Of a stretch of 64,000 bases of DNA, positions 1 through 64,000 are shown piece after piece (the first letter of the stretch is position 1; every line of letters begins with the position of its first letter). Position numbers and translations under genes: made by a program. The notes beneath the pieces were generated by a model that worked only from the letters and a program-made list of their open reading frames with translations, was not told the DNA's origin and ran no database searches. This stretch comes from an uncultured Paracoccaceae bacterium. Its GTDB lineage: Bacteria; Pseudomonadota; Alphaproteobacteria; Rhodobacterales; Rhodobacteraceae. The DNA is taken from contig CANNFA010000002.1 in assembly GCA_947503765.1 (NCBI GenBank), positions 492,501 through 556,500 on the forward strand, read 5' to 3'.

Positions 1-753
1 GTTGCGCGCGGTGATCAGGCTGCCGGATTTCGCCGCGGCCTCCACCACGACGACGGCGCGCGCGAGGCCGGAAATGATGCGGTTGCGCGCGGGAAAATGG
101 CGCGCCATCGGCTGCATTCCCATCGGCTGCTCCGACAGGCGCAGGCCCTTTTCGCCGATTTCCTGCGCCAGCACCGCGTTTTCGGCCGGATAGACGACAT
201 CGACGCCGCCCGCCTGGACCGCGGCGGTGCCGCCATCGAGGGCGGCCAGGTGCGCAGCGGTGTCGATGCCGCGCGCGAGGCCGGACACGACGGCGAACCC
301 CGCCTCCGTCAGGCCGTGTGCCAGTTGCCGCGCCATGCGGGTGCCGAGGCTGGAGGCATTGCGGGCGCCGACCAATGCGATCATCGGCCGTGACAAGAGC
401 GCGGGATCGCCCAGCGCCCACAGGATCGGCGGCGCGTCGGACAATTGCGCGAGCCGGTGCGGATATTCGTCTGCGCCGATCGCCACGGGCCGCGCGCCGG
501 CCAGCCGGCCGTGTTTCATCTCGGCGGTGGCGACTTCGGAGGGGCAGGAGGCATAGCGTTCGACGCCGGCATCGCGGGCGACCTGCGGCAGGGCATCCAG
601 CGCGGCCGCCGCGCTGCCATGTTCGGCCATCAGCCGGTGAAACGTGGCCGGCCCGACCCTGCGAGAGCGCAAGAGGCGAAACCAGGAGACCCATTCATCC
701 TCGCTTCGGGGTGGGGTGAGGGGGTGGGGTGAAGGGAGTAAATCCTTGGCCAT
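1..753 (-). CDS. dprA: DNA-processing protein DprA, 3' end cut by the window edge
   Basis: DprA binds incoming single-stranded DNA and loads RecA onto it during natural transformation. Translating the minus strand from the ATG at 753 gives an unbroken 251-codon frame to the window edge. It starts MAKDLLPSPHPL, and residues 23-50 resemble the helical N-terminal domain (WFRLLRSRRVGPATFHRL). At the edge it contains VVVVEAAAKSGSLITARN, which is the conserved DprA stretch of the Rossmann-like fold. The first ATG after an AGGA-like site was taken as the start. The remaining C-terminal part lies beyond position 1. tldD lies behind it on the same strand, about 195 bases away. The family call is firm; competence in this organism is not shown. 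Confidence 0.9.
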   Translation of the reverse strand, partial: MAKDLLPSPHPLTPPRSEDEWVSWFRLLRSRRVGPATFHRLMAEHGSAAAALDALPQVARDAGVERYASCPSEVATAEMKHGRLAGARPVAIGADEYPHRLAQLSDAPPILWALGDPALLSRPMIALVGARNASSLGTRMARQLAHGLTEAGFAVVSGLARGIDTAAHLAALDGGTAAVQAGGVDVVYPAENAVLAQEIGEKGLRLSEQPMGMQPMARHFPARNRIISGLARAVVVVEAAAKSGSLITARN

Positions 754-947
754 CCTGGCTCCGCCGTCTTGCAAGGACAGGTATGCGGCGCGACTGGTTA
801 AGGACTGGTGAACACCGGGATGTTTCCTGAAAATTCAACGCAACTTATTGATCGGATTAAAGAAGAAATACCCCGATTGCCCCGGCACCGCCCGATCATC
901 GCCCCGGATCATGCCGAATCCGCGCCTCCGCCCCCTCGCGGCACGGC

Positions 948-2366
948 TCAGGCAGAGCCGCCCACCGTCAGCCCGCCGATCAGCAGCGTCGGCTGGCCCA
1001 CGCCCACCGGCACCCATTGGCCGGCCTTGCCGCAATTGCCGATCCCCGGATCCAGCGCCATGTCGTTTCCGATCGCGCGGATCTGTCTCAACGCGGTCGG
1101 CCCGTCGCCGATCAGCGTCGCGCCCTTTACCGGGGCCCCGATCCGGCCGTCCTTCACGCGATAGGCTTCGGTACAGGAGAACACGAACTTGCCATTGGTG
1201 ATATCGACCTGTCCGCCGCCGAATCCCACGGCATAGATGCCGTCCTTCAACTCGGCCACGATCGCGCCGGGATCGGCGTCGCCGCCCAGCATGTAGGTAT
1301 TCGTCATGCGCGGCATCGGGATATGGGCATAGCTTTCGCGCCGCCCGTTGCCGGTAGGCTCCACCCCCATCAGCCGCGCATTCTGCCGGTCCTGCATGAA
1401 CCCGGTGAGGATCCCGTCCTCGATCAGCACGTTCCTGCCGCTCGGCGTGCCCTCGTCATCGACCGAGAGCGAGCCGCGCCGGTCCGGGATCGTCCCGTCG
1501 TCCAGCACCGTGACGCCGGGCGCGGCGACGCGCTGGCCCATCAGCCCGGCGAAGGCGCTGGTCTTCTTGCGGTTGAAATCGCCCTCCAGCCCGTGGCCGA
1601 CCGCCTCGTGCAGCAGGATGCCGGGCCAGCCGGCGCCAAGCGCGACATCCATCACGCCGGCGGGGGCGGGTTCGGCGCGCAGGTTCACGAGCGCGATTCG
1701 GAGCGCCTCGTGCACGGAGGCCTGCCAATGGGCCGGGTCCACCAGCCCGTCCAGCCCGAACCGCCCGCCGCTGCCGTGCCCGCCGGTCTCGCGGCGGCCG
1801 TTCTCCTCGACGATGACCGACACGTTGAGCCGGGCCATCGGGCGCAGATCGCGCACCGCGCCGCCTTCGGGGCGCAGGATCTCGACCTCCTGGAAGGACG
1901 CGGCCAGCACGGCCGATACCTGCACCACCCGGCGGTCCAGCCCGCGGGCGAAGGCGTCGATCTCGCGCAGCGTGTCGATCTTCATGGGAAAGGCGAAGCC
2001 GTCCATCGGGTTCGCATCGGTGTAAAGCCGCGTGTTCGTCGGCCGCGGGGCCGCACCCAGCGTGCCGCCGCCATCGCCGACGGCCAGCCGTGCGGTTTCC
2101 ACGGCACGGCGCAGCGCGGCCTCGGAAATCTCGCTCGAATGGGCATAGCCGGCGGTTTCGCCGCGCACCGCGCGCAGGCCGAACCCTTCGGTGGCGTCGT
2201 AGCTGGCGGTCCGCACGCGGCCGTCGTCGAAGGCGATCACCTCCGACCGGCGGCGTTCGAGGAAAAGCTCGCCGTCATCGGCGCCGGCGACCGCCTCTTG
2301 CAGGTGCGATAGGGCCGCATCGCGGTCCAGCGCGGTTTCGAAAGGGCGGAAGGGGGCGTCGGTCAT
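948..2366 (-). CDS. tldD: Metalloprotease TldD
   Basis: TldD is the zinc-bearing subunit of the TldD/TldE protease, known for maturing peptide modifiers such as microcin B17 and CcdA turnover in enterobacteria. The 472-residue product is near the usual 480. It carries the metal-binding HEAVGH motif at residues 253-258, followed by the typical DDGTIPDRRGSLSVDDEGT region. The start was set at the ATG at 2366 (MTDAPFRPF), preceded by AAGGA. The same frame stays open upstream to 2978, but that part lies antisense over ctaC and is not family-like. The gene diverges from ctaC, and an FnrL-type box sits 25-38 bases upstream of its start, where it could repress. No tldE is present in this window. Confidence 0.94.
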   Translation of the reverse strand: MTDAPFRPFETALDRDAALSHLQEAVAGADDGELFLERRRSEVIAFDDGRVRTASYDATEGFGLRAVRGETAGYAHSSEISEAALRRAVETARLAVGDGGGTLGAAPRPTNTRLYTDANPMDGFAFPMKIDTLREIDAFARGLDRRVVQVSAVLAASFQEVEILRPEGGAVRDLRPMARLNVSVIVEENGRRETGGHGSGGRFGLDGLVDPAHWQASVHEALRIALVNLRAEPAPAGVMDVALGAGWPGILLHEAVGHGLEGDFNRKKTSAFAGLMGQRVAAPGVTVLDDGTIPDRRGSLSVDDEGTPSGRNVLIEDGILTGFMQDRQNARLMGVEPTGNGRRESYAHIPMPRMTNTYMLGGDADPGAIVAELKDGIYAVGFGGGQVDITNGKFVFSCTEAYRVKDGRIGAPVKGATLIGDGPTALRQIRAIGNDMALDPGIGNCGKAGQWVPVGVGQPTLLIGGLTVGGSA

Positions 2367-2390
2367 TAACGGATTTCCTTGTCGCGCGAC

Positions 2391-2404
2391 TTGATCTAAA
2401 TCAA
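2391..2404. promoter_or_regulatory. FnrL/FNR-type box between tldD and ctaC
   Basis: The sequence TTGATCTAAATCAA is a perfect TTGAT-N4-ATCAA palindrome, the known FNR/FnrL recognition pattern. It lies in the divergent region between tldD and ctaC. A TAATAT hexamer at 2449-2454 could be the ctaC -10 box, which would place the box centre about 63 bases upstream of that start point. On the tldD side it lies just before the ribosome site. Which gene is controlled, and in what sense, is inference. Confidence 0.75.
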
Positions 2405-2550
2405 AAAGCGGCGCAATGCCGCAACAGGAGAGCTTGAGGGCTCGTGAGTAATATGGTTTCAAACCGGCAAGACACAACGGGGATTCCCTGCGCGCGCCGC
2501 AGACCCCGTCAGCCGCGGCGGCAAAACCGCCCAGCCGTATGGGAGAGTAC

Positions 2551-3438
2551 ATGCGCTTGACTTCACATATAGCGGGCCGCGCGCCTGCATCCGCCGCCGC
2601 CATCGCCGCCGCGCTTGCCGCGGGCACGGCGCGCGCCCAGGACGGGCTCGACGGGCTGAAGATCATCGGCACGCCGACATCGGGCGGACTCGGGTTCCAG
2701 CCCGCCGCGACCGAGATCGCGCGCGATCTGCAATGGCTCGACGGGATGATCCTGGCGATCATCACCGCGATCACGGTTTTCGTCATGCTTCTGCTGGCGG
2801 TCGTGATCCTGCGGTTCAACCGGCGCGTCAACAAGACCCCGGCCGGGTTCACCCACAACTCGCCGCTGGAAGTCACCTGGACGCTGGTGCCGATCCTGAT
2901 CCTGATCTTCATCGGCGCGTTCAGCCTGCCGACCCTGTTCAAGCAGCAGGAAATCCCCGAGGCGGACCTGGTCGTCAAGGTGACCGGCCATCAATGGTAC
3001 TGGACCTACGAGTATCCCGAGGAAGGGCTGGTCTTCGACAGCTACATGCTGCGCCCGGACGAGCTTGAGGATTTCGGCTACAGCCAGGACGAATACAGGC
3101 TGGCGACCGACACCGCGATGGTCGTGCCGACCGGCAAGACGGTTGTGGTGCAGGTCACCGGGGGCGACGTGATCCATTCCTGGACGGTGCCGGCCTTCGG
3201 CGTGAAGCAGGACGCGGTTCCCGGCCGTCTGGCGGAGCTGTGGTTCGCCGTCGAGGAAGGGATGGAAGGCATCTATTTCGGCCAGTGCTCGGAGCTGTGC
3301 GGGATCGACCACGCCTACATGCCGATCACCGTCAAGGCCGTCGCGCAGGAGGAATACGACGCCTGGCTGAACGGCCCGGCGCAGGATTTCGCCGAGAACC
3401 CGGCACCGCGCAGCGTGGATCTGGCCGCGAACGAGTGA
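2551..3438 (+). CDS. ctaC: Cytochrome c oxidase subunit II (aa3 type)
   Basis: Subunit II takes electrons from cytochrome c through its binuclear CuA centre and passes them to subunit I. The product has a signal-like N-terminus ending near ARAQ, two membrane helices (about residues 65-95 and 105-130) and a periplasmic cupredoxin domain. CuA ligands are visible: H209, and C246-S-E248-L-C250-G-I-D-H254-A-Y-M257. The ATG at 2551 ([11 protein letters not shown]) was preferred over the one at 2539 because GGGAGAG stands 4-10 bases before it. The gene leads a ctaC-ctaB-ORF-ctaG-ctaE run. Subunit I (ctaD) is not in the window, as is common in this group, where it lies elsewhere. Confidence 0.95.
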
Positions 3439-3529
3439 TTGCGGACGGTCTGTGCGCAAGCTGCGCGCAGGAGTGACGGTGGCGTCGGATGCGTGCGGGC
3501 ACGCAGCGACCCATGGATAGAGGCAGGGC

Positions 3530-4471
3530 ATGAGCGACACCCATATCAGCGATTTCGACCGCGAGGCGGGATTTGGCGACTATTTCGCGCTGCTCAAGCC
3601 GCGGGTGATGTCGCTGGTCATCTTCACGGCGCTGGTCGGCCTGCTGGTCGCGCCGGTGCCGGTGCATCCCGTGGTCGGCCTGTGTTCGATCCTGTTCATC
3701 GCCATCGGCGCGGGCGCGTCGGGCGCGCTGAACATGTGGTACGATGCCGATATCGACGCGGTGATGAAGCGGACGGCGAAACGCCCGGTTCCCGCCGGCC
3801 GCATCGCCGCCGAAGAGGCGCTGGCGCTGGGCGTCGCGCTGTCGGGCATGGCGGTGGTGATGCTGGCGCTGGCGTCGAACCTGGTCGCGGCGGGGCTGCT
3901 GGCCTTCACCATCTTCTTCTACGCCGTGATCTACACCGTGTTCCTGAAACGCTCGACGCCGCAGAACATCGTGATCGGCGGCGCGGCGGGGGCCTTTCCG
4001 CCGATGATCGGCTGGGCGGTGGCGACGGGCGGCGTGTCGGTCGAATCGGCGCTGATGTTCGCGCTGATCTTCATGTGGACGCCGCCGCATTTCTGGGCGC
4101 TGGCGCTGTTCATGAAGTCCGACTACGACGTGGCCCGCGTGCCGATGCTGACCGTGACGCACGGCCGCCGCGTGACCCGCAACCACATCCTGGGCTACAC
4201 GATCTGCCTCGTGCCGGTGGCGCTGGGCATCGCGTTCACGTCCATCGGCGGGCCTGTCTACCTGGCGGTGTCGCTGGTGCTGAACGCGCTGTTCCTGAAG
4301 GGCGCATGGACCGTCTGGCGCCGGGGCGAAGACGCGGCCACCGCCGACGGCTACCGCGCCGAGAAGAAACTGTTCCGGCTGTCGCTGTCCTATCTGTTCC
4401 TGCATTTCGGCGCGCTGCTGGTCGAATCGACCCTGCGCGGCTTCGGGCTCGGCATGGGGGGCTGGTGGTGA
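3530..4471 (+). CDS. ctaB: Protoheme IX farnesyltransferase (heme O synthase)
   Basis: This integral membrane UbiA-family enzyme adds a farnesyl group to heme B to make heme O, the precursor of the heme A used by aa3 oxidase. The 313-residue product has the expected many hydrophobic helices. The signature NMWYDADIDAVMKRT, with its Asp-rich Mg-diphosphate site, lies near residues 69-83, and the second polar loop includes YDVARVPML. The ATG at 3530 follows AGGCAGGGC. The stop codon overlaps the start of the next small gene by one base, so translation is probably coupled. Context with subunit II, Cox11 and subunit III supports a role in oxidase assembly. Confidence 0.94.
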   Translation: MSDTHISDFDREAGFGDYFALLKPRVMSLVIFTALVGLLVAPVPVHPVVGLCSILFIAIGAGASGALNMWYDADIDAVMKRTAKRPVPAGRIAAEEALALGVALSGMAVVMLALASNLVAAGLLAFTIFFYAVIYTVFLKRSTPQNIVIGGAAGAFPPMIGWAVATGGVSVESALMFALIFMWTPPHFWALALFMKSDYDVARVPMLTVTHGRRVTRNHILGYTICLVPVALGIAFTSIGGPVYLAVSLVLNALFLKGAWTVWRRGEDAATADGYRAEKKLFRLSLSYLFLHFGALLVESTLRGFGLGMGGWW

Positions 4472-4665
4472 TGGCGATCCGGGCGGAACACGAGATTCAC
4501 AGGCGCCGCTTTTCGCGCAACCTGGGCGTCGCGCTGGCGCTGGCCGGGTTCGCGGTGCTGGTCTTTGCCCTGAGCGTCGTAAAGATCAACAGCGTCGGCC
4601 AGGTCGAGGGCTTCGACCACCAGCCGCGCGCGACGGCGCTGCCACCGGTGGAGGAAGCGCAATGA
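4471..4665 (+). CDS. Small single-helix membrane protein of the cta operon (CoxF-like position)
   Basis: A 64-residue protein with a basic N-terminus (HEIHRRRFSRN), one clear membrane helix at about residues 19-42 and a polar tail. It begins on the last base of the ctaB stop and overlaps the ctaG start by four bases (ATGA), so it is certainly within the operon. Rhodobacterales commonly carry a short ORF at this place between ctaB and ctaG; such proteins are usually annotated only as oxidase assembly or hypothetical. The sequence shows no cofactor motif. A role as a small assembly factor or subunit is inferred from position alone. Confidence 0.8.
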   Translation: MAIRAEHEIHRRRFSRNLGVALALAGFAVLVFALSVVKINSVGQVEGFDHQPRATALPPVEEAQ

Positions 4666-5243
4666 GCCGGAACAACGCGAACAGGACCGCCCTGGTGACC
4701 GTGGGGGTCGTCCTGTTCATGGGGGCCATGGCCTGGGCGGCGGTACCGTTCTACGACTGGTTCTGCCGCGTCACGGGGTTCGGCGGCACGCCGGGCGTGT
4801 CGACCGCGGCTTCGGCCGATGTGCTGGACAGGACCATCAAGGTGCGCTTCGACGGCTCGCTGGCCAAGGACATGCCCTGGACCTTCAAGCCGCAGCAGAC
4901 GCAGATGGAGATCCGCATCGGCGAGACCGGGCTGGCCTTCTACGAGGCGTACAACCCCACCGACCGGCCCGTGGCTGGGCAGGCGAGCTACAACGTCACG
5001 CCCTACGAGGCGGGCGGTTTCTTTACCAAGATCGACTGCTTCTGCTTTACCGAACAGGTGCTGGAGCCCGGCGAGCGGGTGCAGATGCCCGTCACCTTCT
5101 ATGTCGACCCCGAGATCGTGACCGACCGCGACGCGAAATACGTCCACACGATCACGCTGTCCTACACCTTCTACGAGATCGACATGCCCGAAGAGACCCA
5201 CGCCGCGCTGGCGGAAGACGGCCGGGCAGTCTACAACCGATAA
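4662..5243 (+). CDS. ctaG: Cytochrome c oxidase assembly protein CtaG/Cox11
   Basis: Cox11-family proteins deliver copper to the CuB site of subunit I. The 193-residue product has one N-terminal membrane helix (about residues 10-28) and a periplasmic immunoglobulin-like domain. The copper-binding CFCF motif occurs with cysteines at 126 and 128 ([12 protein letters not shown]), followed by the conserved FYVDPEI. The length matches the family. The start overlaps the preceding small gene, and a 28-base gap follows before ctaE. Nothing is missing. Confidence 0.95.
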
Positions 5244-5271
5244 AAACCGCGCAAGACGAGGGACGCTTTCC

Positions 5272-6063
5272 ATGGCGCACGAAAAAAACCACGACTACCA
5301 CATCCTCGCCCCCTCGATCTGGCCGTTCGTCGGATCGGTCGCGGCGTTCATCATGCTGTTCGGCGCGGTGCTCTGGTTCCACGACAACGGGCCGTGGATG
5401 TTCCTGATCGGCCTTCTGGGCGTGTTTTACACGATGTTCGCCTGGTGGTCCGAGGTGGTGGAAGAAAGCAACCAGGGCGACCACACACCGGTGGTGCGGA
5501 TCGGCCTGCGCTATGGCTTCATCCTGTTCATCACGTCCGAGGTGATGTTCTTTGCCGCCTGGTTCTGGTCGTTCTTCAAGCACGCCATGTACCCGATGGC
5601 GACCTTTTCCGAGGGCCAGTGGCCGCCGCCCTCGATCGAGACCTTCGATCCGTGGCACCTGCCGCTGATCAACACGCTGATCCTGCTGTGCTCGGGTGCG
5701 GCGGCGACCTGGGCGCACCATGCGCTGGCGCACGAAAACAACCGCCGCGACCTGGTGAACGGGCTGATCCTGGCGATCGTTCTGGGCGGGCTGTTCACGC
5801 TGCTGCAAGCCTACGAATACAGCCACGCCGCGTTCGGCTTTTCCGGCAACATCTACGGCGCGAACTTCTTCATGGCCACGGGCTTTCACGGGTTCCACGT
5901 CCTTGTCGGCACGATCTTCCTGTTCGTGTGCCTGATGCGGGCGCTTGCCGGCCATTTCACGCCGGAAAAGCATGTCGGCTTCGAGGCGGCGGCCTGGTAC
6001 TGGCACTTCGTCGATGTCGTCTGGCTGTTCCTGTTCATGGTGATCTACGTCTGGGGATCGTGA
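5272..6063 (+). CDS. ctaE: Cytochrome c oxidase subunit III
   Basis: Subunit III is a seven-helix membrane subunit that stabilises the aa3 oxidase core. The 263-residue product begins [18 protein letters not shown] and contains family landmarks: [12 protein letters not shown], the WPPP motif, the acidic-residue helix, [11 protein letters not shown] and [14 protein letters not shown] at the C-terminus. It is the last gene of the cta run; a hairpin with a T-run follows about 60 bases downstream. Confidence 0.95.
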
Positions 6064-6122
6064 CGCGAATGGCCTGCCGGGCCATGCCGTCGGCAAGAGA
6101 ATTTTGTCCAGGATGAAGGAGG

Positions 6123-6147
6123 GGGCGCGGGATGATCGCGCCCTTTT
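6123..6147 (+). terminator. Rho-independent terminator after ctaE
   Basis: GGGCGCG at 6123-6129 pairs with CGCGCCC at 6137-6143 around a seven-base loop and is followed by TTTT. It separates the cta genes from surf1, so surf1 likely has its own or read-through expression. Confidence 0.75.
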
Positions 6148-6163
6148 CGCTTCGGGAGAGGCC

Positions 6164-6826
6164 ATGAGACGGTTTTTGGTGCCGCTGACGTTCGGCATTG
6201 CCGGATGCGCGATCCTCGTGATGCTCGGGATCTGGCAGGTGAACCGGCTGGCCGAGAAAGAGGCGATGCTGGCGCGGATCGAGGCGCAGATCGTCGCCGA
6301 TCCGGTGCCGCTGTTTTCCGGCCCGCTGGAAGAATACCAGGCGGTCAGCGCCGAAGGCACGATCACCGGCGAGGAGGCGCATGTGCTGACCTCGATCCGG
6401 AACCGCGGCGCGGCGTTTCGGATCGTGTCGGTGTTCGAAACCGGCGGGCGGCGGGTGCTGCTGGATCGCGGGATCGTGGACAGCGCCGACAAGGACGCGG
6501 CGCGTCCGCAGGTGACGGCGCGGATTGTCGGCAATTACCGAAATGTCGAGGAGACCGACAGCTTCACCCCGGAGCCGGATCTTGCAAACCGCTACTGGTT
6601 CGCCCGCGACGTGCCCGCAATGGCCGCGGCGCTGGACGCAGAGCCGATCCTGATCGTGCTGCGCGCGACCTCCGAGACGGACCCGCCCGCAACCCCGATG
6701 CCGGTCGGCACCGAGGGCATCCCGAACGATCATCTGAACTACGCCATCACCTGGTTTTCGCTGGCGCTGGCCTGGGCGGGGATGACAGGGCTTTGGCTGT
6801 GGCGTATAGCCCGGCGGACCGACTGA
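6164..6826 (+). CDS. surf1: SURF1-family oxidase biogenesis protein
   Basis: SURF1 proteins help insert heme A into oxidase subunit I. The 220-residue product has the classic layout: an N-terminal membrane helix (RFLVPLTFGIAGCAILVMLG), then GIWQVNRLAEKE close to the family's LGxWQxxR motif, a periplasmic domain and a C-terminal helix ending WAGMTGLWLWR. The ATG at 6164 was chosen because GGGAGAGG lies just before it; an upstream in-frame ATG at 6104 sits across the terminator. It lies 17 bases before thrC. Confidence 0.9.
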   Translation: MRRFLVPLTFGIAGCAILVMLGIWQVNRLAEKEAMLARIEAQIVADPVPLFSGPLEEYQAVSAEGTITGEEAHVLTSIRNRGAAFRIVSVFETGGRRVLLDRGIVDSADKDAARPQVTARIVGNYRNVEETDSFTPEPDLANRYWFARDVPAMAAALDAEPILIVLRATSETDPPATPMPVGTEGIPNDHLNYAITWFSLALAWAGMTGLWLWRIARRTD

Positions 6827-6843
6827 AGAACGGAGATCCCCGA

Positions 6844-8232
6844 ATGCGCTATATCTCCACCCGCGGCCAGGCGCCGGTTCTGGGTTTCGAAGAGGCGATG
6901 CTGACCGGGCTGGCGCGCGACGGCGGGCTGTACTTGCCCGAAACGATCCCGCAGATGCCCGCCGCGGAAATCGCGGCGCTGGCCGGTCTGCCCTACGAGG
7001 AAATCGCGTTCCGCGTGATGCGCCCCTTCATCGGCGACAGTTTCGACGCATCCGAATTCCGTGCGATCATCGCCCGCGCCTATGCCGGGTTCGATCACGC
7101 GGCCCGCGCGCCGCTGGTGCAGCTTGGCCCGAACCATTTCCTGCTTGAGCTGTTTCACGGCCCGACGCTGGCGTTCAAGGATTTCGCCATGCAGCTGATC
7201 GGCCAGCTGTTCCAGGCCGCGCTGGCGCGGCGGGGAGAGCGGGTCACGATTGTCGGCGCGACCTCGGGCGATACCGGAAGCGCCGCGATCGACGCGTTCC
7301 GCGGGCTGGACAATGTCGACGTGTTCATCCTGTTCCCCGAGGGCCGGGTGTCCGAGGTGCAGCGCCGGCAGATGACCACCCCGACCGAGGCGAACGTGCA
7401 TGCCGTCGCCGTCAAGGGCGATTTCGACGATTGCCAGGCGGCGGTGAAGGACATGTTCAACGATTTTTCGTTCCGCGACGAGGTGCGGCTGGCGGGCGTG
7501 AACTCGATCAACTGGGCGCGGGTGCTGGCGCAGGTGGTGTACTATTTCTCGGCGGCGACATCGCTTGGCGGGCCGCACCGCGAGGTTTCGTTCACCGTTC
7601 CCACCGGCAATTTCGGCGACATCTTCGCCGGGTTCGTGGCGCGGCGCATGGGTCTGCCCATTGCCGATCTGGTGATCGCCACCAACCGCAACGACATCCT
7701 GCACCGCACGCTGGTCAGCGGCCGGCACGAAAAGCAGGGGGTGGCGCCGACGATCAGCCCGTCGATGGACATCCAGGTCAGTTCCAACTTCGAACGGGCG
7801 CTGTTCTATGCCTATGACGGCGATGCGGCCGCGGTGACCCGGCAGATGGAGGCGCTGCGCAGCGAGGGCGGCTTTGACGTCAGCCAGGGCGCGCTGGAAT
7901 TCCTGCGCGCCGCCTTCCGGTCGGGCCGCGCGGACGAGGCGGAAACCGGCACCACGATCCGCGACGCGCATGCCGCCACGGGCCAGCTTTTGTGCCCGCA
8001 CAGCGCGGTCGGCGTCAAGGTGGCCGAGGAACACCTTGGCGCGGCGCCGATGGTCACGCTGGCCACCGCGCACCCCGCGAAGTTTCCCGATGCGGTCGAG
8101 GCGGCGACGGGGCTGCGTCCGCCTCTTCCAAATCGGATGGCCGATCTGTATGACCGGCCGGAGCGCGCCAGCACGGTCCCGAACGACCTGGGCGCAATCG
8201 AAACCCTCATCCGGGAGCGTATCGCCACGTGA
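6844..8232 (+). CDS. thrC: Threonine synthase
   Basis: This PLP enzyme converts O-phosphohomoserine to threonine in the cytoplasm. The 462-residue product starts MRYISTRGQAPVLGFEEAM as in other proteobacterial ThrC proteins. The PLP lysine is K112 in HGPTLAFKDFAMQ, and ATSGDTGSAAI and the phosphate-binding PTGNFGDIFAG loop are intact. Its length is typical of the long, fungal/proteobacterial class. The GTG start of the downstream peptidase gene lies within its last codons, indicating coupled translation. Confidence 0.95.
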   Translation: MRYISTRGQAPVLGFEEAMLTGLARDGGLYLPETIPQMPAAEIAALAGLPYEEIAFRVMRPFIGDSFDASEFRAIIARAYAGFDHAARAPLVQLGPNHFLLELFHGPTLAFKDFAMQLIGQLFQAALARRGERVTIVGATSGDTGSAAIDAFRGLDNVDVFILFPEGRVSEVQRRQMTTPTEANVHAVAVKGDFDDCQAAVKDMFNDFSFRDEVRLAGVNSINWARVLAQVVYYFSAATSLGGPHREVSFTVPTGNFGDIFAGFVARRMGLPIADLVIATNRNDILHRTLVSGRHEKQGVAPTISPSMDIQVSSNFERALFYAYDGDAAAVTRQMEALRSEGGFDVSQGALEFLRAAFRSGRADEAETGTTIRDAHAATGQLLCPHSAVGVKVAEEHLGAAPMVTLATAHPAKFPDAVEAATGLRPPLPNRMADLYDRPERASTVPNDLGAIETLIRERIAT

Positions 8233-9491
8233 GCGTCGATATCCACACCCTGCCCAACGGGTTCCGCATCGTGACAGAGCGGATGCCGTCGATGAAATCG
8301 GCCTCTCTGGGGGTCTGGGTGATGGGCGGCGCGCGCCACGAGCGGGCCGAGCAGAACGGCATCGCGCATTTCCTCGAACACATGGCGTTCAAGGGCACCC
8401 GCAGCCGCACCGCCCTGCGCATCGCCGAGGAGATCGAGGATGTGGGCGGCTACATCAACGCCTATACCAGCCGCGAGATGACGGCCTATTACGCCCGCGT
8501 GCTCGAGGATGACGTCGCACTTGCGCTGGACGTGATCGCCGACATCGTGCTGAACCCGCTGTTCGACGCGCGCGAGATCGAGGTGGAGCGCGGCGTGATC
8601 CTGCAGGAGATCGGGCAGGTGCTGGACACGCCCGACGACGTGATCTTCGACTGGCTGCAGGAGGTCGCCTATCCCGGCCAGGCGCTCGGGCGCACGATCC
8701 TCGGCCCGGCAGAACGGGTGCGCGGCTTCAGCCGCGCCGATCTGGCCGCCTTCGTGGCCGAGCATTACGGGCCGGAAAAGATGATCCTCGCCGCGGCGGG
8801 CGCGGTCGATCACGACACCATCGTCGCGGCGGCGGAAAAGCTGTTCGGCCATCTGCCGCCAGGCCGGCCCGACATCGTCGAGCCGGGCCGGTTCCTGGGC
8901 GGCGAGCGGCTGGAAGTGCGCCCGCTGGAACAGGTGCATTTCGCGCTGGCCTTCGAGACGCCCGGCTACCGCGACGACGACATCTATACCGCGCAGGTCT
9001 ATTCCACGGCGCTGGGCGGCGGCATGTCGTCGCGGCTGTTCCAGGAGGCGCGGGAAAACCGGGGCCTGTGCTACACGATCTTCGCGCAGACCGGGGCCTA
9101 TGCCGATACCGGGCTGACCACGATCTATGCCGGCACCGCCGCCGACCAGATCGGCGATCTGGCGGGGCTGACCATCGACGAGATGAAGCGCGCGGCGACC
9201 GACATGACCGAGGCCGAGGTGGCCCGTGCCCGCGCCCAGATGAAGGCCGGGCTGCTGATGGGTCTGGAAAGCCCGTCGGCGCGGGCCGAGCGGCTGGCGC
9301 GGCTGCTGTCGATCTGGGGCCGGGTGCCCACCCTGGACGAGGCGGTGGCGCGGATCGATGCCGTGACCACCGGCCGCGTGACCGCCTTTGCGGAACGGGT
9401 GGCGGACCAGTCCAACACGGCGCTGACGATGTACGGGCCGGTGGAGAACGCGCCCCGCATTGCCCAGCTGCGGGAGCGTCTGGCCGCCTGA
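8229..9491 (+). CDS. M16-family zinc peptidase (processing-peptidase-like)
   Basis: A 420-residue pitrilysin-fold protease resembling the mitochondrial processing peptidase beta subunit. The inverted zinc motif is intact: H47-F-L-E50-H51 in HFLEHMAFKGT, with the downstream glutamate region near AREIEVERGVILQEI, and the conserved GGGMSSRLFQE and R/Y motif (ENRGLCYTI) in the second half. The GTG start at 8229 overlaps the thrC stop. The physiological substrate is unknown; alphaproteobacterial homologues next to thrC are common. Confidence 0.92.
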   Translation: MSVDIHTLPNGFRIVTERMPSMKSASLGVWVMGGARHERAEQNGIAHFLEHMAFKGTRSRTALRIAEEIEDVGGYINAYTSREMTAYYARVLEDDVALALDVIADIVLNPLFDAREIEVERGVILQEIGQVLDTPDDVIFDWLQEVAYPGQALGRTILGPAERVRGFSRADLAAFVAEHYGPEKMILAAAGAVDHDTIVAAAEKLFGHLPPGRPDIVEPGRFLGGERLEVRPLEQVHFALAFETPGYRDDDIYTAQVYSTALGGGMSSRLFQEARENRGLCYTIFAQTGAYADTGLTTIYAGTAADQIGDLAGLTIDEMKRAATDMTEAEVARARAQMKAGLLMGLESPSARAERLARLLSIWGRVPTLDEAVARIDAVTTGRVTAFAERVADQSNTALTMYGPVENAPRIAQLRERLAA

Positions 9492-10075
9492 TGCTCAGCC
9501 GCCGCCGCAAGCTGCGCCTTGTCACGGACCGGATGGTCCTGCGCGCGCCGGCCCATGCCGATTTCCGCCCCTGGGCCGCGCTGCGTCAGGCCAGCGCCGA
9601 GTTCCTGAAACCGTGGGAGCCGACATGGTCGGCCGATCATCTGACGCGCAAGGCGTTCACCAACCGCGTCTACTGGGCGCAGCGGTCGATTGCCGGTGCG
9701 ACGGCGGTGCCGCTGTTCCTGCTGCGCCGCGAGGACGAGACGCTGCTGGGTGCGATCACGCTGGACAACATCCGGCGCGGTCCGGCGCAATCGGGCACGC
9801 TCGGCTACTGGATCGGCGCGCCCTATGCGCGGCAGGGCTTCATGCGCGAGGCGATCGAGGCGGTGGTGCATCACGGCTTCACCGAGCTGGACCTGTCGCG
9901 GATCGAGGCCGCCTGCCTGCCGGAAAACACCGCCTCGCGCGGGGTGCTGGAACGCACCGGGTTCAAGTATGAGGGCGTCGCGCAAAGCTACCTGCAAATC
10001 CACGGCCGCTGGCGCAACCACGTGCTCTACGCCAACCTGCGCGGCGACCGGCGCGGGCGAACCGACGTCGGCTGA
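9491..10075 (+). CDS. GNAT acetyltransferase of the RimJ/RimL type
   Basis: A 194-residue Gcn5-related N-acetyltransferase. It shows the RimJ-like order: DRMVLRAPAHADF at the start, ETLLGAITLDNI, GTLGYWIGAPYARQGFMREA (acetyl-CoA-binding beta-4/alpha-3 with ARQGF), then ACLPENTASRGVLERTGF. Members acetylate ribosomal protein N-termini or amino groups of small molecules. It starts on the last base of the M16 peptidase stop, so it is the fourth gene of a coupled surf1-thrC-M16-GNAT run. The substrate cannot be told. Confidence 0.9.
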   Translation: MLSRRRKLRLVTDRMVLRAPAHADFRPWAALRQASAEFLKPWEPTWSADHLTRKAFTNRVYWAQRSIAGATAVPLFLLRREDETLLGAITLDNIRRGPAQSGTLGYWIGAPYARQGFMREAIEAVVHHGFTELDLSRIEAACLPENTASRGVLERTGFKYEGVAQSYLQIHGRWRNHVLYANLRGDRRGRTDVG

Positions 10076-10178
10076 ACGGGGCGCGGCTAGGACCGACCGG
10101 CCCACGCCGCTCCTCGGGCTGGCGCATGGCGGACTGTCCGTGCCTTGAATCGTCCGTCATCCCGGCTCATGCGCCGTA

Positions 10179-10574
10179 TTATTCAGTGGTGCGCCCATCA
10201 AAATGTTCGTGGGATGCGTCGGCTTCGGCCTTGGTCTTGTGGATAGTGCCTTCGATATGCTCGGGCGGCCCGTAGATCGTATAAAGCCGCAACGGTTCCG
10301 ATCCGGTATTGACGACATTGTGTTTGGCTCCCGCAGGAACGACGACACCGTCATCCGCTTTCACCTGGTTGGCCACATCGTCGATCCAGACTTCGCCGCT
10401 TCCCGTCTCGAAACGAAAGAACTGATCGCCGTCGTCGTGAACTTCCTCGCCGATCTCCTCGCCCGGCTTGAGAGCCATGAGCACCAGTTGAATGTTCTTC
10501 CCGGTATACAGAACCTCGCGGAAGTTGTCGTTTTCTTCGGTCAGTTTCTCGATGTTGTCTGCAAAACCCTTCAT
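10179..10574 (-). CDS. Small cupin-domain protein
   Basis: A 131-residue single-domain cupin. The two cupin motifs are visible: the first with GEEVHDDGDQFFRFETGSG and the second with PAGAKHNVVNTG, giving histidine and acidic ligands for one metal. Such proteins serve as small metal-dependent enzymes or sugar/ligand sensors; no substrate can be given. The ATG at 10574 follows GAAGGAGA; the longer open frame to 10790 has no site. An FnrL box lies upstream and, measured on this strand, a TATTGA -10-like hexamer (plus 10634-10639) puts it at about -41.5, the standard activator position. Low-oxygen expression is therefore likely. Confidence 0.88.
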   Translation of the reverse strand: MKGFADNIEKLTEENDNFREVLYTGKNIQLVLMALKPGEEIGEEVHDDGDQFFRFETGSGEVWIDDVANQVKADDGVVVPAGAKHNVVNTGSEPLRLYTIYGPPEHIEGTIHKTKAEADASHEHFDGRTTE

Positions 10575-10661
10575 CGCGGCAATCTCCTTCGGGCGTTCGA
10601 AACGTGGGGCGAACCCACTCCACTCTCGCGCATTCAATAACCCTTGCTTGCCGGGCCGTCC

Positions 10662-10675
10662 TTGACTCAGGTCAA
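10662..10675. promoter_or_regulatory. FnrL box in the cupin / FAD-oxidase divergent region
   Basis: TTGACTCAGGTCAA is a perfect TTGAC-N4-GTCAA palindrome. On the minus strand, TATTGA (plus 10634-10639) sits where a -10 box should be for a class II FNR promoter reading the cupin gene. The FAD oxidase start lies 130 bases away on the other side. Confidence 0.78.
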
Positions 10676-10804
10676 TGTATAGCGATTTCTGAATGTGTTG
10701 ATTGGCGTTCAACTGACCATAGCGCAACCATGCGCGCGCCGCCGCCTGCCGGCCACCCGTCCGCGCCACTTGCACCGCCGCCGCCGCCATGCTTCATCCG
10801 GGTC

Positions 10805-12223
10805 ATGCTGAACGCCGCCGATGCCGCCTTTGCCGCCGACCTGCGCACCCGCCTGCCCGCCGCCGCGTTCCGCGAGGGCACCGCGCACTATGCCGAGACA
10901 CCGCGTGGCGGGGCGCCGGGGCGGATCGGGCTGGTGGTTGCGCCCGGCTCGACGGAGGAAGTGGCCGAGGCGGTCCGGGCCGCCGCCGCCGCCCGTGTGC
11001 CGGTGATCCCCTATGGCGGCGGCACCGGGCTGGTTGGCGGGCAGGTCGCCCCGGACGGCCCCGCCCCGCTGGTGATCTCGCTGGAGCGGATGAGCCGGGT
11101 GCGCGCCGTCCACCCGGCCGAGAACGTGCTGATCGCAGAGGCCGGCGCGATTCTTTCGGACGTGCAGGACGCGGCCGAGGCGGCGGGGCTGCTGTTCCCG
11201 CTCTCGCTCGGCTCGGAAGGGTCGGCGCGGATCGGCGGGCTGCTGTCGACCAATGCCGGCGGGCTGAACGTGCTGCGCTACGGCAATGCGCGCGATCTGT
11301 GCCTGGGGCTGGAGGCGGTTCTGCCCGATGGCAGCGTCTGGCACGGGCTGAAACGGCTGCGCAAGGACAATACCGGCTACGACCTGCGCGGGCTGATGAT
11401 CGGCGCCGAGGGGACGCTGGGCATCATCACCGCGGCCAGCCTGCGGCTGTTCCCGCGACCCGCCGTGCACGGGACCGCCATGCTGGTGGTGCCGGACCCG
11501 GATGCGGCGGTGGCGCTGCTGGCGCTGGCCGGCAGATCGGTCGGCACCGGGATCGCCGCGTTCGAGCTGATCGGCCGCACCGGCCCGGATTTCCTGGCCG
11601 AGACCATGCCGGAGGTGCGCCAGCCCTTTGCCGAGCCGCCGGACTGGATGGTGCTGATCGAGCTTGGCCTCGATGCCGGGCACGATCCCGATGCGGCGCT
11701 GGAGGCGCTGTTCGCCGAGGCGTTCGAGCAGGGGATCGTCACGGACGGGCTGGTCGCGCAGTCGGAAGCGCAGCGCGCCGAGTTCTGGACGATGCGCGAA
11801 TCGATCCCGCTGGCGAACCGGAAGATCGGCGCGATCTCGTCGCACGACATCTCGTTGCCGATCTCGCGCATTCCCGAATTCATCCGCCGCGCGCCCGGTG
11901 TGCTGGCTAAGCTTGGGGCGTACCGGATCAACTGTTTCGGCCATCTCGGCGACGGCAACCTGCATTACAATTGCTTCCCGCCGCGCGGCCAGAACCGGGA
12001 CGACCGGATCGCGGAAAAACCGCGGGTGCAGCGCGCCGTGCATGACCTGGTGCACGAGATGGACGGCTCGATCAGCGCCGAGCACGGGATCGGCCGGCTG
12101 AAGGCGGCCGATCTGCAACGCTACGGCGATCCGGCAAAGCTGGCGGCGATGCGCGCCATCAAGGATGCGCTCGACCCTCTGGGCATCATGAACCCGGGCG
12201 CGGTGCTGCCGGCAGCGGTCTGA
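10805..12223 (+). CDS. FAD-binding oxidoreductase, GlcD / D-2-hydroxyglutarate dehydrogenase type
   Basis: A 472-residue flavoprotein that oxidises a D-2-hydroxy acid. The N-terminal PCMH FAD domain (about residues 35-210) shows PVIPYGGGTGLVGG and GLLSTNAGGLNVLRYG; the C-terminal FAD-oxidase domain has NCFGHLGDGNLHYN, with the metal/substrate histidines, and AEHGIGRLK near the end. Members include D-2-hydroxyglutarate, D-lactate and glycolate dehydrogenases; the stand-alone form of this length best fits D-2-hydroxyglutarate or D-lactate oxidation passing electrons to a flavoprotein or quinone. The start at 10805 (MLNAADAAFAADL) fits the fold; no good ribosome site is visible, and an ATG at 10730 is possible. 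Confidence 0.87.
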   Translation: MLNAADAAFAADLRTRLPAAAFREGTAHYAETPRGGAPGRIGLVVAPGSTEEVAEAVRAAAAARVPVIPYGGGTGLVGGQVAPDGPAPLVISLERMSRVRAVHPAENVLIAEAGAILSDVQDAAEAAGLLFPLSLGSEGSARIGGLLSTNAGGLNVLRYGNARDLCLGLEAVLPDGSVWHGLKRLRKDNTGYDLRGLMIGAEGTLGIITAASLRLFPRPAVHGTAMLVVPDPDAAVALLALAGRSVGTGIAAFELIGRTGPDFLAETMPEVRQPFAEPPDWMVLIELGLDAGHDPDAALEALFAEAFEQGIVTDGLVAQSEAQRAEFWTMRESIPLANRKIGAISSHDISLPISRIPEFIRRAPGVLAKLGAYRINCFGHLGDGNLHYNCFPPRGQNRDDRIAEKPRVQRAVHDLVHEMDGSISAEHGIGRLKAADLQRYGDPAKLAAMRAIKDALDPLGIMNPGAVLPAAV

Positions 12224-12341
12224 CCGCCGCAATCCGTTGCAAACCCGAAATTCCGTTGCGGAACCCTCGCTCCGGACGCAATCAGGTTCTTGATTATGTT
12301 CGGCCTTCAGGGGCAAGGTCCCGGCGAGAGCGGGGAGTGTG

Positions 12342-13205
12342 ATGGTAAAGAGTTCGGGGTTGCGGGTGCTTGCGCTCTGGCTGCTGGCGGCGGTTTGCGC
12401 CTGCGCGCCGTCGCCGCCGCCATCCTCGCCGCCGCCGGATCCCGCCGCGCGCGCCGAGGTTCTGGCACGATGCTGCGCCCGGCCCGAGACGTTCCCCAAG
12501 GAACTCGTCGCCCTTGTCGAGCCGGCGGCTGAATGGTTCATCCCCTGGGCACGGCGGCTGGAATTGCGGCCGCCGCGCCTTTCGGCCCATCCCGATGCGC
12601 TCCGAACGATCCTGGCTGCGGCCAGGCCGCTCGACATCGTGACGACGCGCGCGAAATTCCACCTTGCCGGGCGAATGGCGCGCGGGGCGACCACCCATGC
12701 GATGATCTATATCGGATCGGAAGCCGAATTGCGGCGCGCCGGCCTCTGGTCGCACCCGGCCTTGCGCCCGTGGCATGACGCGATCCGCGGCGGCGCCCGC
12801 TTTGTCGAGGCGATCGATCCGGTGGTCCGGCTGTCCACGCCGGGCGAGGCGCTCAGGGCGGATTCGGTCTTGTTGCTGCGCCCGCGGCTTGACCCGGAGG
12901 CGCGGGCCGCGGCGATGGGTGTGCTGATGCGGGAGATCGGGAACAGGTTCGACGTGCATTTCCGGGTGGACGAAAAGGGATGCGTGTTCTGCACCGAATT
13001 GGTGGCGCGCGCCATGCCCGGATTGAAGCTCAAGGTGCGCACGGTCTATGGCCGCCAGATCATCCTGCCCGACGATCTGGCCGCGATGGCGATGCGCGGG
13101 GATGGCGGCCTGACATTCGTCGCCTATGTGCGGGGCAGACGCGGCGGCTGGGATGCCGCGCCGCCGGAGGCGCTGGTGGCCGACCTTGCGCATGCCTGGC
13201 GCTGA
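12342..13205 (+). CDS. YiiX-like permuted NlpC/P60 lipoprotein
   Basis: A 287-residue exported protein with a hydrophobic signal and lipobox-like VCAC (cysteine 21), followed by a proline/serine-rich linker. The body looks like the permuted papain-like NlpC/P60 group (YiiX, DUF830): the histidine lies before the cysteine, with H119 in ATTHAMIYIG and C217 in CVFCTELVARAM. These enzymes hydrolyse amide or ester bonds in the cell envelope or in lipids. The ATG at 12342 follows CGGGGAG; a GTG stands one codon earlier. It converges on apt. The substrate is unknown and the family call rests on these two motifs. Confidence 0.72.
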   Translation: MVKSSGLRVLALWLLAAVCACAPSPPPSSPPPDPAARAEVLARCCARPETFPKELVALVEPAAEWFIPWARRLELRPPRLSAHPDALRTILAAARPLDIVTTRAKFHLAGRMARGATTHAMIYIGSEAELRRAGLWSHPALRPWHDAIRGGARFVEAIDPVVRLSTPGEALRADSVLLLRPRLDPEARAAAMGVLMREIGNRFDVHFRVDEKGCVFCTELVARAMPGLKLKVRTVYGRQIILPDDLAAMAMRGDGGLTFVAYVRGRRGGWDAAPPEALVADLAHAWR

Positions 13206-13223
13206 GCGGACAGGTGCGGGGCG

Positions 13224-13763
13224 CTACGCCCCCTCGAAGGCGCAGAGCGCATGCACCTCCATGCCCAGCCGCTCCAGAAGCGCGCGGCCGCCCAGGTCCG
13301 GCAGGTCGATGATGAAGGCGCAGCCGACGATCCGTGCGCCCAGCCGTTCCAGCAGCTTGATCCCCGCCTCGGCGGTGCCGCCGGTGGCCAGCAGGTCGTC
13401 GACCACCAGCACGTTTTCGCCCGGCTGGATCGCGTCGTCGTGGATCTCGACGATCGCCTCGCCGTATTCCAGCTTGTAATCTTGGCTGATCGTGGTGCCC
13501 GGCAGCTTGCCCTTCTTGCGGATCGGCACGAACCCGATGCCCAGCTGATGCGCGATGGCGCCGCCCAGGATGAAGCCGCGCGCCTCCAGCCCCACCACCT
13601 TGTCGATCCGCTCGCCGACATAGGGGTGCAGCATCTGGTCCACCGCCATGCGGAACCCGCGCGGATCGGCGAACAGGGTCGTCACGTCGCGAAACAGGAT
13701 CCCTTCGTGCGGGAAATCCGCGATGGTGCGGATGTAATCCTTGACGGTCTTGGCGGCTTTCAT
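13224..13763 (-). CDS. apt: Adenine phosphoribosyltransferase
   Basis: Salvages adenine to AMP using PRPP. The 179-residue product has the PRPP-binding motif [13 protein letters not shown] at residues 118-130, the family N-terminus [19 protein letters not shown], and [14 protein letters not shown]. The start is at 13763; the frame is open farther upstream but loses similarity. In this bacterial order apt usually follows mtnP, since methylthioadenosine phosphorylase releases adenine. Here mtnP survives only as a remnant two genes upstream, separated by the DUF2269 and SDR-DoxX genes. Confidence 0.95.
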
Positions 13764-13871
13764 GTGCGAAAGGCCCTTGCGATGATGGGTTGCGGGATCG
13801 GTGAGAGCGGCGGCGGGGTCGGATGCGGCGTTTCTGGCCCATGAACGCAGCCGGATCAAGCGCCTCGCGCA

Positions 13872-14348
13872 CTATCCCCATAGCGGCGGTTTCGCCACCA
13901 TCAGCCAGAATACCCCTGTCAGCGCCGCGAAGGCGGGCCAGCCCAGCGCGAACCATATCGCATAGGCGCGCCGTGCCGCGCGGGGCAGGGGCGCGCCCGC
14001 CGCCAGCGCCGCGCCCGCCATGTCGCGGATGCGGATTTGCAGCACCGCCACCGGCGCCCAGCAGGCAAAGGCCAGCAGGTAGGCGGCATAGGTCAGCACC
14101 AGCCACGGCTCCCACCAGCCCCAGCCCGCCAGACAGACCAGCATCAGCCCCGTCGCCGGCTGCACGATCCCGGCGGGAACCGTGAACAGCCAGTCGGCCA
14201 GCACCACGCCCCCTGCGACCGAATGGATCGTCTCGACCCGCCCGCTGCGCATCGCCCAGACCATCTGGAACGCGGTGCCGATCCCGGTGCCGAACAGCAC
14301 GGTCGAGGACAGGACGTGCAGCCATTTCAGCGCCAGGTACCAATCCAT
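13872..14348 (-). CDS. DUF2269-type integral membrane protein
   Basis: A 158-residue protein with four or five hydrophobic helices, beginning MDWYLALKWLHVLSSTVLFG, where the histidine in the first helix is typical of DUF2269. It also has ADWLFTVPAGIVQPATGL. The function of the family is unknown; a heme- or quinone-linked role has been suggested only by analogy to other small histidine-bearing membrane proteins. Its start overlaps the stop of the SDR-DoxX gene by one base, so the two are coupled, and the pair recurs in other proteobacteria. Confidence 0.8.
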   Translation of the reverse strand: MDWYLALKWLHVLSSTVLFGTGIGTAFQMVWAMRSGRVETIHSVAGGVVLADWLFTVPAGIVQPATGLMLVCLAGWGWWEPWLVLTYAAYLLAFACWAPVAVLQIRIRDMAGAALAAGAPLPRAARRAYAIWFALGWPAFAALTGVFWLMVAKPPLWG

Positions 14349-15607
14349 CAGCGTTCCCGCTCCAGGATCAGGTGAATGGCCAGCAGCATCAGGATCGGCA
14401 GATTCTTGAGCAGCGCGCCGAACGGGTCCAGCCACAGCGCCGGGGCCAGCACCGTCAGCGCGGCGGTATAGCCCGCGACCACCGCGATCTGCACCCAGGC
14501 CATCATCCGCAGCCGCCAGCCCGCCAGCAGCGCGGCCGCGATGCCCAGATCCAGCGCGCCTCCCAGCCGCCCCGACGCCAGCGCCGCCGCATCCGGCAGG
14601 CCGGTATCGACCGATGCCAGCACCGTCTCTGCCGGCAGCAGCAGCCCCAGCAGGCCAGAGACCAGCCACAGCAGTGCCAGCACCAGCCGTATCGCCGGTT
14701 TCATCAGGTAAAGCCGCGCATGCCACAGATCCTGCGTGCCCGCTGGCCGCGCCGCCAGGTAGTCTGACAGGCCGCGCGTCGTCGTCTCGGGCGCGGGATT
14801 CGAGGCGATGCCGTGTTCCAGCTGCGCCACGGCGCTTTGCGATATCGGCCCCAGTTTCAGCGCCGTTCCCGCGCGTCCCATGAGCCGCGCCAGCGGCAGT
14901 GGCACCCGCCACAGCGGCACGGGCGGCAGCCCCATCCAGCTGCGCAGCCGGCGCACCAGATCGGCCTGCGTCACCCTCTCGGCCCCGCCGGTGTCGAACG
15001 GGGCGCCCGCGATCTCGCCGCGCACCGCCTGCACGACCAGCGCGGCCAGGTCACCGGCATGCATCGGGTTCACCGGCTGCGCCCCGTCCCCCACGACCGG
15101 CGTGACCAGCGGCATCGCCGCCAGCGCCCGCAGCAGCGACGAGCCGCCGTAGGATGTCTCGCCCAGCACCAGCCCCGGCCGCAGGATCGTGCCGGGGCAG
15201 GGCGCCTCGTCCAGCAATGCCTCTCCGGCGCGGCGGAACCGGGCAAAGCGGGTCTCCGCCTCGATCCCGATGGCCGAGATCAGGACGATCTGCGCCTCTG
15301 CACCCATCGCCCGGTACAGCGCGCGCGGCGCGTCCAGATGCACGGTGCGGAATGCCGTCTCGCTGCCCTCCAGCAGCCCGGCCGCATTCACCACCGCCAC
15401 CGCGTCCCGAGCATGGGGTTGCCAGAAGCCGGCCTTGTGGGTTTTCGGATCGGCCAGGTCGGCGCGCAGCACCTCGAAGCCCTGCGACCGCAAGGCCGCC
15501 CCCCGCCGCGCCACGCAAAGCGGCGCGAACCCGGCAGCGCGCAAGGCGATGGCGATGTGGCGGCCGATGAACCCGTCGGCCCCCAGCAGCAGGACACGGC
15601 CGGCTAT
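14348..15607 (-). CDS. SDR epimerase-like protein fused to a DoxX-like membrane domain; start codon missing
   Basis: About 415 residues: an N-terminal atypical short-chain dehydrogenase (VLLLGADGFIGRHIA at the very start, then VVNAAGLLEG and ILRPGLVLGE) and a C-terminal DoxX-like four-helix membrane domain (about residues 285-415). The dinucleotide-binding loop is intact. The oddity is the start: the Rossmann strand begins only a few codons after the frame leaves the mtnP remnant, and no ATG, GTG or TTG lies in frame between 15880 and that strand. The coordinate given is an ATA codon, the nearest upstream candidate; a CTG in the VLLLG stretch is also possible. The gene may have lost its start in the deletion that destroyed mtnP. 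It is coupled to the DUF2269 gene. Confidence 0.7.
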   Translation of the reverse strand: MAGRVLLLGADGFIGRHIAIALRAAGFAPLCVARRGAALRSQGFEVLRADLADPKTHKAGFWQPHARDAVAVVNAAGLLEGSETAFRTVHLDAPRALYRAMGAEAQIVLISAIGIEAETRFARFRRAGEALLDEAPCPGTILRPGLVLGETSYGGSSLLRALAAMPLVTPVVGDGAQPVNPMHAGDLAALVVQAVRGEIAGAPFDTGGAERVTQADLVRRLRSWMGLPPVPLWRVPLPLARLMGRAGTALKLGPISQSAVAQLEHGIASNPAPETTTRGLSDYLAARPAGTQDLWHARLYLMKPAIRLVLALLWLVSGLLGLLLPAETVLASVDTGLPDAAALASGRLGGALDLGIAAALLAGWRLRMMAWVQIAVVAGYTAALTVLAPALWLDPFGALLKNLPILMLLAIHLILERER

Positions 15608-15765
15608 CGGACCCGCCCCGCCACCAAGGCCGGATCCCTGTTTTCGGGTGCCGACGGGCGCGCGCAGGCCGAAATGCTGACCACACCGGTCATGCCCAGC
15701 CGTTTCAGCCCGCTCATCTCGTGGACGCCCGATCCGCCGGTGACGCCGATCATCGTCTGAGCCAT
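15604..15765 (-). pseudogene. mtnP: Remnant of mtnP (S-methyl-5'-thioadenosine phosphorylase)
   Basis: From an ATG at 15765 preceded by GAGGGAG, the frame reads MAQTMIGVTGGSGVHEMSG, which is the phosphorylase N-terminus with its GGSG phosphate loop. It then jumps directly to LKRLGMTGVVSISAC, which in intact enzymes (ALKxxGxTxVxSxSACG) lies about 60 residues further on. After the cysteine the frame loses similarity and stops with TAG at 15604. The original promoter and ribosome site survive. In related bacteria mtnP precedes apt, matching its place here. The fragment cannot be an active enzyme. The comparison is with remembered family sequence, not an alignment. Confidence 0.75.
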
Positions 15766-15931
15766 GCCGTCGCTCCCTCGTGCTGCACTGCGCCCCTTGG
15801 TTGATAATCCGCGCTCGCGCCGAAGGAAACCGCCCCGGACGGCCAGCTTCCCGACCGGCGCATGAAAGCCATGCGCGCAAGCGGGGTGACTTTACCCGCG
15901 GATAGCGCTAAAGCTGCGGCGCAGCATTCTC

Positions 15932-15956
15932 GGCCGGGGCCAATCCCGGCCTTTTT
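15932..15956 (+). terminator. Terminator-like hairpin in the sulP leader
   Basis: GGCCGGG at 15932-15938 pairs with CCCGGCC at 15945-15951 and is followed by TTTTT. It ends 17 bases before the sulP start. No plus-strand gene lies upstream for it to end, so it could be an attenuator or the leftover terminator of a lost gene. Confidence 0.55.
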
Positions 15957-15973
15957 CGTTTACGGGAGATCCG

Positions 15974-17593
15974 ATGAGCAGAGCATTGCAAGCCGTGCTT
16001 GGCCTGACCGCGCGCCCCGCCGCGCGGGTGCGTACCTTCACGGCAAGCCGCCTGAAAACCGAAATCCTGTCCGGCCTGACCGTGGCGCTTGCCCTGGTGC
16101 CCGAGGCGGTCGCCTTTGCTTTCGTCGCGGGTGTGCACCCGCTGGTCGGGCTTTACGCCGCCTTCATGGTCGGGCTGATCACCGCGATCTTCGGCGGCCG
16201 GCCCGGCATGATCTCGGGCGCGACCGGCGCGCTGGCGGTGGTGATGGTCGCGCTGGTGGCCGATCACGGGGTGGAATACCTGTTCGCCACCGTGGTGCTG
16301 ATGGGCATCCTGCAACTGGTCGCCGGCGCGCTGCGCTGGGGCAAGTTCATCCGGCTGGTGCCGCAGCCGGTGATGCTGGGTTTCGTCAACGGGCTGGCCA
16401 TCGTCATCTTCCTGGCGCAGCTCACCCAGTTCCAGGTGCCCGGCACCGCCGAGGCGTCGGGCCACGGCATGGCGGGGGGCGAATGGCTGACCGGCTGGCC
16501 GCTTTACCTGATGCTGGGGCTGGTGGCGCTGACCATGGCGGTGATCTGGCTGCTGCCGCGGGTGACAAGCGTGATCCCCGCGCCGCTGGCCGGGATCGCC
16601 GTGACCGTGGCCATCGTCGCCGTGTTCGGCTTCGACACGCCGCGGGTGGGCGATCTGGCCTCGATCCAGGGCGGCTTGCCGATGCTGCACATCCCCGCGG
16701 TGCCGCTCACGCTGGAAACCTTGCAGATCATCCTGCCCTATGCGGTGATCCTTGCCGCCATCGGCCTGATCGAAAGCCTGCTGACCCTGAACCTCGTGGG
16801 CGAGATCACCGGCGAGCGCGGCGGCGCCAGCCAGGAATGCCTGGCCCAGGGCGCGGCCAACGTGGCGACCGGGTTCTTCGGCGGCATGGGCGGCTGCGCG
16901 ATGATCGGCCAGTCGATGATCAACGTGAAATCGGGCGGGCGCACCCGGCTGTCGGGGATCGCGGCGGCGCTGTTCCTGCTGGCCTTCATCCTGTTCGCGT
17001 CGCCCCTGATCGAGCAGATCCCGCTGGCAGCGCTGGTGGGCGTGATGTTCATGGTGGTGATCGGTACCTTCGCGTGGAACTCGCTCAAGATCCTGCGCAA
17101 GGTGCCGCTGACCGATTCCTTCGTCATCGTGCTGGTGACCGGCGTGACCGTGGCCTACGATCTTGCGACGGCGGTGGTGGTGGGGGTGATCGTCTCGGCG
17201 CTGGCCTATAGCTGGAAGAACGCGACGCGGATCTACGCCAATACCCACATCAATTCCGAGGGCGCGCGCATCTACAAGGTGCAGGGGCCGCTTTTCTTCG
17301 GCTCCACCGACGGCTTCATGGAACTGTTCGATGTCGCCGGCGATCCGTCCCGCGTGGTGGTGGATTTCGCCAACAGCCGCGTGGCGGACCAGTCGGCGCT
17401 GACGGCGATCGAATCGCTGGCCGGGAAATACGAGGCCGCGGGCAAGCGGCTGGAGCTGCGCCATCTGAGCCGCGACTGTCACCAGCTTCTCAGCCGGGCG
17501 GGCCAGTTGATCATCGACAGCGACGACGACCCCGATTACGAGATCGCGGCAGATTACGGGGTGCGCACTGGGCAGCTTGGCGCGGGGCACTGA
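15974..17593 (+). CDS. SulP-family anion transporter with STAS domain
   Basis: A 539-residue inner-membrane transporter. Residues about 25-420 hold the SulP membrane domain, with the conserved start TVALALVPEAVAFAFVAGV and later GGMGGCAMIGQS. The last 110 residues form a STAS domain (VVVDFANSRVADQSALTAI). SulP proteins carry sulfate, bicarbonate or other anions, often with sodium or protons; the sequence alone does not choose between them. The ATG at 15974 follows GGGAGATCCG. Neighbours give no pathway clue. Confidence 0.9.
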   Translation: MSRALQAVLGLTARPAARVRTFTASRLKTEILSGLTVALALVPEAVAFAFVAGVHPLVGLYAAFMVGLITAIFGGRPGMISGATGALAVVMVALVADHGVEYLFATVVLMGILQLVAGALRWGKFIRLVPQPVMLGFVNGLAIVIFLAQLTQFQVPGTAEASGHGMAGGEWLTGWPLYLMLGLVALTMAVIWLLPRVTSVIPAPLAGIAVTVAIVAVFGFDTPRVGDLASIQGGLPMLHIPAVPLTLETLQIILPYAVILAAIGLIESLLTLNLVGEITGERGGASQECLAQGAANVATGFFGGMGGCAMIGQSMINVKSGGRTRLSGIAAALFLLAFILFASPLIEQIPLAALVGVMFMVVIGTFAWNSLKILRKVPLTDSFVIVLVTGVTVAYDLATAVVVGVIVSALAYSWKNATRIYANTHINSEGARIYKVQGPLFFGSTDGFMELFDVAGDPSRVVVDFANSRVADQSALTAIESLAGKYEAAGKRLELRHLSRDCHQLLSRAGQLIIDSDDDPDYEIAADYGVRTGQLGAGH

Positions 17594-17629
17594 CGGGCGG
17601 GGGCCACCGAAAGGCCCCGCCGCGCCCCT

Positions 17630-17680
17630 TCTTCGGTTTTCAAATATCCCGGGGAGCGCGAGGGGCAGAGCCCCTCGCCT
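17630..17680. repeat. Rhodobacterales-type palindromic intergenic repeat, copy 1
   Basis: A short element with TTCAAATATCCCGGGG followed by a hairpin: GCGAGGGGC (17658-17666), AGA, GCCCCTCGC (17670-17678). A diverged copy in the opposite orientation lies behind rpoD. It sits between the convergent sulP and flavin reductase genes and may act as a bidirectional terminator. A GGGGCC/GGCCCC hairpin at 17600-17618 precedes it. Confidence 0.65.
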
Positions 17681-17694
17681 CAAGAAAAATGCGG

Positions 17695-18300
17695 TCAATC
17701 GTCGGGCCGCGTCATCTCGAACACCTCCGCCACCCGCGCGTAGTCGCGGTATCCAAGCCGGGAAAGCGGCTGGAACGCTGTCACGTCGAACCGGCCGTCC
17801 ACCACGCAATCGTCCCGCAGATGCACGCCCGTCACCTCGCCCAGCACCAGCCAGTTCGCCGCGCCCTTCAGCCGCACGATCTGCGTCATCCGGCATTCCA
17901 GCGCCGCCGGCCCCGCCGCCACGCGCGCGCAGTTCACGCTCTCGCATTCCGCCTTTTCCAGCCCGGCATGGGCAAACTCGTCGGTCCCGGCCTCCAGCCC
18001 CGCCGAGGTCGCGTTCATCGCGCCGCGCATCGCGTATTCCACGATGTTCACGCAGAACACGCCAGTTTCGCGGATCTGCGCCACGCTGTCCTTGGTGCCG
18101 TCGCGGTCCGGCTTGGCCGAGGTCGAGGCGAACATGACCTGCGGCGGCACATAGGCGACCGCGTTGAAGAACGAGTAGGGCGCCAGGTTGTCGCGCCCAT
18201 CCGCGCCCCGGCTGGAAATCCAGCCGATCGGGCGCGGCGCGACGATGGCGTTGAACGGGTTGTGCGGCAGGCCGTGGCCGTCTTGGGGGCGGTAGAACAT
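17695..18300 (-). CDS. Flavin reductase-like domain protein
   Basis: A 201-residue FMN-binding split-barrel protein of the flavin reductase-like group, starting MFYRPQDGHGLPHNPFNAIV. FMN-contact signatures are visible: APRPIGWISSRG, NLAPYSFFNAVAYVPPQVMF and TGVFCVNI. Members reduce FMN with NAD(P)H or bind FMN for other reductive chemistry. The ATG at 18300 follows a GGATTC-like site. It diverges from a GNAT gene, and the substrate is not evident. Confidence 0.85.
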   Translation of the reverse strand: MFYRPQDGHGLPHNPFNAIVAPRPIGWISSRGADGRDNLAPYSFFNAVAYVPPQVMFASTSAKPDRDGTKDSVAQIRETGVFCVNIVEYAMRGAMNATSAGLEAGTDEFAHAGLEKAECESVNCARVAAGPAALECRMTQIVRLKGAANWLVLGEVTGVHLRDDCVVDGRFDVTAFQPLSRLGYRDYARVAEVFEMTRPDD

Positions 18301-18382
18301 GCTGGAATCCTTCGCTTCGTTGCCCCCTGCCTAGCCGCGTGTTACGCCCGGTGCCAGTCTTAACCAGCACGAGGCGCCCCGC

Positions 18383-18883
18383 GTGTACCGGCTTGCCCAG
18401 GAACAGCCTTCCGATTGGTGGGAGGTCGAGGCGCTGTACGATCTGTGTTTCGCGCCGGGCCGCGAGATGCTGTCGTCCTACCGCTTGCGCGACGGGGTGG
18501 ATCCGGTGCCCGAGCTGTGCCTTCTGGCGCGCGGCGATGCCGGCGCGGTGGCCGCCGCGATCCGCTATTGGCCGGTGCGCGTCGGCGATGCAGCGGCGCT
18601 TTTGCTGGGGCCGGTGGCCACTCACCCGATCCACCAGGGCGAAGGGCTGGCCGCGCTCTTGATCGGCGAAAGCCTTGCCATCGCGCGGCGCGCCGGCTGG
18701 GACCGGGTCATGCTGGTTGGCGATGCGCCCTATTACGGGCGCTTCGGCTTTGCGCGGCTCGATGGGCCGGACATGCCGCCGCCCACCAATCCCGACCGGG
18801 TTCTGGGCCTGTCGCTGACCGGCGGCGATGCCTGGGCGGGTGTCGGGGGGCCGGTGTCCCGCTGGACGGCCGCGGGGCACTAG
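18383..18883 (+). CDS. GNAT acetyltransferase, YhbS-like
   Basis: A 166-residue N-acetyltransferase. LLGPVATHPIHQGEGLAALL is the acetyl-CoA-binding motif A, followed by VMLVGDAPYYGRFGF, which is typical of the YhbS group. GTG at 18383 is the likely start, because the frame has no ATG upstream and the N-terminus fits. The acceptor substrate is unknown. Confidence 0.82.
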   Translation: MYRLAQEQPSDWWEVEALYDLCFAPGREMLSSYRLRDGVDPVPELCLLARGDAGAVAAAIRYWPVRVGDAAALLLGPVATHPIHQGEGLAALLIGESLAIARRAGWDRVMLVGDAPYYGRFGFARLDGPDMPPPTNPDRVLGLSLTGGDAWAGVGGPVSRWTAAGH

Positions 18884-19030
18884 CGCCTGCCGGTCCTGCG
18901 GCAACCGATGCGGTTTTCACGATGGTTTGACCGCGCTTCGGTGACCTTTTTCGCCTGCCATGAGTTGGGGTCCCAGAAGGCGGCGGGTATCTGCTGCCAG
19001 AACGGACGAGACAAGAAAGGAGAGCTTGAT

Positions 19031-19486
19031 ATGAAACGCTTTCTTATGACGACCGCCATCGTATTGACCACTGCCGGCGCCGCCGTTGCGCAGTCGAACG
19101 ACGCGCTGCGGGCCGAGGTCGGCAACTTCCTCGCCACGTCGCCGTACATGGTCGATGTGAACAGCCTGACCGACGCGCAGATCGCCGAACTTCACGGCGC
19201 CTATACCAGCAGCGAGGACGCGTCGGAGCGGCACGCGAAGGTCGAAGCGGTGATCAACGACAACAATGTCGAATATACCGACCGGCCGATGATCGTGATG
19301 GTCGAGGGTTCCGAGATGGACCGCAGCCAGCTGTATCAGTCCGTGTCGAACGCGCTGATCGGCACCAAGTATGAAGGCATGGCCTATACCCTGAGCGATG
19401 CGCAACTGGCGCAGGCATATGGCGCGGTGAACAGCAGCGACGACGCCTCGACCATGGAGACCAAGCTGAGCGCCGTCTTCGAATAA
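19031..19486 (+). CDS. Small secreted protein of unknown function
   Basis: A 151-residue product with a clean signal peptide, MKRFLMTTAIVLTTAGAAVAQ, cleaved after VAQ. The mature part has two similar segments, NSLTDAQIAELHGAYTSSED and YTLSDAQLAQAYGAVNSSDD. This looks like an internal duplication of a short helix-turn unit (LTDAQIAELHGAY / LSDAQLAQAYGAV) about 85 residues apart. The ATG follows AAAGGAGAG. It is followed by a strong terminator and is probably expressed alone. I do not recognise the family. Confidence 0.82.
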   Translation: MKRFLMTTAIVLTTAGAAVAQSNDALRAEVGNFLATSPYMVDVNSLTDAQIAELHGAYTSSEDASERHAKVEAVINDNNVEYTDRPMIVMVEGSEMDRSQLYQSVSNALIGTKYEGMAYTLSDAQLAQAYGAVNSSDDASTMETKLSAVFE

Positions 19487-19530
19487 GACGCGACGTGTGA
19501 TCCGGCTCGCCGACTGGCGATGCCGCGAAA

Positions 19531-19557
19531 GGGGCGCCCGATCGGGCGCCCCTTTTT
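19531..19557 (+). terminator. Strong rho-independent terminator of the secreted protein gene
   Basis: GGGGCGCCCG at 19531-19540 pairs with CGGGCGCCCC at 19543-19552, followed by TTTTT. Confidence 0.9.
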
Positions 19558-19593
19558 CGTGTCCTGCCCGAATGCATGCCCCTCCGGCCATGC

Positions 19594-19625
19594 AAAAGGC
19601 CGCGCCCCCCTCGGGACGCGGCCTT
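19594..19625 (-). terminator. Terminator of the Flp pilin gene
   Basis: On the minus strand AAGGCCGCG and CGCGGCCTT form a nine-base stem around a 12-base loop, with TTTTGC following. It lies 23-54 bases beyond the pilin stop. Confidence 0.8.
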
Positions 19626-19647
19626 CATGCAATTCGCTTCGGCGTCG

Positions 19648-19842
19648 TCAGTACTGCGTCTTGATACCCTGCGAGGACAGGTGCGAGCCGATCTTGACCG
19701 CGTAATCGTCGGTCGCGCCGCCCACGGTGGTCAGCACGGCAATGCCGAGGCCCACGATGGCGGCGGTCAGCACGACCCAGTCGACGGTCACGGCGCCGTC
19801 TTCGTCACGCTCGAAACGCTTGATCAGGTTGAACAGGTTCAT
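19648..19842 (-). CDS. Flp-type (type IVb) pilin-like protein
   Basis: A 64-residue pilin-like protein. The N-terminus KRFERDEDGAVTVDWVVLTA carries the class III signal: processing is expected after G16, with the hydrophobic helix from residue 21 to 42. In classical Flp pilins a glutamate stands at position +5 of the mature protein; here aspartate (AVTVD) takes that place. The gene is alone with its own terminator, far from the tadG/tadE genes near 53-56 kb, and no prepilin peptidase or secretion ATPase is in the window. Confidence 0.82.
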   Translation of the reverse strand: MNLFNLIKRFERDEDGAVTVDWVVLTAAIVGLGIAVLTTVGGATDDYAVKIGSHLSSQGIKTQY

Positions 19843-20089
19843 AATCTTTCTCCGTTAGGGTTACAGGTCCGGTTTTCCAGCGGCGACCGGGCTGTTCCCG
19901 CTGCCGATGAAGATAAACTTAACGGCGCATAAAGGCGGGAATTTGTCGGGAAAGGAGCGTTTTGCGGGAATCCACAAGGCTTTTGCGTGGAACCGGGGGC
20001 ACGCGATGCGCCGGTGCCGCGCATCGCAAGCGGCGCTTTACGGATGGGCAAGTGCCCGCTTAATGTGATGGCGACAGCGGAGAGGTAAC

Positions 20090-22078
20090 ATGCGCATTTT
20101 GAATCAAGTCATTCTGTCCAGGCAGGTCGTTCTGGCCGCGGCCTTCATCGGCTTTGCCGGCAGCGCCCAGGCGGCGCTTCAGTTCTGCAACGAAACCCGC
20201 GATGTCCAGAGCATCGCCATCGGCTACAAGGGGCCGGTCGACTGGATGTCCGAGGGGTGGTGGAACATCGACCCCGGCGACTGCGCCACCGTTATCGGCG
20301 GCGACCTGCAAAAGCAGTTCTATTATTACCGGGCCGAGGTGAATGCGGGCGACTTCGCCGGCGAGAACTACATGTTCTGCACCACGCCCGACGAATTCGA
20401 GATCGTCGGCGACACGAATTGCCAGGCCCGCGGCTATGACAGCGAATCGTTCCGCGAGATCGACACCGGCGATTCCGCCACCGATTTCACCTTCACGCTG
20501 GTCGATGGCGAATCCGCCCCGCGCAGCGAGGATGGGCCGGTCAACGACACCAGCACCGCGCCGGAGGGCGAGACCGGTCTGCGGTTCTGCAATTCCACCG
20601 AAGTCATCCACAGCGTGTCGATCGGCTACGAGAACGACAAGGGCTTCCTGTCCGAGGGGTGGTGGAACCTCGATCCCGGCGAATGCGCCGTGGCGATCGC
20701 GGGTGCGCTGCAGAAACGCTATTACTACTACCGGACCGAGGTCGATGGCGGCCCGTTCGAGGGCGAAGGCTACATGTTCTGCACCTCGCCCGAAGTGTAT
20801 TCGATCCAGGGCGACACCGATTGCGAGGCGCGCGGCTACGACACCGAGGCATTCTCGGAAATCGACACGGGGCCGACCGCGACGGGCTATACCTTCTACA
20901 TCACCGCCGATGGCAGCAACATGCCGCCCGCCGGGACCGGTGACACCACGGCCACGATCACCCCGCCGCCCGCCGCAGGCGGTGCCGGACTGGAGGTCTG
21001 CAACGACACGTCCGACATCCAGGCCGTCGCCTTCGGTTATGAAGGGGCGCAGGGCTGGACGTCCGAGGGGTGGTGGAACGTCGATCCGGGCGCCTGCACG
21101 GTGCCGGCGCTCGACGGGGTGAACCGGCGGTACTTCTACTACCGCGCCGAGGTCGATGGCGGCCCTTTCACCGGCGAGAACTACTTCTTCTGCACCACGC
21201 CGGAAGCCTTCGAGATCGTCGGCGACAGCGAATGCGAGGCGCGCGGCTATGCGCGCGAGGATTTCCGCGAGGTGGATACCGGCAGCAATACCGGCGACTA
21301 CACGCTGCGGCTGACCGATGCGGGGCTGGCCGATACCGCCCCGTCCGAGGACGATCGCGGCGAGTTTCCGACCACCACCACGACCCCGCCGCCCAGCACC
21401 GGCGCGGCGGGCCTTCGGGTCTGCAACGACACGTCCGACATCCAGGCCGTCGCCTTCGGCTACGAAGGGGCGCAGGGCTGGACGTCCGAGGGCTGGTGGA
21501 ACGTCGATCCGGGTGCCTGCACGGTGCCGGCGCTCGACGGGGTGAACCGGCGGTACTTCTACTACCGCGCCGAGGTCGATGGCGGCCCGTTCACCGGCGA
21601 GAACTACTTTTTCTGCACCACGCCGGAAGCCTTCGAGATCGTCGGCGACAGCGAATGCGCCGCCCGCGGCTATGCGCGCGAGGATTTCCGCGAGGTGGAT
21701 ACCGGCAGCAACACCGGCGACTACACGCTGCGGCTGACCGATGCGGGGCTGGCCGACACCGCCCCGGCCGTGGACACCGCGCCGGACACGCCGAAGGATA
21801 CCGGCGATCCGGGTGACCGGCCCGGCACCCTGACCGACGAAGAGCCGGCCGCCGACCCCGAGGAGCCGAGCTTCGACTTCGGTCTGCCGGGCGACGACAC
21901 GCCGGACGTGCCCGACACGGCGACCGAGACACCGAGCGATATACCGGCCGACACGCCGCCGGACATGGCCCCGGATACCGACATGACGCCGGAGGCCGAC
22001 GACACGCCCGATTTCGATCTTGTCCCCGAGGAGGACGACGATCCCAGACCGCCGCGCCGCGGCGGCTCGCGGGGTTGA
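20090..22078 (+). CDS. Secreted protein with four DUF1036 repeats
   Basis: A 662-residue exported protein with signal peptide (about residues 1-28, ending GSAQA). Four DUF1036 domains lie near residues 29-141, 163-275, 300-412 and 441-553, joined by Thr/Pro/Gly-rich linkers. Each repeat has CN(D/E/S)T, an SEGWWNxDPGxC block, a YYYRxEV block, FCTxPE and GDxxCxARGY, so four cysteines that could form two disulfides. The last 110 residues are an acidic, proline- and aspartate-rich tail ending RPPRRGGSRG. Repeats 3 and 4 are nearly identical. DUF1036 has no assigned role; most members have one or two domains. The ATG follows GGAGAGG. A second DUF1036 gene follows after three bases. Confidence 0.85.
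   Translation: MRILNQVILSRQVVLAAAFIGFAGSAQAALQFCNETRDVQSIAIGYKGPVDWMSEGWWNIDPGDCATVIGGDLQKQFYYYRAEVNAGDFAGENYMFCTTPDEFEIVGDTNCQARGYDSESFREIDTGDSATDFTFTLVDGESAPRSEDGPVNDTSTAPEGETGLRFCNSTEVIHSVSIGYENDKGFLSEGWWNLDPGECAVAIAGALQKRYYYYRTEVDGGPFEGEGYMFCTSPEVYSIQGDTDCEARGYDTEAFSEIDTGPTATGYTFYITADGSNMPPAGTGDTTATITPPPAAGGAGLEVCNDTSDIQAVAFGYEGAQGWTSEGWWNVDPGACTVPALDGVNRRYFYYRAEVDGGPFTGENYFFCTTPEAFEIVGDSECEARGYAREDFREVDTGSNTGDYTLRLTDAGLADTAPSEDDRGEFPTTTTTPPPSTGAAGLRVCNDTSDIQAVAFGYEGAQGWTSEGWWNVDPGACTVPALDGVNRRYFYYRAEVDGGPFTGENYFFCTTPEAFEIVGDSECAARGYAREDFREVDTGSNTGDYTLRLTDAGLADTAPAVDTAPDTPKDTGDPGDRPGTLTDEEPAADPEEPSFDFGLPGDDTPDVPDTATETPSDIPADTPPDMAPDTDMTPEADDTPDFDLVPEEDDDPRPPRRGGSRG
20988..21760 (+). repeat. 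In-gene tandem duplication of the third and fourth DUF1036 domains
   Basis: The segment from about 20988 to 21330 recurs with few changes at about 21411 to 21753, with a period of 423 bases that includes the linker. Both copies keep long identical stretches even at third codon positions, unlike repeats 1 and 2, so this is a recent duplication within the gene. Confidence 0.85.
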
Positions 22079-22081
22079 CCC

Positions 22082-23287
22082 GTGCGTGCGTACCCCGCCT
22101 TCCATGGCACCCTCATCGCGGGGGCGCTGTGGCTTGGCGCGGCCGGGGCTGCCCAGGCCGCGCTGGAGATCTGCAACCGCACCTCGGTGCTTCAGACCGT
22201 CGCCATCGGCTTCAAGGGTGAAAAGGACTGGACCTCGGAAGGGTGGTGGAACATCGACCCCGGCAACTGCGCCATCGTGCTCGCCGGAGATCTGACGCGG
22301 CAGTACTATTATTACTACGCGGAATCGAAGAACGAGGATTTCCAGGGGCAGGATTACAGGTTCTGCGCCTCGGACGACGTTTTCACCATCGTCGGCGACA
22401 CCTCCTGCGAAGAGCGCGGCTATGACACGCTGTCGATGCGCGAGATCGACACCGGGCCATCGGCCACCTCGTTCACCGTGACGCTGGTGGATGACGGCGG
22501 CAAGCCTTCGCCCGGCGACAAGATCGCGCCGAAGATCGAGGAAAGCCCGGACGGCACCGGCACCGGCGACACGCCGCCCCCCGCCGATGTCAGCACGTCC
22601 GGCCCCGGCGGTCCCGGCGGCGGCGCGCCGGTGACGGAGGTGGTGCAGGACACCACGGTCGTTCCCCCCGAGGATGTGCCGATGTCGATCTCGACCGAGG
22701 ATCTTCTGACCGACATCCCGGCCGGCAACCACGGCAAGGGCTTCGAGACGCTGGCCTATTTCCAGGGCTGCGAGCTGGAGAACCAAAAGGAATATTGCTC
22801 GTTCCACGCCGGCGACTGGAAGATGCGCGTGTTCTATCGCGGCCCGACACCCGAAAGTCTGATGTTCGCGCTGGAACACCTGGCGGTGAACATGCCCGTC
22901 TACCTTCGGGGCGACATGGTCGAAACGCGCGGCAATGTCGCCGCCATCGTGGTGCGCGCGGTCGAGCCGCGCCCCGGCGCCGACCCCGATTCACGCCTGC
23001 GCGCCGCCATGCAGGGCGACTGGATCGACGACGGCGACCGCCGCTGGGAGATGACGGTGCATGGCTCCGAGATCTTCTTTCGCAAGGACGGCAAGTATTC
23101 CGCCAGCCGCTTTTTCCGCATCGCGCGCGAATGCTCCGGCGCGGCGGGCGAGGGGCCGTTCATGGTGCAGATCAACGCCGAGAATAACGGCCGTACCTGT
23201 TTTCGCATCGGCCGTGTCGATGGCGCGGTGCTGGAGTTGACCGACGCCGCCGGCGGGCGGACGACGCTGTACCGGCGGCGGCCCTAG
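22082..23287 (+). CDS. Secreted protein with one DUF1036 domain and an unknown C-terminal region
   Basis: A 401-residue exported protein with signal peptide ending AAQA, one DUF1036 domain (about residues 24-140, with CNRT, SEGWWNIDPGNC, YYYYAES and GDTSCEERGY), a Pro/Gly/Thr linker (about 145-205) and a C-terminal half. The latter includes FQGCELENQKEYCSF and, over the last 95 residues, a segment beginning MQGDWIDDGDRRWEM that resembles the GxW start of lipocalin-like beta barrels; this is only a guess. The GTG at 22082 starts three bases after the preceding stop, so the two genes form an operon. No function is known. Confidence 0.78.
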   Translation: MRAYPAFHGTLIAGALWLGAAGAAQAALEICNRTSVLQTVAIGFKGEKDWTSEGWWNIDPGNCAIVLAGDLTRQYYYYYAESKNEDFQGQDYRFCASDDVFTIVGDTSCEERGYDTLSMREIDTGPSATSFTVTLVDDGGKPSPGDKIAPKIEESPDGTGTGDTPPPADVSTSGPGGPGGGAPVTEVVQDTTVVPPEDVPMSISTEDLLTDIPAGNHGKGFETLAYFQGCELENQKEYCSFHAGDWKMRVFYRGPTPESLMFALEHLAVNMPVYLRGDMVETRGNVAAIVVRAVEPRPGADPDSRLRAAMQGDWIDDGDRRWEMTVHGSEIFFRKDGKYSASRFFRIARECSGAAGEGPFMVQINAENNGRTCFRIGRVDGAVLELTDAAGGRTTLYRRRP

Positions 23288-23350
23288 GGCCGGTCGCGCG
23301 CAACCGCCCGGATTGCCAACCCGGCTTTGCGGCGGGCGCCGTGCCGTTAG

Positions 23351-24397
23351 CTAGGCGCCGCCGGTCACCTGATCGCCGCGCGGATCCAGCAGCTTGCCCA
23401 GAACCGTGTCGCGGGTGATCTGGCCCAGAAGCCGCCCATCCTCGACCACGCCGACGGGATGCCCGGTGGCGCGCACCCGCGCCATCACCGCCTGGATGTC
23501 GGCATCGGGCGGCACGCTGTCTTCCAGCTCGCCGCGCGCCGGTTCCATCACGTCGCGCGCGCATAGCACGCCCAGCGGGTTCATGTGGGCGACGAAATCC
23601 GCGACATAGGCGTTTGCGGGGCGGGTGAAAATCTCTTGCGGGGTACCGCATTGCACGATCCGCCCGCCATCCATGATCGCGATGCGGTTGCCGATCTTGA
23701 ATGCCTCGTCCAGATCGTGGCTGACGAAGACGATGGTGCGCCGCAGCCGCGCCTGAAGTTCCAGCAACTCGTCCTGAAGCCGGGTTCGGATCAGCGGATC
23801 GAGCGCCGAGAACGGCTCGTCCATCAAGAGGATCGGCGCCTCGGTCGCAAAGGCGCGGGCCAGCCCGACGCGCTGCTGCATCCCGCCCGACAACTCGCCC
23901 ACCTTGCGGTCGGCCCAGTCGGCCAGGCCCACCAGTTCAAGCTGGCTGTCCACCTGCGCGCGCCGCTCGGCCCGGCCCATGCCGCCCAGTTCCAGCCCCA
24001 GCCCCACATTCTCGCGCACGCTGCGCCAGGGCAGCAGCCCGAACGCCTGGAACACCATCGCGATATGCTTCAGCCGCAACTCGCGCAGCACCTTGGGCGG
24101 CGCGTTGGTGACGCTGACGGCGCGGCCGTCATACCAGACCCGCACCTCGCCGCGCACGACGGGGTTCAGCCCGTTCACCGCGCGCAGCAGCGTCGACTTG
24201 CCCGACCCGGACAGGCCCATCAGCACCAGGATCTCGCCGGTCCCGACCTCGAGCGAGCAATCGTGCACGCCCAGGATCTGGCCGGTCGCCTCCTGGATCT
24301 CGGCACGGCTCTGGCCCGCATCCATCAGCGGCAGCGCCTCGGCCGGTTTCTCGCCGAACACGATCGAGACGTTGTCGAATTCCACCGCGCCGTTCAT
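23351..24397 (-). CDS. choV: Choline/betaine ABC transporter ATP-binding protein
   Basis: A 348-residue ATPase of the OpuA/ProV/ChoV group that powers quaternary amine import. Walker A is GLSGSGKST, the signature is LSGGMQQR, and Walker B is ILLMDEPFSALD, followed by the H-loop FVSHDLDEA. A C-terminal CBS-like part (about residues 275-345, VMEPARGELED...) fits the group. Its start at 24397 overlaps the choW stop. Choline rather than proline betaine is inferred from the nearby betI and betA. Confidence 0.9.
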   Translation of the reverse strand: MNGAVEFDNVSIVFGEKPAEALPLMDAGQSRAEIQEATGQILGVHDCSLEVGTGEILVLMGLSGSGKSTLLRAVNGLNPVVRGEVRVWYDGRAVSVTNAPPKVLRELRLKHIAMVFQAFGLLPWRSVRENVGLGLELGGMGRAERRAQVDSQLELVGLADWADRKVGELSGGMQQRVGLARAFATEAPILLMDEPFSALDPLIRTRLQDELLELQARLRRTIVFVSHDLDEAFKIGNRIAIMDGGRIVQCGTPQEIFTRPANAYVADFVAHMNPLGVLCARDVMEPARGELEDSVPPDADIQAVMARVRATGHPVGVVEDGRLLGQITRDTVLGKLLDPRGDQVTGGA

Positions 24398-25227
24398 TTG
24401 CGGTCCACCCGCAGCACGCGGTCCAGCATGATCGCCACCACCACGATGACGAAGCCCGATTCGAACCCCAGCGCCGCGTTCACCTGGTTCAGCGCGCGCA
24501 CCACCGGTACGCCAAGCCCGTCCGCGCCCACCAGCGCCGCGATCACCACCATCGACAGCGACAGCATGATCGTCTGGTTCAACCCGGTCATGATCTGCGG
24601 AAAGGCATAGGGCAGTTCGACCTTCCACAGCACCTGCCGGGGCGTTCCGCCAAAGGCGCGCGCCGCCTCCAGCAGGTGCACCGGCGTCGTGGACACGCCC
24701 AGATGCGTCAGCCGGATCGGCGCCGGCAGCACGAAGATCACCGTGGCGAACAGCCCCGGCACCATGCCGATGCCGAAGAACACGATCGCCGGGATCAGGT
24801 AGACGAAGGTCGGAAGCGTCTGCATCAGGTCCAGCGCCGGGCGCATCCAGGCATAAAGCTTCGGCCGGTGCGCCGCGACGATGCCGATCGGCACCCCCAC
24901 CGCCATGCAGAATGCGCAGGCGAAACCGACCAACGTCAGGCTTTCGGTCGTTTCCTCCCAGTAATCCTGGTTCAGGATGAACAGGAACCCCAGCGCGACG
25001 AACAGGCAGATCTTCCAGTTCCGCTGAATCGCCCAGGTCAGCGCGACGAAGCCGGCGAGCACCACGAAGGGATGCGGCGTCTGGAGCACCCACAGAACGC
25101 TGTCGATGGCGTTTTCCAGCCAGATCGACACCGCGTCGAACACCGCGCCGCCATGGGTCTGCAGCCAGTCGAATACCGACTTCGCTCCCCGCCCGATGGG
25201 AATCTTGTTCTCGGTCAGCCAGTCCAT
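24394..25227 (-). CDS. choW: Choline ABC transporter permease
   Basis: A 277-residue membrane permease of the ProW/ChoW group with about six helices. It begins MDWLTENKIPIGRG, and the EAA loop is visible as EAARAFGGTPRQVLWKVELP. The ATG at 25227 follows AGGGAAACGCG. The stop overlaps the choV start by four bases. In most relatives choX lies directly upstream, but here an MBL-fold gene in the opposite direction lies between them, so choW-choV need their own promoter. Confidence 0.9.
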   Translation of the reverse strand: MDWLTENKIPIGRGAKSVFDWLQTHGGAVFDAVSIWLENAIDSVLWVLQTPHPFVVLAGFVALTWAIQRNWKICLFVALGFLFILNQDYWEETTESLTLVGFACAFCMAVGVPIGIVAAHRPKLYAWMRPALDLMQTLPTFVYLIPAIVFFGIGMVPGLFATVIFVLPAPIRLTHLGVSTTPVHLLEAARAFGGTPRQVLWKVELPYAFPQIMTGLNQTIMLSLSMVVIAALVGADGLGVPVVRALNQVNAALGFESGFVIVVVAIMLDRVLRVDRK

Positions 25228-25354
25228 CGCGTTTCCCTGTCCCGCCGGTCAGCATGGCGCGCGCCCGGCCGCATGAAAAGGGTGACGGCCGCGCGGCGCG
25301 CGCTATCTGTCCCTCTTACACAACATGAGCCCCGACAACACCGGAGAGATACCG

Positions 25355-26146
25355 ATGCAGACCCGACGGACCTTTCTGACCGCCGCCGCGGCCGGCGCCG
25401 GCGCGATCACCGTTCTGCCCTTTGCCGCCCGCGCCGCGGGGCCGGAGGGCGACCGCTTTGCCACCGATACCGGCGCGGTCGCGGTGCACCCGGTCGAACA
25501 CGCGTCCTTCGTGCTGCGGACCCCGGCCGGCGTGATCCATGTCGACCCGGTGGGCGATGCCGCGCTTTATGCGGATCTGCCGGCGCCGGATCTGGTGCTG
25601 ATCACCCACGAGCACGGCGACCACTACAACGCGGACACGCTGGCCGCGCTGGTCGGCGCGCAGACGCGGCTGCTGACCAACCCGGCGGTGCATGACATGC
25701 TGCCCGCCGATCTGAAGGCGAAGGCCAGCGCCATCGCCAACGGGCAAACGGCCGAGGCCATGGGCATCGCGATCGAGGCGATCCCGGCGCATAACCTGAC
25801 CGAAGGGCGCATGAACTTTCACCCCAAGGGGCGCGACAACGGCTATGTGCTGGATGTCGACGGGATGCGGATCTACATCTCGGGCGATACCGAGGGCGTG
25901 CCCGAGATGCGCGCGCTGACCGGCATCGACCTGGCGTTCGTCTGCATGAACCTGCCCTTCACCATGGCTGCAGGGCAGGCCGCCGACGCCGTGGCCGACT
26001 TTGCGCCGACATGGGTCTATCCGTACCATTATCGCGGCCGCGACGGCGGCACCCAGGATCCGGCGGAATTCGCCCGCCTGCTGGCCGAGGCGGGTGTGGC
26101 GACCGAGGTGCAGCGTCACGACTGGTACAACGGCACCCTTGGATGA
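25355..26146 (+). CDS. Exported MBL-fold metallohydrolase, Tat signal
   Basis: A 263-residue metallo-beta-lactamase-fold protein of the UlaG-like kind. The first zinc motif THEHGDHYN is at residues 84-92; later metal positions include GDTEG and HYRGRDGG. The N-terminus MQTRRTFLTAAAAGAGA is a twin-arginine signal, so a folded, metal-loaded enzyme is exported. The second ATG (25355) was chosen over 25325 because CCGGAGAGA precedes it and it puts the Tat motif at the N-terminus. It lies antisense between choX and choW. The substrate is unknown. Confidence 0.87.
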   Translation: MQTRRTFLTAAAAGAGAITVLPFAARAAGPEGDRFATDTGAVAVHPVEHASFVLRTPAGVIHVDPVGDAALYADLPAPDLVLITHEHGDHYNADTLAALVGAQTRLLTNPAVHDMLPADLKAKASAIANGQTAEAMGIAIEAIPAHNLTEGRMNFHPKGRDNGYVLDVDGMRIYISGDTEGVPEMRALTGIDLAFVCMNLPFTMAAGQAADAVADFAPTWVYPYHYRGRDGGTQDPAEFARLLAEAGVATEVQRHDWYNGTLG

Positions 26147-26196
26147 CCAGCGCCCGCTGCGGGTGATCCGGAAGGGATAGATCCTGCGCACAATCC

Positions 26197-26223
26197 GGCG
26201 CGGGCGCATCGGGCGCCCGCGCC
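26197..26223. terminator. Hairpin between the convergent MBL and choX genes
   Basis: GGCGCGGGCGC at 26197-26207 pairs with GCGCCCGCGCC at 26213-26223. It is symmetrical and lacks a T-run, so it may stop transcription from both sides or only shield mRNA ends. Confidence 0.6.
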
Positions 26224-26233
26224 GAGGCCGCGG

Positions 26234-27163
26234 CTACATCAGCCCGAGATCGGATTTCACGGCCTCCAGCCCGCTGCCGCCATCCAGAGTTTCGACCCCG
26301 TCAAGCCAGCCGTCCAGAACGCCCGCATTGGCCTTCAGCCAGCCGGTCGCCGCATCTTCCGGCTTCGCCCCGTCATTCAGGATCGCGCCCATGATCTCGT
26401 TTTCCATGGCGAGGCTGAATTCCAGGTTGTTCAGAAAGGCGCCGAGGTTCGGGCATTCCTCGGTGAGACCGGCCGAGGTGTTGGTGTACACCGTCGCGCC
26501 GCCCAGATCGGGGCCGAAATAATCGTCCCCGCCGGTCAGGTAGGACATGTCGAAATTGGCGTTCATCGGGTGCGGCTCCCAGCCGAGGAACACGATCGGC
26601 TCGTCCCGGCGGGTGTTCCGGTCGACCTGCGCCAGCATCCCCTGTTCCGAGCTTTCGGCAACCTCGAACCCCTTCAGCCCGAAGGCATCCTCGTCGATCA
26701 TCGTCTGGATCAGGCGATTGCCGTCATTGCCCGGCTCGATCCCGTAGATCTTGCCGCCCAGCGCATCCTTGTGCGCCGCGATGTCGGCGAAATCGGCGAT
26801 GCCAAGCTCGGCGGCGGCCGCGTTCACGGCCAGCGTGTATTTCGCGCCTTCGAGGTTGGCGCGCACCGTATCGACCGTGCCATCCTCGCGGTAGGGGGCG
26901 ATGTCGGCCTCCATCGTGGGCATCCAGTTGCCGAGAAACACGTCCACATCCCCCTTGGCAAGCGAGGTGTAGGTGACCGGCACCGACAGAACCTTGACCT
27001 TGGTATCATAGCCCAGCGCCTTCAGCACCACACTGGTCGCGGCGGTGGTGGCGGTGATGTCGGTCCAGCCGACATCCGACAGCACGACCGAGTCGCAATC
27101 GGCCAGGGCCGGTCCGGCGATGGCGGCCAGCGCCAGCGCGGAAAGGGTGGTTTTCAGTGTCAT
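26234..27163 (-). CDS. choX: Choline ABC transporter substrate-binding protein
   Basis: A 309-residue periplasmic binding protein of the OpuAC/ChoX family. The signal peptide ends PALA before DCDSVVLSDVGWTDI. Landmarks are GNWMPTMEADI, the GIEPGNDGNRL loop, and aromatic residues such as FLGWEPHPMN that may cage the quaternary ammonium. The start at 27163 lies opposite betI, and the BetI-type operator lies between the two. The expected partners choW and choV lie beyond the antisense MBL gene. Confidence 0.92.
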   Translation of the reverse strand: MTLKTTLSALALAAIAGPALADCDSVVLSDVGWTDITATTAATSVVLKALGYDTKVKVLSVPVTYTSLAKGDVDVFLGNWMPTMEADIAPYREDGTVDTVRANLEGAKYTLAVNAAAAELGIADFADIAAHKDALGGKIYGIEPGNDGNRLIQTMIDEDAFGLKGFEVAESSEQGMLAQVDRNTRRDEPIVFLGWEPHPMNANFDMSYLTGGDDYFGPDLGGATVYTNTSAGLTEECPNLGAFLNNLEFSLAMENEIMGAILNDGAKPEDAATGWLKANAGVLDGWLDGVETLDGGSGLEAVKSDLGLM

Positions 27164-27182
27164 CGGGTCACTCCCTGTTTTG

Positions 27183-27202
27183 TTGATTGACGAGTCAATT
27201 AA
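27183..27202. promoter_or_regulatory. BetI-type operator between choX and betI
   Basis: TTGATTGACGAGTCAATTAA is a near-perfect 20-base palindrome in an otherwise GC-rich region. It sits 20 bases upstream of choX and 56 bases upstream of betI. Its TTGATTGA/TCAATTAA arms match the pattern I know for BetI, a choline-responsive repressor. One site could serve both directions. Confidence 0.78.
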
Positions 27203-27257
27203 ACTTCCACTACCATCGGCCCTGCTTTCCCCTTGCCAGGAAAAAGGAGCCGGCGCG

Positions 27258-27839
27258 ATGCCGAAGCTCGGAATGGAACCTATCAGGCGGGCCGCGCTGT
27301 TGAAAGCGACCATCGACGAGGTCGCGGCCGCCGGTTCTCTGGACGTCACGGTCGGGCGGATCGCGCGGCGCGCGGGCGTATCGTCGGCGCTGGCGCATCA
27401 TTACTTCGGCGGCAAGGAGGATCTGCTGCTGGCCGCGATGCGCCACATCCTCACGCTCTATGGCGGGGCAGTGCGTGCCGCGCTGGCCGGGGCGGACGGG
27501 CCGCGCGCGCGGCTGGATGCGATCGTGCGCGCCGGGTTCGAGGCAGAGCAGTTCAGCGGCGATGTGGTCGGCGCCTGGCTGAATTTCTACGTCGCCGCGC
27601 AAGGATCGCCGCGGGCGCAGCGCCTGCTGTCGGTCTACCAGGGGCGGCTGCGGTCCAACCTGCTGCACGCGCTGCGCCCGCTGGCGGGCGCGCGGGCCGG
27701 CGTGGCCGCCGACACCGCCGCCGCGCTGATCGACGGGCTGTATATCCGCGCCGCGCTCAGCCCGGCAAAGGCCGATCCGTCCCGTGCCGCAGACAAGGTG
27801 CTGGATGTGCTCGACCTGATGATCGCTGCCGGGGCCTGA
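27258..27839 (+). CDS. betI: TetR-family repressor BetI
   Basis: A 193-residue regulator. The N-terminal helix-turn-helix spans about residues 22-58 (VTVGRIARRAGVSSALAHHYFGGK), with the BetI-type start MPKLGMEPIRRAALLKATIDEV. The C-terminal ligand domain has the BetI feature VVGAWLNFYVAAQ. BetI releases its operator when choline is present. The ATG follows AAGGAGC. The gene precedes betA by about 195 bases; betB, usually between them, is absent. Confidence 0.92.
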   Translation: MPKLGMEPIRRAALLKATIDEVAAAGSLDVTVGRIARRAGVSSALAHHYFGGKEDLLLAAMRHILTLYGGAVRAALAGADGPRARLDAIVRAGFEAEQFSGDVVGAWLNFYVAAQGSPRAQRLLSVYQGRLRSNLLHALRPLAGARAGVAADTAAALIDGLYIRAALSPAKADPSRAADKVLDVLDLMIAAGA

Positions 27840-27946
27840 CGTGCCGGCGGCGTGGGAACTGCGGGACCTGGATTGCGGAATGCATGCTGCCTGCCCGCCG
27901 GCCCCGCGCCGGAGAGGGGCCGATACAGGCCGTGCCAGGATTGAAC

Positions 27947-27974
27947 ATTTCCGGCAATTTTCATTGCCGGGAAT
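27947..27974. promoter_or_regulatory. Inverted repeat upstream of betA
   Basis: ATTTCCGGCAAT and ATTGCCGGGAAT form 12-base arms with one mismatch around TTTC. The repeat lies 61 bases before the betA start in a stretch that otherwise holds no gene. It may be a second operator or an mRNA hairpin. Confidence 0.5.
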
Positions 27975-28034
27975 GGAACTTGTGACGTTGACATGCGCTT
28001 TTGGAACAATCGTCCGCGAACGGCCGCTTTCCTG

Positions 28035-29684
28035 ATGGAGGCCGATTTCGTCATTGTCGGCGCCGGGTCCGCCGGGTGCGCGCTGGCCGCAAGGCTGTCC
28101 GAGGCGGGGTCGTCCGTGCTGATCGTCGAGCATGGCGGCAGCGATGCCGGCCCGTTCATCAAGATGCCCGGTGCGCTCAGCTATCCGATGAACATGCGCC
28201 GCTACGACTGGGGCTATTGCACCGAGCCGGAGCCGCATCTGGGCGGCCGCCGCCTGGCCTGTCCTCGGGGCAAGGTGATCGGCGGGTCGTCCTCGATCAA
28301 TGGCATGGTCTATGTGCGCGGCCATGCAAGCGACTTCGACACCTGGGCGGAAATGGGCGCCGATGGCTGGGCCTATGCCGACGTGCTGCCCTATTACAAG
28401 CGGATGGAATGCTGGCACGGCCCCGACCGGTCGGGCTTGCGCGGCACGGACGGGCCGCTGCATGTCTCGCGGGGGGCGGGAAGCAACCCGCTGGTACGCG
28501 CCTTTGTCGAGGCCGGACAGCAGGCGGGCTATCCCGCGACGGGCGATTATAACGGCGCCCAGCAGGAAGGCTTCGGCCCGATGGAGGCCACGATCTGGTG
28601 CGGGCGGCGCTGGTCGGCCGCGGACGCCTATCTGAAGCCGGCGCTCAGGCGGGACAATTGCACGCTGGTGCGCGGGCTGGCGACGCGGGTGCTGATCGAA
28701 CAGGGCCGCGCCACCGGCATCGAGCTGCGGCGCGGCGCCCGGACGGACATCGTGCGCGCCCGGCGCGAGGTGATCTTGTCGGCATCCTCGCTCAACTCGC
28801 CCAAGCTCCTGATGCTGTCGGGGATCGGACCGGGCGCCGAGCTGGCGCGCCACGGGATCGACGTGATCGCCGACCGCCCCGGCGTCGGGCAGAACCTGCA
28901 GGATCACCTGGAGATGTATGTCCAGATGACCGCGACCCGGCCGGTCAGCCTGTATCGCTGGTGGAAGCTTCCGGGCAAGACGCGGGCCGGGCTGCACTGG
29001 ATGCTGGCGCGGGGCGGGCCGGGCGCGTCGAACCAGTTCGAGACCTGCGGCTTCATCCGGTCCGCCGCCGGCATCGCGTACCCGGATATCCAGTATCATT
29101 TCCTGCCGCTCGCCGTGCGCTACGATGGCGCCTCGGCGGTGAAGGGGCACGGGTTCCAGGCGCATGTCGGGCCGATGCGCTCGAAATCGCGCGGCACGGT
29201 GCGCCTGCGCTCGGCCGATCCGGCCGAGGCGCCCGAGATCCGCTTCAACTACATGAGCCACCCCGACGACTGGCGCGATTTTCGCACCTGCATCCGCCTG
29301 ACGCGCGAGATTTTCGCCCAGCCCGCCTTTGCCGATTTTGTCGGGCAGGAGATTCTGCCGGGCGCCGAGGCACAGGACGACGCCGCGCTGGACGCGGCAA
29401 TCCGCGATCATGTCGAAAGCGCCTATCACCCCTGCGGCACCGCGCGAATGGGCCGGCGCGACGACCCCGGCGCGGTGGTGGATGCGCAGGCGCGGGTGAT
29501 CGGCGTCGAGGGGCTGCGCGTCGCGGACAGTTCGATCTTTCCGCGCATCACCAACGGCAACACCAACGCGCCCTCGATCCTCGTGGGCGAGAAGGTGGCC
29601 GATCACGTGCTGGGACGCGCGCCGCTGCCGCCCGAGAATGCGGCGCCCTGGATCAACCCCGGCTGGCGGACAAGCCAGCGTTGA
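28035..29684 (+). CDS. betA: Choline dehydrogenase (GMC oxidoreductase)
   Basis: A 549-residue FAD enzyme that oxidises choline to betaine aldehyde, and often that on to glycine betaine. FAD binding: [17 protein letters not shown] at the N-terminus. GMC signatures: [16 protein letters not shown] and [18 protein letters not shown]. The catalytic region is HPCGTARMG plus [13 protein letters not shown] near the C-terminus. The start at 28035 ([11 protein letters not shown]) fits BetA length; the frame is open 14 codons further upstream. Since betB is missing here, the second oxidation may be done by BetA itself or by a distant aldehyde dehydrogenase. Choline specificity is from context. Confidence 0.9.
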
Positions 29685-29685
29685 T

Positions 29686-29734
29686 TTGATCCGCGTCAAT
29701 GCGGTTGCGGCACGGCTGTCCTAGGCTGATCCCG
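29686..29734 (+). promoter_or_regulatory. FnrL-dependent class II promoter of the DUF465 gene
   Basis: TTGATCCGCGTCAA at 29686-29699 is an FnrL-type box. A -10-like TAGGCT lies at 29722-29727, which puts a start point near 29734, about 41.5 bases from the box centre. That is the classical spacing for FNR activation. The box begins two bases after the betA stop. Confidence 0.75.
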
Positions 29735-29758
29735 AACCGTCAACGAAAGGGTGCCATC

Positions 29759-30010
29759 ATGGGTCACACGCCGCACGAACTGATCGTCGAATTCCCCGAA
29801 CATGCCGAGCGTATGCACCAGCTTCGCGAGGAGGACGCGCATTTCGCCCGTCTCTACGAGGAATACCACGACCTGAACCGCGCCGTGCACCGCGCCGAAA
29901 CCAATGTCGAGCCGGTGGAGGATCTGGCCGAGGTCGAGATGCGCAAGCGGCGCATGGTCCTCAAGGACGAGTTGTACCGGATGCTGACCGCCGCCGCAGC
30001 CGAAGGCTGA
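29759..30010 (+). CDS. DUF465/YdcH-family small protein
   Basis: An 83-residue, charged, helical protein. The pattern LIVEFPEHAERMHQLREEDAHF, then YEEYHDLNRAVHRAE and a C-terminal KRRMVLKDELYRML matches the YdcH/DUF465 coiled-coil hairpin family, whose role is unknown. The ATG at 29759 follows GAAAGGG. It is probably a one-gene unit activated by FnrL under low oxygen. Confidence 0.87.
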   Translation: MGHTPHELIVEFPEHAERMHQLREEDAHFARLYEEYHDLNRAVHRAETNVEPVEDLAEVEMRKRRMVLKDELYRMLTAAAAEG

Positions 30011-30040
30011 CGCGCGCGGCTCGCCCCGGCAGGCGCCGGC

Positions 30041-31264
30041 TCAGGCGATGCCGAGCCGGCGTTCGCGCGCGATCACCATCCAGATCGCCGCGACGCCCAG
30101 CAAGGATACGATGATCTGGATCCAGAGCAGCGGGTATGGCCCCGTCTCGACCGTCAGCAGCGCGCCGGCCAGCGCCGAAAGCGCCGCACCGCCCCCGATC
30201 ATCAGCGATCCGCCCAGCCCGCTGGCCGTGCCCGCAAGGTGCGGGCGCACCGACAGCGTGCCGGCGATCGAATTGGGCAGGATCATCCCGTTGCCGAAGC
30301 CGACGAAGGTCATGAAGCCGAAGAATGTCCAGGCATTGCCCAGCCCGACAACGAACAGCAGCAGCGACACCATCATCCCGCCCGCGCAGACCAGCGATCC
30401 GGCGATGATCATCCGGTTGATGCCAAGCCGCACCGAATAGCGCGCGGTCAGGTAATTGCCGATCGCGTAGCCGACCGACGGCGCGCCGAACAGCAGGCCC
30501 AGCAGCGTCGGGTTCAGCCCGAACACGGCCGAGCCGATGAAGGGCGCGCCGCCCAGGTAGGAAAAGAACGCGCCCGAGCTGAACGCCGCCGCCAGTGCGT
30601 AGCCCCAGAACCGCGGCGAGGACAGCAATTCGGGATAGTCGCGCATCTGCGCCCCCAGGCTTTGCGCGCGGGCGGTGTTGGTTTCCCCCAGGTCCGCGAG
30701 GATCAGCCACAGCGTGGCGATGCCGGCCGCGAAGAAGACCCAGAAATTGGCCTTCCAGCCGAACGCCTCGTCCAGCACGCCGCCCAGCATCGGGGTCAGC
30801 ATCGGCACCACCGCCATGCCCATCGTGACATAGCCGATCATCGCCGCCGCCTTGTCCTGCGAGAACATGTCCCGCACGACCGCGCGGCTCAGGACCAGGC
30901 CGACGACCACCGCGGCCTGCAACACCCGGAACGCCAGGAAAAGCTCGACATTGGGCGCGAACAGGCAGCCCGCCGTCGCCAGGATGAACAGCACCATGCC
31001 CCAGATCAGCACCGGGCGGCGGCCGAACCTGTCCGAGAGCGGGCCGATGACCAGCTGCATCGCCGCATTGGCCGCGAGGAACAGCGCCACCGACAGCTGC
31101 ATGATCCCGTAATCGGTGTCGAAATGCGCCGTCATCTTCGGCAGCGACGGCAGGAACATGTTCATCGCCATCGCCGGGGTGCCGGCCAGGACGATCAGCG
31201 TGAAGATATGCGGCGGCGTGGTACGGTCGAGGAACCGGACCGGGGCAAAGCGTGTCATCAGCAT
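30041..31264 (-). CDS. MFS drug exporter, Bcr/CflA type
   Basis: A 407-residue proton-driven exporter with 12 predicted helices. The MFS motif A appears in loop 2-3 as [16 protein letters not shown], and the first helix has the PSLPKM pattern of Bcr/CflA proteins. Later [13 protein letters not shown] and a mid-chain cytoplasmic loop ([12 protein letters not shown]) are typical. The start is 31264 or the ATG two codons later; no clear ribosome site supports either. The substrate is unknown. It diverges from pccB. Confidence 0.87.
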
Positions 31265-31409
31265 GTATTATGGCGGCCCCGCGGGCTTGTCCATCGGGCG
31301 CGTGCCTGCCGGCCGCGGCGGCTGCGCCCCGCTGGCGCATGGGCCGAATATTTCTTTCTCTGCCGCCGCCGCTCGCATAGGTTGGCCGCAGCCGGAACGG
31401 AGGGACCAC

Positions 31410-32942
31410 ATGAAGGACATCCTGCAAGAGCTGGAGACGCGGCGCGGCATGGCGCGGGCCGGCGGCGGCGAGCGGCGGGTCGAGGCGCAGCACGCCAAGG
31501 GCAAGCTGACCGCGCGCGAACGTATCGAGTTGCTGCTGGACGAGGACAGCTTCGAGGAATTCGACATGTTCGTCACCCACCGCAACACCGATTTCGGCAT
31601 GGAGAAACAGCGCCCCTATGGCGACGGTGTCGTCACCGGCTGGGGCACGATCAACGGGCGCATGGTCTATGTGTTCAGCCAGGATTTCACCGTGTTCGGC
31701 GGCTCGCTGTCGGAAACCCACGCGCAGAAGATCTGCAAGATCATGGATATGGCGGTGCAGAACGGCGCGCCGGTGATCGGGCTGAACGACAGCGGCGGCG
31801 CGCGCATCCAGGAAGGCGTGGCCAGCCTTGCCGGCTATGCCGACGTGTTCCAGCGCAACATCATGGCCTCCGGCGTGGTGCCGCAGATTTCCGTCATCAT
31901 GGGGCCCTGCGCGGGCGGCGCGGTCTATTCGCCGGCGATGACCGATTTCATCTTCATGGTGCGCGATACCTCCTACATGTTTGTCACCGGCCCCGATGTG
32001 GTGAAAACCGTCACCAACGAGGTGGTGACGGCCGAGGAACTGGGCGGGGCCTCGACCCATACGCGCAAATCCTCGGTCGCCGACGGCGCCTTCGAGAACG
32101 ATGTCGAGGCGCTGGCAGAGGTGCGGCGGCTGGTGGACTTCCTGCCGCTCAGCAACCGCGAGAAGCCGCCCGTGCGGCCGTTCTTCGACGAGCCCGGCCG
32201 GCTGGAGGCATCGCTCGACACGCTGATCCCCGACAATCCGAACGCGCCCTACGACATGAAGGAACTGATCGTGAAGGTCGCGGACGAGGGCGATTTCTAC
32301 GAAATCCAGCAAGACCACGCCAAGAACATCATCACCGGGTTCATCCGGCTCGAAGGGCGCACGGTCGGGGTCGTGGCCAACCAGCCGATGGTGCTGGCCG
32401 GGTGCCTGGACATCGATTCGTCCAAGAAGGCCGCGCGCTTCGTGCGGTTCTGCGATTGTTTCGAGATCCCGATCCTGACCTTCGTCGATGTCCCCGGCTT
32501 CCTGCCCGGCACGGGCCAGGAATATGGCGGCGTCATCAAGCACGGCGCGAAACTGCTGTTCGCCTATGGCGAGGCGACGGTGCCCAAGGTCACGGTCATC
32601 ACCCGCAAGGCCTATGGCGGCGCCTATGACGTGATGGCGTCGAAACATCTGCGCGGCGACTTCAACTATGCCTGGCCCACCGCCGAGATCGCGGTGATGG
32701 GGGCCAAGGGTGCGGTCGAGATCCTGTACCGCGCCGATCTGGGCGATGACGGCAAGATCGCCGCGCGCACCGCCGAATACGAGGACCGGTTCGCCAACCC
32801 GTTCGTCGCGGCGGAAAAGGGTTTCATCGACGAGGTCATCATGCCCAGCTCGACCCGGCGCCGGGTCAGCCGCGCCTTTGCGTCGCTGCGCGGCAAGAAG
32901 CTTTCCAACCCTTGGAAAAAACACGACAATATACCTTTGTAG
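31410..32942 (+). CDS. pccB: Propionyl-CoA carboxylase beta subunit
   Basis: The carboxyltransferase subunit moves CO2 from biotin to propionyl-CoA, giving methylmalonyl-CoA. The 510-residue product has both crotonase-like halves: the N-terminal one with [14 protein letters not shown] and [15 protein letters not shown], the C-terminal one with [14 protein letters not shown] and the acyl-CoA residues in [16 protein letters not shown]. The ATG at 31410 follows ACGGAGGGACC. pccA lies 2.7 kb downstream on the same strand, with a methyltransferase-like gene and small envelope genes between. Confidence 0.95.
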
Positions 32943-33021
32943 GCGATGCAGAAGGTGCGGCGGCGCGCCGGCAGCATATGCGACAGGCGGCCGGGCCGCG
33001 AACAGCACGGGACAAGACCGA

Positions 33022-33747
33022 ATGGACATCAGCAGCGCCGATCTGGATTTCTCGGCCTTCGATCGGCAGGATCTCATGAATATCGTGCTTCAGCGCTCGG
33101 AGGTGCTGGACCGCCGCAGGGACGGCGCCCCGGTGAAGCAGTGGGAGGAAGGCGACGATGCCGCCCTGCGCAGGGTCGCCGAGCAGCGCGGCACGGATAT
33201 CGCGCGCGATTCGGCCGCCGTCATCCTGAAGGAGTTCCGCGCCGTGCTGCCGGTCCTGGAAGAGTTCCAGCCTGAACGCATCGCCGATATCGGCTGCGGC
33301 TACGCGATATTCGACCTGTTCGCCTATCATGCGCTGGGCACGGAACTGCTTCTGATCGACATCGAGCACAGCGAAGACCGGCATTTCGGCTTTCAGGAGG
33401 CGGGGGCGGGGTATTCGAGCCTGGCCAGGGCGCGGCGTTTCCTGACCGATAACGGCGTGCCGGACAGGGCCATCACGACCTGGAACCCGCAGACACAGGA
33501 GATGCCCGCCGGCGCACCGCTGGACATCGCGGTCAGCTTCATCAGTTGCGGCTTTCACTATCCGGTCGATTCCTACCTGCCGTTCTTCGAGTATGCGGTG
33601 CGGCCGGGGGGCGGCGTGATCCTCGATCTTCGCGGCAAGCGAATGTCCGAGAGCATCCGCAAGCTGGCGCGGCTGGGCGAGGTGCATAAGCTCGACAAGT
33701 TGCAAAAGGGGCAGCGGGTGCTGCTCAGGACGAGGGCGCGGGCATGA
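33022..33747 (+). CDS. Class I methyltransferase-like protein
   Basis: A 241-residue protein with an all-alpha N-terminus (about 1-90), then IADIGCGYAIFDLFAYHALG, which looks like motif I of SAM-dependent methyltransferases with alanine in place of the third glycine, followed by the acidic LLIDIE. Later FISCGFHYPVDSYL and a GGGVILDLRGKR strand complete a Rossmann-like fold. It may be a small-molecule or sugar O-methyltransferase, but no substrate can be named. It lies 79 bases after pccB, and its stop overlaps the next start by four bases. Confidence 0.68.
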   Translation: MDISSADLDFSAFDRQDLMNIVLQRSEVLDRRRDGAPVKQWEEGDDAALRRVAEQRGTDIARDSAAVILKEFRAVLPVLEEFQPERIADIGCGYAIFDLFAYHALGTELLLIDIEHSEDRHFGFQEAGAGYSSLARARRFLTDNGVPDRAITTWNPQTQEMPAGAPLDIAVSFISCGFHYPVDSYLPFFEYAVRPGGGVILDLRGKRMSESIRKLARLGEVHKLDKLQKGQRVLLRTRARA

Positions 33748-34145
33748 TCCGTGCGGCGCTGATCTGCGCCGCGCTTGCCGCGCCGGCCCATGCGGACACC
33801 TATGCGCAAGGCGTGGCGGTTCCCTCGGGCAGGGCGGTCGTCTTTGCCGAGATGATCCACGAGCCCGGCGCCCCGATGGGGCCGACATGGCGGTTCCGAT
33901 TCGTCGCGGACGGGATCGGCGCGGACAGCGCCGCAAGCGGCTTCGAGGGTATCGCCGCCGACATGGACTTCCTGTGCAACGCCTACGCGATTCCCCGCCT
34001 TCCGGCCCGGTCAGGCGCAGGCGCGCGGATCGTGGTCTCGCTCTCGGCCGAGCCGGTCGAATTCGGCGCGGCACGGCCGGAAATTGCCCAGTTTTTCGAG
34101 GCTTACAGCACCGACGGCGCGCGCTGCATATGGGAGGGCCTGTGA
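33744..34145 (+). CDS. Small secreted protein, DUF6497-like
   Basis: A 133-residue product with a signal peptide (MIRAALICAALAAPAHA). The mature part starts DTYAQGVAVPSGRAVVFAEM and has two cysteines (DFLCNAYAIP and ARCIWEGL) that may pair. Small secreted Rhodobacterales proteins of this pattern are, as far as I recall, grouped as DUF6497; this is not verified. Overlap with the methyltransferase-like gene shows co-translation. Function unknown. Confidence 0.72.
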   Translation: MIRAALICAALAAPAHADTYAQGVAVPSGRAVVFAEMIHEPGAPMGPTWRFRFVADGIGADSAASGFEGIAADMDFLCNAYAIPRLPARSGAGARIVVSLSAEPVEFGAARPEIAQFFEAYSTDGARCIWEGL

Positions 34146-34359
34146 TGGCAACACCATATGTTGCGAATGCAGCAAGCTCTGGCACCCCACTTGATGCAAC
34201 GGTGCCACAAAACCCGCCGCATGCGCGTGACGAATTTCCTTTTCCCCACGGATGTTCTATCGTCCCCGAAGGTTACCGGACAGTGACCTGTACCCTGAAT
34301 GGGAGGACGTGCGCCGCATGTGCGGTGTCGGGCCTCCATCTTTACGACAGGAGACTAGG

Positions 34360-34500
34360 ATGTCGAAGAGTGTCAAACTGGTTCTGGCCTTTGGCCTCGT
34401 TGCCTTCGCTGCGGCTTGCGCCCAGCAGGAGGAAGAGCCGGTCTACATCGACCCCGAACCGATTACGGTCGAACCGGTCTACACCGGCAAGTACAAGTAA
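34360..34500 (+). CDS. Very small lipoprotein
   Basis: A 46-residue lipoprotein. The signal ends in the lipobox FAAAC, with the acylated cysteine at about position 20, followed by AQQEEEPVYIDPEPITVEPV, an acidic, proline-rich tail, and YTGKYK. The ATG follows ACAGGAGACTAGG. The 214 bases before it hold no gene and could carry a promoter. Such short lipoproteins next to pccA are common in this order; their role is unknown. Confidence 0.85.
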   Translation: MSKSVKLVLAFGLVAFAAACAQQEEEPVYIDPEPITVEPVYTGKYK

Positions 34501-34596
34501 TCGACGGACGGGACGGGCGGTTCTGCCGCCCGTCCCGGACGCGGACCGGGCTTTTGCCCCGGCCGCGCCGCGCGTCCCGCACCCGGAGGGACGAGA

Positions 34597-34947
34597 ATGC
34601 TGAAGCATCGCGGCTTTCCCGGACGCCTTCCCGGCACCGATTTCCAGTTCACCCTTCGCCGCGCCAATCCGCGCGGGGTCACGCCGATCGTGCGCCGTGA
34701 ACGCTATGCGGACCGCCGCCCCGCCGATCGCCGTGCCGATGCCGCGTTCCTGCAGGCGCTTTGGGACCATTTCGCCGACACCCCGTTCGAGCGCGGAAAC
34801 CTCGATGCCGGGCGCCTGTCCTGGCTGTTCGGCCGCGAGGTGGTGGCCGCCGAGGATCCGTTCGACCCCGCCAGTTACGATGCCCTGCTGCGAATCGACG
34901 CCGCGGCCGCGCGCGCCGCCTTTCCAGAACTGGATCTGGACCGGTGA
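34597..34947 (+). CDS. Hypothetical protein rich in Arg and Asp
   Basis: A 116-residue protein beginning MLKHRGFPGRLPGTDFQF, with a very basic middle (VRRERYADRRPADRRADAAF) and an acidic helical C-terminal half. The ATG at 34597 follows GGAGGGACGAGA. No signal peptide, membrane helix or known motif is visible. I do not recognise the family; position in the pcc cluster is the only clue. Confidence 0.6.
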   Translation: MLKHRGFPGRLPGTDFQFTLRRANPRGVTPIVRRERYADRRPADRRADAAFLQALWDHFADTPFERGNLDAGRLSWLFGREVVAAEDPFDPASYDALLRIDAAAARAAFPELDLDR

Positions 34948-35302
34948 TCGGCGTGTTCCCGCATGCGGCCGCGCCGTGTCGGCAGGAAACGGCCCAGAAC
35001 GGCGTGTACCCTGCCAATGCCGTTGCGTGGAATCGCATCCTCTCCGATCCTGTGGACAAGATGCGCATCCCGCGACCCGGTCCTGACCTCGGCCGCGTGG
35101 ATGCGGGTCTTGATCCAAACCGTTACCCTTTCCTTTCGCGGCGGTCTGGCCCTTTTCGGGCCAGACCGCCGTTTTTTCCTGCCGCACTGACGCAGCGGCA
35201 TCGGCAGCTTGCCGCCAGTCGCGGTGCGCGGGCCGCTCGCCGCTGGAACAACCGGCCGTTCCATGCGTTCCTCCGATTGAGCGGTTATGGAGGAATTCTA
35301 GC
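34948..35302 (+). other. Gene-free stretch with one strong terminator
   Basis: No reading frame here looks coding. The one clear structure is the terminator at 35140-35177, 190 bases beyond the preceding stop. The distance leaves room for a 3' UTR or a small RNA ending there. The last bases before 35303 hold GGAGGAATTC, the ribosome site of the next lipoprotein. Confidence 0.6.
35140..35177 (+). terminator. Strong rho-independent terminator
   Basis: GGCGGTCTGGCCC at 35140-35152 pairs perfectly with GGGCCAGACCGCC at 35158-35170 around TTTTC, followed by G and TTTTTT. Confidence 0.92.
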
Positions 35303-35509
35303 ATGCGAACTTCGAAACTTTGGATTGCGCTGGCCCTGCTCACGGGCCTTGCCGCCTGCGGCGACACTTTCGGCGAACAGGCGATTTTCGGCGGCGCGGC
35401 CGGTGCGGGCACCGCAGCCGTGTTCGACGGCGACATTCTTACAGGCGCGGCGGTCGGCGCGGCGGGCAACGTCCTGTATTGCCAGCGCTACCCCGAAAAA
35501 TGCAGATGA
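35303..35509 (+). CDS. Small glycine-zipper lipoprotein
   Basis: A 68-residue lipoprotein. The signal peptide ends GLAAC with the lipid-bearing cysteine near residue 19. The mature part is glycine/alanine rich (IFGGAAGAGTAAVFDGD, ILTGAAVGAAGNVLY), like short glycine-zipper entericidin-like proteins, and has two more cysteines in YCQRYPEKCR. The ATG follows GGAGGAATTCTAGC. It lies 115 bases before pccA. Confidence 0.85.
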   Translation: MRTSKLWIALALLTGLAACGDTFGEQAIFGGAAGAGTAAVFDGDILTGAAVGAAGNVLYCQRYPEKCR

Positions 35510-35552
35510 TCTGACAATGCGGGGCGCCGGTCGGCGCCCTTCGAGATGTGCG

Positions 35553-35588
35553 AACGCCGCCCCGAAGTCGCCGCTTCGGGGCGGCGTT
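35553..35588. promoter_or_regulatory. Long perfect inverted repeat upstream of pccA
   Basis: AACGCCGCCCCGAAG at 35553-35567 and CTTCGGGGCGGCGTT at 35574-35588 are perfect 15-base arms around TCGCCG, with no T-run after them. A smaller GGGCGCC/GGCGCCC hairpin lies at 35522-35539. The larger one ends 35 bases before the pccA start, so it could act as a terminator, attenuator or mRNA stabiliser. Confidence 0.65.
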
Positions 35589-35623
35589 CTGCGTTTGCGC
35601 GGCTTCCAGAAGCAAGAGGGTCC

Positions 35624-37669
35624 ATGTTCAAGAAAATCCTGATCGCCAACCGCGGAGAGATCGCCTGCCGCGTCATCAAGACCGCGCGCAAGATGGGCAT
35701 TGCCACCGTCGCGGTCTATTCGGATGCCGACCGGCAGGCGCTGCATGTTTCGATGGCCGACGAGGCGGTGCATATCGGTCCCGCGCCCGCCAACCAGTCC
35801 TATATCGTCATCGACCGTATCATGGACGCGGTCCGCGCCACCGGGGCAGAGGCGGTTCATCCCGGATACGGGTTCCTGTCCGAGAATCCGAAATTCGCCG
35901 CCGCGCTGGAAGAGGCGGGCGTTTCCTTCGTCGGACCGCCCAAGGGCGCGATCGAGGCGATGGGCGACAAGATCACCTCGAAGAAGATCGCGCAGGAGGC
36001 CGGGGTGAGCACTGTGCCCGGCTATATGGGCCTGATCGAGAGCGCGGACGAAGCGGTCAGGATCGCGGGCGAAATCGGCTACCCGGTGATGATCAAGGCC
36101 AGCGCCGGCGGTGGCGGCAAGGGGATGCGCATCGCCTGGTCCGACGCGGAGGCGCGCGAGGGCTTTCAGTCGTCGAAGAACGAGGCCGCGGCCAGTTTCG
36201 GCGATGACCGCATCTTCATCGAGAAATTCGTCACCCAGCCGCGCCATATCGAGATTCAGGTGCTGGCCGACAGCCACGGCAACGCGGTTCACCTCAACGA
36301 GCGGGAATGCTCGATCCAGCGGCGCAACCAGAAGGTTGTCGAAGAGGCGCCGAGCCCGTTCCTCGACGCGAAGACCCGCGCGGCGATGGGCGCGCAGGCC
36401 GTCGCGCTGGCCCAGGCGGTGGATTATGCCAGTGCCGGGACGGTGGAATTCATCGTCGATGGCGACAAGAATTTCTACTTTCTCGAAATGAATACCCGCC
36501 TTCAGGTCGAGCATCCTGTCACGGAACTGACAACCGGCATCGACCTTGTCGAACACATGATCCGCATCGCCGCCGGCGAAAGGCTGGCGATGAGCCAGGA
36601 CGATATCGGCATCCACGGCTGGGCGATCGAGAACCGGCTTTACGCCGAGGATCCGTACCGCAACTTCCTGCCCTCCATCGGCCGTCTGACCCGCTACCGC
36701 CCGCCCGCGGAACGCGCCGCCGGCCCGATGCTGACCGGCGGTACCTGGCCCGGCGACGCGCCGGCCGGCGACACGGCGATCCGCAACGATACCGGCGTGT
36801 TCGAGGGCGGCGAGATCAGCATGTATTACGACCCGATGATCGCCAAGCTGTGCACCTGGGGCGACACCCGCGCCGCCGCGCTTGAGACGATGCGCACAGC
36901 GCTCGATGCGTTCGAGGTCGAGGGGATCGGGCATAACCTGCCGTTCCTGTCGGCGGTGATGGATCACCCGCGCTTTATCTCGGGCGACATCACCACCGCC
37001 TTCATCGAAGAGGAATACGAGGGCGGGTTCGACGGTGCGCGGCTGGACGACGAGGCGCTGCACCGCGTCGCCGCCGCCTGCGCCGCGATGAACCGGGTGG
37101 CCGAGATCCGGCGGGCCCGCGTGTCGGGCCGGATGGACAACCACGAACGCCGCGTCGGCGAGGATTGGGTGGCGACGCTTCAGGGCGAGAGTTTCGCACT
37201 GCGTATCGCGGCCGAGCCGGGCGGCGCCACCGTCACCTTCGCCGATGGCCGTGCGATGCACGTGTCGGGCGACTGGACGCCGGGCAACGCGCTGGCCGTG
37301 CTGGACGTGGACGGGACGCCGCTTGTGATGAAGGTCGGCAAGATCACCCACGGCTTTCGCATCCGCACGCGCGGCGCGGATCTGGCCGTGCATGTGCGCA
37401 CCCCGCGCCAGGCCGAACTGGCCGCGCTGATGCCCGAAAAGCTGCCGCCCGACACCTCGCGGATGCTGCTTTGCCCGATGCCGGGGCTGGTGGTGAAGAT
37501 CGACGTGGCCGAAGGCGACGAGGTGCAGGAGGGTCAGCCGCTCTGCACCGTCGAGGCGATGAAGATGGAGAACATCCTGCGCGCCGAACGCAAGGCCATC
37601 GTGGCGCGGGTCAATGCCGCGGCGGGCGACAGCCTTGCGGTGGATGATGTGATCATGGAATTCGAATGA
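35624..37669 (+). CDS. pccA: Propionyl-CoA carboxylase alpha subunit (biotin carboxylase and carrier)
   Basis: The 681-residue subunit carboxylates its own biotin with ATP and bicarbonate. Order: biotin carboxylase N-domain (MFKKILIANRGEIACRVIK), ATP-grasp (KASAGGGGKGMRIAW, then EMNTRLQVEHPVTE near residue 290), C-domain to about 450, the PccA linker (BT) domain, and the biotinyl domain with K647 in EAMKMEN. The length matches propionyl-CoA carboxylases. The ATG follows AAGAGGGTCC. Its stop overlaps the start of the GT-C-like gene, so the two are translationally linked. Confidence 0.95.
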   Translation: MFKKILIANRGEIACRVIKTARKMGIATVAVYSDADRQALHVSMADEAVHIGPAPANQSYIVIDRIMDAVRATGAEAVHPGYGFLSENPKFAAALEEAGVSFVGPPKGAIEAMGDKITSKKIAQEAGVSTVPGYMGLIESADEAVRIAGEIGYPVMIKASAGGGGKGMRIAWSDAEAREGFQSSKNEAAASFGDDRIFIEKFVTQPRHIEIQVLADSHGNAVHLNERECSIQRRNQKVVEEAPSPFLDAKTRAAMGAQAVALAQAVDYASAGTVEFIVDGDKNFYFLEMNTRLQVEHPVTELTTGIDLVEHMIRIAAGERLAMSQDDIGIHGWAIENRLYAEDPYRNFLPSIGRLTRYRPPAERAAGPMLTGGTWPGDAPAGDTAIRNDTGVFEGGEISMYYDPMIAKLCTWGDTRAAALETMRTALDAFEVEGIGHNLPFLSAVMDHPRFISGDITTAFIEEEYEGGFDGARLDDEALHRVAAACAAMNRVAEIRRARVSGRMDNHERRVGEDWVATLQGESFALRIAAEPGGATVTFADGRAMHVSGDWTPGNALAVLDVDGTPLVMKVGKITHGFRIRTRGADLAVHVRTPRQAELAALMPEKLPPDTSRMLLCPMPGLVVKIDVAEGDEVQEGQPLCTVEAMKMENILRAERKAIVARVNAAAGDSLAVDDVIMEFE

Positions 37670-39204
37670 CGCCCTCGGCTGCTCGTCTGACGCTTGTGGC
37701 CGTCCTGCCGGCGCTGGGATATTTCCTGGCGCTGCAATGGGCGGCCTTCGTCACGGCCGGCGGGGTGTTCGAATACCCGCTCGACGATCCCTACATCCAC
37801 CTCGCCATGGCAGAGCAGATCGCGCGCGGCGGCTACGGGGTGAATGCGGGGCAATCGGCCTCTGCGTCCTCCTCGGCATTGTTCCCGCTGCTGCTGCTGC
37901 CCTTCGCGGGGCAGGACGTGCAAAGGTTCCTGCCGCTGGCCTGGAACGTGGCCGGACTGGCCGTGTCCGCGCTGCTCTGGGCGCGCATCGTGGCGCTGTC
38001 GGGGCTGCCCGGCACGCTGGCACTGCTCGCCGCGATCGCGGGGCCGCTGGCGCTGAACTTCGCCGGGCTGGCCTTCACCGGGATGGAGCACAGCCTGCAC
38101 CTTGCCGCCAGCCTGGCCATCGTGCTGGGCCTCGTGCGGTTTGCCGATACGGGCCGCATCACCGCGCCGCTGATCGCGGGGATCGCGCTGGCGCCGCTCT
38201 TGCGGTTCGAGGGCGCGGCACTGGCGCTGCTGGCGGCGCTGTGGGTGACATGGCGCGGCCCGCACCGGGCGGGCGCCGCGCTGATCCTGCTGGCGCTGGC
38301 GCCGCCGGCGGCGTTCTGCGCCTTCCTGCTGGCGCTGGGGCTCGACCCGCTGCCCGGATCGGTCGCGGTGAAGCTGGCCATGTCGGAAACCGGCCGCGAT
38401 CCGGGACTCGCGGCCTATATCGGCGAGAAGCTGGCCAATGTCGCCGCGCGCCCGCGTGAAAAGCTGCTCGTCGGGTTTCTGGCTGTGGCGCTGGTTCTGC
38501 TGGCGTGGCCCGGTGCGGCACGAACGACACGCGCACCTGTGCTGGGCATCGCCGCGCTGGCAGGGCTGGCGCACCTTCTGTTGGGACGGTTCGGCTGGAT
38601 GAACCGTTACGAGATCTACATCCTCGGCGCGCTGGCGGGGGCGATGCTGGCCCATGCGGGGCGGCTTCCGGTGCGCCTTGCCGCGCCGGTCGCGCTGGTG
38701 CCGGTGCTGGCGGCGGGGCTGTTCTACCTGCCGGAGACCAGCCTGCATTACCGTCTTGGGCCGCGCGGGGTGCACCTGCAACAAACGCAGATGGCCCGCT
38801 TTGCGCAAGATTACCTGAAGGATACCGTCGCGGTGAACGACCTTGGGCGTGTCGCCTGGCGCAACCCGTCGCCGGTCGTGGACCTGTGGGGGCTGGGCAG
38901 TGCCGAGGCGCGGCGTCTGCGCCTGATCGCGCCCGTGCCCGGCTGGGCGGGGGGCCTTGCGGCGCGCAGCGGCGCGCGGCTCGTCATGGTTTATGCGCCG
39001 CTTTTCGAGACCGCGAAAGGGCCGGGCTGGACCGCGCTAGGCGACCTGGTGATCGAGGGCAGCCGCGGCTACCTGTCCGAGCCGCGCGTGACCTTCTACG
39101 CCACCGACCCGGCCGCCGCGCCCGAGATCCGTGTGCTGCTGGCCGATTGGGCCGCCGATCTGCCGCGCGGCGCGCGGTTCGAAACGGCCGAGGCTGCCCG
39201 ATGA
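37666..39204 (+). CDS. Polytopic GT-C-like membrane protein, first of a tandem pair
   Basis: A 512-residue protein with about nine to ten membrane helices and a C-terminal soluble part of about 150 residues. Near the end of the first helix an acidic pair, D40-D41 in [17 protein letters not shown], resembles the catalytic aspartates of GT-C glycosyltransferases using lipid-linked sugars, and DRY-like NRYEIYILG follows later. It overlaps pccA by four bases and the next paralogue by four. It could transfer sugars to lipid or envelope targets, but this is inference from topology and the DD loop. Confidence 0.72.
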   Translation: MTPSAARLTLVAVLPALGYFLALQWAAFVTAGGVFEYPLDDPYIHLAMAEQIARGGYGVNAGQSASASSSALFPLLLLPFAGQDVQRFLPLAWNVAGLAVSALLWARIVALSGLPGTLALLAAIAGPLALNFAGLAFTGMEHSLHLAASLAIVLGLVRFADTGRITAPLIAGIALAPLLRFEGAALALLAALWVTWRGPHRAGAALILLALAPPAAFCAFLLALGLDPLPGSVAVKLAMSETGRDPGLAAYIGEKLANVAARPREKLLVGFLAVALVLLAWPGAARTTRAPVLGIAALAGLAHLLLGRFGWMNRYEIYILGALAGAMLAHAGRLPVRLAAPVALVPVLAAGLFYLPETSLHYRLGPRGVHLQQTQMARFAQDYLKDTVAVNDLGRVAWRNPSPVVDLWGLGSAEARRLRLIAPVPGWAGGLAARSGARLVMVYAPLFETAKGPGWTALGDLVIEGSRGYLSEPRVTFYATDPAAAPEIRVLLADWAADLPRGARFETAEAAR

Positions 39205-40781
39205 CGGACCGCGCCGCGACCCTGCCGGACACGGCCGCCGGCGATACGCCCTGGCGGCTGGCGCTGGTGGCGATGGCGGCGGTCGGGCTGGCCTTTCTGG
39301 CCCTTCAGATCGCGTCGGTGAACATCGCCGGCGGGGTTTTCGAGTATCCGCATGACGACCCGTACATCCACCTCGCCATGGCCGAGCAGATCGCCAATGG
39401 CGGCTATGGCGTGAACCGGGGCGAGACGGCGGCCGCCGCGTCCTCGCCGCTGTTTCCGGTGCTGCTGACCCCCTTCGCGGGACAGCCGGCGCAACGCTAC
39501 CTGCCGCTTGTGTGGAACATCGCCGGGCTGCTGGCGGCTGCTGCGCTGTGGGGGCGGATCCTGTGGCGTGCGGGCTATGGCGCAAGCGGCTGGGGGCTTG
39601 CGCTGGCGGCCTTGGGGCCGCTGGCGCTGAACATGGTGGGGCTCGCGCATACCGGGATGGAACACATGCTCCATACGGCGGCGAGCCTGGCGATCGTCCT
39701 GGGCCTGCTGCGTTTTTTCGACGAAAAAACGGTGCCCGCCGCTCTGATCCTCGGCATCCTGCTGGCGCCGCTCCTGCGGTTCGAGGGCGCGGCGCTGGCG
39801 ATCCTGGCCGCGCTGGCGGTGGTGGCCTCGGGACGGGCGCGCGCGGGGTTGGGCCTGCTGGCGCTGGCGGTCCTGCCGCTGGCGCTGTTCTGCGCCTTCC
39901 TGGTGTCGCTGGGCCTCGATCCGCTGCCCAGCTCGGTGCGCGCCAAGCTGGCCGGGGGGCCGACCGAGGGGCTGGGCGCCGCGGGCTATGTCCTGGTGAA
40001 ACTTGGCGCGGCGCTGTCCGAACGGCGCGAGCAGATCCTCGCGGTGCTGGTCGTGCTCTGCGCCGTGTTCGCGCTGATCCCGGCGCTGCGGCACAGCCCG
40101 CGCTGGCGGCTCTTGCCGGTGCTGGGCGGGGCAGGGGCCGCGCATCTGCTGTTCGGCCGCTTCGGCTGGATCGACCGCTACGAGATTTACATCCTTGTGG
40201 CGGTTTCGGCGGGGCTGCTGGCGGTCGTCGGGGGCCTCAGGACCCGGCCGCTGGCGGCGCTGGTGCTGGTCCCGATGGCGATGGCCGGAACGCTGTACCT
40301 GCCGCTTGTCGCCAATCTGTATCCGTCCGCGGCGCGCGCGGTGCATGTCCAGCAGGCGCAGATGGCCCGCTTTGCCAAGGAGCATCTGAAGCAGCCGGTC
40401 GCGGTGAACGATCTGGGTTATGTCGCGTGGGCGAACCCGAACTACGTGCTGGACATCTGGGGGCTGGCCAATGCCGATGCGCTGCGCCTGCGGCTGGACG
40501 AGGGGGCAGAGCCGGGCTGGATCGGACGGCTTGCGGCGGAGGCGGAGGTGCCATTTGCCATGGTCTATGACCTATGGTTCCATGACGAGCTCGGGCCCGA
40601 CTGGCGGCTTCTGGGCCAGCTTTCGACCGAGGTGCCCGCACCCTATCTGGGCGGCCGCGTGGTCAATTTCTTTCTGACCGATCCACGTGCCGACCCCGCG
40701 CCCTATCTGGCGGCGCTGGAGAGCTGGCGCGCGGGCCTGCCGCAGGGCGCCGGATTCCGCTTTGCCGAGGGCGTGCGATGA
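39201..40781 (+). CDS. Polytopic GT-C-like membrane protein, second of a tandem pair
   Basis: A 526-residue paralogue of the preceding gene; long blocks match, such as [20 protein letters not shown] (acidic pair D52-D53), [17 protein letters not shown], GRFGWxxRYEIYIL and HxQQxQMARFA. Similarity runs through helices and the C-terminal domain, so the pair arose by duplication of the whole gene. The ATG overlaps the stop of the first. It converges on the DUF4174 gene with a four-base gap. Confidence 0.72.
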
Positions 40782-40785
40782 GCCG

Positions 40786-41298
40786 TTATTGCCCGAACCC
40801 GCCGGCACGGATTTCCTCTTGCCGCAGGGGCCATTTGTCGATCGCCCGGCTGATTTCGCGCACGTTCCACGGGAATGGCTTGCGCAAGTTCACCCGCCCG
40901 TCCTTGCCCATCAGCGTCAACTGGAAGCCGCGCGGCCGCAGCTTCAGCCGTGCACCCGAGCGCGCGTCGGGGTCGGTATCGGTGATCACCACCACGTCCC
41001 GCACGATCAACTCGCCCGGCCGTTCGCTCAGCAGCTTGATCTGTTCGCGGAACCGCGGGTCTGCGGGCGTGTCGGCGAACACCACGATCGGCCGGTACGT
41101 CCACAGGTATTCGTCCAAGGACACTTCGCCCGCATCGAGGAACTCGAGCACCGGCACGGGCTCTTCCACGACTTCCGGTGCGTCCGGCCCGGCCTCTGCC
41201 GCGCTGTCCGCCTCTTCCGCCGTCATCACCGACGCTTCCTGCGCCGAGGCGGCAAGCGCCACGAACGCGAACATGATAAAACTCAAGACCTTGGCCAT
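40786..41298 (-). CDS. Exported DUF4174-domain protein
   Basis: A 170-residue protein with a signal peptide ([20 protein letters not shown]), an acidic spacer (about residues 28-55) and a DUF4174 domain: [20 protein letters not shown], the peroxiredoxin-like first strand, and [22 protein letters not shown]. No cysteine stands in the thiol-redox position, so it is thioredoxin-like in shape only. The ATG at 41298 follows AGGAGGG. It is encoded against the pcc/mcm direction, between the GT-C pair and the mutase. Function unknown. Confidence 0.85.
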
Positions 41299-41460
41299 CG
41301 TCCCTCCTGCTCTGTCGCATATAGGCGCTCGGGCCGGGAAAACGAAGGGCCATCTCGCCGCGCCGGGCCGCCGCCTTGGCATGGATCAAACCGCACCGGG
41401 GCCGGATCGCGTATTCTGCGCCCGGCCGCCGCTTCGCCGCACCGCAAAGGAGCCCGAGAC

Positions 41461-43584
<2,124 letters not shown>

Positions 43585-43612
43585 CGCCCGGTCGCGGCAC
43601 TGCGGCCATGCG

Positions 43613-43641
43613 GGGCGGCGCATAGCGCCGCCCGGCCGTTT
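43613..43641. terminator. Terminator between mcm and thrS
   Basis: GGGCGGCGC at 43613-43621 pairs with GCGCCGCCC at 43625-43633; TTTT follows at 43639. It lies between convergent genes and may work both ways. Confidence 0.7.
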
Positions 43642-43646
43642 TCCGG

Positions 43647-45596
43647 TCAGACCAGGTCGGGCGCCAGCGTCTCGTGGGCCAGCGCGTTTGCCACCGCGTC
43701 CAGCGGCTCGACCGAGGTGATCTTTTCCCCCAGCCGGCGCAGCGAAACGGTGCGATCCTCGACCTCGTTCATGCCGCAGGCCAGGATCACCGGAACCTTC
43801 GCCACCGAATGTTCGCGCACCTTGTAGTTGATCTTTTCGTTGCGGATGTCGGCCTCGGCGCGGATGCCGCGATCCTTCAGCGCCGCGACCACCTCGTGCA
43901 CATAGGCGTCGGCATCCGACACGATCGAGGCGACGACCACCTGGCGCGGGGCCAGCCAGAACGGCAGCTTGCCCGAATAGTTCTCGATCAGGATGCCGAT
44001 GAACCGCTCGAAGCTGCCAAGGATCGCGCGGTGCAGCATGACCGGGCGGTGCTTGTCGCCATCGGCGCCGATATAGGCGGCATCCAGCCGCTCGGGCAGG
44101 TTGAAATCGGCCTGGAAGGTGCCGCATTGCCATTCGCGCCCGATCGCGTCGGTCAGCTTGAAATCCAGCTTGGGACCATAGAACGCGCCCTCGCCGGGGT
44201 CGATCTCGTAATCGTTGCGCACCGACAGGATCGCCTTTTCAAGCGCCTCCTCGGCCTTGTCCCAGACCTCGTCGGATCCGACGCGCACCTCGGGGCGGGT
44301 GGACAGCTTGATGTCGAACTTGGCAAAGCCGCAATCGCGGTAGATCGACGACAGCAGGTCGATGAAGGCGGCGCATTCGGCTTCTATCTGGTCTTCGGTG
44401 CAGAAGATATGCGCGTCGTCCTGGGTAAAGCCGCGCACCCGCATCAGCCCGTGCAGCGCGCCATGCGGCTCGTAGCGGTGGCACGATCCGAATTCGGCCA
44501 GACGCAGCGGCAGGTCGCGGTAGGACTTGATCCCCTGGTTGAAGATCTGGACATGGCACGGGCAGTTCATCGGCTTCAGCGCGTTCACGCGCTTTTCGTT
44601 GGCGTGTTCCTCGTCGATCTCGGTGATGTACATGTGCTCGCGGTACTTGTCCCAGTGCCCCGAGGCTTCCCACAGCTTGCGGTCGACGACCTGCGGCGTC
44701 CTGATCTCGCGGTAGCCGGCGCGGGTCAGGCGGCGGCGCATGTAATCTTCGAGCTCGCGGTAGATCGTCCAGCCGTCCGGGTGCCAGAACACCATGCCCG
44801 GCGCTTCCTCCTGGAAGTGGAACAGCTCCATCTCGCGGCCAAGGCGGCGGTGGTCGCGCTTTGCCGCTTCTTCGAGGAACACCAGATGCGCCTTGAGATC
44901 GGCCTTGTTGCGGAACGCGACACCATAGATCCGCTGCAATTGCGGGCGGGTGGAATCGCCGCGCCAATAGGCCCCGGCCACGCGCATCAGCTTGAACGCA
45001 TCGGCGGGCACCTGGCCGGTATGCTGGAAATGCGGGCCGCGGCACAGATCCTGCCAGGGCCCATGCCAGTACATGCGGATCGGCTGGCCGTCATCGGGGA
45101 TCGCCTCGACCAGCTCGACCTTGTAGGGCTCGCCCCGCTCGCGGTAATGCGCGATGGCCCGGTCGCGGTCCCAGACCTCGGTGCGCACGGGATCGCGGGC
45201 CGCGATGATCTCGCGCATCTTCGCCTCGATGGCGCCGAGGTCTTCAGGGGTAAAGGGCTCTGCCCGGTCGAAATCGTAATAGAACCCGTTCTCGATCACC
45301 GGGCCGATGGTGACTTTCACGTCGGGCCAGATCTCCTGCACCGCACGGGCCATGATATGAGCGGCGTCGTGGCGGATCAACTCCAGCGCGGGCGCCTCGT
45401 CCTGCAGGGTGTGGATCGCGATATCGGCATCAGCCTCGACCGGCCATTGCAGGTCGTGATGCACGCCGTTCACGCTGGCGCTGATCGCCTTCTTGGACAG
45501 GCTCTTGGAAATGCTCTCGGCCACTTCGGCGGGGGTGACGCCGGCGGGATATTCGCGCGCATTGCCATCGGGAAAGGTAAGGGAAATCTGGGCCAT
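43647..45596 (-). CDS. thrS: Threonyl-tRNA synthetase
   Basis: Charges tRNA-Thr. The 649-residue product has the TGS domain (about 1-62), the editing domain with its [11 protein letters not shown] metal site, the class II catalytic core ([27 protein letters not shown] with a zinc cysteine, [13 protein letters not shown] as motif 2) and the C-terminal anticodon domain. The start at 45596 ([19 protein letters not shown]) is the standard N-terminus, with AGGAGAGCCTTC before it. Confidence 0.96.
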
Positions 45597-45756
45597 GAAG
45601 GCTCTCCTCGTCGGTCTGGCGCCCACGGAACGCCCGGTTGCGGGTATCTGTACGGGCGGCATATGGGCGGGGCAGGGCGGCGGTGTCAACCGGGCACATT
45701 GGCCTTTCACGCTGCGCACTGGCATGGTTAGTCAGACCCGAAGACGGAGGATGCCC

Positions 45757-46509
45757 ATGAGTGAGCCGAGTTTCCTGGAGACGCCGCAAGGCCGGCGCAT
45801 CGCCTATCGCCACACGCCGGGCCGCGGCCCGGCCGTGGTGTTCCTGGGCGGTTTCCGCTCGGACATGGAGGGCACCAAGGCGGTGCATCTGGAAAACTGG
45901 GCCACCGCACGCGGCCAGGGGTTTCTGCGGCTCGACTATTCCGGACATGGCGCGTCGTCGGGCGATTTCCTGGACGGCGCCATCGGCGACTGGGCCGAGG
46001 ATGCCTATCAAGCGGTCGCACAATGCGTGGACGGGCCTGTGGTGCTTGTCGGCTCGTCGATGGGCGGCTGGATCGCGCTGATACTTGCCGCGCGGCTGGC
46101 GGGGCGGGTGCGCGGGCTGGTCGGCATTGCCGCCGCGCCCGATTTCACCGAGGATTCGATGTGGGCGGGGTTTTCGGATGCACAGCGCCGCGCCCTTGAA
46201 ACCGAGGGCCGGGTCGAGACGCCCTCGGACTATTCCGACGAGCCATACGTCATCACCCGCCGCCTGATCGAGGAGGGGCGCACCCGGCTGGTGCTGCGCA
46301 CGCCGCTGGCGCTGCCCTTTCCGGCGCGGTTCCTGCAAGGCACCGCCGATGCGGATGTGGACCTGTCCGTTGCCCTGCGGCTGCTGGACCATGCCGAGGG
46401 CGATGACATCCGCCTGACGCTGGTGAAAGGGGCGGATCACCGCTTTTCGACGCCGGACTGCCTTGCCATGATCGAGGCAACGACGCAGGACGTGCTGGAA
46501 AGGAGCTGA
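45757..46509 (+). CDS. Alpha/beta hydrolase
   Basis: A 250-residue serine hydrolase. Nucleophile elbow G99-S-S101-M-G-G, acid in TADADVD near residue 205, and histidine in KGADHRFSTP. The oxyanion region is FLGGFRSDMEGTKA, which resembles acyl-thioesterase or palmitoyl-protein-thioesterase-like (ABHD10) proteins. The ATG at 45757 was preferred to that at 45751 because GGAGG at 45746-45750 would be too close to the latter. A small ORF begins two bases after its stop. Substrate unknown. Confidence 0.85.
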   Translation: MSEPSFLETPQGRRIAYRHTPGRGPAVVFLGGFRSDMEGTKAVHLENWATARGQGFLRLDYSGHGASSGDFLDGAIGDWAEDAYQAVAQCVDGPVVLVGSSMGGWIALILAARLAGRVRGLVGIAAAPDFTEDSMWAGFSDAQRRALETEGRVETPSDYSDEPYVITRRLIEEGRTRLVLRTPLALPFPARFLQGTADADVDLSVALRLLDHAEGDDIRLTLVKGADHRFSTPDCLAMIEATTQDVLERS

Positions 46510-46510
46510 G

Positions 46511-46567
46511 ATGGACCCGCGTTCGCGCATCGCCGCGCATCCCGGCACCGGGGCGCATCGCCGATGA
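46511..46567 (+). CDS. Possible 18-residue leader peptide
   Basis: The ATG at 46511 follows AAAGGAGCTGAG, the best ribosome site in this stretch. The frame reads MDPRSRIAAHPGTGAHRR and ends in a TGA that overlaps the ATG of the next gene. That ATG has no site of its own, so translation of the M15-like protein may depend on this short frame. There is no other evidence for the peptide. Confidence 0.4.
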   Translation: MDPRSRIAAHPGTGAHRR

Positions 46568-47211
46568 AGCCGCCCGGCAGCTACACCGCGCTGGAGGATC
46601 TGGGCCGGGTGCGCCTGTCGCGGCATTTCGCGCTGCGCAATTTCCTGTATTCCGAGATCGGGAATTTCTTCGGCCGTCCCAACCTGCCGGATGACCCCGA
46701 CCTGCTGATCGCGGCCGGCACGCGCCTGGCGACCGACCTGCTGGACCCGCTGACCGAGACCTTCGGGCCGATCGACATCCGGTCCGGTTTCCGATCCTCG
46801 GCGCTGAACGGGTTCGGTGCGGTCGAGGTGCGGCCGCAGAAATGCGCCGCGAACGACCGGACCCTGGCCGGCCATATCTGGGACCGGCGCGATGCGGCGG
46901 GGCGGATGGGCGCGACCGTGTCGGTGTCGATCCCGTGGTTCGCACAGCAGTATGAAGCGGGCCGCGACTGGCGCGATCTGGCGTGGTGGCTGTACGATCA
47001 CCTGGGCTTCCACGAGGTCTATTTCTTCCCCAGGGGCGCCGCGTTCAACCTGCAATGGCGCGACGCGCCCGAGCGGCGGATCCTGAGCTACATCGCGCCG
47101 AAGGGGGTGCTGGTGAAGCCGGGCCGGATGGCCGATCCGGCGCGCCGTGACCGGTATTCGGATTTCCCGGAATTCCGCGGCATCCGCTATCCCGCCATTC
47201 CCCATGGGTGA
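46564..47211 (+). CDS. M15-like (D-Ala-D-Ala peptidase-fold) protein
   Basis: A 215-residue protein. The region LSRHFALRNFLYSEIGNFFG, then TDLLDPLTETFGPIDIRSGFRSSALN, matches the M15 carboxypeptidase pattern of an F-T-L-x-E-like start and an SGYRS loop. The usual zinc ligands H and D (SxHxxGxAxD) are not obvious: the fold may be kept without full catalysis, or the chain may be a diverged family. There is no signal peptide, so it is likely cytoplasmic. The role is unknown. Confidence 0.6.
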   Translation: MKPPGSYTALEDLGRVRLSRHFALRNFLYSEIGNFFGRPNLPDDPDLLIAAGTRLATDLLDPLTETFGPIDIRSGFRSSALNGFGAVEVRPQKCAANDRTLAGHIWDRRDAAGRMGATVSVSIPWFAQQYEAGRDWRDLAWWLYDHLGFHEVYFFPRGAAFNLQWRDAPERRILSYIAPKGVLVKPGRMADPARRDRYSDFPEFRGIRYPAIPHG

Positions 47212-47300
47212 AATCAATGAGATCACTTATGGAACAAAAACACCGTATTTGACGGTAAAATCACGCACATAATGTCACATATCACGCAACAGGTGCCACA
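47212..47300 (+). promoter_or_regulatory. AT-rich gap with promoter-like elements
   Basis: These 89 bases are markedly AT-rich against the surrounding genes. They include TTGACG followed 15 bases later by TAATGT, a weak -35/-10 pair, upstream of the hydrolase at 47301. It is the only plausible promoter region for that gene. Confidence 0.4.
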
Positions 47301-48038
47301 ATGACTGATCCGCTCGTGCTGATCCCCGGCATGATGGCCGACGCTCGCGGGTTCCTTCCGCAGATTGTCGAGTTGAGCTGGGAGACGTCGATCCACGTCG
47401 CGCCGCCGCTGCATGGCGACAGTGTCGAGGTCATGGCGCAGGGCGTGCTGGACGGCGCGCCGAAATCCTTTGCGCTGTGCGGGCACGGGCTGGGCGGGAT
47501 CGTGGCGCTGGAAATCCTGCGCCGTGCACCGGACCGCGTCACCCGGCTGGCACTGATGGACACGTCCTGCCAGTCCGAACTGCCGCAGCTTGCCGCCACC
47601 CGCGAGTCGCGGATCGTCGCGGCGCGGGCCGGGCGGCTGGAGCAGGCGATGCAGGACGAGCTGAAGCGCGAGCACCTGGCGCCCGGCGCGGCGGGTGACG
47701 GCATTTTCGAGGTGATGCACGAAATGGCGCTGGAGCTGGGCGCGGACGTGTTCCTGCGGCAGTCCCGCGCCTTGCAGAAACGCCCCGACCAGCAGGCGAC
47801 CTTGCGCAAGGCCCGCACACCCACGCTGATCCTGTGCGGCGAGGACGACACCCTGTTCCCGGTGCGGCGGCATGAATTCATGGCGCACCTGATGCCGATG
47901 GCCAAGCTGGAAATCGTCGCCGGCGCCGGGCACCTGCCGGCGCTGGAGAACCCTAATGCCGTGTCGGCGATCCTGCGGAACTGGCTTTCCTGGCCGGTGA
48001 CCGGCGCGCGCGGCTCTTCGCCGCCTTCCTGGGGCTAG
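47301..48038 (+). CDS. Alpha/beta hydrolase-fold protein lacking the nucleophile serine
   Basis: A 245-residue alpha/beta hydrolase fold starting DPLVLIPGMMADARGF. At the nucleophile elbow, where GxSxG is expected, it reads C60-G-H-G63-L-G-G, so glycine replaces serine. The acid (LILCGEDDTLFPVRR) and histidine (VAGAGHLPALE) are still present. It is either inactive, a binding or regulatory protein, or uses another residue. Its 3' end overlaps the end of phaZ by 86 bases on the opposite strand. Proximity to the pha genes suggests, but does not prove, a link to acyl esters. Confidence 0.8.
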   Translation: MTDPLVLIPGMMADARGFLPQIVELSWETSIHVAPPLHGDSVEVMAQGVLDGAPKSFALCGHGLGGIVALEILRRAPDRVTRLALMDTSCQSELPQLAATRESRIVAARAGRLEQAMQDELKREHLAPGAAGDGIFEVMHEMALELGADVFLRQSRALQKRPDQQATLRKARTPTLILCGEDDTLFPVRRHEFMAHLMPMAKLEIVAGAGHLPALENPNAVSAILRNWLSWPVTGARGSSPPSWG

Positions 48039-49308
48039 GCTCGGACGCGGCGCCGTTCGCGGACGGCTTGCCGGCGGCGCGGGAATGCGCGTCGATGAAA
48101 TCCAGCACCAGCGGCCGGATGTTGTTGCGCCAGGATTTGCCGGCGAAGATGCCGTAATGGCCTGCCCCCGGCTCCAGATGCGCGGCCTTCATGTCGTCGG
48201 GCAGGTTCGGCATCAGGTCGAGCGCGGCCAGGCACTGCCCCGGCGCGCTGATATCGTCCTTCTCGCCCTCGACGATCTTCACGGCGACATCGGTGATCCG
48301 GGCGATATCCACCGGCAGCCCGTCAAGGCTGAAGGCATTGCGCGCGATTTCCCGCGTCTTGAAGACGCGCTCGACCGTCGAAAGGTAGAATTCGGCGGTC
48401 ATGTCCATGACGGCGAGATATTCGTCGTAGAATCGGTTATGCTTGTCTTGATCGCTCGCCTCGTTCTTGGCGGCGCGCAGGATCTGGTTGAAGAAGGCAT
48501 TGCCATGACGCTCGCCGTTCATCGACATGAACCCCGCCAGCTGCATCATGCCCGGATAGACCAACCGGCCGACACCCGCATGGTTCAGCCCGACATGCTG
48601 GATCGACAGCCATTCGAGCTGCCCCATGGTCACGCGGCGGCCGAAATCGGTGACATCGGTCGCGGCGGCGTCCGGGTCGACCGGCCCGCCGATCAGCGTC
48701 AGGCTGCGCGGCTGTGCCTCGGGCGCGTGTTCGGCCAGATAGGCGGTCGCGGCGAGCGCGAGGGGCGCGGGCTGGCACACGGCGATGACATGGGTGTCGC
48801 GGCCCATCGCCACCATGAATTCGGCAAGATACCTCGTGTAATCCTCGATATCGAACTTGCCCAGGCTGACCGGGATGTCGCGGGCGTTGTGCCAGTCGGT
48901 GATGTACACCTCGCAATCGGGCAGCAGGCTGATCACGGTGGAGCGCAGCAGCGTCGCGTAATGGCCCGACATCGGCGCCACCAGCAGCACGCGGCGCGGG
49001 CGCGGTGCGCGGCCCTGCGCGTTGAAGTGGATCAGGTTGCCGAACGGGCGTTCGACCAGCGTCTGGATCTCGACGACATGGTCGCGCCCGTCCTCGCCCA
49101 CGACAGAGCTGATGCCCCAGTCGGGCTTTGCCACCATCCGGTTGAAGGCACGTTCGGTCACCTGTCCCCAGGCGCGAATGACCTGGAAAAGCGGCGACGG
49201 GACCATGCCCGTCATCGGGTAGGATCCAAGGGCGGACGCGGTGGCGCCAAGCCACTCGTTGGTGTTCCTGACGGATTCCATCAGGTCGTATGTGGCCAGA
49301 TAACGCAT
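47953..49308 (-). CDS. phaZ: Intracellular polyhydroxyalkanoate depolymerase
   Basis: Breaks down intracellular PHB granules. The 451-residue product has the family N-terminus MRYLATYDLMESVRNTNEWL and the catalytic cysteine C178 in AVCQPAPLALAA, the hallmark of cytoplasmic depolymerases; EPGAGHYGIFAGKSWRNNI holds the histidine. The last 35 residues are basic and Ser/Ala rich. It diverges from phaC across 103 bases, so synthesis and breakdown share a control region. Confidence 0.93.
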   Translation of the reverse strand: MRYLATYDLMESVRNTNEWLGATASALGSYPMTGMVPSPLFQVIRAWGQVTERAFNRMVAKPDWGISSVVGEDGRDHVVEIQTLVERPFGNLIHFNAQGRAPRPRRVLLVAPMSGHYATLLRSTVISLLPDCEVYITDWHNARDIPVSLGKFDIEDYTRYLAEFMVAMGRDTHVIAVCQPAPLALAATAYLAEHAPEAQPRSLTLIGGPVDPDAAATDVTDFGRRVTMGQLEWLSIQHVGLNHAGVGRLVYPGMMQLAGFMSMNGERHGNAFFNQILRAAKNEASDQDKHNRFYDEYLAVMDMTAEFYLSTVERVFKTREIARNAFSLDGLPVDIARITDVAVKIVEGEKDDISAPGQCLAALDLMPNLPDDMKAAHLEPGAGHYGIFAGKSWRNNIRPLVLDFIDAHSRAAGKPSANGAASEPSPRKAAKSRARRSPARKASSAGSPTRH

Positions 49309-49411
49309 GAATTCAGAACCTCGGGCTTGCCGGCATTGACCTTACGTCGCCTTCCCTCCGCTCCCCGGAAAGGCTATATGCTGCGGGTGCAAAGTATACG
49401 AAAGTGTTGAA

Positions 49412-51238
49412 ATGGCAACCGATGAAAGCGATTCCGGCCGCAATCTGGAGCTTCTGAACGCGAATCTCGCGCGGATGGAGGAGTTGTCGCAACGTCTTGT
49501 CGCGGCCCTTGCGAACAAGCCGCCCGAGCGGACCGGCCTGCAGGGCCCGGGGCACGATCTTTATCTGCGCGCGGCGTCGGCGTGGATGGCGGACATGATG
49601 ACCAACCCGGCGAAACTGATGGAGCAGCAGGTCAGCTACTGGGGCAAGACGCTTCAGCATTATGCCGAGGCGCAGCAGGCCCTGGCCCAGGGCAAGCCGC
49701 TGGAGGAAGACGGCGCCGCGCCCCGCGACCGGCGCTTTGCCGATCCGCTTTGGCAGACGCATCCCTATTTCAACTTTCTCAAGCAGCAGTACATGCTCAA
49801 TTCCGAGGCGATGCAGCAGGCGGTGTCCGGGCTGGAGGGTCTTGACGAGGTCGAGCGCCAGCGGATCGATTTTTTCAGCCGCCAGATCGTCGATCTGTTC
49901 AGCCCGACCAATTTCCTGGGCACCAACCCCGAGGCGCTGGCGAAGGCGGTCGAGACCAACGGCCAGAGCCTGGTGGACGGGCTGGAAAACCTGGTGCGCG
50001 ACATCGAGGCCAGCGACGGGTCGCTGAATGTCACGCTGGCCGACAAGGATGCCTTCAAGGTCGGAGGCAACATCGCCACCGCACCCGGCAAGGTCGTGTT
50101 CCGCAACCGCATGTTCGAGCTGATCCAGTACAGCCCCACCACGGAAACGGTGCACGAGACGCCGCTGCTGATCTTTCCGCCCTGGATCAACAAGTACTAC
50201 ATCATGGATCTGAAGCCGCAGAATTCGCTGATCCGCTGGATCGTCGATCAGGGCTACACGCTGTTCATCGTCAGCTGGATCAACCCGGATGCAAGCTACC
50301 GCGATACCGGGATCGACACCTATATCGAGGACGGGTTCCTGACCGCCATCGAAGAGGTCAAGGCGATCACGGCGCAGGACCGGATCAACGTGGTCGGCTA
50401 TTGCATCGCCGGCACGACGCTGTCGCTGGTGCTGGCGCTGCTGCACAAGCGGAAGAACAAGTCGATCAAGTCGGCCACCTTCTTTACCGCGCTGACCGAT
50501 TTCGCCGACCAAGGCGAATTCACGCCGTTCCTGACCGATGATTTCGTGGACGCGCTGGAGGCGGAGATGGATGAAAAGGGCTATCTGTCCTCGTTCATCA
50601 TGGCGCGCACCTTTTCCTACCTGCGCTCGCGCGATCTGGTCTATCAGCCCGCGATCCGCAGCTACATGATGGGCGAGGCGCCGCCGGCCTTCGATCTACT
50701 GTACTGGAACGGCGACGGGGCGAACCTGCCGGCGCGGATGTGCACCGAATATCTGCGCTGGCTGTGCCAGCAGAACCGCTTTGCGAAGGACGGGCTGTCG
50801 CTGATGGGCGAGACGCTGGAGCTCAAGGACGTGCGCGTGCCGCTGTTCTCGGTGTCCTGCCAGACAGACCATATCGCGGCCTGGCCCTCGTGCTATAACG
50901 GTGTGCGGCAGATGGGCAGCCGGTCCAAGACCTTCGTGGTTTCGGAATCGGGCCATATCGCCGGGATCATCAACCCGCCGTCCAAGAAGAAATACGGCCA
51001 TTACATCAATGCCGACACCAAGCCGGAACCGGCCGCGTGGCTGGAAGGCGCCGAATTCCACGGGGGGTCGTGGTGGCCGCGCTGGGAGGAATGGCTGTCG
51101 CCGCGCTCGGGCAAGCAGGTTGCGGCCCGCGCGCCGGGCGGCCCGGACCATCCGGCGCTGTGCGATGCGCCGGGCACCTATGTCACGGCGATCCCGGAAA
51201 TGGATCGGGCTGCCGACAAGGGCACTGCCGAAGGGTGA
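49412..51238 (+). CDS. phaC: Class I polyhydroxyalkanoate synthase
   Basis: Polymerises 3-hydroxyacyl-CoA into polyester on granules. The 608-residue product has an N-terminal helical region and an alpha/beta hydrolase core with the cysteine box GYCIAGTT (C331), acid D486 in CQTDHIAAW and H515 in ESGHIAGI. FPPWINKYYIMDL and the YWNGDGANLPARM region are standard for class I. The ATG at 49412 follows GAAAGTGTTGAA, a weak site. It is followed by the phasin and PhaR genes. Confidence 0.95.
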   Translation: MATDESDSGRNLELLNANLARMEELSQRLVAALANKPPERTGLQGPGHDLYLRAASAWMADMMTNPAKLMEQQVSYWGKTLQHYAEAQQALAQGKPLEEDGAAPRDRRFADPLWQTHPYFNFLKQQYMLNSEAMQQAVSGLEGLDEVERQRIDFFSRQIVDLFSPTNFLGTNPEALAKAVETNGQSLVDGLENLVRDIEASDGSLNVTLADKDAFKVGGNIATAPGKVVFRNRMFELIQYSPTTETVHETPLLIFPPWINKYYIMDLKPQNSLIRWIVDQGYTLFIVSWINPDASYRDTGIDTYIEDGFLTAIEEVKAITAQDRINVVGYCIAGTTLSLVLALLHKRKNKSIKSATFFTALTDFADQGEFTPFLTDDFVDALEAEMDEKGYLSSFIMARTFSYLRSRDLVYQPAIRSYMMGEAPPAFDLLYWNGDGANLPARMCTEYLRWLCQQNRFAKDGLSLMGETLELKDVRVPLFSVSCQTDHIAAWPSCYNGVRQMGSRSKTFVVSESGHIAGIINPPSKKKYGHYINADTKPEPAAWLEGAEFHGGSWWPRWEEWLSPRSGKQVAARAPGGPDHPALCDAPGTYVTAIPEMDRAADKGTAEG

Positions 51239-51417
51239 TCCCGGCGCGCGCGCAGGGGCTTGCGCGCGCCCGGCTTCGTCTCCTTCGGAATGCGCTGCGA
51301 TGCAGCCATTTCGCGCCAAGGGAATCAGCCTGCGCGCGTTTTTTCATTCCCGGAAAGGCGGCCCGCTTGTGCCGGGTGCCCGCAAAGGCTTGATTTCAAG
51401 GAAAAACGCAAGTTTTT

Positions 51418-51457
51418 CTGCACTGCAGCAAATAATCCTTGAAATGCTGCGGCGCAG
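51418..51457 (+). promoter_or_regulatory. Two PhaR-type operator boxes upstream of the phasin gene
   Basis: CTGCACTGCAG at 51418-51428 and CTGCGGCGCAG at 51447-51457 each match CTGC-N3-GCAG, the pattern I know for Paracoccus PhaR. They lie 29 bases apart and 66-106 bases before the phasin ATG. PhaR is thought to leave the DNA when it binds polymer granules, allowing phasin synthesis. Confidence 0.75.
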
Positions 51458-51523
51458 CGTCCATATTCATTGTGCAGACGCAGAAATTCCAGGCCGAAAG
51501 GCCCGACCGAAGGAGAGATTGAT

Positions 51524-51979
51524 ATGGCTACCAAGACCACCGACTACACCAAGGTGATGAAAGACATGATGGGCGCGTTCCCGGTCGACATGACCGCGAT
51601 GCAGGACGTGTTCAAGACCCAGGCGACCCTGTCGGACAAGCTGTCCAAGGTTGCGCTGGAAGCTGCCGACAAGTCGACCGAGATTTCCACCAAGTGGACC
51701 CGCGACACCCTGTCGAAGCTGTCGAACATCACCGCCGCCAAGGACGACCCGGCGGACTACACCAAGGCGATGACCGATTTCGCGTCGGTTCAGGCCGAGA
51801 TGTCGGCCGAGACCATGGCCGCCTTCGCCGAAGTCGCCAAGAAGGTGCAGATGGAAACCGTCGAGCTGATGCTGGCGGCCGGCAAGGACATGTCCGAAGA
51901 CGCGACCTCGGTCATGAAGAAGGCCACCGCCGACATGACCGCCGCCGCCAAGAAGGCCGGCACCGTCGCCGCCAAGTAA
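51524..51979 (+). CDS. phaP: Phasin
   Basis: A 151-residue, alanine-, lysine- and threonine-rich, wholly helical granule coat protein. It has the phasin-type amphipathic pattern (FPVDMTAMQDVFKTQATLSDKL, then AFAEVAKKVQMETVELMLAAG) and a C-terminal AAAKKAGTVAAK tail. The ATG follows AAGGAGAGATTGAT, a strong site, as expected for an abundant protein. It lies between phaC and phaR, with operators upstream and a terminator downstream. Confidence 0.9.
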   Translation: MATKTTDYTKVMKDMMGAFPVDMTAMQDVFKTQATLSDKLSKVALEAADKSTEISTKWTRDTLSKLSNITAAKDDPADYTKAMTDFASVQAEMSAETMAAFAEVAKKVQMETVELMLAAGKDMSEDATSVMKKATADMTAAAKKAGTVAAK

Positions 51980-52035
51980 GCGGACCATCGGACAGATTGC
52001 GCGCGCCGGGCTCCTCCCTGCCGGCACGCGAAACT

Positions 52036-52065
52036 GGGCGGGCATCATGCCCGCCCTTTTATTTT
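52036..52065 (+). terminator. Terminator of the phasin gene
   Basis: GGGCGGGC at 52036-52043 pairs with GCCCGCCC at 52049-52056 around ATCAT, followed by TTTTATTTT. Confidence 0.9.
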
Positions 52066-52117
52066 GCGCCGCGACCTCCTAGAGTTTTGCTGCACCGCCA
52101 AAACGGAGGGGATCGCT

Positions 52118-52681
52118 TTGGCCGATAAAGATGCACCGCTGCTGATCAAGCGCTATGCCAGCCGGCGGCTCTACAATACCGAGACCAGCGATTACGTGAC
52201 GCTCGACGATATCGCGACGTTCATCCGCGACGGGCGCGAGGTGCAGATCATCGACCTGAAGACCGGCGACGACCTGACCCGCCAGTATCTGCTTCAGATC
52301 ATTGCCGATCACGAAAGCAGCGGCGAGAGCGTCCTGCCGGTCAACGTGCTGACCGACCTCGTGCGCAGCTACACGACCGGCGTGCAGTCGGTGGTGCCGC
52401 AGTTCCTGCAGATGTCGTTCGAGATGCTTCAGGACGGGCAGTCCAAGATGATGGAGAACCTGTCCAACCCGATGAGCGCGATGCCCGGCTTCGATGCGAT
52501 GCAGGCGCAGCAAAAGGCGTTCCTGCAGGCGATGACCGGCGGCTGGCCCCAGGGCAAGGCACCGGGGCAGAAAGCTGGGAAAACGCCCGAGGCCGGCGCC
52601 GAGGGCGAGAGCGGCGCCGATCTTGACGAGATCCGCAAGCAGCTGGCCGAGCTTCAGGCCCGCCTGTCGAAAATGAGCTGA
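52118..52681 (+). CDS. phaR: PHA synthesis repressor PhaR
   Basis: A 187-residue regulator that binds both DNA and polyester granules. The N-terminal domain is highly typical (PLLIKRYASRRLYNTETSDYV, then REVQIIDLKTGDDLTRQYL, about residues 7-65), followed by the PHB-accumulation region (LPVNVLTDLVRSYT) and a variable Gln/Ala/Gly tail with a terminal coiled-coil (LDEIRKQLAELQARL). The likely start is TTG at 52118, since GGAGG lies at 52105-52109 and the conserved domain begins soon after; no ATG fits. A TTG start may keep its level low. Confidence 0.92.
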   Translation: MADKDAPLLIKRYASRRLYNTETSDYVTLDDIATFIRDGREVQIIDLKTGDDLTRQYLLQIIADHESSGESVLPVNVLTDLVRSYTTGVQSVVPQFLQMSFEMLQDGQSKMMENLSNPMSAMPGFDAMQAQQKAFLQAMTGGWPQGKAPGQKAGKTPEAGAEGESGADLDEIRKQLAELQARLSKMS

Positions 52682-52820
52682 CGCATGCGGGCTTCGGCAG
52701 CAGTCACGCCTCGGCCCGCGCGCGGTATCGCGGCAGCCGGGCAAACGCGGCCCCGGACCGGAGGGCGGCAAACGTGACCCCGATCGACTGCGACACGCCA
52801 TAGACATTCAGGCGGACACG

Positions 52821-53294
52821 ATGAGCGACACCGTTCTTGCAGTCGCGGCGCCGTCGCCGGTGCGCCGGTGGATCGCCGTATCCATGCTGATCGCGCTGGG
52901 CGCGCTGGTCGTGTGGCTGGCAGCCACGGCACCGACGATGGCCACGGGCGCGCGTATCGGCCTGTTCGGCGCCGGCGCGCTGGCCTTCTACATGGCAGAG
53001 CGGATGCGCCGGGCGACGGAAACCTGGATCGAACTGACCGGCAGCGAGCTGCGCGACGGCAGGGGCCGGGTGCTGTGCGGGATCGGCGACATTGCCGGGA
53101 TCGACCGCGGGGCGTTCGCGTTCAAGCCGTCGAACGGGTTCACCGTGCGGCTGAAGCACACCGCCGGGGCGCGGGCCTGGCAGCCGGGGATGTGGTGGCG
53201 AATCGGTCCGCGGATCGGCGTGGGCGGGGTGATACCGGCGGCGCAGACCAAATACATGGCCGACGTGATCGCGCTGCGCCTGCGCGGCGGGTGA
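52821..53294 (+). CDS. Hypothetical membrane protein, PH-like cytosolic domain
   Basis: A 157-residue protein with two adjacent membrane helices (about 15-36 and 44-60) and a soluble C-terminal part of about 90 residues rich in beta strands (TWIELTGSELRDGRGRVLCGI, FTVRLKHTAG). This layout resembles small bacterial membrane proteins with a pleckstrin-like domain, but the match is only of shape. No operon partner is evident. It converges on the tadE genes. Confidence 0.68.
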   Translation: MSDTVLAVAAPSPVRRWIAVSMLIALGALVVWLAATAPTMATGARIGLFGAGALAFYMAERMRRATETWIELTGSELRDGRGRVLCGIGDIAGIDRGAFAFKPSNGFTVRLKHTAGARAWQPGMWWRIGPRIGVGGVIPAAQTKYMADVIALRLRGG

Positions 53295-53339
53295 CGCACC
53301 GGGCGCGCCGCCATAGCTGCGCGCGCCGCAAGCTGTCTG

Positions 53340-53921
53340 TCAGCAGCTTTCCCAGCACAGTTGCGGGCCGAAACGGGGACGGCTGACGACGAGATGCTCG
53401 AAATAATACGGCTCAACCCCGGTGAACTTGAAGATCGGGATGAAGCCAGACCATGTCTCGACGACGATGTTGACATCGCCGTGATCCATGATCGGGATCT
53501 GCGGCTCGAGATCCGAAAGGGTCTGATCGGTGTAGGGCTTGATCGTGGCGCCGTCTCCGCCGTCCACCTGCGACCAGACGAGTTCGTATTCGTCGTCGTT
53601 CGGGTTGTCCTTGTCGTTGATGTTGAACGTCACCACGGTGACCCGCAGGATCGTGTCGTAATCCGACCGGGTCAGCAGGCGCAGGATCTTGTTGAGCCCT
53701 TCCAGGTAATCGGTGTCGAGCATGTTCGTCTCGCGCGACAGCATGTCGGCCACGGTGTAGGAGGCGCGCACGTTGATGTTCTGCGTGCGGAATGCATCGA
53801 AAAAGGTGTAGATCCCGACATAGCTGAACATCAGCAGCGGAAAGATCATGGCCGTTTCGACCGACAGGGTGCCGCGCTCATGGCGCCGGAACCGCAAAAG
53901 GCGTGTGAGGAACCGTTTCAT
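53340..53921 (-). CDS. TadE-like pilus assembly protein (second)
   Basis: A 193-residue protein with a basic N-terminus (MKRFLTRLLRFRRHE), then RGTLSVETAMIFPLLMFSYVG, the TadE/TadF membrane segment with its conserved SVExA glutamate. The rest is periplasmic and beta-rich, ending in a C-terminal CWESC pair. TadE and TadF are pseudopilins processed like Flp. It is third in the tadG-tadE-tadE run, with one base between it and the preceding gene. Confidence 0.82.
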   Translation of the reverse strand: MKRFLTRLLRFRRHERGTLSVETAMIFPLLMFSYVGIYTFFDAFRTQNINVRASYTVADMLSRETNMLDTDYLEGLNKILRLLTRSDYDTILRVTVVTFNINDKDNPNDDEYELVWSQVDGGDGATIKPYTDQTLSDLEPQIPIMDHGDVNIVVETWSGFIPIFKFTGVEPYYFEHLVVSRPRFGPQLCWESC

Positions 53922-53922
53922 G

Positions 53923-54456
53923 TCAAGGCTCGTTCACGAAGGCCGACATGGCGACAAGCGCATAGTCGGACGAGTTGACCTTGGGCAACCGCATGCCCAG
54001 CCCGGTGACCGGCACCATCGGCTCGAACACCGCGCAGACCGTCACCAGCATCAGCGCGTTGAGCCCGCCGCCGGTGAAGTTGATGACCGGCTTGATATTC
54101 TCGTCGCGGTCGATGCACTGCACCTGTCCGGTCCGGTAGGTCCAGTCCGTGGTGCTGACGTTTTCCAGTTCGACATGCAGCGCGTTGCTGCAATCGGGGA
54201 TCACGCCCGCATAGTTGCAGATCGCGCTGACCAGCTCGGCATGGGTCGGCGTCGGATCGGTTCCCAGCCGCAGATCGCGCACCGCCAGGTCAAGCCCGCG
54301 CTCCAGCATCGCGTAGCGGGTGTTGATCAGCCCCGCCTCGTAGGCCGATCCGAACAGCGCGATATAGAGCGGGAACAGGATCACGAACTCGACCGACGAC
54401 ACGCCGTCCTCGCGCCGCCTGAACCGCGACAGGTGTTTGATCGCGCGCCGGATCAT
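53923..54456 (-). CDS. TadE-like pilus assembly protein (first)
   Basis: A 177-residue protein with the TadE pattern: FRRREDGVSSVEFVILFPLYIALFG, with glycine, then SVE, at the membrane segment, and a periplasmic domain with cysteines (SAICNYAGVIPDCSN). The ATG at 54456 overlaps the tadG stop by four bases; the open frame upstream is antisense noise. It likely acts with TadG in assembling or anchoring a Flp-type pilus or a related cell-surface complex. Confidence 0.85.
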   Translation of the reverse strand: MIRRAIKHLSRFRRREDGVSSVEFVILFPLYIALFGSAYEAGLINTRYAMLERGLDLAVRDLRLGTDPTPTHAELVSAICNYAGVIPDCSNALHVELENVSTTDWTYRTGQVQCIDRDENIKPVINFTGGGLNALMLVTVCAVFEPMVPVTGLGMRLPKVNSSDYALVAMSAFVNEP

Positions 54457-56282
54457 TTGATCAGCCTCAGCCGGTTGATGTCGGCCGCGATGGCCGAGAA
54501 TGCCTGGCTGATCTGGGTGCCTTCGACGTCGAAATAGTGCGAATAGGTGGTGGCGCAATCCTTGAGCAGGGTGCGCGAGGTGCTGCCGATATCCTTCACC
54601 TCGAACCCGACGACGTAGATCAGCACGCCTGCATTCTTGGCAGCCGAGCAGATCGCCGCAGTCCGCGAATTCTTGGTGCCGCTGTTGATCCTCGTGACGG
54701 CATCCTCGATGGCGTTACGCACGGTGTTCATCCCGCCCATGTTGGCTAGGTATTTATCGGTGAAGAATTCCACCGGCACTTCGGCCCACAGCTCGTCCCA
54801 GGTCATCCGCGTCGCAGAATCGTCGCCATAGGGCCGGAACCGGTGGCCGGGGCTGACGCCGTCGCTGGAATAGTCGTTGGCCAGGTACCAGTTGTCCTCC
54901 TCGACCTCGACGTCGACGGTGACGGTGATCGTCTCATATTCGAAACACCAGCCCCAGAACGAACGGATGCACTTGTCGGTGGTGATCGTCTGGGTCTGGG
55001 TTTCGGTATGCGTGTCGCCATCCGGATTCGGCTCTCCGTCGCCGCCCCAGATCGAGAAATAGGGCCGGTTCTGGTTGTCATAGAAGACATAGACGAAGGA
55101 ATCGCCGGAGTGGTAGGGGTCGTCCATCTGGTAGTGGCTGGTATTCTCGCCGTCGGTCATCACCAGCATCACCTTGAGCCCGTCCGCCGCGTTGTAGGCG
55201 AGCGGCCGTTCGGCGAAATCGTTGTCGACCTTGTTCGCGGCGATCAGCCCGTCGACGACGGAATCGAAAGCCGGATCCAGCAGGGCCGCGCCCCATTTCA
55301 CGCCGATCTCCAGCGACGTGTTGCCACCGGCATTGAAACCGTCGATGAAGCTATCGAGCGCCGCGGTATCCTGCGAATAGGGCAGGATGTCGCGCCAGCT
55401 GTTGGTCGGGCAGGCGACGCTCCACAATCCGTGCGTCGTCTTCCAGTTGTCGTATTCATCGGTGCTCGGATCGAAATGCAGCGCCTGCCGGACGGCCGTG
55501 TCCGGCGACATGGCCGCCGACGCGAAGTCGCCGGTTGCGAAATCGAGGCAATAGGATTTCTCGTGGCTGACCGGCGAGCGGTTCAGCAGCGCCATCAGGT
55601 CGGGACCGGCGGACACCTGGTAGGAATAGGGCACGATCGACGTGGACACCGACCCGGCGTCGGAGTTCTTGTAGATCGAGGCGATGAAATCCTTGGCCGC
55701 CTTCTTGAGGTTCGTGAGCTTTCTGTTGCGGCTCATGGAGCCGGACACGTCGAGCACCATCGACACCTCGACATCGCCGATCGATTCCTCGGCGATCGAA
55801 CTGACACTGGTGCCCAGGTTTTCCACGCCGACCATGTTGAAGAAGTGGGTCGGCACGTTGATGGCGGAATTGACGGTGACGCGCTTGAAGTTCAGCTCTT
55901 TCTGGACGTCGATGTCGTCGAGGTCGATGAAGGATCCCAGCCCCGCCTTGGTGAAATAATCCTTGGCGATGGTCTTGCCGTCGATGTCCTGCGTCAGCGA
56001 GGCGGCGGTCAGGGCCGCGCCGTCGGCGGTGTTCTGCAGCTTGGTGCGTGCCGTCTCGAAGCGTTCGATGTCCAGCGAAATGCCGGTGACGAACAGCATC
56101 AGCACGAAGATCATCAGCGCGAAGATGAAGAATGCGCCGTCCTCGTCGCGCCGGAACTGGCCGAGCCGCACCCGCAAAGCGACGTGCGGCCGCGCGGCGG
56201 CGGCCGTTTCGTCCTTTCCGGTGCGCGGGGCGCGCGCGCCGGAACGCCTCAAGTCCCCCAAGATCGCAATACGCTTATCCAT
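54453..56282 (-). CDS. TadG-like protein with von Willebrand A domain
   Basis: A 609-residue protein. Residues 42-70 are the TadG/Flp-type helix (RRDEDGAFFIFALMIFVLML), followed by the TadG region with NTADGAALTAA. A vWA domain begins at 175 with the MIDAS motif D178-V-S-G-S182 and later the TDGEN loop (MVMTDGENTS), so a metal-dependent adhesion site is intact. A long insertion with Thr repeats (HTETQTQTITTDKC) and Cys pairs lies within it. The ATG at 56282 follows AAGGAG; a GTG one codon earlier is less likely. The tad ATPases and secretin are not in the window. Confidence 0.88.
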   Translation of the reverse strand: MDKRIAILGDLRRSGARAPRTGKDETAAAARPHVALRVRLGQFRRDEDGAFFIFALMIFVLMLFVTGISLDIERFETARTKLQNTADGAALTAASLTQDIDGKTIAKDYFTKAGLGSFIDLDDIDVQKELNFKRVTVNSAINVPTHFFNMVGVENLGTSVSSIAEESIGDVEVSMVLDVSGSMSRNRKLTNLKKAAKDFIASIYKNSDAGSVSTSIVPYSYQVSAGPDLMALLNRSPVSHEKSYCLDFATGDFASAAMSPDTAVRQALHFDPSTDEYDNWKTTHGLWSVACPTNSWRDILPYSQDTAALDSFIDGFNAGGNTSLEIGVKWGAALLDPAFDSVVDGLIAANKVDNDFAERPLAYNAADGLKVMLVMTDGENTSHYQMDDPYHSGDSFVYVFYDNQNRPYFSIWGGDGEPNPDGDTHTETQTQTITTDKCIRSFWGWCFEYETITVTVDVEVEEDNWYLANDYSSDGVSPGHRFRPYGDDSATRMTWDELWAEVPVEFFTDKYLANMGGMNTVRNAIEDAVTRINSGTKNSRTAAICSAAKNAGVLIYVVGFEVKDIGSTSRTLLKDCATTYSHYFDVEGTQISQAFSAIAADINRLRLIK

Positions 56283-56629
56283 CACTTGCTACTCCTTGCC
56301 GGGCGTTGCGCCCGTCCCGGACAAATTCCCGGCTTGCACTTGTCGCGCATGTCCGTGGCCCGAATTGGACGTTGCTGGGGGAAAAAAGTGGCGAGATTGT
56401 GTTCGGTAGGCCTATTGCGGGGCTACGCGAAACAATGCCTGCGGCGCGCGGCGCATCGTTCCCGAACGCCGATATTTTCGTTAACATTTCCGCCCGGCAC
56501 GCGGCGCTGGGGGGAAATTTTTCCGGCCCTTGTCTCGGGAATCGGAATAGCGTTTGTTAACCTCCATCTGCCAATGTGACACGGGCGATGTGCCGCGCTG
56601 GCGGATTCGGGCACGAAGGAGGGCTGTCG
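56283..56629. other. Divergent control region between tadG and glutamate dehydrogenase
   Basis: No coding frame is evident in these 347 bases. Two GTTAAC palindromes lie near 56480 and 56555, both in short AT-rich patches (TTTTCGTTAACATTT and CGTTTGTTAACC). The stretch also has GGGGGAAAAAAG near 56378. It must hold promoters for both divergent genes; I cannot place them with certainty. Confidence 0.5.
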
Positions 56630-58060
56630 ATGAAAGCTGCGAAAGAGCCGAGTTTCCGCGAATCCGTTGATCTGATGTTCAACCGCGCGGTCGCGCTGAT
56701 GGACATGCCACCGGGGCTGGAGGAGAAGATACGGGTCTGCAACTCGACCTACACGGTGCGGTTCGGGGTGCGGCTGCGCGGTCAGATCCAGACCTTCACG
56801 GGCTACCGGTCCGTGCATTCGGAACATATGGAACCGGTGAAGGGCGGCATCCGCTATTCGCTGGCCGTCAACCAGGACGAGGTTGAGGCGCTTTCGGCGC
56901 TGATGACCTACAAATGCGCGCTGGTCGAGGCGCCGTTCGGCGGCGCCAAGGGTGGGCTGTGCGTCGATCCGCGGCAATACGAGGAGCACGAGCTTGAACT
57001 GATCACGCGCCGCTTCGCCTATGAACTGGCCAAGCGCGATCTGATCAGCCCGTCGCAGAACGTGCCCGCCCCCGACATGGGCACCGGCGAGCGGGAAATG
57101 GCCTGGATCGCCGACCAGTACCGGCGGATGAACACCACCGACATCAACGCGTCGGCCTGCGTCACCGGCAAGCCGATCCACGCAGGCGGCATCCAGGGCC
57201 GGACGGAGGCGACGGGGCGCGGCGTGCAATACGCCCTGCGCGAATTCTTCCGCCATCCCGAGGATGTGGCGAAGGCCGGCCTTGCCGGGCGGCTCGACGG
57301 CAAGCGGGTGATCGTGCAGGGGCTGGGCAATGTCGGCTATCACGCCGCGAAATTCCTGTCGTCCGAGGACGGCGCGAAGATCACCGCCATCATCGAGCAT
57401 GACGGCGCCCTGACCGACGAGGCCGGGCTGGACGTGGACGCGGTGAAGCAGTGGATCACCGCCCATGGCGGCGTGACCGGCTACCCGGACGCAACCCATG
57501 TTGAGGATGGCGCCAGGGTGCTGGAGGCCGAATGCGACATCCTGCTCCCCGCGGCGCTGGAAGGGGTGATCCATCTTGGCAATGCCGACCGGGTGCGCGC
57601 GCCGCTGATCATCGAGGCGGCGAACGGGCCGATCACCGCCGGCGGCGACCAGGTGCTGCGCGACAAGGGCACCGTGATCATCCCCGACATGTACGCCAAT
57701 GCCGGCGGCGTGACGGTGTCCTATTTCGAATGGGTCAAGAACCTGTCGCATATCCGTTTCGGCCGGATGGGCCGCCGCCAGGAAGAGGCGCGCCACCAGC
57801 TGATCGTCGATGAACTGGAACGACTGGACGAACATCTCGGCCATGCCTGGTCGATGACCCCCGACTTCAAGCAGAAATACCTGCGCGGCGCGGGCGAACT
57901 GGAACTGGTGCGCTCGGGCCTCGACGACACGATGCGCACCGCCTACCAGTCCATGTCCGAGATGTGGCATTCGCGCAACGACGTGTCCGACCTGCGCACG
58001 GCCGCCTACCTCGTGTCGATCGGCCGGGTTGCGCGCAGCTACAAGGAAAAGGGGCTGTAG
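56630..58060 (+). CDS. gdhA: Glu/Leu/Phe/Val dehydrogenase, probably glutamate dehydrogenase
   Basis: Interconverts glutamate and 2-oxoglutarate with NAD(P). The 476-residue product has the conserved KGGIRYS, the catalytic lysine region MTYKCALVEAPFGGAKGG (K95), PAPDMGTGEREMAWI, and the dinucleotide-binding loop VIVQGLGNVGYHAAK. The long C-terminus (LGHAWSMTPDFKQKYLRGA) fits the alphaproteobacterial form. The ATG follows GAAGGAGGGCTGTCG. Cofactor preference cannot be read with certainty. Confidence 0.92.
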   Translation: MKAAKEPSFRESVDLMFNRAVALMDMPPGLEEKIRVCNSTYTVRFGVRLRGQIQTFTGYRSVHSEHMEPVKGGIRYSLAVNQDEVEALSALMTYKCALVEAPFGGAKGGLCVDPRQYEEHELELITRRFAYELAKRDLISPSQNVPAPDMGTGEREMAWIADQYRRMNTTDINASACVTGKPIHAGGIQGRTEATGRGVQYALREFFRHPEDVAKAGLAGRLDGKRVIVQGLGNVGYHAAKFLSSEDGAKITAIIEHDGALTDEAGLDVDAVKQWITAHGGVTGYPDATHVEDGARVLEAECDILLPAALEGVIHLGNADRVRAPLIIEAANGPITAGGDQVLRDKGTVIIPDMYANAGGVTVSYFEWVKNLSHIRFGRMGRRQEEARHQLIVDELERLDEHLGHAWSMTPDFKQKYLRGAGELELVRSGLDDTMRTAYQSMSEMWHSRNDVSDLRTAAYLVSIGRVARSYKEKGL

Positions 58061-58245
58061 ACACCGGGCGCGGCGCCGCACATGGCGCCGCGCCGCCCAA
58101 TCACCGGAAAACGTAACCCGTCGTGCCGCATGCCGGGTTGACGGTTGGCGGCAACGCGGCGCTGCGCCCGACCCGAAGCCATCAAGCGCCGCACCCGCAC
58201 CGGGGCGGACTCGACTCTTGCCGCGCCTGCGCCAATATACCGACC

Positions 58246-60216
58246 ATGAGCCTGCCCCCCGGTTTTCTCGATGAGCTTCGCACCCGCACCTCGCTGACCC
58301 AGGTGGTCGGGCGCAAGGTGATGTGGGATGCCCGCAAGTCGAACCAGGGCAAGGGTGACATGTGGGCGCCATGTCCGTTTCATCAGGAAAAAACCGCGTC
58401 TTTCCATGTGGATGACCGCAAGGGTTTCTATTACTGCTTCGGCTGCCACGCCAAGGGGGACGCCATCTCCTTCGTGCGGGAGACCGAGAATGTCGGCTTC
58501 ATGGAAGCGGTGGAGATCCTGGCCCGCGAAGCCGCGATGCCGATCCCCGCGCAAGATCCGAAGGCGCAGGAAAAGGCCGACCGGCGCACCGGACTGACCG
58601 GGGTGATGGAACAGGCGGTGCAATATTACCGCCTGCAACTGAAGACCGCCGCCGCCGCATCCGCGCGCGATTACCTGGCCGGGCGCGGCCTTGATGAGGC
58701 GGCGCAGACGCGCTGGCAGATCGGCTTTGCCCCCGACCAGCGGCAGGGCATCTTCAATCACCTGACCGGCAAGGGCGTTTCGGCGGGCGACGTGATCGCC
58801 GCGGGCCTCGCCGCCAGTCCCGAAGGCGGCGGCGCGCCCTACGACCGCTTTCGCGGCCGCATCGTCTTTCCGATCCGCGATGCGCGCGGCCGCGCCATCG
58901 CGCTGGGCGGGCGGGCGATGGACCCGAATGCGCGGGCCAAATACCTCAACTCGCCGGAAACCGAGCTGTTCGACAAGGGCCGCAGCCTGTTCAACCACGG
59001 CCCCGCGCGCGAGGCGGCCGGCAAGGGTGCGCCGCTGATCGTGGCCGAGGGCTACATGGACGTGATCGCCCTGTCGGAGGCCGGGTTCAAGGCCACGGTC
59101 GCACCGCTGGGCACCGCCATCACCGAGGACCAGCTGGCGCTGATGTGGCGCATCGCCGAGGAACCGGTGATCGCGCTCGACGGCGATACGGCCGGCCTGC
59201 GCGCCGCGATGCGGCTGATCGACCTGGTGCTGCCGAAGCTGGAGGCGGGCCGGTCGCTGCGGTTCTGCATGATGCCGGCGGGGCAGGATCCGGACGATGT
59301 GATCCGCGCCGGCGGCACCGCCGCGATGCAGGCGCTGCTGGACCAGGCGCAACCGTTGGTGCACCTGCTGTGGCGGCGCGAGACCGAGGGGCGCGTCTTT
59401 GACAGCCCCGAGCGCAAGGCGGCGCTCGACAAGGCCTTGCGGGACGCGATTCGCCGGATCCCCGATCCGAGCCTGCGCAAGCATTATGCCGACGAGGTGA
59501 ACCGCCTGCGCTGGGATCTGTTCCGCGGCGCCCGCCCGGCCGGCGCGCGGCAGGGCGGGTATGCCCAGCGCGGCCGGTTCGCGCGCGGCCTGCCGCAGGG
59601 CGCGATGCCGGGCACCCGTGCGTCGCTGCTGGCCGCCACCGGTGCGCAGGTCGAGGACCGGATGCGCGAGGCGGTGATCATGGCGGTTCTGCTGTCGCAC
59701 CCGCATCTCGTGCCCGAGTTCGAGGGCGATCTCGAGGAGCTGCATTGCGCCGAGGCGGACCATGCCCGGCTGCGCGATGCGATCCTGGCCGCCGCCGCCG
59801 ACCCGCCGGCGCGGCTGCGCGAGCAAGTTGAAGCGGCCTGCGGCGCGCAGGCCCTTGAAAACCTGTTCGCGCAAAGCCACATAGCGGTCGTCCCGGCGGT
59901 GCGCCAGCCGCGGGACAGCGCGGCCGCGATGCAGTGCCTTGCAGAGGAATTCGCGAAACTGTCGGCGCGCCGCGGCGCCGAAAGGGAAATCACAGAGGCG
60001 ATGCAGGATATCGGCGCGCTTGCGGATGAGGGCCTGACCTGGCGGCTGAGCCAGGCGGCGCAGGCCCGGCAGAAGGCGGAACACGGCGCGACGGAGGACA
60101 AGGCCGAGTACGACACCGCGCCCAGCGGTGCAAAGATGAACCGGGAGGAACGCAGTGCCTTCGATTCCCTGATCAGCGGGATCGAGTTTTCAAAGCCGCG
60201 GCGCGGCCCGAGGTGA
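58246..60216 (+). CDS. dnaG: DNA primase
   Basis: Makes RNA primers at the replication fork. The 656-residue product has the CHC2 zinc-binding domain (C43-P-F-H46 and C64-F-G-C67), the RNA polymerase core with TOPRIM motifs (VAEGYMDVIAL, ALDGDTAGLRA, QDPDD) and a C-terminal helicase-interaction region. The length is typical for alphaproteobacteria. The ATG at 58246 begins MSLPPGFLDELRTRTSL. rpoD follows, as in the common dnaG-rpoD macromolecular synthesis order. Confidence 0.95.
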   Translation: MSLPPGFLDELRTRTSLTQVVGRKVMWDARKSNQGKGDMWAPCPFHQEKTASFHVDDRKGFYYCFGCHAKGDAISFVRETENVGFMEAVEILAREAAMPIPAQDPKAQEKADRRTGLTGVMEQAVQYYRLQLKTAAAASARDYLAGRGLDEAAQTRWQIGFAPDQRQGIFNHLTGKGVSAGDVIAAGLAASPEGGGAPYDRFRGRIVFPIRDARGRAIALGGRAMDPNARAKYLNSPETELFDKGRSLFNHGPAREAAGKGAPLIVAEGYMDVIALSEAGFKATVAPLGTAITEDQLALMWRIAEEPVIALDGDTAGLRAAMRLIDLVLPKLEAGRSLRFCMMPAGQDPDDVIRAGGTAAMQALLDQAQPLVHLLWRRETEGRVFDSPERKAALDKALRDAIRRIPDPSLRKHYADEVNRLRWDLFRGARPAGARQGGYAQRGRFARGLPQGAMPGTRASLLAATGAQVEDRMREAVIMAVLLSHPHLVPEFEGDLEELHCAEADHARLRDAILAAAADPPARLREQVEAACGAQALENLFAQSHIAVVPAVRQPRDSAAAMQCLAEEFAKLSARRGAEREITEAMQDIGALADEGLTWRLSQAAQARQKAEHGATEDKAEYDTAPSGAKMNREERSAFDSLISGIEFSKPRRGPR

Positions 60217-60311
60217 CATGCCGGGGCGGCACAAAGGCGGAACGCGGCACGCCCCGGACGAAGTGAAGCGATTCGGTGACGAATTGTCGAGGAAATCAAG
60301 GTAAACAGCTT

Positions 60312-60328
60312 GCGAATCAGTGATTCGC
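60312..60328. promoter_or_regulatory. Palindrome in the rpoD upstream region
   Basis: GCGAATCA-G-TGATTCGC is a perfect 17-base palindrome 58 bases before the rpoD start. The half GTGATTCG recurs at 60334, so a protein could bind cooperatively. No regulator is evident. Confidence 0.45.
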
Positions 60329-60385
60329 CCGGTGTGATTCGATACGGTAGCTCGATTCTCGCCGTCGCTTTTGGAAGGAGTGCCA

Positions 60386-62401
<2,016 letters not shown>

Positions 62402-62433
62402 GGTTTCGGATCGCCATTGGCGATCCGATCCAT

Positions 62434-62475
62434 GCGGGGGCTCTGCCCCCGCACCCCCGAGGTACTTTAGGCAAG
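62434..62475. repeat. Rhodobacterales-type palindromic intergenic repeat, copy 2
   Basis: GCGGGGGC-TCT-GCCCCCGC at 62434-62452 is followed by ACCCCCGAGGTACTTTAGGCAAG. Its reverse complement matches copy 1 near 17650 in the core GGGGCAGAGCCCC and in the CGGGG/TAxxTT flank. A GGATCGCC/GGCGATCC hairpin lies just before it at 62408-62426, right after the rpoD stop. Confidence 0.65.
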
Positions 62476-62481
62476 ATGAGG

Positions 62482-62506
62482 AAAGGGCGCGGGTTTTCCG
62501 GCGCCC
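62482..62506 (-). terminator. Possible terminator of ribD
   Basis: On the minus strand GGGCGC, a ten-base loop and GCGCCC are followed by TTTCC, just beyond the ribD stop. The stem is short and the T-run weak. Confidence 0.5.
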
Positions 62507-62512
62507 TGCTTG

Positions 62513-63622
62513 TCAGGCGGCGGGGATTGTGCGGTGCCAGATCTGCATCGCGTCGCTGCCGATTCTTTGCGTGCGGGCGAGGGTGAAGCGGGGCGCGGCG
62601 GCGAGTTTGTCGATTCCCATGGCGCCGAGTGCCGGCCGCGCCTCGGCGCCCAGGGCGAGGCCGGCGGAGAAGGTGACGAGGCGGTCCACCAACCCGGCCG
62701 ACAGCAAGGAGGCCGCCAGCGCGCCGCCGCCTTCGCAGAACACACGGGTAAGGCCGGCCGCGCCGAGCATTTGCAATGCGGCGGCCGGGTCGATCTGACG
62801 CTTGCGTCCATTGGTGAGCGGCAGCAATGTCGCACCTGTGGCTCGCCAGTTTTCGCAATGCGCCGGGTCCGCATCCGCGCCATGCACGAGCCAGAGCGGG
62901 ATCTCGCGGGCGGTGCGCGCAAGTTGGCCGGTCAGCGGCATGTCGAGATGGCGCGACCAGACGATCCGCACAGGCTGGCGCACCCGGCCCATGCCGCGCA
63001 CGCTTAGCGATGGATCGTCGGCGCGCGCGGTGCCCCCGCCGACCAGCACCGCGTCGTGCCGCGCGCGCATGGCATGGACGGCACGCCGTGCCTCCGGCCC
63101 GGTGATCCAGCGGCTTTCGCCGGTCGCGGTGGCGATGCGCCCGTCGAGCGAGGTTGCCAGCTTCAGCGTCACCATCGGGCGGCCGTGCGCCTGCCGGATC
63201 AGGAACCCGGTTTGCAGTCTGCGCGCCGCCGGCTCCATCACGCCGGTGGTCACGGAGATACCGGCGCGGCGCAGCCGGTCGATGCCGCTGCCGTTCACCC
63301 GGGGATCGGGATCGCCGAGGGCGATGACGGCGCGGGCGATCCCGGCAGCGATCAGCGCATCGGCGCAGGGCGGGGTGCGGCCGTGATGGGTGCAGGGCTC
63401 AAGCGTGACATAGGCGGCGGCGCCGCGTGCCGCGTCCCCGGCCTGGGCCAGTGCGACGGTTTCGGCATGCGGCCGGCCGCCCGGCTGGGTCCAGCCGCGT
63501 CCGACGATGCGGCCATCCTTGACGATCACGCAGCCCACGGCGGGGTTTGGCCAGGTATTGCCCAGGCCGCGCGCCGCCAGCGTCAGGGCATGGGCCATGT
63601 GGCGGTCGTGCGGGCCGGTCAC
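62513..63622 (-). CDS. ribD: Riboflavin biosynthesis deaminase/reductase RibD
   Basis: A two-domain enzyme for the second and third steps of riboflavin synthesis. The 369-residue product has the deaminase domain (about 1-145) with zinc ligands in RPHAETVAL and [17 protein letters not shown], then the reductase domain ([20 protein letters not shown], later [14 protein letters not shown]). The GTG start at 63622 overlaps the nrdR stop by four bases. nrdR-ribD is a usual order in proteobacteria. Confidence 0.94.
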
Positions 63623-64000
63623 TCTTCGGGGACGAGGGTGGTGGGGCGCAGTTCGCTGACGAAATCCTCGAAATCGTCGGCGGCCTGGAAATTCTTGTAG
63701 ACGCTGGCGAACCGCACATAGGCGACAGTGTCGATCCGCGCGAGGCTTTCCATCACGATCTCGCCGATGACCTTGGAGGGAATGTCCGTCTCGCCCATGC
63801 TTTCGAGCCGCCGAACGATGCCGGAAATCATCTGGTCGATGCGTTCGGGCTCGACCGGGCGCTTCTGCATCGAGATGCGGATCGAGCGTTCCAGCTTGTC
63901 GCGGTCGAAATCCTCGCGCCGGCCGTTCGACTTGATGACGACGAGGTCGCGCAATTGCACCCGCTCGTAGGTGGTGAACCGGCCGCCACAGGCCGGGCAG
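63619..64000 (-). CDS. nrdR: Transcriptional repressor NrdR, 5' end cut by the window edge
   Basis: Represses ribonucleotide reductase genes according to dATP/ATP level. The minus-strand frame enters at 64000 with [14 protein letters not shown], the second half of the N-terminal zinc ribbon, and goes on through the ATP-cone ([20 protein letters not shown]) to a typical C-terminus with FASVYKNF. The true start lies outside the window, so the first in-window GTG (in YERVQL) is not a start. It is coupled to ribD. Confidence 0.93.

What the first reader, a model, noticed from the sequence alone, without database searches (positions are those of the whole stretch)
20090..23287. Operon of two secreted DUF1036 proteins, one with four repeats
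Four DUF1036 domains with conserved cysteines, Thr/Pro linkers and an acidic tail, followed at once by a one-domain partner with an unknown C-terminal half, look like a surface or periplasmic multi-domain binding system. No role is known for this domain, and multi-domain chains should reveal what it binds.
Basis: partly seen in the sequence, partly recalled or inferred. Interest (0 to 1): 0.62.

Follow-up and report, generated by a model that had tools for sequence, protein, structure and literature searches.

The report
Tandem DUF1036 envelope-binding protein pair
A marine bacterium carries two neighbouring genes for apparently exported proteins built from a module of unknown role; some relatives join that module to a cell-wall-binding part, which makes the pair a testable guide to what the module does.

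Summary
Observation confirmed. Protein A (20090-22078, 662 aa) has four DUF1036 domains and an acidic tail; protein B (22082-23287, 401 aa) has one DUF1036 domain and a C-half with no Pfam or NCBIfam match. The genome holds no further DUF1036 domain.

What I add:
- B's C-half is confidently predicted as an OB fold followed by a lipocalin-like barrel. Stand-alone copies of the barrel and one lectin-linked copy exist.
- Among fetched loci, all 11 proteins with three or four DUF1036 domains and no barrel of their own have B directly downstream. Their last domains form one clade; the window's fourth domain is a recent copy of its third.
- All 11 end in RRGGSRG or a close variant. Three Rhodospirillaceae proteins with repeats and barrel in one chain lack it.
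- In other alphaproteobacteria two DUF1036 domains flank a peptidoglycan-binding domain.

Best reading: exported envelope-binding proteins, A being a multivalent paralogue that works with B, possibly through its tail. Export, partnership and ligand are inferred. The DUF1036 model is all-beta without a clear solved relative. A new variant of a known, uncharacterised family, not a new kind of system.

The parts
20090..22078 (+). Protein A: apparent signal peptide, four DUF1036 domains, acidic Pro-rich tail
   Evidence: ORF and translation; PF06282 with 4 stretches; signal peptide read by eye
20174..20509 (+). DUF1036 domain 1 of A (aa 29-140), first-position type
   Evidence: profile hit 204.7 bits; tree; AlphaFold2 model of this domain pLDDT 93.3
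20576..20911 (+). DUF1036 domain 2 of A (aa 163-274), middle type
   Evidence: profile hit 196.2 bits; tree
20987..21322 (+). DUF1036 domain 3 of A (aa 300-411), last-position type
   Evidence: profile hit 203.8 bits; clade of last domains SH-aLRT 99
21410..21745 (+). DUF1036 domain 4 of A (aa 441-552), recent copy of domain 3
   Evidence: profile hit 203.1 bits; 337 of 354 nt identical to domain 3, dS 0.163, dN 0.017
21746..22048 (+). Acidic Pro-rich linker of A (aa 553-653), with PSFDFG
   Evidence: 33 D/E, 3 K/R, 20 P in 101 residues
22049..22075 (+). C-terminal end of A (last 9 residues, PPRRGGSRG)
   Evidence: RRGG[ST]RG(G) in 9 of 11 A proteins, variants in the other 2
22082..23287 (+). 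Protein B: apparent signal peptide, one DUF1036 domain, OB fold, lipocalin-like barrel
   Evidence: ORF and translation; PF06282; AlphaFold2 model; VIA-align
22160..22495 (+). DUF1036 domain of B (aa 27-138)
   Evidence: profile hit 198.9 bits
22727..22981 (+). OB-fold part of B (aa 216-300)
   Evidence: 4j8q Z 8.8 (rmsd 2.7, 75 aligned), 4gla_C Z 8.8 (rmsd 2.8, 82 aligned)
22985..23284 (+). Lipocalin-like barrel of B (aa 302-401)
   Evidence: 4qrl Z 11.2 (rmsd 1.9, 82 aligned), 8ehc_A Z 10.9 (rmsd 2.2, 83 aligned); conserved family profile A5

Best explanation
A and B are exported cell-envelope proteins made together. Each DUF1036 domain is a disulfide-stabilised all-beta binding module that works at or near peptidoglycan or another envelope glycan. 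B couples one such module to an OB fold and a lipocalin-like barrel. A is a multivalent paralogue without B's C-half: three or four modules raise avidity, and a long acidic tail holds out a conserved RRGGSRG end that I propose docks on B's C-half or on a shared envelope partner. Shown by computation: domain content, conserved pairing, positional conservation of domains, tail motif, one-chain versions in Rhodospirillaceae, predicted folds, and peptidoglycan-binding domains in other DUF1036 proteins. Inferred: export (signal peptides read by eye), disulfides, co-transcription, glycan binding, and A-B contact through the tail.
For: B directly downstream in 11 of 11 fetched proteins with 3-4 DUF1036 domains and no barrel; 5 of 5 genomes of the genus have the domains of both genes. 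Last domains of all 11 form one clade, SH-aLRT 99. Tail end kept in 11 of 11 (9 strict, 2 variants), absent in 3 of 3 one-chain proteins and 4 of 4 multi-domain proteins without B (tails). One-chain versions L083, L088, L102. DUF1036-PG_binding_1-DUF1036: 5 of 5 scanned hit PG_binding_1, 3 over the cut-off. Short DUF1036 genes beside an M23 peptidase (L175) and a caspase-domain gene (L048). Lectin-like stretch in the slot of DUF1036 in L205 (Ricin_B_lectin 24.1 bits, below its cut-off 29). Four invariant Cys in 107 of 107 domains.
Against: A and B themselves have no PG_binding_1 (none of the genome's 10 matches lies in A or B). The peptidoglycan links come from other DUF1036 subfamilies; of the nine short-gene loci fetched five have a pyruvate-kinase-like neighbour and two an M23-cluster neighbour, and 11 of 77 counted loci have a GAPDH-type gene directly upstream, so neighbours vary. 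L094 is mixed: the tail sits on a short partner without B's C-half. HTCC2150 keeps two-domain proteins with no B. The 11 pairs are related by descent, so they are not independent. The DUF1036 fold gives no clear ligand (best VIA Z 6.7). No promoter was found by the sigma-70 scan.
Confidence: 0.45

Rival explanations
1. A and B are secreted inhibitors of proteases or wall hydrolases. B's OB and lipocalin-like folds resemble the potempin inhibitors of Tannerella, and A is a multi-headed version.
For: VIA matches: potempin E (8ehc_A) Z 10.9 to the barrel, potempin A (8b2n_D) Z 7.5 to the OB part. Repeated disulfide-rich heads are common in inhibitors (general knowledge).
Against: Other lipocalin-like and OB proteins match as well or better (4qrl Z 11.2, 4j8q Z 8.8); no sequence match to PDB chains. 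A lacks both folds.
Confidence: 0.13
2. A is a surface adhesin for a host or particle; B is its anchor.
For: Tandem beta domains on a long acidic stalk. A also has a Pfam MBG match just over its cut-off (25.6 against 23.3 bits), on 27 residues inside domain 4. One pair genome, Candidatus Rhodobacter lobularis, is a putative sponge symbiont (start of abstract of PMC4559732).
Against: Habitat of the other pair genomes was not established (one search gave nothing usable); no membrane anchor, sortase motif or outer-membrane domain was found in A or B. Relatives with PG_binding_1 point to the periplasm.
Confidence: 0.17
3. The pair serves osmoprotection, as it lies beside glycine betaine and choline genes.
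For: Window neighbours: glycine betaine ABC transporter, BetI-type regulator, GMC oxidoreductase; bet-type genes somewhere in 30 of 77 counted loci.
Against: In the window the transporter genes run convergently. Other DUF1036 loci lie by GAPDH-type (11 of 77), pyruvate-kinase-like or ribosomal protein genes. Reads as inherited synteny.
Confidence: 0.06
4. Domain number has no functional meaning: A is a drifting tandem duplicate.
For: Domain 4 is a recent copy present only in this genome among 5 of the genus. Copy number is 3 or 4 among the 11.
Against: Domains 3 and 4: dN 0.017 against dS 0.163, although gene conversion is not excluded. Last-domain type kept across genomes. The tail end is kept while the linker is not.
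Confidence: 0.12

Closest known systems
DUF1036 (Pfam PF06282)
   Same: All five domains exceed the family cut-off
   Different: Most fetched relatives have one domain with B-like architecture (62 DUF1036-OB-barrel ORFs); four in one chain, the tail end and the split pair are a subfamily trait. Family function unknown.
DUF1036-PG_binding_1-DUF1036 proteins of other Alphaproteobacteria
   Same: Two DUF1036 domains in one chain
   Different: A and B have no PG_binding_1
Lipocalin-like secreted proteins (4qrl, 8ehc potempin E)
   Same: Fold of B's last 100 residues: Z 11.2 and 10.9
   Different: About 11% identity in the alignment; no profile match in PDB (best E 0.075) or consistent Pfam family
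OB-fold proteins (4j8q NigD-like, 4gla OBody, 8b2n potempin A)
   Same: Fold of B's middle part: Z 8.8, 8.8, 7.5
   Different: No profile match in PDB; an OB fold does not fix a function
Transthyretin/HIUase, pVHL and PepT2 extracellular beta sandwiches
   Same: General beta-sandwich arrangement of the DUF1036 model
   Different: Z 5.6-6.7 only, all under 8

Membership tests
DUF1036 (PF06282) | Profile score over the curated cut-off | tested here: met
   Five domains, 99-116 bits each against 23
DUF1036 (PF06282) | Four conserved cysteines per domain | tested here: met
   Invariant in 107 of 107 aligned domains, including the window's five; that this defines the family is my observation
PG_binding_1 proteins | PG_binding_1 domain in the protein | tested here: not met
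   No match in A or B
PG_binding_1 proteins | Binding to peptidoglycan | not testable with these tools
   Needs protein and sacculi
Lipocalin-like fold (B C-terminus) | Eight-stranded barrel | tested here: met
   Eight strands in residues 312-399 of the model; Z 11.2 to 4qrl
Lipocalin-like fold (B C-terminus) | G-x-W near the first strand (motif recalled) | tested here: met
   Q-G-x-W invariant in 37 rows
OB fold (B middle part) | Five strands with a helix between strands 3 and 4 | tested here: met
   Strands 219-251, helix 258-264, strands 272-296; Z 8.8
Potempin inhibitors | Sequence relationship to a potempin | tested here: inconclusive
   Fold match only; no PDB sequence match for B or its parts
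Potempin inhibitors | Protease inhibition | not testable with these tools
   Needs an assay
Transthyretin/HIUase-like | Structural match well above background | tested here: inconclusive
   Z 5.6-6.1; no Foldseek match at E 0.001

The most novel reading that the evidence does not exclude
A and B form a two-part extracytoplasmic scaffold. The RRGGSRG end of A is a docking tag read by B's OB/lipocalin-like half, so that a multivalent DUF1036 chain is held on the envelope by a dedicated receptor. In Rhodospirillaceae repeats and barrel are one chain and the tag is absent. DUF1036 would then be a glycan-binding fold of alphaproteobacterial envelopes not described before.
Probability: 0.17. Interest if true: 0.62.

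Novelty: new variant of a known kind. Interest (0 to 1): 0.42.

Why it matters
DUF1036 was found in 61 of 398 genomes of a phylum-wide draw, and a member's counterpart is listed as essential in Liberibacter crescens (one passage of PMC10687234), yet my searches found no functional study. The tandem chain, its conserved tail end, two domains of B without a Pfam family and the relatives with a peptidoglycan-binding domain give concrete handles for finding ligand and partner.

Tried and rejected
Sequence search of PDB: nothing convincing for B (best E 0.087), the DUF1036 profile (0.071), the barrel (0.075), the OB part (none) or L205 (none). Foldseek of the B model: no match at E 0.001, the list is led by OB-fold proteins. 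Foldseek of the DUF1036 model against PDB and viral models: none at E 0.001. Families that VIA does not list are not excluded.

PHROGs: A has phrog_3681 at E 7e-4 (unknown function, no stretch passing on its own) and two weaker matches exist. PADLOC: none. Pfam: A also matches MBG (25.6 bits, cut-off 23.3, on 27 residues inside domain 4), cNMP_binding and PnbB (below cut-off); I take these as matches to parts of DUF1036 repeats. Plasmids: 25 records with a relative, none covering 80% of B.

RRGGSRG as a general sorting tag: of 11 genome matches to a degenerate DNA pattern only A's is a C-terminus. The pattern covers CGN arginine codons only. Betaine genes as the function: judged synteny. Sponge link: only one pair genome could be tied to a sponge. 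A search for potempin/lipocalin/OB papers gave nothing used.

Selections and dropped rows: A2 is 59 B-type rows picked by hand. A4 is 107 of 108 domains left after an 80% redundancy filter of 132 plus-strand domains (the short L066 4365-4847 left out; minus-strand L107 and L109 copies not used). The domain tree used 25 hand-picked sources. L100 dropped out of the neighbour count. I fetched 11 of the 15 genomes whose two-domain hits are listed, and scanned 5 of those 11 with Pfam. The locus set was found with patterns inside the SEGWW and GDxxC regions, so conservation there is partly selected.
Full report
Check of the observation. Both ORFs are present at the stated coordinates. A has four DUF1036 domains and B one, each far above the Pfam cut-off. 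The genome has no further copy. A's stop (22076-22078) and B's GTG (22082) are three bases apart. Both proteins start with what reads by eye as a Sec signal peptide ending AQA; in the 14-row B-type alignment an A-x-A right before the domain is invariant. No signal-peptide predictor was available. A simple sigma-70 scan found no promoter in 19500-23600.

Domain anatomy. A DUF1036 domain is about 112 residues with four cysteines invariant in 107 of 107 rows. Those loci were found with two patterns from the SEGWW and GDxxC regions, so conservation there is partly selected; the four cysteines are also seen by eye in the two-domain proteins, found by profile. An AlphaFold2 model of A's first domain is confident (mean pLDDT 93.3, pTM 0.86) and all-beta with nine strands. 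Foldseek finds no PDB match at E 0.001. VIA's best rows are the PepT2 extracellular domain (5a9h, Z 6.7, rmsd 2.9, 81 aligned), a Vps13 adaptor-binding domain (Z 6.5), pVHL (up to 6.1) and transthyretin/HIUase (5.6-6.1), all in the range the tool calls common. So: a beta sandwich without a clear solved relative.

B's unknown half. The B model (59 sequences, mean pLDDT 81.8, residues 139-193 under 50) has every ten-residue block from 201 to 400 at 92-98. Residues 216-300 match OB folds (4gla_C and 4j8q, Z 8.8) and residues 302-401 lipocalin-like barrels (4qrl Z 11.2; 8ehc_A Z 10.9). The half has no Pfam match; for the barrel, seven families match only 1-2 of 37 members each, best E 0.0074. The barrel profile A5 (invariant Q-G-x-W and two Cys) is found in 26 of 198 family genomes and in 4 of 385 class genomes, three of them of the same family and one outside it and weak (E 1.9e-6). 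Of nine such loci that I fetched, six carry it without DUF1036 in the same ORF: L202 and L203 alone, L204 with the OB part, L206 and L207 with an OB-like N-part (by eye), and L205 behind a Ricin_B_lectin-like stretch (24.1 bits, cut-off 29) and before DUF4087 (38.3 bits, cut-off 25).

Distribution. PF06282 occurs in 51 of 295 family genomes and in 61 of 398 of a phylum draw, all 61 in the window's class; one of 14 control genomes, Synechococcus elongatus, also has it. A genome-contig scan gave 304 relatives, of which 77 loci were kept. In those plus the window, 19 proteins have two or more DUF1036 domains. Eleven have three or four, no barrel, and B directly downstream: window, L055-L062, L071, L092. 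Three (L083, L088, L102; Rhodospira and Roseospira) have the barrel in the same chain. L094 has two domains followed by a short DUF1036 gene without B's C-half. Four (L089, L104, L113, L119) have no B nearby. All 5 genomes of the window's genus carry both kinds, 3+1 domains in four and 4+1 in the window.

Evolution of the repeats. In a tree of 74 domains from 25 chosen sources (quick method, few columns, 32 of 71 inner branches open), the last domains of all 11 pair proteins together with the window's domain 3 form one clade of 12 (SH-aLRT 99). First domains and B domains fall apart from it, with weak support. The window's domains 3 and 4 are sisters (99), share 337 of 354 nt, dS 0.163 and dN 0.017: the fourth domain is a recent copy of the last-position type. 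Purifying selection or gene conversion could explain the low dN. Window against L055: dN 0.146-0.171 and dS 0.486-0.660 for DUF1036 domains 1, 2, 3 and that of B, and 0.225/0.618 for B's C-half.

The tail. A's linker after the last domain is 56-130 residues, acidic, Pro-rich and poorly alignable. The end is kept: RRGG[ST]RG(G) in 9 of 11, RRGSTRGS (L055) and RAGGSRLR (L061) in the other two; an FDFG/FDFD motif lies in the linker of 8 of 11. The three one-chain proteins and the four multi-domain proteins without B lack this end (tails). L094 is mixed: the end is on the short partner, PRRGTSRG; a one-domain protein of G154 (L052) has a loose likeness, ARIGGSR, before further residues. In the window's genome only one of 11 pattern matches is a C-terminus, A's own. 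These counts are tied by descent; they suggest, and do not prove, that the tail goes with a separate B.

Links to the cell wall. In the phylum draw 15 genomes have two close DUF1036 hits in one frame; 11 were fetched (L160-L167, L170-L172), and all 11 show an IDGxxG.xT motif stretch between the two domains by eye. Five were scanned: all five hit PG_binding_1, at 26.0, 23.7, 23.3, 22.8 and 19.2 bits against a cut-off of 23. Several of these genes lie in a conserved order with genes I recognise by eye as argB, a HAD hydrolase and dapD. A short DUF1036 gene lies next to an M23 peptidase gene in L175, with a relative of that neighbour in L168. In L048 a short DUF1036 gene precedes a caspase-domain gene (its PG_binding_1 match, 18.0 bits, is below the cut-off) and lies near ExbB and ExbD genes; relatives of these neighbours lie in L049 and, for ExbB/ExbD, in L050. 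Against: five of the nine short-gene loci have a pyruvate-kinase-like neighbour (by eye), and A and B have no PG_binding_1 of their own.

Neighbourhood. In 77 counted sources (76 of 77 loci and the window; L100 dropped), an EamA-type gene is directly upstream on the same strand in 27, with a LysE-type gene before it in 23; a GAPDH-type gene directly upstream in 11; bet-type genes somewhere in 30; ABC genes of the window's betaine clusters in 13 (gene names by BLAST cluster and eye, EamA and LysE checked by Pfam on one member each). The window has no EamA/LysE pair just upstream of A; downstream lie a glycine betaine ABC transporter (convergent), a BetI-type regulator and a GMC oxidoreductase. 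I read this as synteny, not function.

Mechanism and odds. Shown by computation: composition, pairing, domain types, tail end, one-chain versions, predicted folds, relatives with PG_binding_1. Inferred: export, disulfides, co-transcription, envelope or glycan binding, A-B contact. Envelope-binding pair 0.45, adhesin 0.17, inhibitor 0.13, copy number without meaning 0.12, osmoprotection 0.06.

Literature. 'DUF1036' gives one paper, PMC10687234; I saw one passage, which lists a DUF1036 protein among yeast-two-hybrid hubs reported essential in L. crescens. 'PF06282' gives four unrelated papers (listing). A wider search listed five papers, none with DUF1036. PMC4837290 was searched for terms and its main text has no '1036'. 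PMC4559732: start of abstract only. The library holds open-licence PMC papers only, so absence there is not proof.

Verdict. Real, conserved and apparently under constraint, but a variant of a known uncharacterised family with no ligand in hand. Interest 0.42.

Noticed in passing
window 19648-19842 (-): A 64-aa ORF, divergent to A, that resembles a Flp-type pilin (resemblance recalled; no Pfam match at E 0.01). ORFs antisense to it cluster in L055, L056, L071 and L092, which suggests that it is conserved in the genus.
   Followed up: partly
window 20060-22879 (-): A 939-aa open frame runs antisense to A and most of B; I take it as a shadow of GC-rich coding sequence.
   Followed up: no
L104 5872-6852 and L113 5917-6774: A two-domain DUF1036 gene sits inside the ribosomal protein gene cluster in Shimia sp. 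4-924 and HTCC2150, an odd place for an apparently exported protein (gene names by eye).
   Followed up: no
L119 5887-7554: A two-domain DUF1036 protein of HTCC2150 has a different C-terminal half of about 250 residues without a Pfam match.
   Followed up: partly
L205 4858-6099 (-): A protein joins a Ricin_B_lectin-like stretch (below cut-off), the barrel of B and DUF4087.
   Followed up: partly
L122 6608-7153 (+): A separate barrel-only ORF overlaps the end of a DUF1036-barrel gene.
   Followed up: no
window 19013-19486 (+): A small protein with an apparent signal peptide; its only Pfam match is below the cut-off (FAD-SLDH, 15.3 bits).
   Followed up: no
L048 2193-9128: A caspase-domain gene next to a short DUF1036 gene and ExbB/ExbD genes; relatives of the neighbours lie in L049 and partly L050.
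   Followed up: partly
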